A DNA stretch of 29,043 nucleotides, from IMG/VR virus record IMGVR_UViG_3300042465_002464, positions 1-29,043 of that record; one strand, 5' to 3'. The DNA is from a virus. A program made the translations under genes and the position numbers. Positions 1 through 29,043 of this stretch are shown here, one piece after another; positions within the stretch are counted from its first letter, which is position 1; the number at the start of each line of letters is the position of its first letter. The notes under the pieces are model-generated. The model was not told the origin of the DNA. It was given only the letters and a program-made list of their open reading frames with translations, and did not search any database.

Positions 1-82
1 GAGAATAGGGGAGTGGTGGGTGAGGAAAACAATTGATTCACCCTTTATCTCGAAGAACCCCATGTAAAGCGCTTTGTCGCAT

Positions 83-104
83 CACTCCTCACTCACTCCT
101 CACT
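83..104. repeat. 11-base tandem repeat, two copies
   Basis: CACTCCTCACT occurs at 83-93 and again at 94-104, followed by a partial CACTCAC. The top strand is nearly free of G. It lies between the two arms of a 9-base inverted repeat (33-41 and 144-152). Iterated short repeats next to inverted repeats are typical of protein-binding sites such as terminase or origin recognition sites, but nothing here identifies the protein. Confidence 0.6.
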
Positions 105-355
105 CACTCACCAGTGTGTCATCGGACCTTGATCCTCGCATCAGTGAATCAACCCCGCATCATCGAGCCAATACGCCCTGGCCGCAGGGGTTTGGCGCCC
201 TGGTGACGGTGGCCGGACCCCCCACCCCCTCGAAGCGGCTGGCCCAGGTGCCGAAAACGTAACCCCCGCAAAAATTTTCATAGAACCTTGGAAACAGAGA
301 AACAGTGAACCAATCCACTCCCCTCCACTACCCCTTGCCCCACCAAAACCCCAAA

Positions 356-367
356 GTGCTACACTCG
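356..367 (+). promoter_or_regulatory. Putative extended -10 promoter for terminase operon
   Basis: GTGCTACACTCG contains a TACACT -10-like hexamer (360-365) preceded by TG one base upstream (extended -10 form). A start of transcription about 7 bases after the hexamer would fall on or next to the ATG at 372, and no Shine-Dalgarno sequence precedes that ATG, so the message would be leaderless. Nearly the same motif precedes the coat gene (GTGGTACATTCG, 8525-8536). A good -35 is not visible at optimal spacing. Confidence 0.4.
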
Positions 368-371
368 AATC

Positions 372-944
372 ATGGAGCAGCACTCGCCCGTCGCTCAGGC
401 ACCCACATCGTCGGTTCCTGACTGGCTCAACCCTTCACCCCCCACACCCCCGCTCGACCTGTCACAGCGTCGCACCCTGACGCGTGCGCTCCAGGACACC
501 ATGTTCGAGGCCATGTTCGAGCGTGTCCTTGGCGAGATGGTCAAGGGGCGCACGCTCAAGGATGTGCTCAACCACGACCAGCGCACCATTGAGTACGAGG
601 CTTTCTTCCGCTGGATCAAGAAAGACCCTCAGCGGCACGAGCGGTACAAGGAGGCGAAGGAGCTACGGACTGAGTGGTGGGCGGGTCGGGTCATCGAGAT
701 CGCCGAGGCTGACGACACCGTGGAGGACGTCGCACGCAGCAAGCTCAAGATCGACACCTACAAGTGGCTCATGGGCGCCGACAATCGCAAGACCTACGGC
801 GAGACCAAGCAGGTCGAGATCAACCAGTCGATCAGCATCTTGTCCGCGCTCGAAGCGGCCCAGTCGCGCATCACCCAGCCCACGCAGCTCGTCGATGAGG
901 TGATTGACATGCCCCACATCGAACACACCGAGGGTGATGAGTAG
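372..944 (+). CDS. terS: Terminase small subunit
   Basis: This 190-residue protein probably recognises packaging sites in phage DNA and recruits the large terminase subunit to start headful packaging. The central part (about residues 60-135) has the Sf6/P22-type small-terminase pattern: a helical DNA-binding segment with EAFFRWIKKDP, a Lys/Arg-rich helix ending in AKELRTEWWAGRVIEIA, and then DTYKWLMG. The N-terminus is Pro/Ser-rich and probably disordered. The C-terminus is acidic, as expected for a tail that contacts the large subunit. It sits directly before the large subunit and shares one base with it (TAG/GTG). No Shine-Dalgarno sequence precedes the ATG. The assignment rests on residue pattern, size and position. 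Confidence 0.8.
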   Translation: MEQHSPVAQAPTSSVPDWLNPSPPTPPLDLSQRRTLTRALQDTMFEAMFERVLGEMVKGRTLKDVLNHDQRTIEYEAFFRWIKKDPQRHERYKEAKELRTEWWAGRVIEIAEADDTVEDVARSKLKIDTYKWLMGADNRKTYGETKQVEINQSISILSALEAAQSRITQPTQLVDEVIDMPHIEHTEGDE

Positions 945-2497
945 TGCCCGCACAGCGCCCACGGTACGCCCCACAGGATGAGCAGCTCCTGATGTCGCAG
1001 ATGTGGTCGCCCCACATCGCAGACGACCCTGAGACGTTTGTGCTCTTTGCCTTCCCCTGGGGGCAGAAGAACACTCCGCTGGAGCACTTCAGCGGGCCTC
1101 GGGGCTGGCAGCGCGACGTGCTCAGGACAATCGCACAGCACATCAGGACCAACCGTGACCCCAAGGCCGTGCTGCAGGCTCTACGCGCTGCTGTGGCCTC
1201 CGGGCGGGGCATCGGCAAGAGCGCACTGGTGTCTTGGCTGATCCTGTGGATGCTCTCGACGCGCATCGGGTCGAGCGTGATCGTGTCGGCCAACAGCGAG
1301 CCGCAGCTCAGATCCGTCACCTGGGGTGAGTTGACCAAGTGGGCCACGATGGCTATCAACGCCCACTGGTGGGAGCCGTCGGCTACCAAACTCATCCCTG
1401 CCGCCTGGTTGACAGCCCTCGTCGAGCGTGACCTGCAGAAGGGCACCCGGTACTGGGGCGCAGAGGGGAAACTGTGGAGCGAGGAGAACCCTGACGCCTA
1501 CGCAGGGGTCCACAACCACGACGGCATGATGGTGATCTTCGATGAGGCATCGGGCATCCCGGACAGCATCTGGTCCGTGGCTGCGGGCTTCTTCACCGAG
1601 CCCATCGTGGACCGCTACTGGTTCGCCTTCAGCAACCCGCGCCGGCCGTCGGGATACTTCTACGAGTGCTTCAACGCCAGGCGCGCCTTCTGGACGACCA
1701 AGCAGATCGACGCTCGCACGGTCGAGGGCACCGACAAGGGCATCTACGAGCAGATCATCGCCGAGCACGGTGAGGACAGCCGCGAGGCGCGCATCGAGGT
1801 GTACGGGCAGTTCCCCAGCACCGGCGATGACCAGTTTATCGATCTCGGTCGGGTGACTGATGCGATGGCCCGTGAGATCACCAAAGACCCCTCGGCACCC
1901 ATCGTCATCGGCGTGGACCCTGCACGCAGCGGCGCGGACGCCACGGTCATCGCCGTGCGTCAAGGCCGCGCAGTGATCGAGTTGCGTCGTTACCGGGGCG
2001 ACGACACCATGACCGTCGTCGGGCATGTCATCCGCGCAATCGAGAAGTACCGGCCCACGCTGACCGTCGTGGACGAGGGTGGACTGGGCGCTGGCGTGCT
2101 TGACAGGCTCAAGGAGCAGCGGTACAAGGTGCGCGGGGTAAACTTCGGCTGGAAGTCGAGCCGCCCCGTCATGTACGGCAACAAGCGAGCCGAGATCTGG
2201 GGTGCCATGCGGGAGTGGCTCACCACCGCAGCCATCCCGCAAGACAAGCAACTGCGCGACGATCTGGTCGGCCCGAGAGCCAAGCCCAACAGCGCAGGGG
2301 CGATTTTTCTGGAGAGCAAACGAGAGATGAAGGCCCGTGGACTCGCATCGCCCGACGCGGCCGACGCCATCGCCGTCACCTTTGCCTTCCCTCTGGGCAC
2401 CGACTCTCCTGCGAGCGCCTACAGCGCCCCCGGTGCCGCGTCCTACTACGCCCAGCCGACAGTAAACTACTGGAACGCGGCACCACAGAGAGCATGA
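944..2497 (+). CDS. terL: Terminase large subunit
   Basis: This is the packaging motor ATPase and headful nuclease, which docks on the portal and pumps DNA into the prohead. The 517 residues show an N-terminal ATPase with Walker A GRGIGKS (87-93), Walker B MMVIFDEA (195-202, catalytic E201) and the coupling motif FSNP (229-232). A C-terminal RNase H-like nuclease follows with candidate metal ligands D325 (GVDPARSG), D377 (VVDEGG) and D471/D474 (SPDAADA). The length fits Sf6/P22-type large terminases. The start is GTG at 944, which overlaps the last base of the small-subunit stop codon, so the two are translationally coupled. The portal gene follows after one base. Confidence 0.96.
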   Translation: MPAQRPRYAPQDEQLLMSQMWSPHIADDPETFVLFAFPWGQKNTPLEHFSGPRGWQRDVLRTIAQHIRTNRDPKAVLQALRAAVASGRGIGKSALVSWLILWMLSTRIGSSVIVSANSEPQLRSVTWGELTKWATMAINAHWWEPSATKLIPAAWLTALVERDLQKGTRYWGAEGKLWSEENPDAYAGVHNHDGMMVIFDEASGIPDSIWSVAAGFFTEPIVDRYWFAFSNPRRPSGYFYECFNARRAFWTTKQIDARTVEGTDKGIYEQIIAEHGEDSREARIEVYGQFPSTGDDQFIDLGRVTDAMAREITKDPSAPIVIGVDPARSGADATVIAVRQGRAVIELRRYRGDDTMTVVGHVIRAIEKYRPTLTVVDEGGLGAGVLDRLKEQRYKVRGVNFGWKSSRPVMYGNKRAEIWGAMREWLTTAAIPQDKQLRDDLVGPRAKPNSAGAIFLESKREMKARGLASPDAADAIAVTFAFPLGTDSPASAYSAPGAASYYAQPTVNYWNAAPQRA

Positions 2498-2498
2498 C

Positions 2499-4850
2499 AT
2501 GGCACGCCCATCGAACGAACAGCGCATGAACGACGTCCACCAGGAGGCCCTGGCGGAGTTCGACAAGATCCAGACTGCGCTGCGCGACGAGCGTCTGCAG
2601 TGTCTCCAAGACCGTCGGTTCTACTCCATCGCTGGCGCCCAGTGGGAAGGCCCGCTGTGGTATCAGTACGAGAACAAGCCTCGGATGGAGGTCAACAAAA
2701 TCGCGCTGGCCGTGCAGCGGATCTTCAGCGAGTACCGCAACAACCGCATCACCGTCGATTTTGTCAGCAAGGACGGCGCCGGCAACAAGACGCTGGCCGA
2801 CATCTGCGACAAACTCTTCCGCGCCGACGAGCAGGACTCCTGCGCTGAAGAAGCCTACGACAACGCCTTCGAGGAGGGTGTGGGTGGTGGGTTCGGCGCC
2901 TGGCGTCTGCGCACCGAGTACGAGGACGAGGAAGACCCCGACAACGAGTACCAGCGCGTACGCATCGAGCCGATCTTTGACGCCGACTCCAGTGTCTACT
3001 TCGATCTGAACGCCAAGCGTCAGGACAAGTCCGACGCCAAGTACTGCTTCGTCGTCACCTCCATGACGCGCTCATCCTACGAGCGCGAGTGGAACGACGA
3101 CCCGGCAACCTGGCCCAAGATCGTCCATCAGTACGAGTTCGACTGGCAGACGCCCGATGTGGTGTTTGTGGCCGAGTTCTACCGCATCGAGGACGTCAAG
3201 GACACGCTGCGCATCTTCCAGGCCATCGACGGCACCGAGGAGAAGTACCGCGACAGCGAGTTGACCGAGGAGATGCTGGCCGAGTTGGCCGCCATTGGCA
3301 GCATCGAGGTACGCCAGCGCAAGATCAAGACGCGCAAGGTCCACAAGTACATCATGTCCGGTGGCCGCATCTTGGAGGATGCCGGCTACATCGCCGGCAA
3401 GCACATTCCTATCGTGCCGTTCTACGGCAAGCGGTGGTTCATCGACAACATCGAGCGGTGCTCCGGTCATGTGCGGCTGGCCAAGGACGCACAGCGTCTG
3501 AAGAACATGCAACTGTCGAAGCTCGCTGAGATCAGCGCGCTGTCGAGCGTTGAGAAGCCTATCTTGACGCCCGAGCAGGTCGCAGGACACCAGTTGATGT
3601 GGGCTGAGGACAACATCCGCAACTACCCGTACCTGCTGATCAACCCCATGACGGGCGCTGACGGCAGCACGCAGGTCGGTGGTCCGGTGGCCTACACCAA
3701 GTCGGCCGCCGTGCCTCCCGCGCTGGCCGGGCTGCTGCAGATCACCGAGCAGGACATCCGCGACGTTCTGGGCAACCAAGAGCAGGGCGACAAGATCGTC
3801 AGCAACATCAGCGGCGCAGCCGTCGAGATGGTGCAGCAGCGCCTGGACATGCAGAGTTACATATACCTGTCCAACATGGCCAAGGCTGTGCGGCGCGGCG
3901 GTGAGATCTGGCTGTCGATTGCCAAGGAGATCTACGTCGAGGCCAAGCGCAAGATGAAGGGCCTCGGGCCTCAGAACCAAGTCGAGGCCATCGAGTTGAT
4001 GAAGCCGGTGATCGGCGATGAGGGCGAACTGCGCTACGAGGGTGACCTCAGCACGGCCGACTTCGACGTCGCTGTTGATGTCGGCCCGTCGTTCCGCTCG
4101 CAGCGTGAGTCCATCGTGCGCTCGCTGACCAGCCTGGCTGCGATCACACAAGACCCGCAGACCCAATCGCTGCTGCAGTCCATGATCATCATGAACATGG
4201 AAGGCGAGGGGTTGGCTGACGCGAAGGAGTTCTTCCGCAAGAAGTTGGTCAACGAGGGTGTTCTCAAGCCAACCGAGGAAGAAGCCGCAGCGATGGCTGA
4301 AGCCGCCGCCAACGCGCCGCCTGACCCCAACGCTGTGTTCGTGCAGGCCGCCGCTGAGAAGGCGATGGCCGAGGCCGAGTCTGAACGCGCTGATGCAGCC
4401 AAGAAGATGGCTGAGACCGAACTCACTCAGGCCAAGACGGTGGAAACGCTGGCCAAGGTCGGTGGCGAGACGTCGGGTGGACAGTCGGCAATGACAACCG
4501 TCGCTGACGACGAAAAGCGCCTGCTCGAGCTCGAAGCCCTGCGCCTAGAGAACGACATGCGTCGGCTGAAGATGGCCGAGACGGCCACGCAGGTCGAACG
4601 CGGCATGGGTGAGCGCGAGGCTGCCACCAGTATGATGCAGGCCAGCCAGCAGATGCAGGAGGCCGTGGTGCAAGCAGTCGAAGGCCTCGGGCAGACGGTG
4701 GCCGTGATCGGCGACGCCGTGGGCAAGATGAGCGAAGCGGTGGGCCAGTTCACTGACACCAGCCGCGAGAACACCGAGAAGGCGCTGCAGGCGATCACCA
4801 GGCCGAAGCGCGTCATCCGCGAGAAGGGCCGCGTCGTCGGCATCGAGTGA
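2499..4850 (+). CDS. Portal protein, P22 gp1-like
   Basis: This is the portal, the dodecameric ring at one capsid vertex through which DNA enters and leaves and to which tail accessory factors attach. It has 783 residues against 725 for P22 gp1. The N-terminal third carries the P22-type portal pattern (RRFYSIAGAQWEG, NKIALAVQRIFSEYRNNR, an acidic EYEDEEDPDNEYQ stretch, and DADSSVYFDLNAKRQD). A central stem/clip region follows. From about residue 590 the protein is Ala/Glu/Lys-rich and strongly helical, matching the long C-terminal barrel that P22 uses during packaging and ejection. It lies one base after the large terminase, the usual P22 order. Confidence 0.93.
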   Translation: MARPSNEQRMNDVHQEALAEFDKIQTALRDERLQCLQDRRFYSIAGAQWEGPLWYQYENKPRMEVNKIALAVQRIFSEYRNNRITVDFVSKDGAGNKTLADICDKLFRADEQDSCAEEAYDNAFEEGVGGGFGAWRLRTEYEDEEDPDNEYQRVRIEPIFDADSSVYFDLNAKRQDKSDAKYCFVVTSMTRSSYEREWNDDPATWPKIVHQYEFDWQTPDVVFVAEFYRIEDVKDTLRIFQAIDGTEEKYRDSELTEEMLAELAAIGSIEVRQRKIKTRKVHKYIMSGGRILEDAGYIAGKHIPIVPFYGKRWFIDNIERCSGHVRLAKDAQRLKNMQLSKLAEISALSSVEKPILTPEQVAGHQLMWAEDNIRNYPYLLINPMTGADGSTQVGGPVAYTKSAAVPPALAGLLQITEQDIRDVLGNQEQGDKIVSNISGAAVEMVQQRLDMQSYIYLSNMAKAVRRGGEIWLSIAKEIYVEAKRKMKGLGPQNQVEAIELMKPVIGDEGELRYEGDLSTADFDVAVDVGPSFRSQRESIVRSLTSLAAITQDPQTQSLLQSMIIMNMEGEGLADAKEFFRKKLVNEGVLKPTEEEAAAMAEAAANAPPDPNAVFVQAAAEKAMAEAESERADAAKKMAETELTQAKTVETLAKVGGETSGGQSAMTTVADDEKRLLELEALRLENDMRRLKMAETATQVERGMGEREAATSMMQASQQMQEAVVQAVEGLGQTVAVIGDAVGKMSEAVGQFTDTSRENTEKALQAITRPKRVIREKGRVVGIE

Positions 4851-4857
4851 GGACCGC

Positions 4858-5028
4858 ATGAACCTGTCTGGAGAAGTCGGAGAGTTGTCCTTCAAGGTGC
4901 AGATCACCCGCAAGGACACTGGCAAGGTTGAGGAATACACCCTCGTTGGGAAGATCACCGACGAGCAACTGAAGGAGCTACAAAATGGCAGTGACACACT
5001 CGACAGCAGCCCGCAACGCGGCGACTGA
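4858..5028 (+). CDS. Small hypothetical protein (56 aa)
   Basis: This short reading frame encodes 56 residues starting MNLSGEVGELSFKVQITRKD and ending SSPQRGD. It begins 7 bases after the portal stop codon, behind a weak GAGGA ribosome site, and its 3' end overlaps the next gene by 44 bases in another frame. The first 42 residues look like a small beta-strand domain with alternating charged and hydrophobic residues. The overlapping tail is low-information. The AAGGAG ribosome site for the next gene lies inside it. I do not recognise the family; position suggests a late virion or assembly accessory gene. Confidence 0.55.
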   Translation: MNLSGEVGELSFKVQITRKDTGKVEEYTLVGKITDEQLKELQNGSDTLDSSPQRGD

Positions 5029-5377
5029 TGCTGTCACGGCGCTGATTGGCGCCAGCGGCAAGCTGGTTTTTCGCATCAGCCCATCCACGGTGGCCGCGCC
5101 CGGCACGGCGGTGGCCACGTTGTCGTTGAGCGCCACGGCGTTTGCTGCTGCCGTCACCGGCACGGCCACCGCCAACGCGATCACCAGCGACACCAACGCC
5201 ACGGGCAACGCATCTGCAGTGGCGTTTGCCACGCTGCAGACCTCTGGCGGCACGGTGGTGGTCCAGTGCTCTGTGGCGGCTAGCGCGTCGGACATCAACA
5301 TGACCAACGGCCTGACGGTGGCGGCGGGTGACACCGTGAGCTGCTCCAGCCTGACCTACACAGCATTGAGCGCCTGA
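4985..5377 (+). CDS. Putative virion structural protein (130 aa)
   Basis: A 130-residue Ala/Thr/Ser-rich protein, probably mostly beta-strand, beginning MAVTHSTAARNAATDAVTALIG. It carries the pattern GTAVATLSLSATAFAAAVTG followed by TANAI, which I associate with conserved phage proteins of unknown function encoded among head genes. Two Cys residues (in VVQCSV and VSCSS) are widely spaced. A strong AAGGAG ribosome site lies 7 bases before the ATG, inside the preceding 56-codon gene. It lies between portal and scaffold, so a head decoration or structural role is likely but unproven. Confidence 0.7.
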   Translation: MAVTHSTAARNAATDAVTALIGASGKLVFRISPSTVAAPGTAVATLSLSATAFAAAVTGTATANAITSDTNATGNASAVAFATLQTSGGTVVVQCSVAASASDINMTNGLTVAAGDTVSCSSLTYTALSA

Positions 5378-5379
5378 TC

Positions 5380-6033
5380 ATGGCGTTGCCAAATGACTCA
5401 ATTGCCGTCACCCCCGGCTCGGGGGCGACGGTGGCCACGCAACTGGTATCCGCCAAGGAGTACCAAGTGGTCATGCTGGCTATGCCCGATGGCAACATCA
5501 ACGGCAGCTTGCCGCAGTACCGGATGATCTGCCCCAGTCAGGCGGTGGGCGCAAACAAGGTCTTCGTGGACCTGTTCAACGCCACCGGCAGCGGTGTGGC
5601 GTTGCGCGTGCTGTCGGCCTACTGCTACGTGGACAACGACACGGCGGTAACCGGCACGTTGGGTGTTGAGGTCAACCTGACGCGCACCACGGCGGTGGGC
5701 ACGGGCGGTACGGCGGCCACCACGAACGGCACCGCGCTGAATGCCATTACCTTGAGCACAATGGACACCGCTAACGCTGCGCTGTCGGCCAACATCACGG
5801 CCCGTTCTGCTCCCGGTGGTGGAGCAACGGCTGGCGCTCTGATCGGACAGCGGTTTGTGTTCACCGAGGAGACCAACGCCGCCAGCGGCATTGCTGGGGT
5901 CTTGGGAGCGGAGTTTGTCCGCAACGAGGGCGCGGACTTGATCGTGCGCGAGAACACCGGCCTGCGTTTTGTTCAAGGCGCGGTGGCCTCCGTGGGTAAC
6001 CTGAGCTTCGAGATCACCTTCGAGGTCTTCTAA
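5380..6033 (+). CDS. Putative virion structural protein (217 aa)
   Basis: A 217-residue Gly/Ala/Thr-rich protein with strongly alternating beta pattern (AKEYQVVMLAMPDG, NKVFVDLFNATGSGVALRVLSAYCYV, ENTGLRFVQGAVASVGNLSFEITFEVF). It has no transmembrane segment, signal peptide or enzyme motif. It starts two bases after the previous stop, so the pair is almost certainly co-translated. The beta-rich composition and place among head genes suggest a capsid decoration or fibre-like component. No specific family is recognised. Confidence 0.7.
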   Translation: MALPNDSIAVTPGSGATVATQLVSAKEYQVVMLAMPDGNINGSLPQYRMICPSQAVGANKVFVDLFNATGSGVALRVLSAYCYVDNDTAVTGTLGVEVNLTRTTAVGTGGTAATTNGTALNAITLSTMDTANAALSANITARSAPGGGATAGALIGQRFVFTEETNAASGIAGVLGAEFVRNEGADLIVRENTGLRFVQGAVASVGNLSFEITFEVF

Positions 6034-6036
6034 GCC

Positions 6037-7167
6037 ATGTTGCTGGCCCTGCTCCTCGGCCAGGGCACAGCCGGGCCGGTAACCCACGCCACCAGCGGCG
6101 CGCTGGCGGGGCCGGGCGCTGCCGTTGCAGGCGCAGCCGCACGCACCAGAGCGCACGCCACCACAGGCGCTCTAACAGGCCCAGGATCGACGGTTGTCGG
6201 CGCGGCTGCCCGCGCTTCCGGTGCTGTTACGCACGCCACCACAGGCGCTCTGACCGGCCCTGGCTCGACGGTTGCGGGCGCATCAACGCGATTCAGGGCG
6301 CACCCTACGACAGGTGTGCTGGCAGGCCCAGGCTCGACGGTTGCCGGCGCATCGGCAAGGACACGGGAGCATCCCACCACCGGCACGCTGACAGGCCCTG
6401 GATCGACGATTGCGGGGTCTGCTGCTCGGGTTGGCGCACCTGTCACGCACGCCACCAGCGGCGCACTCAGTGGACCCGGCGCCGCTGTCGCAGGCTCGGC
6501 AGCGCGCACGCGAGCCCATGCGTCTGAAGGCGCACTGACAGGTCAGGCATCGACGCTGGCTGGATCTGCTGCTCGCACTCGACAGCACGCCACATCTGGC
6601 GAACTGACCACCGATGGCGCAATCATCGTCGGCAGCGCGGCGCGAGTCGGCGCACCCATCGTTCACGACACCAGCGGCGTTCTGACCGGGCCAGGCGCGA
6701 TCATCGTCGGCCAGGCTACGCTGATCGACCCACCACGCGGAGGCGGTGGATCTGGCGGCAACGCGGTCAGCATCCAGCGCAGAAACCAGCGCGGCTGGGC
6801 CAACGAGCGCGCCGCACTGGAGCAGAGCCTACGCGAACCTGACGAGCAGCGGCAGGCCGACATCGACCGTATCGCTCAGACGCTCGTTGACTCTGGCCAG
6901 GCGCAGGCCCAGCGCATCGCCCGCAAGCTGGCCGACTACACGGGAGAACTCGCCCAGGTCGAAAGTCTGCAGCGTGAACTGGCGAAGCTGGAGGCGGCCC
7001 AGCGATCCCGCGAACTGTGGGCCGAACGCAACCAAGACGTCCAGGCCGCTGCGGCCGAATTGAGCGACATCCTGCGCGACGATGAGGATGTGGCTGGCGC
7101 GCTGGTGGCGCTGCACGAGAGCGAAACAAGGCTGATGCTTGGAGTGCTGGGCATCACCATCAAATAG
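6037..7167 (+). CDS. Gly/Ala repeat protein with C-terminal coiled coil (376 aa)
   Basis: After a short hydrophobic N-terminus (residues 1-13) come nine degenerate repeats of 23-25 residues (14-231) with consensus THATTGALTGPGSTVAGSAA followed by R and a short linker. A Gly-rich hinge (about 233-246) then leads into a charged helical region (about 247-376, for example REPDEQRQADIDRIAQTLVD and ELSDILRDDEDVAGALVAL). Regular Gly-containing repeats of this kind usually build beta-roll or fibrous rods. The helical tail could trimerise or anchor it. Similar repeat proteins occur in other phage genomes without known function. It lies between head genes and the scaffold, so a head fibre or decoration protein is my best guess. 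The reading frame is intact. Confidence 0.75.
   Translation: MLLALLLGQGTAGPVTHATSGALAGPGAAVAGAAARTRAHATTGALTGPGSTVVGAAARASGAVTHATTGALTGPGSTVAGASTRFRAHPTTGVLAGPGSTVAGASARTREHPTTGTLTGPGSTIAGSAARVGAPVTHATSGALSGPGAAVAGSAARTRAHASEGALTGQASTLAGSAARTRQHATSGELTTDGAIIVGSAARVGAPIVHDTSGVLTGPGAIIVGQATLIDPPRGGGGSGGNAVSIQRRNQRGWANERAALEQSLREPDEQRQADIDRIAQTLVDSGQAQAQRIARKLADYTGELAQVESLQRELAKLEAAQRSRELWAERNQDVQAAAAELSDILRDDEDVAGALVALHESETRLMLGVLGITIK
6076..6729 (+). repeat. Nine coding repeats, about 72 bases each
   Basis: Units encode variants of HATTGALTGPGSTVAG ending in AAR or a related residue set. Longer units (25 aa, starting near residues 14, 62 and 133) begin with [PA]-V-T-H; shorter ones (23 aa) begin AH, EH or QH. 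The last two copies are the most diverged (TTDGAIIVG, TGPGAIIVG). Copies differ at many synonymous and non-synonymous sites, so this is an old array rather than a recent slippage product. Confidence 0.85.
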
Positions 7168-7183
7168 CCGGGACTGACCCGGC
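7167..7183 (+). other. Stem-loop between repeat protein and scaffold genes
   Basis: GCCGGG (7167-7172) and CCCGGC (7178-7183) form a perfect 6-bp stem with loop ACTGA, starting on the last base of the preceding stop codon. No U-tract follows, so it is not a standard intrinsic terminator. It could tune read-through or processing ahead of the abundantly needed scaffold and coat. Function is inference. Confidence 0.35.
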
Positions 7184-7227
7184 AACGGCACCCGCGCAGC
7201 CGCCAATGCGTGAGATGAAGGAAGACC

Positions 7228-8115
7228 ATGCCCCCAGAGATTGAAGTGATCCAGCCCGATGGCAGCAGCGAGACGCCGCCGCTTGAGGACATCCAGGCCG
7301 ACGAGCCTGAGACGCAAGACACAGAGCAAGAGTCCGCCGACGCAACCGAATCCGAGCCAGAAGGCGAGGAAGAGATCAAGATCACCCTCGGCAACGAAAC
7401 GCTGACCGAGCCCGAGCCAGAGACGGAACGGGCACCGGAGTGGGTGCGCGACCTGCGCCGATCGCACCGCGAACTGCAGCGCAAGGTGCGCGAGTACGAG
7501 GCCAAGGAGCAGGCCGCGCCGGTCCAGACTGCACTGCCCACGCTTGGCGCCAAACCCAAGCTCGAAGACCACGACTACGACACCGACCGATACGAGGCAG
7601 CGCTGGAGTCCTGGTACAAGCAGAAGGACGCCGTGGAGTCTGCCAGGCGCCAGCAGCAACAGCAGGCCGAGGAGCAGCAGCGCACCTGGCAGTCGAAGCT
7701 CGACGGCTACGCCAAGGCCAAGACCGAACTGAAGGTGCGCGACTACGAGGATGCCGAGCACACTGTGCAGCAGGCTCTGAACGTCACCCAGCAGGGCGTG
7801 GTGCTGCAAGGCGCGGAGAACCCGGCCCTGGTGGTCTACGCGCTGGGCAAGAACCCGAAGAAGGCCAAGGAACTGGCCGCGATCACTGACCCGGTGAAGT
7901 TCGCTTTCGCCGTTGCAAAACTGGAGGCACAGTTGAAAGTCACCCCCCGCACCAAGCCCCCCGCGCCTGAGCGCAGTCTGCCGGCAGGCACCGCGCCTGT
8001 CAGTGGAACGTCAGACAGCACGCTGGACCGTCTGCGCGAGGAGGCGTCACGCACCGGGGACATGACGAAGGTCATCCGGTACAAGCAGCAGTTGAAGGCG
8101 AAGGCGCGGGCGTGA
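7228..8115 (+). CDS. Scaffolding protein, P22 gp8-like
   Basis: Predicted scaffold that directs coat assembly into a prohead and then leaves. It has 295 residues (P22 gp8 has 303). It is highly charged and nearly all helical. The N-terminus is acidic and low-complexity (residues 1-65), a helical core runs from RSHRELQRKVREYEAKEQ through a Gln-run (RQQQQQAEEQQ), and the C-terminus is basic: LDRLREEASRTGDMTKVIRY followed by KQQLKAKARA. That mirrors the P22 helix-loop-helix that binds coat. An AAGGAAG ribosome site precedes the ATG. The order portal, scaffold, coat matches P22. Sequence-level similarity is modest, so the call uses architecture and position. Confidence 0.8.
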   Translation: MPPEIEVIQPDGSSETPPLEDIQADEPETQDTEQESADATESEPEGEEEIKITLGNETLTEPEPETERAPEWVRDLRRSHRELQRKVREYEAKEQAAPVQTALPTLGAKPKLEDHDYDTDRYEAALESWYKQKDAVESARRQQQQQAEEQQRTWQSKLDGYAKAKTELKVRDYEDAEHTVQQALNVTQQGVVLQGAENPALVVYALGKNPKKAKELAAITDPVKFAFAVAKLEAQLKVTPRTKPPAPERSLPAGTAPVSGTSDSTLDRLREEASRTGDMTKVIRYKQQLKAKARA

Positions 8116-8501
8116 AGCCCAGTTGGCTGGACAGGCGCATCGCCGCGCCTGGACCCTACCTCACGCTGTGCCTGACAGAACAGGAGTACGACGCGGCGAT
8201 GCGTTACGTCAAGGTCAAGCACTATGGGGCCTGGATCTCTACGCCGCAGGCCAACGCAACATCTCATTTCCTAAGCAATGCCGACGGAAACCTGTGTGCA
8301 GTGATCTGTCTCAGCGGCCACGAAAAGCGCACGCCCGTAGAGGTCGCCGGCCTGCTGGTTCACGAAGCCGTGCATGTCTGGCAGGAATACTGCGACTGGT
8401 ACGGCGAGAAGACGCCCGGGCGCGAGCAGGAAGCCTACGCGGTGCAGTCCATCGCCCAGGAGCTGATGGCGGAGTTTGCGCGGCGCATTTCAGCCCGCTG
8501 A
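8112..8501 (+). CDS. Putative zinc metallopeptidase (HExxH) between scaffold and coat
   Basis: A 129-residue soluble protein with an HExxH zinc site in VHEAVHVWQEYCDW (about residues 77-90), followed by GREQEAYAVQSIAQ, where a Glu could be the third ligand, as in minimal gluzincins. It starts at GTG (8112) inside the scaffold stop region (GTGA overlap), so it is translationally coupled to the scaffold. P22 itself has no prohead protease. A peptidase here could process scaffold or coat, or act on the cell wall at entry or exit. It is not similar to known prohead proteases. Substrate unknown; activity inferred from the motif. Confidence 0.7.
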   Translation: MKPSWLDRRIAAPGPYLTLCLTEQEYDAAMRYVKVKHYGAWISTPQANATSHFLSNADGNLCAVICLSGHEKRTPVEVAGLLVHEAVHVWQEYCDWYGEKTPGREQEAYAVQSIAQELMAEFARRISAR

Positions 8502-8505
8502 CCCC

Positions 8506-8533
8506 TTGCACCCCGCGCCGGATGTGGTACATT
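8506..8533 (+). promoter_or_regulatory. Putative promoter for the coat gene
   Basis: TTGCAC (8506-8511) and TACATT (8528-8533) are spaced by 16 bases. TG lies one base before the second hexamer, giving an extended -10. The motif GTGGTACATTCG (8525-8536) is close to the one before the terminase operon (356-367). Transcription from here would add extra message for the coat protein, which is needed in hundreds of copies, and would give a leader of roughly 120 bases. Confidence 0.5.
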
Positions 8534-8568
8534 CGGCGCCATTCGGGTTTCGCCAGCCCAGAGTCGGC

Positions 8569-8646
8569 AGTGACAAGACACAGAGTGGCCACCCGGCTCC
8601 GACGGCGGTGAGTAGCAAAGCGCGGCGCAGGCCGCACAAAGTCACT
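8569..8646 (+). promoter_or_regulatory. Foldable 5' leader of the coat message
   Basis: Between the putative coat promoter and its ribosome site the RNA can form an outer stem AGTGAC (8569-8574) with GTCACT (8641-8646). This encloses a hairpin CACC/GGTG (8590-8593, 8607-8610) and a hairpin GCGGC-GCAG-GCCGC (8622-8635), together a three-way-junction-like shape. The AGGAG ribosome site (8652-8656) lies just outside the structure. It may stabilise the coat mRNA or tune its translation. No known riboswitch class is recognised. Pairings were found by eye without energy calculation. Confidence 0.4.
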
Positions 8647-8662
8647 CATTTAGGAGCCCATC

Positions 8663-9934
8663 ATGGCAAACGCATTTTCCAAAGAAGAACGCGTCGCGTT
8701 CGAGAACATCCTTGAAGGTTTCCAGGACGCCCTCGTCCTGAGCCGCAACGTCTCCGTCTACAACACCGACTCCGTGACGATGGAGCGGGCCCGCGACACC
8801 ATCTGGCGTCCGATGCCCTACATCGCCCAGTCGTTCACCTCCACTGTTGGATCGTCCATCGCGTCGAACTACGACGACATGACGCAGTTGTCCGTTCCCG
8901 CCACGCTGGGCTTTTCGAAGACCAGCGCCTGGAAGCTGAACGCCAAGGAACTGCGCGACGCGCTGCAAGAAGGCCGCCTGGGCACCGCTGCTCGTCAGAA
9001 GCTGGCCTCCGACATCAACGTCGCCGTCATGAACGTGGCCGCCAACCAGGGCACCCTCGTGGTCCCCGTGGCTGGTGCCGCTGGCGACTACGACGATGTG
9101 GCGCTGTGCGACAGCATCATGAACGAGCAGGGCGTCCCGATGGAGGACCGTTACCTGGCGCTGAACAGCCGCGACTACAACGGGCTGGCCGGCAACCTTG
9201 CCGTGGCCACCCGCTCGTTCGGCAACACCAAGTCAGACCAAGCCTACGAGCGCAGCTTCGTTGGCATGGTGGCCGGCTTCGAGACCTACAAGCTCGACTA
9301 CGGTAACCGCCTGACCGCGCAAGCCACGGCTGTGACCATCGCCACCAACGGCGCTCAGGTCCGCTACGTGCCCCAGGCCACCTCCACCTCCGTGGGCGGC
9401 CAGATCAACGTGGACAACCGCTATCAGACCGTCACCGTGTCCACCACGGTTGGCGTCAATGCTGGCGACGCGTTCCAGATCGCTGGCATCGAGGCGGTGC
9501 ATCACATCACCAAGCTGTCCACGGGTCAGTTGAAGACGTTCCGCGTGATCTCGGTTGACTCCGGCACCACGATGACGATCAGCCCCCCGATGATCGGCGC
9601 CAACAGCTCGCCCACCGACGCTGAACTTCAGTACAAGAACATCAACGTGGCCAGCACCTCCGCTACCGCGTCGATCAACTGGCTGAACGACAACGCCGCT
9701 GGTGTGAACTGCTTCTGGCACAAGAACGCCATCGAACTGCTGCCGGGCCGCTACTCTGTGCCGACCGACGCTGGTGCCGCGATCATGCGCGCCAGCACCG
9801 ATCAGGGCATCGAGCTGGTCATGCAGAAGCAGTACGACATCGACACAATGACGACCAAGTACCGTCTGGATACTCTGTTCGGCGTCACGATGTCCAACCC
9901 TGAGATGGCCGGTATCCTGATCTTCGGTCAGTGA
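8663..9934 (+). CDS. Major capsid (coat) protein, P22 gp5-like
   Basis: Main shell protein with the HK97 fold, 423 residues against 430 in P22 gp5. P22-like stretches are visible: DTIWRPMPYIAQS near residue 46; LRDALQEGRLGTAARQKLAS; VNVDNRY-type text QINVDNRYQTVTVSTTVGVN (in P22 VNVDNRFATVTLSATTGM), which belongs to the inserted I-domain region; SINWLNDNAAGVNCFWHKNAIEL (P22 has NVFWADDAI at the same place); and a C-terminus with LFGVTMSNPEMAGIL. AGGAG lies 6 bases before the ATG. It has its own putative promoter and foldable leader and is followed by an intrinsic terminator, so it is likely transcribed both with the operon and as a separate strong message. Confidence 0.95.
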   Translation: MANAFSKEERVAFENILEGFQDALVLSRNVSVYNTDSVTMERARDTIWRPMPYIAQSFTSTVGSSIASNYDDMTQLSVPATLGFSKTSAWKLNAKELRDALQEGRLGTAARQKLASDINVAVMNVAANQGTLVVPVAGAAGDYDDVALCDSIMNEQGVPMEDRYLALNSRDYNGLAGNLAVATRSFGNTKSDQAYERSFVGMVAGFETYKLDYGNRLTAQATAVTIATNGAQVRYVPQATSTSVGGQINVDNRYQTVTVSTTVGVNAGDAFQIAGIEAVHHITKLSTGQLKTFRVISVDSGTTMTISPPMIGANSSPTDAELQYKNINVASTSATASINWLNDNAAGVNCFWHKNAIELLPGRYSVPTDAGAAIMRASTDQGIELVMQKQYDIDTMTTKYRLDTLFGVTMSNPEMAGILIFGQ

Positions 9935-9951
9935 TCTGAGTCTCTGAGATG

Positions 9952-9987
9952 AGCGGGCGGTGGTGACAAGCTGCCGCCCGCTTTTTT
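9952..9987 (+). terminator. Intrinsic terminator after the coat gene
   Basis: AGCGGGCGG (9952-9960) pairs perfectly with CCGCCCGCT (9974-9982), and three more pairs, two of them wobble, extend the stem inward. A run of six T (9982-9987) follows. It lies 18 bases after the coat stop codon, so coat-level transcription would largely stop here and downstream tail genes would be made in lower amounts. Confidence 0.9.
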
Positions 9988-10006
9988 ACATCCGAAGGAG
10001 CGTGCC

Positions 10007-10180
10007 GTGCCACTGAAGAAGGGTTACTCCAAGGCGAGCATCTCGTCGAACATCTCGAAAGAGGTCAAGGCTGGCAAGCCCCAGAAGCAGGCCGTGGCCA
10101 TCGCTCTGTCCACCGCTCGCACTGCTGCCATGAAGGCTGGCAAGCCGAGCAAGGCACCAGCAGCGAGGCCCAAGAAATGA
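10007..10180 (+). CDS. Small basic conserved phage protein (57 aa)
   Basis: Encodes 57 residues, Lys/Ala/Ser-rich, starting MPLKKGYSKASISSNISKEV, with the core GKPQKQAVAIALSTAR, then a basic Ala/Pro tail ending ARPKK. This resembles a widespread family of tiny phage proteins of unknown function beginning MPLKKGYS. Start is GTG at 10007 with a GAAGGAG ribosome site about 10 bases upstream; the GTG five bases earlier runs into a stop after four codons. It is the first gene after the coat terminator and overlaps the next gene by 4 bases (ATGA). Strong positive charge suggests nucleic-acid or capsid-interior binding (inference). Confidence 0.8.
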   Translation: MPLKKGYSKASISSNISKEVKAGKPQKQAVAIALSTARTAAMKAGKPSKAPAARPKK

Positions 10181-10332
10181 AAGCCAAGCCGCCTGGCCTA
10201 TACGCCAACATCGCGGCAAAACGCGAGAGAATCGAGGCTGGTTCCAAGGAGCGCATGCGCAAGCCTGGAACCAAAGGCGCGCCGACTGCGGCTGCTTTCC
10301 GCGCCGCAGCCAAGACCGCGAAGAAGAAATGA
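10177..10332 (+). CDS. Small basic conserved phage protein (51 aa)
   Basis: Encodes 51 residues starting MKAKPPGLYANIAAKRERIE and ending AAKTAKKK. The pattern GLYANI-x-AKR-x-RI, GS-x-E-x-MRKPG and KGAPTA is that of another common small phage protein of unknown function, often next to the family encoded just upstream. It is highly basic with no membrane segment. It overlaps both neighbours by 4 bases in the ATGA arrangement, so the three are likely translated as a coupled set. Function unknown; DNA or capsid binding is a guess from charge. Confidence 0.8.
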   Translation: MKAKPPGLYANIAAKRERIEAGSKERMRKPGTKGAPTAAAFRAAAKTAKKK

Positions 10333-10778
10333 TGCAGTTCCCCGTCCACGTCTACCGCAGCCCTGGCAACTACGTGCTGCGTGGCAAGTCCTACAAGCTG
10401 GCCTCTGTGGCGAGCCAAGAGGAGTTACAGGCGCATCTGGACGCGGGATGGCACCTGAGCGCAGGTGCAGCGTTTGAGGCCGCTGGAGAGGCTGCAATCG
10501 TGCGCCGCAAGGTCTCCGACTGGCGCAGCCAGAAGAAGGCCGCCAAGCGCAAGCGCGAGTTCAAGATCGCCAAGGCCCAGGCCCGCGCCGAGAAGGCCGC
10601 CCGCGATGCCGGCCTGCCGCCGCCTACCGTGGCGCTGCAACCCGTGCCGGCCGATGACGCACCGCCCACCCGCGCCGAGATGATGCAGCAGGCCGAGATC
10701 CTGGGCATCAAGGCCGACAAGCGCTGGTCTGACGCCACGCTGATGGCCAAGATCAGCGCGGCCATGAACCCGATCTGA
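10329..10778 (+). CDS. Hypothetical protein with C-terminal HeH/Rho-N-like motif (149 aa)
   Basis: The N-terminal half (FPVHVYRSPGNYVLRGKSYK, then EELQAHLDAGWHLS) looks like a small alpha/beta domain. A very basic helix follows (KKAAKRKREFKIAKAQARA, about residues 75-95). The C-terminus PTRAEMMQQAEILGIKADKR and WSDATLMAKI resembles the short helix-extended-helix or Rho-N-like motif that binds nucleic acids in some phage proteins. Two adjacent ATG codons (10329, 10332) could start it; the first overlaps the previous stop. Placed between small basic proteins and the tail accessory factor, it could be a minor virion or DNA-binding protein. Family not firmly recognised. Confidence 0.7.
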   Translation: MMQFPVHVYRSPGNYVLRGKSYKLASVASQEELQAHLDAGWHLSAGAAFEAAGEAAIVRRKVSDWRSQKKAAKRKREFKIAKAQARAEKAARDAGLPPPTVALQPVPADDAPPTRAEMMQQAEILGIKADKRWSDATLMAKISAAMNPI

Positions 10779-10788
10779 GGACACCACG

Positions 10789-11271
10789 ATGGGCTACAGC
10801 AAGCGGCAATTCATCCTCGCGGCCTTCGAGGAGATCGGTCTGGCTGCGTACACGTTCGACCTGCAGCCCGATCAACTGGAGTCTGCCCGCCGCCGTCTGG
10901 ACGCCATGATGGCCGACTGGAACGGCAAGGGCATCCGCCTCGGCTACCCCATCCCGTCGAGCCCCCAGCAGGGCGACATCGACGAGGAGACCAACGTGCC
11001 CGACTCGGCCTATGAGGCCATCATCTGCGGCCTGGGCATCCGTCTGGCGCCGAGCTATGGCAAGCAGGTCATGCCTGCAACGATGGCCACCGCCAAGCAG
11101 GGCTATGACACTCTGCTGCAACGCGCCACGTTCCCGCTGGAGCAGCAGATGCCTGGCACGATGCCATCTGGCGCTGGAAACAAGCCGTGGCGGGTCTATG
11201 ATGACCCGTTCCTGCAGCGACCCGTGGACCCCGTGGATGCGGGGCCTGACGGCGTGCTGGAGTTCAACTAA
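10789..11271 (+). CDS. Tail accessory factor, P22 gp4-like
   Basis: Head-completion protein predicted to bind the portal and plug the packaged head, starting tail assembly. It has 160 residues (P22 gp4 has 166). The visible pattern is that of the family: an N-terminal helix SKRQFILAAFEEIGLAAYTFD, RRRLDAMMADWNGKGIRLGY, then DSAYEAIICGLGIRLAPSYG and a C-terminal Pro-rich tail. P22 gp4 also has peptidoglycan hydrolase activity; no separate catalytic motif is evident to me here. It has GAGGAC upstream as ribosome site and lies before the gp10-like gene, with small genes between. Confidence 0.88.
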   Translation: MGYSKRQFILAAFEEIGLAAYTFDLQPDQLESARRRLDAMMADWNGKGIRLGYPIPSSPQQGDIDEETNVPDSAYEAIICGLGIRLAPSYGKQVMPATMATAKQGYDTLLQRATFPLEQQMPGTMPSGAGNKPWRVYDDPFLQRPVDPVDAGPDGVLEFN

Positions 11272-11283
11272 GACGAGGCCCAC

Positions 11284-11739
11284 ATGCCGACCATCAATCA
11301 ACTGCCGCTGCTGACCCAGGCCTCGTCTGGCGATCAGATCCCGGTCTACACGCCGAGCAACGGCGATGCCCGTCGCCTGCCGCTGTCGGCCCTGCTGGAC
11401 TACTTCCAGCAGCAGTTCGCAGCGCCCACGGTGGCCACGAACCTCTACACGCCGGGCACCGGGTTCAACATCGCACTGCCCACGCCCGTGGCGCAGGCGC
11501 AGTGGGCCGTCATCCAACCTGCCAGCACGCTGGCCACCGGCACCGTGACGCTGCCGCTGAACACCTCGACGCCCGATGGCACCGAGGTTCTCATCACAAC
11601 CACCCAGCAGATCACTGCGTTCACGCTGGCGCTCAACGGCGCGGCGGCTGCGTTCGGTGATCCCACCACGCTGGCTGCGGAGGACTTCTTCCGCATGAGG
11701 TTCTACCAGGCCACCAACTCCTGGTATCGCATCGCCTGA
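11284..11739 (+). CDS. Putative tail/virion protein (151 aa)
   Basis: 151 residues starting MPTINQLPLLTQASSGDQIP, then VYTPSNGDARRLPLSALLDYFQQQF. The remainder is beta-strand rich (GTVTLPLNTSTPDGTEVLIT, ITAFTLALNGAAAAFG) and ends in an aromatic segment FYQATNSWYRIA. The N-terminal pattern is one I associate with conserved phage tail-region proteins. It resembles the C-terminal strand pattern of the 724-residue fibre (VTLTLPTG and a final VYRI), hinting at a common beta-domain. Likely a structural adaptor or decoration component; exact role unknown. Confidence 0.65.
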   Translation: MPTINQLPLLTQASSGDQIPVYTPSNGDARRLPLSALLDYFQQQFAAPTVATNLYTPGTGFNIALPTPVAQAQWAVIQPASTLATGTVTLPLNTSTPDGTEVLITTTQQITAFTLALNGAAAAFGDPTTLAAEDFFRMRFYQATNSWYRIA

Positions 11740-11751
11740 CCGGAGACTGAC

Positions 11752-12051
11752 ATGGCAATCCTCAATCAATTCCGCCCCCGCTACGGCAGCAATCAGGTGG
11801 TGACGCCTGCGACTGCATCTGCCTCGATCAACATCGCCAAGGACGACACCGCCGTGCGCCTGGTGAACACGGGCGCGAACGTCTGCTACGTGCGCGTGCG
11901 CAACTCCGCAGGCGCAGCCACCACGGCTGACCTGTGCGTGCGCGCCGGCAGCGAGGTGATCGTGCGCAAGGGTGGCGACGACACCATCCTGTCGCACATC
12001 AGCGCAGCGGGCACCACGCTCAACGTGCAGACGGGCGAAGACGGCATCTGA
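11752..12051 (+). CDS. Hypothetical small beta-rich protein (99 aa)
   Basis: 99 residues with strands alternating with turns: SASINIAKDDTAVRLVNTGA, NVCYVRVRNSAG, DLCVRAGSEVIVRKGGDD and TTLNVQTGEDGI. No enzyme motif, signal or membrane segment. GGAG precedes the ATG, and the next gene begins one base after its stop. Proteins of this size and fold type next to tail adaptor genes are usually minor virion components. Family not recognised. Confidence 0.65.
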   Translation: MAILNQFRPRYGSNQVVTPATASASINIAKDDTAVRLVNTGANVCYVRVRNSAGAATTADLCVRAGSEVIVRKGGDDTILSHISAAGTTLNVQTGEDGI

Positions 12052-12052
12052 C

Positions 12053-12304
12053 ATGGCCAAGACGCCCGCCTGGACTCGCAAGGAAGGCCAGAACCCCAAG
12101 GGCGGCTTGAACGCCAAGGGGCGGGCGTCTGCGAAGGCGCAGGGCATGAATCTGAAGCCGCCGGCACCCAATCCCAAGAACGAGAAGGACGCAGCGCGGC
12201 GCAAGTCGTTCTGCGCTCGCATGGGTGGCATGCCTGGGCCGATGAAGGACGAGAAGGGCAAGCCGACGCGCAAGGCGCTGGCGCTGAAGGCCTGGAACTG
12301 CTGA
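12053..12304 (+). CDS. Small basic conserved phage protein (83 aa)
   Basis: 83 residues with the distinctive pattern PAWTRKEGQNPKGGLNAKGR, then NPKNEKDAARRKSFCARMGG and MPGPMKDEKGKPTRKALALK. This is a conserved family of unknown function found in many aquatic phages. The start at 12053 is chosen because it begins the conserved block; an upstream in-frame ATG would overlap the previous gene by 80 bases. The protein is very basic, Gly/Asn/Lys-rich and probably largely unstructured alone. It is the third small basic protein of this late region, which may reflect DNA or capsid-interior binding (inference). Confidence 0.82.
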   Translation: MAKTPAWTRKEGQNPKGGLNAKGRASAKAQGMNLKPPAPNPKNEKDAARRKSFCARMGGMPGPMKDEKGKPTRKALALKAWNC

Positions 12305-12305
12305 C

Positions 12306-13715
12306 ATGCAAATCCCCATCCTGAGCGGCATCTACACCGACAACGGGCCAGACATTCGGACGTCGTACCCGGTGAACATGGTGCCGACGCCAGTGCCGTC
12401 GGGCATCAGCGACTCGTTCCTGCGGCCTGGCGACGGCATCGTGGCCAACGGCACTGGGCCGGGCATCGACCGTGGCGGCATCGAGTGGAACGGCATCGTC
12501 TACCGCGTGATGGGCAGCAAACTCGTCACGGTCAGCAACACTGGTGCCGTCACGATCCTGGGCGACGTCGGGACCGATGGTCGGCTGGTGACGCTGGACT
12601 ACAGCTTCGATCTGCTGGGCATCGCGTCCGCTGGGAATCTCTGGTTCTGGAACCCGGCCACAAGCGTGCTGGCGCAGAACGTGGACCCCGACCTCGGCAC
12701 GGTGGTCGATATGTGCTGGGTCGATGGCTACTGGATGACCACGGATGGCGAGTTCCTGGTGGTCACCGAACTGTCGAACCCGTTTGCCGTCAACCCGTTG
12801 AAGTACGGCTCCAGCGAGGCCGACCCCGACCCGGTGGTGGCGCTGGTCAAGCTGCGCAACGAGGTCTACGCGATCAACGCGCACACCATCGAGGTATTCG
12901 ACAACGTGGGCGGCGACCTGTTCCCGTTCCAGCGCATCGATGGTGCGCAGGTTCAGAAGGGCGCCATCGGCACCTTCGCTGCCTGCGTGTTCCAGGAGCA
13001 GATCGCATTCGTGGGTGGCGGCCGCAACGAGGAGCCCAGCATCTACCTCGGCGCCAACGCCACGGCCACGAAGATCAGCACTGACGAAGTGGACCGCATC
13101 CTGGCCACCTACACCGACGCGCAACTGGCCGGGGTCAAGCTGGAGGCCCGCAACGACAAGGCGCACCAACACCTGTACGTGCATCTGCCCGACCGCACGC
13201 TGGTCTTCGACGCATCGGCCAGCGAGGCCGTCAAGCAATACGTCTGGTTCACGCTGACCAGCACCACCGTGGGCTTCACGCAGTACCGTGCGCGCAATCT
13301 GGTCTGGGCCTACAACCGCTGGCTGGTGGGCGACCCGCAGTCGAGCGCCATTGGCTACCTGACGGGCCTGACCGGCCAGCATTGGGGCCAGACGGTGCGC
13401 TGGGAGTTCGGCACGGCCATCGTCTACAACGAGTCCAAGAGCGTGATCTTCCACGACCTCGAACTCGTCTCGCTCACGGGCCGCGTGGCCATCGGCGTCA
13501 ACCCACAGATCAGCACCTCGTACAGCCTCGACGGGCAAGCCTGGAGCCAGGACAAGTTCATCACCGTGGGCACCACGGGCGCCACCACCAAGCGCCTGGT
13601 GTGGTTCCGGCAGGGCGCGATGCGCAACTTCCGCATGCAACGGTTCCGGGGCGACTCTGACGCGCACCTGTCGTTCATTCGCCTGGAGGCGCGGCTGGAG
13701 CCGACGGCGTACTGA
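12306..13715 (+). CDS. Packaged-DNA stabilisation / tail hub protein, P22 gp10-like
   Basis: Predicted hub protein that joins the gp4-like ring and carries the tail needle and spikes, sealing packaged DNA. It has 469 residues (P22 gp10 has 472). The shared plan includes an early PVNM motif (SYPVNMVPTPVPSGI), VYRVMGSKL, a WVDGYWMTTDGEFLVVTEL segment, FVGGGRNEEPSIYL, HQHLYVHLPDRTLVFDASAS and a C-terminal beta region ending FIRLEARLEPTAY. It begins one base after the previous stop and overlaps the next gene by one base (TGATG). Confidence is high from length, order and motif correspondence. Confidence 0.9.
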   Translation: MQIPILSGIYTDNGPDIRTSYPVNMVPTPVPSGISDSFLRPGDGIVANGTGPGIDRGGIEWNGIVYRVMGSKLVTVSNTGAVTILGDVGTDGRLVTLDYSFDLLGIASAGNLWFWNPATSVLAQNVDPDLGTVVDMCWVDGYWMTTDGEFLVVTELSNPFAVNPLKYGSSEADPDPVVALVKLRNEVYAINAHTIEVFDNVGGDLFPFQRIDGAQVQKGAIGTFAACVFQEQIAFVGGGRNEEPSIYLGANATATKISTDEVDRILATYTDAQLAGVKLEARNDKAHQHLYVHLPDRTLVFDASASEAVKQYVWFTLTSTTVGFTQYRARNLVWAYNRWLVGDPQSSAIGYLTGLTGQHWGQTVRWEFGTAIVYNESKSVIFHDLELVSLTGRVAIGVNPQISTSYSLDGQAWSQDKFITVGTTGATTKRLVWFRQGAMRNFRMQRFRGDSDAHLSFIRLEARLEPTAY

Positions 13716-15889
13716 TGGCCACCTCGTCGCGTCTGAACCTCACGCGGGACCAACTCGCGTCGTTCCTGTCGGATCATGAGCAGATCAAGCAGTTCGAGCG
13801 GCTCTTTGCGCTTGTCAATGAACTGCAGCCAACTACGCTAAACGACCTCTCAATTGCTGCCGGCAACGCGGAGCAGAAGGCTATTGAGGCTCTGGATCTG
13901 ATCGCATCGTTTGCGCAAACCTCGGCCATAGACACGGCAGTCGCCGACCAGAAAGGGACGCAGGCGCTGACGGCACTGAGTCGCATTGCCGACGCCCTGG
14001 AGTTGCTGGCGTCAGCGCCGACTGCCGTATCACAGTGCATCGCGCAGGACGACCTGACGCCGCCGACGTCCGTGACTCACGTTCAAGATGATCTGACGCC
14101 GCCGTTGCAACTTCTGTCCGCGCAGGATGATCTGACGCCGCCAGCAGAGCGCCACAACTCCATCGACTACCTGGACTTCAACCCGCTGGGGCCGGTGCCT
14201 GCGGACAAGGTCGGGCGCGTCTACTGGAGCGACGACGATTCCACGCTGGATGTGATGCTGGAGGGCGGCGTCACCGGGCAGATCTGCCAGCAGTTGGACT
14301 TCCACCCCAAGAACACCTCGGGCGTGCAGATCAACAAGGGCCAGACCGTCATGGCCACGGGCGTGGTCGGGGCAAGTACGAAGATCACCTGCGCCAAGGC
14401 CGTGGCCAACGGCTCCGTGCTGCCGCAGTACATGCTGGGCATTGCAGCGCAGGACATCCCAGCAAACTCATTCGGCTACGTCGTCTGGTTCGGCGCTGTT
14501 CGCGGCTTCAACACTACGGGCGCCAACAAGACCGTGCCCGAGGTCTGGGTCGATGGTGATGTGCTGTACTTCGATCCGGTGTACCCTGGCGAACTGACCA
14601 AGGTCGAGCCGTCTGCGCCGAACCTTGATCTGCCGATTGCCATCATCACCAACGCTGCAAACAATGGCGCGATCTTCGTGCGCATGAAGACCGGCGAGAA
14701 GTTGGACGAGTTGCATGACGTCCATACCCCAACGCCGGTCAATAACGATTTGCTGGTCTACGACAGCACTGACTTGCGTTGGGAAAACAAAGACGTAACC
14801 ACTACCTTTAACTTGCCGGCTTTGGCGGCCAACGGCGTCCTGTACTTGAACGGCAGCAAGGTAGCGACGAGCGGGAGTGCGCTGACGTTTAACAGCCAAA
14901 CACTAAATGTTGTTACTCCTAGCGGGATGGGGTTCCAATTTTTTGAGACAAGTTCCGGTAACACCAATCGAATTCAGCTTGGTACAGGTAGTGGGTTTGG
15001 TTACATAAATGCCGACGCAGGCGCAGGGCCAATAGCACTTGCGTTTCAAGTTGCTGGCTCCGAACAAATGCGCCTGACCCCCACAGGTCTGGGGATTGGG
15101 ACGAGTTCGCCTTCGGCTAAGTTGGATATCTCAGGAACATCTCGGCAAGTGTTCTATGTTTCTGGATCGGATACTGAGTACCGTTCAATCAATGCTGCTG
15201 GCTCTGTTTTTGCTAAGCAAACATATAACGCAATCAGTTTTGATTGGGGGCTTTCCAATACGTTTGGAAAAATGGTGCTCGACTCCTCCGGCAACCTCGG
15301 CTTGGGGGTGACGCCGAGTGCTTGGAGTGGCATCGGCCCTGCCTTACAAGTTGAACAAGCATCACTGGTCAGTGAAAGCAACGATCAGATTTACCTGACG
15401 GCAAACGCATACTTTGCTGGCGGCACATGGAACTACATTGCTAGCGACATCGCCACGCAGTATTACCAAGCATCAGGAGCGCATGTCTGGCGCACCGCCA
15501 CCTCCGGCACCGCAGGCAACGCGATCACGTTCACGGAAGCTGCGCGAGTAACAGAGACAAACAACCAAGTAGCCTACCAGCCTGCCGAGTCCGCGCAGAA
15601 CACATCCGTCACTCTGACGGTCGCCAACCTCCAGACGCGAATCATCACCAGCAACGCCGCAGTCACGCTGACGTTGCCTACCGGCACCTCACTGGAAGGG
15701 TACACCACCAGCATGGCAACGGACACCGCGTTTGAATGCACCTTCATCGCCACCACAGCCAATGCCATTACCATCGGAGCTAACGGCAACACCACAGTCG
15801 GAAGTCTGACGGTCGCTGGCAATAGCTCAGGCTTGTTTCGTTTCCGCAAAACTGCAACCAACACGTTCACCGTGTACCGCATCGTCTAA
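13715..15889 (+). CDS. Tail fibre-like protein (724 aa)
   Basis: The N-terminal part (about 1-105) is helical and probably a coiled coil. Three copies of a 13-residue repeat led by QDDLTPP (residues 111-149) follow. A beta domain (about 150-340; GRVYWSDDDSTLDVMLEGGV, MLGIAAQDIPANSFGYVVWF) comes next, then a fibre region (about 340-620) with GIGTSSPSAKLDISG and GNLGLGVTPSAW repeats, and a final beta domain (about 625-724) ending RFRKTATNTFTVYRIV. It directly follows the gp10-like gene, where P22 encodes the needle gp26, so it may be the needle/fibre that contacts the host. Bases from about 14740 to 15480 are visibly AT-richer than the 5' part, suggesting module exchange. No depolymerase motif is seen. 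Confidence 0.78.
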   Translation: MATSSRLNLTRDQLASFLSDHEQIKQFERLFALVNELQPTTLNDLSIAAGNAEQKAIEALDLIASFAQTSAIDTAVADQKGTQALTALSRIADALELLASAPTAVSQCIAQDDLTPPTSVTHVQDDLTPPLQLLSAQDDLTPPAERHNSIDYLDFNPLGPVPADKVGRVYWSDDDSTLDVMLEGGVTGQICQQLDFHPKNTSGVQINKGQTVMATGVVGASTKITCAKAVANGSVLPQYMLGIAAQDIPANSFGYVVWFGAVRGFNTTGANKTVPEVWVDGDVLYFDPVYPGELTKVEPSAPNLDLPIAIITNAANNGAIFVRMKTGEKLDELHDVHTPTPVNNDLLVYDSTDLRWENKDVTTTFNLPALAANGVLYLNGSKVATSGSALTFNSQTLNVVTPSGMGFQFFETSSGNTNRIQLGTGSGFGYINADAGAGPIALAFQVAGSEQMRLTPTGLGIGTSSPSAKLDISGTSRQVFYVSGSDTEYRSINAAGSVFAKQTYNAISFDWGLSNTFGKMVLDSSGNLGLGVTPSAWSGIGPALQVEQASLVSESNDQIYLTANAYFAGGTWNYIASDIATQYYQASGAHVWRTATSGTAGNAITFTEAARVTETNNQVAYQPAESAQNTSVTLTVANLQTRIITSNAAVTLTLPTGTSLEGYTTSMATDTAFECTFIATTANAITIGANGNTTVGSLTVAGNSSGLFRFRKTATNTFTVYRIV
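14045..14161 (+). repeat. Three 39-base coding repeats (QDDLTPP)
   Basis: Copies start at 14045, 14084 and 14123, an exact 39-base (13-residue) period. Each encodes QDDLTPP followed by six variable residues (TSVTHV, LQLLSA, AERHNS). The conserved seven codons differ synonymously (GAC/GAT, CAG/CAA), so the peptide is conserved more than the DNA. The array sits between the coiled-coil N-terminus and the first beta domain of the fibre. Confidence 0.85.
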
Positions 15890-15898
15890 GGAGTCGCC

Positions 15899-16234
15899 AT
15901 GACCGTCATTGTCAAAGCCCTGATCCCAGCCAAGCAGGCTGAGAACACGCAAACCACGCAGTACACCGCCGTGAACTGCAGGACCATCATCGACAAGTTT
16001 ACGGCCACAAACACCACGGCGGCCAACGTCACGATCTCGGTCAATCTTGTCGCATCTGCTGGCTCGGCCGGCACGTCGAACCTGATTGTGGACACTCGGG
16101 CCATCGCGCCTGACGAGACCTACACCTTCCCCGAGTTGGTGGGACAGGTGCTCGACAGTGGAAGTTTCATTTCGACCATTGCCGGCACTGCGTCGGCGCT
16201 GACGATTCGCGCAAGCGGCAGGGAGATCACCTGA
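15899..16234 (+). CDS. Hypothetical virion-associated protein (111 aa)
   Basis: 111 residues, beta-rich: MTVIVKALIPAKQAENTQTT, TAVNCRTIIDKFTATNTTAA, NVTISVNLVASAG and DETYTFPELVGQVLDSGSFI. The pattern is that of conserved phage proteins located after fibre genes. AAGGAG lies 6 bases before the ATG and the stop overlaps the next start (TGATG). It lacks membrane or enzyme features. A fibre-associated adaptor or chaperone is possible, but nothing in the sequence settles this. Confidence 0.65.
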   Translation: MTVIVKALIPAKQAENTQTTQYTAVNCRTIIDKFTATNTTAANVTISVNLVASAGSAGTSNLIVDTRAIAPDETYTFPELVGQVLDSGSFISTIAGTASALTIRASGREIT

Positions 16235-16638
16235 TGGACTACGCCAAGGCACCTAAGATGATGATCTTCGGCGGCATCCCCGACGAAGAGCCGTTCATCA
16301 CCACCAGCGAGAACCGCGAGAACACGCGCATCGCCATCCGCGACTGGATGCTCGGGCCTGAGAAGCCCAGCAACGAGCGCGGCGCGAACAAGGTCTATTG
16401 GGTGGCGCTTGGCAAGGCCATGCATGTGAACGAGGCCGAGGCGCGGCGCAGGCGGTGCTCGAACTGCGGTTATTACAAAAATGATCCCGAAACTCAAATC
16501 AAGATGGATAGGATTCCGTGGAATGAGTGGGATGTAAATGCTGGATTTAGAGGCTACTGCGAAAAGCTGGAGTTCGTTTGTCACGATCTCAGATCGTGTC
16601 AAGCGTGGGAGGAAAGAGAAGAGGAAGAAGACGACTAA
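16234..16638 (+). CDS. Cys-rich conserved phage protein, possible metal or Fe-S binder (134 aa)
   Basis: The N-terminal half includes VYWVALGKAMHVNEAEARRR. The C-terminal half carries CSNCGYY (C75, C78) and GYCEKLEFVCHDLRSCQAWE (C109, C116, C122), ending in an acidic EEREEEEDD tail. The C-x2-C then C...C-x-A-W spacing is reminiscent of high-potential iron-sulphur proteins, though C116 is extra; a zinc site is equally possible. From about codon 78 the DNA turns AT-rich compared with the first half, and the AT-rich tract continues into the antisense HNH gene whose stop codon overlaps this one. The C-terminal half may thus have come in with the HNH element. Confidence 0.7.
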   Translation: MDYAKAPKMMIFGGIPDEEPFITTSENRENTRIAIRDWMLGPEKPSNERGANKVYWVALGKAMHVNEAEARRRRCSNCGYYKNDPETQIKMDRIPWNEWDVNAGFRGYCEKLEFVCHDLRSCQAWEEREEEEDD

Positions 16639-17114
16639 ATCGTGCAGCCGTTGTGCATTCGTCTCTTTGCTTGCAGGTAGGCCTCATGTGCCTTAATCGC
16701 CGTATTGAACGAGCCGAGGTAGTGCCGTTCGCCATGGCTGGTGATGGTCGAGACAAACTTCCGTCCATGAGATCGAACTCCCAGCAATCCAGTTATGCTT
16801 GTGCGCTTGGCGTTCCTTTGGTTTTCGGTGTTCGTGCGTCTACTGACTTGCCGAAGGTTGACAAAGGTATTGTTGGCCTTGTTGCCGTCCAAGTGGTCGA
16901 TCTCTTGCGCGGGCCATTCACCAGTCATGTACAGCCACGCAAACCGATGAGCCATTGTTCGGTGGCCATCAAACATGACGTAGACGTAACCATCGCGGCG
17001 CAACGAGCCGGCAATGTCGCCTGCTCTCTTGCGTCCTTTCGATTGCAAGTGCGTAAATTGGCCAGTCTCTGGACAGTAGTGCGCAAGTTCGCGCAGACGT
17101 TCTTGAGTGATCAT
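16635..17114 (-). CDS. HNH homing endonuclease with AP2 DNA-binding domain
   Basis: Free-standing endonuclease of the phage HNH-AP2 type, 159 residues. The HNH core includes AHRFAWLYMTGEWPAQ, EIDHLDGNKANNTFVNLR (D73, H74, N87) and H56. The AP2 domain follows (about 112-151; GVRSHGRKFVSTITSHGERH, YLGSFNTAIKAHEAY). I chose ATG at 17114 because GAGG lies 6 bases upstream; an in-frame ATG at 17126 overlaps that ribosome site. It runs antisense to the virion operon and its stop overlaps the Cys-rich gene's stop. AT-rich codons differ from its neighbours. It shares the MITQ-RL-EL N-terminus and the domain order with the second HNH gene at 28146-28610. Confidence 0.92.
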   Translation of the reverse strand: MITQERLRELAHYCPETGQFTHLQSKGRKRAGDIAGSLRRDGYVYVMFDGHRTMAHRFAWLYMTGEWPAQEIDHLDGNKANNTFVNLRQVSRRTNTENQRNAKRTSITGLLGVRSHGRKFVSTITSHGERHYLGSFNTAIKAHEAYLQAKRRMHNGCTI

Positions 17115-17227
17115 GCCGCACCTCATCAGAGTGGGAATCCATCGAAGGGTGCAGCAAGCAATGATGAGTCGCCTGTCCCCCGTCGGGTAAGCTGCGGGTC
17201 TATCTTACCACGCACAAGGGCAGTACA
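17115..17227. other. Gap between HNH gene and next virion gene
   Basis: About 110 bases separate the divergent starts of the HNH gene and the 168-residue gene. It contains GGTAAG (17186-17191) pairing with CTTACC (17204-17209), a 6-bp stem with a 12-base loop. On the minus strand GTGGTAAGATAG could act as a weak extended -10 for the HNH gene. TACAAT at 17223-17228 overlaps the downstream ATG and is probably chance. No gene is seen. Confidence 0.35.
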
Positions 17228-17734
17228 ATGACCGCGCCGAGTTCATGGCTCCCGGCGGCCCACAAGGACGCCGCTGTGACCTACACCCTGCGCAAGCACT
17301 TCGAGACGCTCATGCTGCCCACTGAGGCGGCAGAGTGGCTGCTGATGCTATGGCAGGCCATCCAGACCTTCGACGACTACGCTGACGGCGATCAGGTCGA
17401 GCGGCAGGCGCTGGATGCGACGATCTGGAACACGCTGGTGGCCATGCCGCAGAATTTATTTTTCATGCGGCACGCGGCGTCTCTGCTGCCCGTCCTTAGC
17501 ACGATGGTACTGAAGTGGCAGGCCAGTGACCGCGTGGAGCGCGAAGGCAGCGCAGACGCTCGATCCTTCACCTGGCGCGCCGGCTACTACGAGTTGGTGC
17601 TGATGGCGGTGCAACTGATCCACGGGCCGGCAGCGGCCACATCAGTGGCTCACAAAGTGCTCGGCATCTACGGCGAGAACCTCGATTCATACCTGGCCGA
17701 GTTCGGCCCCAAGCAAGGAGGCAGCGATGCCTGA
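17228..17734 (+). CDS. Conserved phage protein in gp14-like position (168 aa)
   Basis: 168 residues, predicted mainly helical. It includes LPTEAAEWLLMLWQAIQTFD, DYADGDQVERQALDATIWN, SFTWRAGYYELVLMAVQLIH and VLGIYGENLDSYLAEFGPK. I recognise it as a conserved hypothetical found before ejection-protein genes in podoviruses. AAGGG lies about 7 bases before the ATG. The last 8 bases overlap the next gene. By P22 order this slot corresponds to gp14, a head-assembly factor, but there is no visible sequence match to support that. It is not predicted to be membrane-spanning, though several helices are amphipathic. Confidence 0.7.
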   Translation: MTAPSSWLPAAHKDAAVTYTLRKHFETLMLPTEAAEWLLMLWQAIQTFDDYADGDQVERQALDATIWNTLVAMPQNLFFMRHAASLLPVLSTMVLKWQASDRVEREGSADARSFTWRAGYYELVLMAVQLIHGPAAATSVAHKVLGIYGENLDSYLAEFGPKQGGSDA

Positions 17735-18599
17735 TCCAGTCACCGGCCTGATTGCGGCAGGTTCTCAACTCCTTGGCGGCGCCATGCAATCTCGCGCCGC
17801 CGGCAAGGCGGCGGGCGCTCAGGAGCGCGCAGCAGAGGCTGGCGCCGCAGCGCAAGAGCGCGCCACGCAGATGAGCATTGAGGAGCAACGGCGGCAGTTC
17901 GACGAGATCCAGAAACTGATGGCGCCCTACGTGCAGGCGGGCACCAGCGCCATTGGAGGCTTCCAGCCCTTCCAGCAGGCCGGCATGCAGGCGTTCGAGC
18001 AGCAGCAGGCTCTGGCTGGTTTGCGTGGCCCAGAGGCGCAGCAGGCAGCCATCGCACAGATCGAGCAGAGCCCGTTCCTCCAGGCCCAGATTCAGCAGGG
18101 TGAAGAGGCCATGCTGCAGCGTGCATCGGCCACCGGCGGCCTGCGGGGCGGCAACATCCAGGCGGCGCTGGCTCAGTTCCGGCCGCAAATGCTGCAGCAG
18201 GCCATCGAGCAGCAGTACGGTCGACTCGGTGGGTTTGCCGGCACCGGGCTGGGCGTGACCGAGGCGCTCTACCGTGGCGGTCAGGCGTCAGCAGCGGGTC
18301 AGGCATCGGCTGCTGGATCTTTGGGTCAGGGTATTGCTGGAGCACTTGGTCAGCAAGGTAGAACACAAGCAGAGTTGGCCCTGCAAGCAGGCGCAGCCCA
18401 GGCCGGCGGCGCGCTGGGTCGTGCGGCTCCATTTGTGCAGTTTGCGCAGTTGCCGGGGCAGTTGGCTGGCTACCAGATGGCCACGGGCAGGAACGTGTTC
18501 GGGAATCTGTTCGGTGGAGCGCAGGCACCCATGATGCCAGTTGAGCCTGGAATCTCGGGGCTACCGTCCTATGCGGTAATGCCGCCGCCTGGAGGTTGA
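17727..18599 (+). CDS. Putative DNA ejection protein 1 (290 aa; gp7-like position)
   Basis: 290 residues, very rich in Ala, Gln and Gly. The N-terminus DPVTGLIAAGSQLLGGAMQS resembles ejection/DNA-transfer proteins of podoviruses, followed by an Ala/Glu helix, FDEIQKLMAPYVQAGTSAIG, and Gly-Ala-rich glycine-zipper-like segments (GLRGGNIQAALAQF, ASAAGSLGQGIAGALG). Such segments suit proteins that leave the virion and enter the envelope. It is the first and smallest of three consecutive large proteins, as gp7, gp20 and gp16 are in P22. A good AAGGAGG precedes the ATG. The assignment rests on composition and synteny. Confidence 0.72.
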   Translation: MPDPVTGLIAAGSQLLGGAMQSRAAGKAAGAQERAAEAGAAAQERATQMSIEEQRRQFDEIQKLMAPYVQAGTSAIGGFQPFQQAGMQAFEQQQALAGLRGPEAQQAAIAQIEQSPFLQAQIQQGEEAMLQRASATGGLRGGNIQAALAQFRPQMLQQAIEQQYGRLGGFAGTGLGVTEALYRGGQASAAGQASAAGSLGQGIAGALGQQGRTQAELALQAGAAQAGGALGRAAPFVQFAQLPGQLAGYQMATGRNVFGNLFGGAQAPMMPVEPGISGLPSYAVMPPPGG

Positions 18600-18601
18600 T
18601 G

Positions 18602-20023
18602 ATGGTTGCACCTTTCGACTACACCAGCGCCTTTGGGCAGCAGGGGCCGTTCGGCGGCTTGCTGCAAGGCATCCAGGCCGGCGCGCAACTGGCGCAGGCT
18701 GATGAGGCGCGTGCGCTCACTGCGGCACGGATGGAGCAGGCACAGCAGCAGGCAGCAGCACAGCAGGCGGCGATGCAACAGAAGGCTGCTGAGGCGGCCG
18801 AGTTGGCTCAGTTGCAAGGGGTGCCTCTGGGCGACATGACGCAGGCGCAACGGTTGCGCTTGATGCAACTCAGCGGCAGCGAAGTGACCCGAGGGTACAT
18901 CTCCCGCTCGCTGGAACAGATGACATCTGAGCAGCGTGCGGGAACTGCTAGAACATCGGGTAGTGTTGCAATCGCACTTGCGCGCAGCCCTGACATTGGC
19001 AAGCAACGTCTTCAGCAACTTGCCGATGCAGAGGTAGATCCGCAGAGGAAGAAGGGTTACCAGGACATTGCCAAGGTTGCGGAGATCAATCCACTCGAAG
19101 CCGCACGCATGGTTCACAGCATGATGATGATGACCGGTGACGAGTCGTTCACCAAGGTCGGCGATGCTGTCACCAACTACCTCAAGAACTCAGGATCGCC
19201 GTTGTACCCGGAGGCGCCAAGGCCTCTGCAGACGGTTGGTGGTGCAGTGTTTGATCCGAACACTCGCCAGTTCATGCTTCCTCCTCGGCAGTCGCAACTT
19301 TTGACACCGGAGGAAGAGGCGCAGAAGGCAAGACTCGCCGCTGCCGGTCGTGCGCCTCCGCAGCCGCGTGAGCCTGCTGCACCGACCATCACGCAGATTC
19401 AAGATCCAAGCAATCCGACGCAGACGATCACGATTGATGCCAGACGCTACCAGGGTGGTTCCGTCGGCGCTCCGGGTGTTATCGGTGTTGGTGGCAAAAC
19501 AGCAGACGTCGCAAGGAAGGAAGTCAAGGCTGAAGAAGGCAAGACGCTGGTATCTGACATCATTGATTCGCTGAGAACGAACTACGGAGAACTCGACAGA
19601 GCAAGAGCGATTCCGAGTTCGCAGCGAGGGGTGCTGTCGAACGTGTTGACCGCCCTTGAGGTGTCGGGGCCTGGTCAAATTGCGTCTAGGGTGGTGGGCT
19701 CGGATGTGCAACCTCTGCGAGACGTAATCAAAAGCTCTCGCTTGCAACTGCTCAATGCAATCAAGCAGGCAACCGGTTTGTCTTCCCAGCAGTTGAACTC
19801 CAACGTCGAACTTCAGACATGGCTGAGTTCGGTCTCTGATCCGGCTCAGCAGATCGAGGCAGTTTTGCCGATTCTTGACAACATTGATCGGTTTGTTGCC
19901 ACCGGTGGAAAGTACAGCGCAAGACGCGCCGGTGGTGAAGTCAAGCCGGGCGCAGCACCCGCTGCTCCTGCCGCGCCCCGCCGCCGTGAGATTGCCCCTG
20001 GGGTCTTCGTGACCGAGAGGTAA
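18602..20023 (+). CDS. Putative DNA ejection protein 2 (473 aa; gp20-like position)
   Basis: The N-terminal third is an Ala/Gln-rich helix (AQLAQADEARALTAARMEQA and a long Gln/Ala run). The middle is helical (DVARKEVKAEEGKTLVSDII). The C-terminal domain has QATGLSSQQLNSNVELQTWL and DPAQQIEAVLPILDNIDRFV, a pattern recurring in podovirus internal virion proteins. P22 gp20 is 471 residues, an excellent size match. I chose the ATG at 18602 because GGAGG (18591-18595) is 6 bases away; ATG at 18599 is also possible and overlaps the previous stop. Likely packaged in the head and ejected to form a conduit. Confidence 0.72.
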   Translation: MVAPFDYTSAFGQQGPFGGLLQGIQAGAQLAQADEARALTAARMEQAQQQAAAQQAAMQQKAAEAAELAQLQGVPLGDMTQAQRLRLMQLSGSEVTRGYISRSLEQMTSEQRAGTARTSGSVAIALARSPDIGKQRLQQLADAEVDPQRKKGYQDIAKVAEINPLEAARMVHSMMMMTGDESFTKVGDAVTNYLKNSGSPLYPEAPRPLQTVGGAVFDPNTRQFMLPPRQSQLLTPEEEAQKARLAAAGRAPPQPREPAAPTITQIQDPSNPTQTITIDARRYQGGSVGAPGVIGVGGKTADVARKEVKAEEGKTLVSDIIDSLRTNYGELDRARAIPSSQRGVLSNVLTALEVSGPGQIASRVVGSDVQPLRDVIKSSRLQLLNAIKQATGLSSQQLNSNVELQTWLSSVSDPAQQIEAVLPILDNIDRFVATGGKYSARRAGGEVKPGAAPAAPAAPRRREIAPGVFVTER

Positions 20024-20025
20024 TG

Positions 20026-22221
20026 ATGCCAAAGTACACACTGGAAATCGGCGGCAAGACCTACGACATCGAGTCCGACAAGCCATTGTCGGATACCGAA
20101 CTGATGGGGTACGCGCAGCGTATTGGCGCTCCCGCAGCACCAGTCACGCCTCCCGGTCAGATCCCCGGCGCTGCACCGGGTCAAGTTGCGCCTGCGCCTG
20201 TCGAGCCGTCAACGATGCAGCGTGCGATGCAGGGCGCTCGTCAAAACCTCGCTCAGATCGTCCCAACAATTCGCCCAACTGTCGAAGCGTTGGGTGGCGC
20301 TGGTGGTGCGATCCTTGGAACGTCCATCGGTCCTGCCGGCACTGTCGGTGGCGCAGGGCTTGGGTACGGCATCGCCAAGACGGGCCTCGATGTTCTGGAG
20401 CAGGCTCTCGGCACTCAGCAGGCTCCGACGACAGCCACAGAGGCGCTGGTGCGTGGTGGGCGCGATGTGCTGACAGGCGCCACGTTTGAGGCGGGTGGTC
20501 GTGTGCTTGCCCCGGTGATCACAAAGGGTCTTGAGGCGTTTGGCCGCACTGCCACCAAGGCTCTTGATGTCAAGGGTCGGCAGGCCACCAAGATCGCGCA
20601 GGCTGCAGCCGGCAAGGAAATCGACGCGATCCGTGCTGCGCTGCGCAACGCGCAACCCGGTGAGACGCCAGCGCAGGCCACTGCGGGCATCCCTCGCAAG
20701 GCGTGGCAGGCGCTGAACAACCTTGGGACGTCCACCGACGAGATGGACGTCATCCTCAAGAATCAGACCGATGATCTGCTGGCCGATCTGTCGCGCCTAG
20801 CTCGCGGTGGTAACGAGACAGAGATTCGTCAGTCCATTGACGCATCTCGACAGATGCTCAACGCCATCACATCGCCGATGCGGCAGACGGAGTTGGCTGC
20901 TGCCAATCAGGCTGCGGAGACGATTGCGCGCCTCGGTCCACAGGCTACACAACGCCAGGCGTCGATGATCCAAGCGTTGCGCCAGGGTCAGCCTGCGCCC
21001 GTACCTGCGCCGCAGCAGGGCGGGTTGATCAGAGGCACCGTGACGGGCGAGCCGTTGCAAGGTCAGTCGATGGTTGTGCCGGGAACGGAAGCGGCGCGAC
21101 TCAATGTTCTCGCTGCTCAAGCGCAAGGGCCTCTGCGGCGACCGGATCAGATGGTCGTTGCTGGTGAGCCGATTGACCGTTCCGCGACGTTCCTGCGCAA
21201 CCGTCTTGCCGCCTCAGCCACTGAGCAGCAAGAGGCTGCAGACATCTTCGCCAACATCGCACGCCAGCGCCGCGTCGAGCGTGACTTTGTGCAGCGTCAG
21301 ATCGGCAGCCTCGAAGACTATGGGTTGCGCCCGCTCAACGTCGATAGCGTCATCAGTGTTGTCGAGTCTGCAAAAGCTGCACCTGGTAGACGAGTCAGCG
21401 GCATTCAGCAGCAGGTGCTTGGAAAAGTTCGGGACCAGTTGCAATCAGCCGCTGCTCTCAACAACGGCGTCATCGACGCCCGCGATCTTTACACCATCCG
21501 CAAGGAAGGCGTGAACGAGATCATTGACGGGCTGATGGCTGGTCGTGATCCGAAGGTCAGCAAGAAGGTTGCAGCCGATGTGTTGAGCATCGTGCGACCG
21601 GCCATCGATGACGCCATCGAAAAGGCTGGTGGCACCGCATGGCGCGACTATCTGCGCACCTTCGAGTCGGGCGCCAAGGATCTGGAAAAGCGTCAACTGG
21701 CCGCCGAGGCGTTCAGACTCTTCAAGGACTCACCGAGCGAGTACGTCAAACTTGTGCGCGGCAACAATCCCGCAGCAGTGGAGGCCGTGTTCGGAACCGG
21801 CAACTTCGACATCTTCAAAGAGATGTCCAAGGAAATGTCCACGCTGAACAAGGTTGCCGCCTACGTCGAGCGGCAAGGCGTCATTGCCAACAAGGCGAAG
21901 GGTGGCCAGCAAGAACTGGTTGATCTCATCAACGCCAACAGTTGGAAGCGTCGATTGCCGAACTGGTTCAGTCCTGCGATCACCGCCACCAACCTTGCAC
22001 TGAAAAACGTCGAGAGCCGGCTCAACGACGCATCACTCAAGATGATCGAGGAGGCCACGCTGTCCAGTAAATCGATGCTTGAACTGCTTGAAGGAATGCC
22101 TCCAAAGGAGCGTGCCAAGTTGGTACGCCTTGTCAATCGCATCAAGGTCGGAACGGAAGCAACACGCCTTGCCGCCCCCGCTATGATGGCCCCCGAAAAC
22201 CCCTCCGTCGAACAGGAGTAA
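20026..22221 (+). CDS. Putative DNA ejection protein 3 (731 aa; gp16-like position)
   Basis: The protein opens with a small domain (PKYTLEIGGKTYDIESDKPL, SDTELMGYAQRI). A Pro/Ala linker and a Gly-rich hydrophobic stretch follow (about residues 85-125; GGAGGAILGTSIGPAGTVGG, AGLGYGIAKTGLDVLEQALG) that could insert in a membrane. The rest is long helical text (RQMLNAITSPMRQTELAAAN, WRDYLRTFESGAKDLEKRQL). It is the largest of the three putative ejection proteins, as gp16 (609 aa) is in P22, and directly precedes the tailspike. GAGG lies 5 bases before the ATG at 20026; the ATG at 20023 overlaps the previous stop. No lysozyme or transglycosylase motif is evident. Confidence 0.72.
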   Translation: MPKYTLEIGGKTYDIESDKPLSDTELMGYAQRIGAPAAPVTPPGQIPGAAPGQVAPAPVEPSTMQRAMQGARQNLAQIVPTIRPTVEALGGAGGAILGTSIGPAGTVGGAGLGYGIAKTGLDVLEQALGTQQAPTTATEALVRGGRDVLTGATFEAGGRVLAPVITKGLEAFGRTATKALDVKGRQATKIAQAAAGKEIDAIRAALRNAQPGETPAQATAGIPRKAWQALNNLGTSTDEMDVILKNQTDDLLADLSRLARGGNETEIRQSIDASRQMLNAITSPMRQTELAAANQAAETIARLGPQATQRQASMIQALRQGQPAPVPAPQQGGLIRGTVTGEPLQGQSMVVPGTEAARLNVLAAQAQGPLRRPDQMVVAGEPIDRSATFLRNRLAASATEQQEAADIFANIARQRRVERDFVQRQIGSLEDYGLRPLNVDSVISVVESAKAAPGRRVSGIQQQVLGKVRDQLQSAAALNNGVIDARDLYTIRKEGVNEIIDGLMAGRDPKVSKKVAADVLSIVRPAIDDAIEKAGGTAWRDYLRTFESGAKDLEKRQLAAEAFRLFKDSPSEYVKLVRGNNPAAVEAVFGTGNFDIFKEMSKEMSTLNKVAAYVERQGVIANKAKGGQQELVDLINANSWKRRLPNWFSPAITATNLALKNVESRLNDASLKMIEEATLSSKSMLELLEGMPPKERAKLVRLVNRIKVGTEATRLAAPAMMAPENPSVEQE

Positions 22222-22227
22222 CTGACC

Positions 22228-24195
22228 ATGACCGCCCTCTCCATCCAGCCCACGTTCCCCATCTTCACCGACATCGACGGCCAACCGCTCGAAGCCGGGT
22301 ATATCTGGATTGGCACGGCGAATCTGAACCCGATCACGAACCCGATCAACGTCTACTGGGACGCGGCCCTGACGCTGCCCGCAGTCCAGCCGATCCGCAC
22401 CATCGGAGGCTACCCGGTCAACGCTGGCACGCCGGCTCGGCTGTACGTGAACTCGGATTACTCGATCCAGGTGCAGAACCGCAACGGCAGCGTGGTGTAT
22501 TCGGCGCCTGCGGCGACGGAGCGGTTGTCGGGCGTGGGGGTTGAGATCGACTCCACTGAAGTCTCGTTCCTCCAAGCCGGCGCTGGCGCAGTCACGCGCA
22601 CAGTGCAGAGCAAATTGCGCGACACCGTGAGCGTGCTGGATTTTGGCGCTGATCCGACCGGGGTAGCAAACAGCGCCACAGCATTCACCAATGCAATCGC
22701 CACCGGGAAATTGGTGCTGGTCCCGAAGGGCACTTACCTGCGCGGCGTAGTCAGCACCACTTACGCCACCGATCAGTTCCTCGGCATTCTCCGAGTCGGA
22801 GAAAATACCACGATCAACTCAAGCGACCCCCAAGTAATTGTTGCTCGGGAGGTTGACTCCACCGTAGGTGGTAATGGTCACTGCTTTAGCGATTCATCGA
22901 ACATCAATCGTTCAGGTGGTATCAGCTACAACAGTTTCGACGCCCGCGTCACTTGGTCTGGTTCTCATAGTTACGGCCATTACGCGGCATTCCAGTCTGC
23001 TGCGGTATACAACTGCTCTGGTACAACCACCGACTGGTATCAGTATTATGCAGGCCTTGAGGTAAACAACGGCACCGTCACAAACAACTACGGGCTGTAT
23101 TTTTCTCCGCCAGTGCTGGCCGGCAGCGGCTATGTCGCGCAGAACTATGGCCTATATGTAAGCAACCTTCCAGAATTCACAGGCGCACCTTCATCGGGAA
23201 CCACCAACTACGCCCTATACAGCAATGGTGCAGCACGGGTGTGGGCCAATACAACTGCCACGTTCAAAAACGTATACGCTGCAAACGGTCAAGGCACCGC
23301 AGGCGCCCGCGTTCACATCAACGAAGAGCCCGACATTGCGGCCCGTTTTCGACTTCAGCAGCAAAGCTACAACTACTTTGATTTTGTTATCCCCGCCAGC
23401 CAGACCTACATGCAAATTTCGCAGGCAGGCGCAAGCGGAGCAAATGTGGCGACATTCTTGGCGGGTGCTGGCGGCGTCATGGGTCTTGGAGCAACGGTGC
23501 CCAACGCCAGCGATATTGGCGGCGGCGTTCTGCAACAAGACAAGAACACGGTCGCGTCTGGTACGGGCGCGGATTTGTATGTCAGCAGCAATTCGTACTA
23601 CAACGGCGGGTGGAAATACACCGCGACTGCGACTGCATCGCAGATTGTGTTGGTCGGCAACTCCATGCGGTTCAATGTTGCGGCCAGCGGATCGGCGGGC
23701 ACGGCAATCAACGGCACGGGCACATTCACTGAAGGCGGTCGTTGGGACAGCAATGCGTATCTGCTGGTCGGCTATACCAGCAGCAACGGCGCGTACAGCC
23801 TGCAGGTCAACAGCCAGATTTTCGCTACCAACGCCACCATCGCAACGTCGGACGGGCGCTACAAGGAGAACGTCACCGAGGTCACTGGTGCGTTGGCCGA
23901 TGTCTGCGCGCTGCGCCCGGTGGCCTTTGACTGGAAGGCGCACCAGGTTCACAACTTCCAGGCGGGCCGCTCGGTGGGCTTCATTGCGCAGGAAGTGCAG
24001 CAGGCCCTGGCGGCGCGTGACTTCGTGGGCACGGTCGTGAAGGGCAATGAGTGCGAACTGCCAGATGGCACCAAGGAGGAATTCCTCGGCCTGTCTGACG
24101 GCGCGCTGATCCCGCTGTTGGTTGCGTCAATCAAGGAACTGAAGGCACAGAACGACGCCCTGGCTGCGCGTGTTGCGGCGCTGGAAGCTGCATGA
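22228..24195 (+). CDS. Tailspike with P22-type head-binding domain and S74 autoprotease
   Basis: Receptor-binding spike, 655 residues. Residues 1-100 match the P22 gp9 head-binding domain plan (TFPIFTDIDGQPLEAGYIWI, INVYWDAALTLPAVQPIRTI, YVNSDYSIQVQNRNGSVVY). A pectate-lyase-superfamily entry follows (VSVLDFGADPTGVANSATAF, LVPKGTYL), then a beta-helix-like stem. The C-terminus is a Peptidase_S74 chaperone with the catalytic dyad in SDGRYKEN (S541, K546) and ALRPVAFDW...GFIAQEVQQAL. Cleavage before S541 would release about 115 residues after trimer folding. The stretch at about residues 449-510 resembles the 724-residue fibre. Catalytic residues of a glycan hydrolase cannot be picked by eye. 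AGGAG precedes the start. Confidence 0.92.
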   Translation: MTALSIQPTFPIFTDIDGQPLEAGYIWIGTANLNPITNPINVYWDAALTLPAVQPIRTIGGYPVNAGTPARLYVNSDYSIQVQNRNGSVVYSAPAATERLSGVGVEIDSTEVSFLQAGAGAVTRTVQSKLRDTVSVLDFGADPTGVANSATAFTNAIATGKLVLVPKGTYLRGVVSTTYATDQFLGILRVGENTTINSSDPQVIVAREVDSTVGGNGHCFSDSSNINRSGGISYNSFDARVTWSGSHSYGHYAAFQSAAVYNCSGTTTDWYQYYAGLEVNNGTVTNNYGLYFSPPVLAGSGYVAQNYGLYVSNLPEFTGAPSSGTTNYALYSNGAARVWANTTATFKNVYAANGQGTAGARVHINEEPDIAARFRLQQQSYNYFDFVIPASQTYMQISQAGASGANVATFLAGAGGVMGLGATVPNASDIGGGVLQQDKNTVASGTGADLYVSSNSYYNGGWKYTATATASQIVLVGNSMRFNVAASGSAGTAINGTGTFTEGGRWDSNAYLLVGYTSSNGAYSLQVNSQIFATNATIATSDGRYKENVTEVTGALADVCALRPVAFDWKAHQVHNFQAGRSVGFIAQEVQQALAARDFVGTVVKGNECELPDGTKEEFLGLSDGALIPLLVASIKELKAQNDALAARVAALEAA

Positions 24196-24455
24196 CCCCG
24201 CGCCCCGCGCCCCACATCATTCGCTGGTTCCTCCGAGCTACAGGGTTCGGAGGCATCACGCTGCCGCCGCTGGGCATCTACATCCTGGTCGAGCGCATCA
24301 ACGAAGCGCCGCTCATCAGGCATGAGCAGTGCCACTGGCAGCAGGCGCAGCGGATGGGGGTGCTGCGGTTCTACACTGCATACCTGTGGGGGCTGGTGCG
24401 GCACGGATACCGCAACCACCCGATGGAAATCGAAGCGCGTGAGGCTGAACGATGA
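24192..24455 (+). CDS. Small HExxH metallopeptidase-like protein (87 aa)
   Basis: 87 residues with HExxH in LIRHEQCHWQQAQRMG (about 42-57), an aromatic/hydrophobic stretch FYTAYLWGLVRHGYRNH, and then PMEIEAREAE, where a Glu may complete a zinc site. This is a recurrent tiny phage protein type found near lysis genes. Its start overlaps the tailspike stop and its end overlaps the next start, both as ATGA. The N-terminal hydrophobic segment (GFGGITLPPLGIYILVE) could associate with membrane. It shares the HExxH-W-Q and E-x-EA logic with the protein between scaffold and coat, though overall similarity is low. Substrate unknown. Confidence 0.72.
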   Translation: MTPRPAPHIIRWFLRATGFGGITLPPLGIYILVERINEAPLIRHEQCHWQQAQRMGVLRFYTAYLWGLVRHGYRNHPMEIEAREAER

Positions 24456-24802
24456 CGGACTACAGCGGGCCTGAGCGCCGCCAGGCGGCCCTGACTGAGG
24501 ACAAGGTGGCACTGATGATCCAGGAAGCCGTCGGCAAGGCCCTAGCGGCCCATGAGCAGCATCTCACGCTGCACATGGATCGGCAGTTCGCATCGCTCAA
24601 GCAGACGTTCGCTGACGCCTTTCCAGGCGGCGACCCGCACGGCCACCGGCTGGCGCATGAGAAGCAGATCCGCACCGCCACCTGGTGGGACAAGGCGAAG
24701 TCCGACGCCTTCAGCAAGCTGACCGCTGCGGGCGTGTGGGCCATCATCGTCTTCTTCGCCGTGGCGGCGTGGGAGCACATCAAGCAGGAGGCGCGCAAAT
24801 GA
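24452..24802 (+). CDS. Tail-anchored membrane protein of the lysis cassette (116 aa)
   Basis: The first 88 residues are charged and helical (DYSGPERRQAALTEDKVALM; EQHLTLHMDRQFASLKQTF), and a single transmembrane segment lies near the C-terminus (about 90-108; LTAAGVWAIIVFFAVAAW), followed by a basic tail. The layout suggests an inner-membrane protein with a cytoplasmic N-terminus. It lies directly before the holin with a 4-base overlap, so an antiholin, accessory holin or pinholin-like role is plausible. It lacks the N-terminal anchor and periplasmic coiled coil expected of an i-spanin. Not a recognised named family. Confidence 0.68.
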   Translation: MTDYSGPERRQAALTEDKVALMIQEAVGKALAAHEQHLTLHMDRQFASLKQTFADAFPGGDPHGHRLAHEKQIRTATWWDKAKSDAFSKLTAAGVWAIIVFFAVAAWEHIKQEARK

Positions 24803-25200
24803 ACCCTCTCATCCTCGGCCCTATCCTTGAGGTCGGCAAGACCCTGCTGGACCGCTTCATCCCCGACCCGGAGAAGAAGCGCGAGGCCGAGATGGAGTTG
24901 GTGCGGATGGCCGCCGAGGGCGAACTGAAGCAGACCATCGCGCAGCTTGAGATCAACGCCCGCGAGGCGTCTCACGCATCGGTGTTCGTCGCCGGCTGGC
25001 GGCCTGCGTTCGGATGGTGCGGTGCAGCAGGGTTTATCTACGCCACGATCCTGCAGCCGCTGCTGTCCTGGCTGGCCGCTATCAAGGGCTGGCCGGCACC
25101 GCCAACGCTGAACCTCGACCTGCTGTGGGTGGTCATCACCGGCATGCTGGGCATCGGCGGCCTGCGCACGATGGAGAAGTTTAAGGGAGTGACCAAATGA
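24799..25200 (+). CDS. Holin, three-transmembrane family
   Basis: 133 residues. An amphipathic, charged N-terminal half (DRFIPDPEKKREAEMELVRM) leads into the hallmark of this family, INAREASHASVFVAGWRPAF, followed by hydrophobic segments at about 70-92 (GWCGAAGFIYATILQPLLSW) and 106-122 (LDLLWVVITGMLGIGG), ending with a short basic tail. It would oligomerise in the inner membrane at the end of infection and free the endolysin to reach peptidoglycan. The ATG at 24799 overlaps the previous stop (ATGA); a longer in-frame reading upstream would overlap the previous gene by 118 bases and is rejected. The endolysin start overlaps its stop. Confidence 0.87.
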   Translation: MNPLILGPILEVGKTLLDRFIPDPEKKREAEMELVRMAAEGELKQTIAQLEINAREASHASVFVAGWRPAFGWCGAAGFIYATILQPLLSWLAAIKGWPAPPTLNLDLLWVVITGMLGIGGLRTMEKFKGVTK

Positions 25201-25559
25201 ACTGGTCCGACTACCCCAACTTCACCGAAGCCGAGTTCCGCTGCCGCCACTGCGGCAAGCAGGAGATGAAGCCCGAGTTCATGGGCCGGCTCCAGGCGCT
25301 GCGCGACGTCTACCGCAAACCGATGCCGATCACATCGGGCTACCGCTGCCCAGATCACCCCATTGAGAAGGCCAAGGCCGAGCCGGGCATGCACTCCACC
25401 GGCCTGGCCTGCGACGTCGGCCTGCAGGGCGCTGATGCCCATGAGCTGCTGCGCCTGGCCATGCACCTCGGCTTCACCGGCATCGGGGTGCAGCAGAAGG
25501 GTTCCGGCAGGTTCATCCACCTCGATCTGCGGCAGACCCCGACGGTCTGGAGCTACTGA
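25197..25559 (+). CDS. Endolysin, M15-family D-Ala-D-Ala/L-Ala-D-Glu peptidase
   Basis: A zinc peptidase that cuts peptidoglycan peptide stems, 120 residues. The conserved M15 pattern is complete: ITSGYRCPDHP (45-55), PGMHSTGLACDVGL with zinc ligands H66 and D73, and GRFIHLDLR with ligand H108. An N-terminal CRHCG (16-20) adds a Cys pair often seen in this subfamily. There is no signal peptide, consistent with release through the holin upstream. This is the last plus-strand gene; a minus-strand reading frame overlaps its 3' end by 47 bases. Confidence 0.93.
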   Translation: MNWSDYPNFTEAEFRCRHCGKQEMKPEFMGRLQALRDVYRKPMPITSGYRCPDHPIEKAKAEPGMHSTGLACDVGLQGADAHELLRLAMHLGFTGIGVQQKGSGRFIHLDLRQTPTVWSY

Positions 25560-25713
25560 TCCGCGACGGGCAGCGCTCGCCCTCGATGACCCACGGGCCG
25601 ATCCAGACCTGACGCTCATGCGGAGGTGACAACCAGCGCAGGCAGGACCGGCACTCGTCGCGGTAGGTGCCGGCGCAGCGGGCTGTGTCGGCCGGGAGGA
25701 CTGGGATGCTCAT
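25513..25713 (-). CDS. Possible small Cys-containing protein (66 aa)
   Basis: 66 residues. RCAGTYRDECRSCLRWL near the N-terminus resembles HCRDECRTCCD of the gene just upstream, and the DNA GGCACTCGTCGCGG is identical in both (25650-25663 and 25880-25893), so it looks like a partial paralogue. WIGPWVIEGERCPSRI follows. Its ATG overlaps the upstream stop (ATGA), supporting coupled translation, but the C-terminus overlaps the endolysin antisense and is low-information. It may be a real short gene whose end has drifted, or a remnant. Confidence 0.42.
   Translation of the reverse strand: MSIPVLPADTARCAGTYRDECRSCLRWLSPPHERQVWIGPWVIEGERCPSRISSSRPSGSAADRGG
25564..25585. terminator. Weak hairpin between convergent gene sets
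   Basis: CGA-C-GGGC (25564-25571) pairs with GCCC-TCG (25579-25585) with one bulged C and a loop AGCGCTC. It lies just after the endolysin stop where plus- and minus-strand transcription meet. There is no T-run on either side, so it would need Rho or would only slow polymerase. Called from position and pairing only. Confidence 0.25.
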
Positions 25714-25943
25714 AGGTAGGACAGCAAGCTGATGGTGACGACGCCAACGGCAGCGACGCCGATGGCCAGCAGGATGACCTTGGTTGCGGCCTCCAGCATG
25801 TCGTCACGCAGCGGGTCGGGGTCGTCGCGCAGCAGCGGGCACTCGCGGCCCTGGTTGCACTTGCCATCGCAGCAGGTGCGGCACTCGTCGCGGCAGTGCG
25901 TGCCGGCCTGGCCAGGTTCGCAGTGGGGGTAGGTGCAGGTCAT
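25710..25943 (-). CDS. Cys-rich, C-terminally membrane-anchored small protein (77 aa)
   Basis: The N-terminal part has eight Cys within 35 residues (C3, C8, C17, C21, C24, C25, C29, C35) in CTYPHCEPGQAGTHCRDECR and TCCDGKCNQGRECP, likely a small zinc-binding or disulphide-rich knuckle. A linker (LLRDDPDPLRDDMLEAA) leads to a C-terminal transmembrane helix (about 54-76, TKVILLAIGVAAVGVVTISL). The start is fixed by AAGGAG 8 bases before the ATG. It overlaps both neighbours by 4 bases. The topology suggests an inner-membrane accessory protein, perhaps modifying the host envelope or excluding superinfection; this is inference. Confidence 0.72.
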   Translation of the reverse strand: MTCTYPHCEPGQAGTHCRDECRTCCDGKCNQGRECPLLRDDPDPLRDDMLEAATKVILLAIGVAAVGVVTISLLSYL

Positions 25944-26176
25944 CTTCCGATCTCCTTGAGAAGTCGAGGTCCGGCGGTGTATACCCAGCGCCACCGCTGA
26001 CGCGCTTTCTTGTCTGGCGTGCGAGTCCGCACAAGCCATCCCTTGTGGCAGGCGTACTGCAGGCTGCGACGGGTGCTGTCGGAGCACATGCCCCACTTGG
26101 TTTCGATGTCGTCTGAGTTCAGTGCTTCGTCGGGGTTGGCGGCGAAGAACACGCAGACGGTGGTGACAATGGTCAT
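25940..26176 (-). CDS. Small winged-helix-like protein (78 aa)
   Basis: The start at 26176 is chosen by its 4-base overlap with the upstream gene. The predicted protein runs MTIVTTVCVFFAANPDEALN, SDDIETKWGMCSDSTRRSLQ, YACHKGWLVRTRTPDKKARQ and RWRWVYTAGP. That is a helix-turn-helix pattern with a recognition-helix-like STRRSLQYACHKGWL and a basic wing ending in YTAGP, as in small winged-helix domains. It may bind DNA or act as a small regulator or replication accessory. It lies within the minus-strand early cluster. No specific family assigned. Confidence 0.68.
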   Translation of the reverse strand: MTIVTTVCVFFAANPDEALNSDDIETKWGMCSDSTRRSLQYACHKGWLVRTRTPDKKARQRWRWVYTAGPRLLKEIGR

Positions 26177-26547
26177 GATTGCGCCCGCAGCGCGGCCTCC
26201 ATCCCGGCCTGATAGCCCGCCTCGTAGGGCTCCCAGCCCTCGCACTCGCAGACATATCGGTCCTCGTTGTGGCTGGCGTTTCGCATGAACGAGTGCGGAG
26301 CCTTGGGGTGGGGGTTGCACTGCGACTCCTGCACCGGCTCTGCCAGCGCGGCCTCAATCTCTTGGTTCACATCTGTGAATCGTTGCAGGGCTTCCTCTGC
26401 AAGCGCAGCGCGGAGGGCGGTGATGGCTTCATGGCCCATAGCCCTTGCGTCACTGTCTTTCAGTGTGCTGGGTGCCCGCGTGAAGTGGCGCGTGACATAG
26501 GTCAACGCCTCCAGCGCCTGCTTGGCGGCGGTTCTCAGGGCGGTCAT
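26173..26547 (-). CDS. Hypothetical early protein (124 aa)
   Basis: The N-terminal half is helical (RTAAKQALEALTYVTRHFTR; AITALRAALAEEALQRFTDV). The C-terminal part contains C-NPHPKAPHSFMRNASHNEDR, YVCECEGWEPYEAGYQAGME, with three Cys that could bind a metal together with His residues. The style is typical of phage accessory genes near replication loci. It overlaps both neighbours by 4 bases. No family recognised. Confidence 0.6.
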   Translation of the reverse strand: MTALRTAAKQALEALTYVTRHFTRAPSTLKDSDARAMGHEAITALRAALAEEALQRFTDVNQEIEAALAEPVQESQCNPHPKAPHSFMRNASHNEDRYVCECEGWEPYEAGYQAGMEAALRAQS

Positions 26548-26732
26548 GCCTCACCCCTCAGTGCAGCCGTCAGCCGCTCAATTCGAGCCTGGTGATACGA
26601 GCACATGGCATCGGCATATTCGCGGGCGCTCAGGGCCTCCAGCAGGCTGCGGTGGGCCTGGTCGAGTTCGCGCTGCATGCGCTCTGCGTGAGACAGTGCG
26701 CCGAAGCAGCGGCGTAGGTATTCGCGGATCAT
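26544..26732 (-). CDS. Small helical early protein (62 aa)
   Basis: 62 residues, strongly charged and helical: MIREYLRRCFGALSHAERMQ, RELDQAHRSLLEALSAREYA, then YHQARIERLTAALRGEA. The heptad-like pattern predicts a coiled coil. AAGGAG sits about 8 bases before the ATG, inside the end of the helicase gene, and the ATG starts one base after the helicase stop. The downstream gene overlaps by 4 bases. Phages often encode tiny coiled-coil proteins of unknown role at such positions. Confidence 0.6.
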   Translation of the reverse strand: MIREYLRRCFGALSHAERMQRELDQAHRSLLEALSAREYADAMCSYHQARIERLTAALRGEA

Positions 26733-26733
26733 G

Positions 26734-28146
26734 TCAGACTCCTTTTCGTTGCCGGTATTGCTTTACGGCGGTGCGCAACGCCGCCTGTGTGGTGGCCTTC
26801 TCATCGAGTGCGATGGCCTGCGCCTGATCCAATGTGTCCTGGCACATGATGCGGTGGCAGATCACCGGGGCGCCCTGCCCCTGTCTGCGCACCCGTGCGT
26901 TGAACTGGTCGTAGAGGTCAAGGCTCCAGTTGAGACCGAACCACACCAGTGTGCGGCCGGCCCGCTGCAGCCCGTCAATGCCGTGGCCCATGCTCGCCGG
27001 GTGGCCGATCATCAGCGCACAGTCGCCGCTCTTCCATCGGTCCATCGCGGCCACCAGCGACCCCTCGCTCTTGCACTCGGTGAGGTTGATAGGGCGCAGG
27101 TCTTTGAAGCGGGTCATGATGCGTTCAGCATCGCTGCGGTAAGCGTAGGCGCACAAGACGGGAGAACCCTGAGCCTCGTCAAGGATCTCCTCCAGCGCAT
27201 CGAGCTTGAGGTCGTGGATGGGCTCCCACAGTGGCATGCCAGCCACGGGGTACACGGCACCGTTGGAGAACTGCAACGCCTTGTTGGTCAGTGAACCCTG
27301 GTTGAACACCTCGACCGTGGTGCCGTTGTCGAGCTGGGTGAAGAAGTCCTTCTCCAACTGCTCGTACTTGGCCCGCACCTCGCCCTCCATCTCCACCTCG
27401 ATGTTGTTCACGATGAGGTCGGGCAGCGGGTTGTAGTCCTCGGCGCTCATCTCCAGCGTGATGTCGCCGATGAGGTTCTTGATCGTCTCCTCGGTGTCGT
27501 GGTACGGCACCTCCTTGAAGGGGCCGGCCTTCTTGTAGAACCGGGTGCGGAACGCCGTCTTGCTGCTGCCTAGGCGCTGCCCCTTGTCCACCACCAGGAA
27601 CTGCCCGTGGAGATCCTTGTAGCCGTTGCTGGCCGGGGTGCCGGTGAGGCCCGTTGTCCAGACGAAGTGATCGAGCACCCGGCGCACGGCGCGCACGCGG
27701 TCGGTGGCGCTGTTCTTCATCTTGCTGATCTCGTCCCACACCACGCCGTTGAACGGCAGCGGCTTGCCCTTGCTGACGAAGTAGGTGTGCAGCGTCTCCG
27801 AGAGCCACTTGAGGTTCTCGTAGTTCACCAGGTAGACGTCGGCCGGGCGCAGCAGGGCGCGGCTGCGCTGGTCCCGCGTGCCGGTGACCATGCTGAATTT
27901 GAGGTGCTTGGTGTGCTCCCACTTTGCGGCCTCCTGGCGCCACACCAGACGGATCACGCGGATGGGGGCGACGATGACCACGGCGCGCAGGAACTGGGTG
28001 CGGATCAGGTGCGCAATGCTGGTGAGCGTGGTTATGGTTTTTCCAAGACCCATGTCTTTCCAAAGCATCGAGTTTGGGCGAGTGCATTGGAAATTGATTG
28101 CCTTCTTTTGGTAATCATGCAGCATCTCTGGAGTAAGCAATGCCAT
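26734..28146 (-). CDS. SNF2-type superfamily 2 helicase
   Basis: ATP-driven DNA translocase, 470 residues from the ATG at 28146. Motifs: Q-like region with LHDYQKKAINF (9-19), Walker A DMGLGKT (31-37), motif Ia VVIVAP (56-61), Walker B DEIS (138-141) replacing the usual DEAH, motif III TGTPA (168-172), motif V GHPASMGHGIDGLQ (381-394) and motif VI QFNARVRRQGQ (414-424). Phage relatives act in replication or recombination and often neighbour VRR-NUC nucleases, as here. The first 40 or so codons are AT-richer than the rest and duplicate a stranded fragment at 28645-28725; see the pseudogene entry. The ATG overlaps the HNH stop by one base (TGATG). Confidence 0.9.
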   Translation of the reverse strand: MALLTPEMLHDYQKKAINFQCTRPNSMLWKDMGLGKTITTLTSIAHLIRTQFLRAVVIVAPIRVIRLVWRQEAAKWEHTKHLKFSMVTGTRDQRSRALLRPADVYLVNYENLKWLSETLHTYFVSKGKPLPFNGVVWDEISKMKNSATDRVRAVRRVLDHFVWTTGLTGTPASNGYKDLHGQFLVVDKGQRLGSSKTAFRTRFYKKAGPFKEVPYHDTEETIKNLIGDITLEMSAEDYNPLPDLIVNNIEVEMEGEVRAKYEQLEKDFFTQLDNGTTVEVFNQGSLTNKALQFSNGAVYPVAGMPLWEPIHDLKLDALEEILDEAQGSPVLCAYAYRSDAERIMTRFKDLRPINLTECKSEGSLVAAMDRWKSGDCALMIGHPASMGHGIDGLQRAGRTLVWFGLNWSLDLYDQFNARVRRQGQGAPVICHRIMCQDTLDQAQAIALDEKATTQAALRTAVKQYRQRKGV

Positions 28147-28610
28147 CACTTCACCTCATTCAGGTAGGCAAATTCACCAAAGTGGTCTTTGGCCCAGTCG
28201 TTGTAAGCACTTGCTGCTTCCTCGATAGTAGCAAAGCGTTGTCTTTTGTTTCTCAACTGCGCTCTCCATTTACCAGTCTGTTTGCAGAATGTCACACCCT
28301 TATACCTATGCACTCTTGGCCCAGAGTTGCCAAGATTTTGCGAATGGTTGCAAGGGCGCAGATTCTCAATTCTGTTGTCGTCCCTGATTCGGTTAACGTG
28401 GTCCAACTCTTTAGCGAAATACCCGTGGTGGTACATCCATACAAGGTGATGAACTCGGTATATCTCTCCGTCCACCACAGCCACCATGTACCCCTTGGGC
28501 TTCTTTGTGCCGATGACCGTTCCAGCGTGGCTACCTTTGATCGGCACACGCCGAAGAAGATGACCCGCGTCGTAAATGAACAATTCGTGAAGCCGCTGTT
28601 GTGTGATCAT
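28146..28610 (-). CDS. HNH homing endonuclease with AP2 domain, inserted in the helicase gene
   Basis: 154 residues. HNH core: YRVHHLVWMYHHGYF (H54 region) and ELDHVNRIRDDNRIENLRPC (D70, H71, N79, N83). The AP2 domain follows (about 102-151; RYKGVTFCKQTGKWRAQLRN, RFATIEEAASAYNDWA). It shares the MITQ-RL-EL start and domain order with the HNH gene at 16635-17114. The gene is AT-rich against GC-rich flanks. It lies between the stranded original 5' end of the helicase gene and the intact helicase. No strong ribosome site precedes the ATG; a 9-bp hairpin lies 4 bases upstream. It would cut helicase alleles lacking it and spread by repair (established for the class; inferred here). Confidence 0.93.
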   Translation of the reverse strand: MITQQRLHELFIYDAGHLLRRVPIKGSHAGTVIGTKKPKGYMVAVVDGEIYRVHHLVWMYHHGYFAKELDHVNRIRDDNRIENLRPCNHSQNLGNSGPRVHRYKGVTFCKQTGKWRAQLRNKRQRFATIEEAASAYNDWAKDHFGEFAYLNEVK

Positions 28611-28613
28611 GGT

Positions 28614-28639
28614 TTTGGATAGAGTGGACCCTATCCAAA
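28614..28639 (-). promoter_or_regulatory. Inverted repeat just upstream of the HNH gene
   Basis: TTTGGATAG (28614-28622) and CTATCCAAA (28631-28639) form a perfect 9-bp stem with an 8-base loop, ending 3 bases before the HNH start codon. In RNA it would hold the start region of the HNH message near a stable hairpin, which could reduce translation or protect the 5' end. Hairpins limiting expression are known for phage homing endonucleases. A DNA operator is an alternative. Confidence 0.5.
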
Positions 28640-28648
28640 GTGTATCAC
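28639..28648 (-). promoter_or_regulatory. Putative extended -10 promoter for the HNH gene
   Basis: On the minus strand GTGATACACT has a TACACT -10-like hexamer with TG two bases before it; it matches the GTG-N-TACAYT motif at 356 and 8525. It lies immediately after the junction where homology to the helicase ends, so it would belong to the incoming element. No -35 is visible. Confidence 0.35.
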
Positions 28649-28725
28649 ATCATCGACTGCTGATGGGTGCATTGGAAGTTCACGGCCTTCTGCTGGTAGC
28701 CGTGGAGCAGATTGGGGGTCAGCAT
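28645..28725 (-). pseudogene. Stranded 5' fragment of the original helicase gene
   Basis: A 26-codon reading frame starting MLTPNLLHGYQQKAVNFQCT and ending HQQSMM before TGA. It aligns without gaps to the start of the intact helicase (LLTPEMLHDYQKKAINFQCT then RPNSMLWKDMG), with about 17 of 24 residues identical. Homology stops right after TCGATG, the codons just before WKDMGLGKT. It has the GC-rich codons of its neighbours, whereas the replacement copy does not. Its ATG overlaps the VRR-NUC stop (ATGCTGA), the usual arrangement for a real gene start. It is therefore the native beginning of the helicase gene, cut off by the HNH insertion. It may still be translated as a short peptide. Confidence 0.88.
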
Positions 28726-29003
28726 GACGCAAGCATCTCGTCAACCATGCGCAGCCCATCGTCCACGTTGTCGATGACGTAGACGCTGACCTTGTGCTGG
28801 CGCAACCGCAGGTGCTCGCGCTCTTGGGCCGGCGTGGGCTTCTGCTTCTCGCGCTTGAACTCGCAGAAGAACATCTTGCCGCTGGGCAGGATGAACAGGC
28901 GGTCGGGCACCGCAGAGTGCGCGGGGCTGGTGAACTTGTAGGCCAGCAGGCCGCGCTCACGGGCGTACCCGCACACCTTGGCCTCGATGTTCTTCTCAAG
29001 CAT
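28719..29003 (-). CDS. VRR-NUC domain nuclease
   Basis: A 94-residue stand-alone VRR-NUC protein of the PD-(D/E)xK nuclease fold. Visible motifs: N-terminal helix with E7 (LEKNIEAKVCGYARERG), VPDRLFIL with D34, CEFKREK with E48 and K50, and TPAQ (57-60). Phage members of this family are thought to resolve branched or recombination DNA and commonly neighbour SNF2 helicases, as here. The ATG at 29003 has GGAG upstream and overlaps the end of the preceding partial gene. Its stop overlaps the original helicase start. Confidence 0.93.
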   Translation of the reverse strand: MLEKNIEAKVCGYARERGLLAYKFTSPAHSAVPDRLFILPSGKMFFCEFKREKQKPTPAQEREHLRLRQHKVSVYVIDNVDDGLRMVDEMLASC

Positions 29004-29043
29004 TGCGTGCCTCCAGTTCGATCAGTTTGTCGATGTAGTGCCT
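28996..29043 (-). CDS. C-terminal end of an upstream gene (partial)
   Basis: The last 15 codons plus stop of a minus-strand gene that begins outside the window: RHYIDKLIELEARNA. It overlaps the VRR-NUC start by 8 bases (ATGCTTGA), and the VRR-NUC ribosome site GGAG lies inside it. This arrangement matches the coupled overlaps seen throughout the window. Nothing can be said about function from so short a piece. Confidence 0.5.
   Translation of the reverse strand, partial: RHYIDKLIELEARNA

Follow-up and report, generated by a model that had tools for sequence, protein, structure and literature searches.

A phage helicase locus in which an HNH-AP2 endonuclease gene separates a stranded native 5' end from a diverged replacement

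The window analyzed here is a stretch of 29,043 nucleotides from an IMG/VR virus record, IMGVR_UViG_3300042465_002464 (positions 1 to 29,043). On its minus strand, a homing-type HNH-AP2 gene is flanked by two copies of the 5' end of a SNF2-type helicase gene, one of them a stranded fragment and the other the start of a complete helicase. The explanation that we consider probable is that an HNH homing element inserts at its own cut site and brings with it a recoded replacement exon for the part of the helicase that it severs, making it a natural "home-and-rescue" unit. A second contig with a break at the same codon, HNH-free counterparts of the locus, linkage between the HNH gene and the helicase 5' cassette in a subgroup of related phages, and a mirror-image arrangement in a terminase gene are described below.

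Anatomy of the locus

Reading along the minus strand, the window sequence and its open reading frames give the order VRR-NUC, stranded helicase 5' fragment, leader, HNH-AP2 gene, and complete helicase:

28719..29003, minus strand: VRR-NUC endonuclease gene, the upstream neighbor of the fragment (phrog_93, 1e-25; phrog_5702, Holliday junction resolvase)
28646..28725, minus strand: stranded native helicase 5' fragment, 80 nt, 26 codons and the beginning of a Trp codon (85 to 88% identical to native 5' ends in HNH-free phages as far as ...TCGATGATGTG; GC 0.56)
28611..28645, minus strand: element leader, 35 nt, with a strong hairpin; homologs precede the same HNH gene in other phages
28146..28610, minus strand: HNH_3 plus AP2 homing-type endonuclease gene, 154 aa (PF13392, 3.7e-11; AP2 below cut-off; phrog_99, 1e-50; catalytic residues intact)
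28021..28146, minus strand: recoded AT-rich replacement 5' exon of the helicase, codons 1 to 42, including Walker A GLGKT (right edge approximate, 28030 to 28000)
26734..28020, minus strand: native remainder of the SNF2-type helicase gene (phrog_62, 2.5e-128; 94% to L001, the closest HNH-free relative)

The VRR-NUC stop is overlapped by the stranded fragment (ATGCTGA), whose reading frame from 28725 encodes MLTPNLLHGYQQKAVNFQCTHQQSMM followed by a stop. At the other side of the insert, the HNH stop overlaps the helicase ATG at 28146 as TGATG, and the helicase frame runs complete to its end at 26734, in agreement with the claim of an earlier sequence-only reading that a replacement 5' end restores the gene. 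The peptides on either side of the HNH gene are 62% identical over 26 aa (tblastx, E=2e-10), which excludes chance similarity. GC content is 0.63 in VRR-NUC, 0.56 in the stranded fragment, 0.43 in the leader, and 0.49 in the HNH gene; in the helicase it is 0.45 over the first 126 nt and 0.64 over the remainder. The duplicated 5' end flanking HNH-AP2 that the sequence-only reading had proposed is thus borne out by the reading frames, the tblastx match, and the GC profile, and so is the GC contrast that it had described. The HNH product is of the homing-endonuclease type, having an HNH fold with conserved catalytic residues and an AP2 match that falls below the Pfam cut-off. A second HNH-AP2 gene (phrog_99) lies on the minus strand at 16635 to 17126 of the window, among plus-strand structural genes, and is 35% identical to the first over its own first 96 aa.

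Colinearity between the stranded fragment and the native 5' ends of HNH-free phages extends to the Trp codon that precedes Walker A. The earlier reading had homology ending exactly after TCGATG, just before Walker A. That end point holds for the two copies in the window, but the native HNH-free genes read TCGATGATGTGG at the site and the stranded copy matches them for 5 nt more, as far as TCGATGATGTG. The break is therefore placed at 28646/28645, inside the Trp codon, and comparison with the native genes confirms its position just before Walker A. In the complete helicase, identity to L001 is 94 to 95% over the body and 74% over the first 126 nt; in 20-nt windows it is 65 to 80% up to about nt 140 and 90 to 100% beyond. 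By this profile the AT-rich tract ends near 28030 to 28000, so that the AT-rich start stands as first described and its extent, given then as about 40 codons, becomes about 42.

A group I intron at the locus was rejected: there was no Rfam intron match at gathering or relaxed thresholds, and the overlap between the HNH stop and the helicase start leaves no room for one. An intein was likewise rejected, since stop codons border the HNH gene at either end. The helicase of one relative (L269:702-3719) is a single 1005-aa frame with two inserts judged intein-like by their sequence motifs, the first exactly in Walker A (GLGK/...HN/TSVAL) and the second at GHPA/...HN/SMGHGID; the Walker A site therefore draws more than one kind of invader. 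The leader region (28590 to 28652) folds as a single strong hairpin (z -4.75) with the HNH start codon in its stem. No compensatory changes were seen in the alignment with the leaders of other phages; the idea of a conserved RNA was accordingly set aside, and any regulatory role is only putative.

Relatives with and without the HNH gene

Searching viral contigs with the helicase yielded 80 relatives, and the locus comparison set held 74 HNH-free loci and 14 nonredundant HNH+ loci, the window included. A homing element is characterized by a site that is occupied in some related genomes and vacant in others, and these loci show that pattern. Most HNH-free relatives have VRR-NUC overlapping a single intact helicase gene, the uninterrupted junction that the sequence-only reading had anticipated. 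HNH-free phages with both helicase 5' copies, which it had named as counterevidence, number 0 of the 74 examined. The HNH gene lies directly upstream of the helicase in 13 other phages, and donor-like phages in which it directly precedes an AT-rich helicase 5' end were found, also as anticipated. Loci that we call A-type have in common the leader TGGTGTATCATGGATAGAGTNCAACTCTGG..., a helicase beginning with M-x-LLTP rather than MLTP, a junction of HNH stop and helicase start, and AT-richness over the opening 120 nt of the helicase.

The HNH gene and the helicase body have different distributions. On the tree of helicase bodies, seven changes are needed for seven HNH+ rows (whole-length rows). 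On the tree of the 5' 126-nt cassette two suffice, a count as low as this occurring in 0/500 shuffles, although this tree rests on few columns and we make no claim for its fine branching. Within the well-sampled A-type subgroup, helicase 5' ends group with the HNH gene and the bodies are scattered among HNH-free phages, from which we conclude that in this subgroup the HNH gene and the 5' cassette move together. Every HNH+ phage has an HNH-free phage near to it in the helicase body from which it is distant at the 5' end. The deficit in 5' identity relative to the nearest HNH-free relative averaged 0.20 in HNH+ loci (n=9) versus 0.01 in HNH-free loci (n=35), and because the loci are related, the Mann-Whitney value for this difference (p=3e-6) is only indicative.

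The cassette of the window is of a different kind (K-type). It falls outside the A-type clade of the cassette tree, with 69% identity to A-type, and its joint arrival with the HNH gene therefore rests on the features it shares with HNH+ loci: the Mx-LLTP start, the stop/start overlap, the tract length, and the AT-richness. As none of the sampled donors is a particularly near match, the direct donor of this cassette lies outside the sample. A search of bacterial genomes recovered only distant HNH genes, and none of the listed matches was a cultured phage with a doubled helicase N-terminus.

The VRR-NUC/helicase junction is a variable spot among HNH-free relatives, many of which carry other, unrelated small genes there (L003, L007, L009, L017, L025, L030, L055, L065, and L071). 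Clean HNH+ loci, those with no stranded piece, keep ATGCTGA, often with TGG, before the leader, and were considered as deletion derivatives of the stranded form. The VRR-NUC stop needs ATGCTGA anyway, so its retention is not telling, and that derivation is no more than a possibility.

A second break, a terminase counterpart, and target-site variation

An independent contig (L084) repeats the architecture of the window, with a stranded MLTPDQLHSYQQKAINFQCTHPNSMLWMV ending in a stop, a leader, an HNH gene, and a complete helicase. As in the window, its break falls at the Trp codon before Walker A, either within that codon or immediately behind it. When 153 distinct HNH genes were screened for peptides occurring on both flanks, one further convincing case emerged, in L242; two other candidates, L146 and L244, look like low-complexity or weak chance matches and were dropped. 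In L242 (3900 to 4545) the HNH gene follows the gene for the terminase large subunit; upstream of it the C-terminus has been replaced, and downstream lies the stranded native 3' end. The terminase ends in a diverged EYVATAPKRGYTAGGIATSWMGA, then comes the HNH gene, and then the stranded ...VDRAPRRAYAPGGISNSWMGA. The stranded 3' end is identical to that of the HNH-free L272 at 66/66 nt and the replacement end at 51/72. Comparison with HNH-free terminase relatives (96 to 98%) thus identifies the stranded piece as the native end. The window and L084 at the 5' end of a gene, and L242 at the 3' end, thus all have the diverged in-frame replacement and stranded native terminus by which exon-replacing mobile ORFs of the fungal type (mORFs) are recognized.

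The target site itself varies with the presence of the HNH gene. Leu follows the pre-Walker A Trp in 67/74 HNH-free loci versus 1/14 HNH+ loci. The L084 cassette retains this Leu, so resistance there would need other differences. Short foreign patches occur at the site in HNH-free phages, reading W-K in L002, L004, and L016, as in the window, and W-V-S in L010 to L012, as in the HNH+ L172. The gene in the same slot of L172 (4001 to 4492) is a different HNH, 43% identical, and its W-V-S target type matches that of L010 to L012. Across 106 close HNH-free pairs compared in 60-nt windows, those below 80% identity pile up at nt 30 to 180 of the helicase gene, and 46 of the 64 start at nt 30 to 120. 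Two phages form an empty/filled pair (L062/L070) that is 98% identical and differs by the HNH insert at a TAAC microhomology; the HNH-free member, L062, retains an A-type 5' end and would most simply have lost the HNH gene. As judged from these sequences, the target-site patterns may be traces of HNH loss and immunity. The states represented among the loci, which would be the main stages of the proposed life cycle, are empty, filled with a stranded piece, filled and clean, HNH lost with the recoded site kept, and HNH-free with no more than a patch at the inferred cut site.

Interpretation and comparison with known systems

We infer cleavage at the Trp codon, resistance of the cassette, the route of repair, and function of the hybrid helicase. 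The mobile unit would consist of the leader, the HNH gene, and the recoded copy of the first approximately 42 helicase codons. The most likely target of the HNH enzyme is the Trp codon preceding Walker A in helicase genes of HNH-free phages, and repair from an HNH+ phage would copy leader, HNH gene, and recoded exon into the recipient. On the right side, repair would join inside the helicase; on the left, recipient sequence would be kept up to the cut, leaving the original 5' fragment stranded. The incoming exon would replace the lost helicase start and differ at the cut site, so that the host gene would work and should escape recutting. The sequence-only reading had the left side joined without homology, which is possible and not required. 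In a donor with its own stranded copy, that copy would act as a left homology arm of 80 nt, as an exon does for an intron, and ordinary two-sided homing is then possible; a one-sided, end-joined event is the alternative. Three considerations weigh against the home-and-rescue explanation: the cassette of the window does not cluster with the sampled A-type donors, that of L084 retains Leu behind the Trp, and the 5' end of a gene beside variable neighbors may recombine often without an endonuclease.

The strongest competitor, which we think unlikely, is ordinary free-standing ("intronless") homing, in which an HNH gene between VRR-NUC and the helicase cuts the adjacent helicase, the cassette is a co-converted flank, and the stranded fragment is a rare failed resolution without a role. 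Co-conversion of flanks is standard for the Seg and Mob endonucleases of T4 (PMC2988022), and most HNH+ relatives have a clean intergenic arrangement. The earlier statement that the element is neither an intron nor a simple intergenic insertion accordingly stands here as to the intron, and as to the intein, but does not extend to most HNH+ relatives, which look like simple intergenic free-standing endonucleases; for that reason the stranded form represents a single state within a broader system. Free-standing homing is disfavored by the break of L084 at the same codon, the terminase mirror with its stranded 3' end, and insertion at, not far from, the inferred cut site. It shades into the home-and-rescue explanation, the two being told apart by whether the stranded form recurs.

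Two copies around the HNH gene would also result if the phage had duplicated its own helicase 5' end, the HNH gene had then entered between the copies, and one of them had drifted. We find such a local duplication very hard to credit given the sharp edge of divergence (65 to 80%, then about 97% to L001), a body so nearly unchanged that drift would need to hit 126 nt alone, the common cassette of A-type HNH+ phages across distant bodies, and tandem 5' ends in 0/74 HNH-free phages. An assembly or binning chimera of two related phages, conceivable for a metagenomic virus record, is equally improbable with the same architecture in the independent contig L084, its mirror in L242, and, in the two helicase cases alike, a junction at a codon of biological significance.

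Returning to the home-and-rescue explanation, we lean slightly toward a general class in phages, namely non-splicing, exon-replacing HNH homing elements that would enter essential genes at the sites they themselves cut (Walker A of the helicase, the C-terminus of the terminase) and supply the severed end in a recoded form that resists cutting, with later loss of the HNH gene leaving resistant patches in HNH-free phages. The phage literature covers endonuclease insertion near essential genes in general (PMC10448857); a phage precedent for exon replacement was not found in the accessible literature, in which subscription papers were only partly covered. The closest known systems are the mobile-ORF hybrid genes of fungal mitochondria (Allomyces macrogynus atp6; Glomus sp. 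atp6, atp9, cox2, and nad3), in which mobile endonuclease ORFs bring a foreign C-terminus to the gene and strand the native one (PMC3630166). They share with the present locus an endonuclease ORF in an essential gene, a diverged in-frame replacement terminus, and, beyond the ORF, a stranded native terminus matching element-free relatives. The fungal elements encode LAGLIDADG or GIY-YIG enzymes, are mitochondrial, and replace the C-terminus, whereas here the enzyme is HNH-AP2, the host a bacteriophage, and the replaced part the helicase N-terminus; the phage terminase of L242 has the C-terminal form, as in the fungal genes.

Among phage systems, the T4 Seg and Mob endonucleases likewise combine a small HNH gene beside a conserved gene with flank co-conversion and a divergent target sequence, but they are described as cutting hundreds to thousands of bp away from the gene (PMC2988022), whereas this element lies directly against the place where it is inferred to cut and leaves part of its target stranded. 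Aeh1 mobE in nrdA and T4 mobA in gene 60 are also endonucleases inside essential phage genes without an intron (PMC2988022). There the gene keeps its two halves, which come together again as two polypeptides; here a replacement exon gives a single complete protein and makes the old half redundant. The in-frame hidden HNH of ShiLan is another non-splicing HNH insertion in a phage gene, one that is read through as an extra loop, and the abstract of that account mentions no duplicated exon (PMC11855218).

For a selfish endonuclease to occupy an essential gene, that gene must go on working. In phages this is known to be solved by introns, inteins, and split genes, and exon replacement, known from fungal mitochondria, is a further solution. 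The logic of engineered home-and-rescue gene drives is alike: they destroy part of an essential gene by homing into it and bring that part along in recoded form (PMC7968924). Those drives use Cas9 in flies, whereas the arrangement described here is natural and has an HNH enzyme, which would make the locus their natural counterpart.
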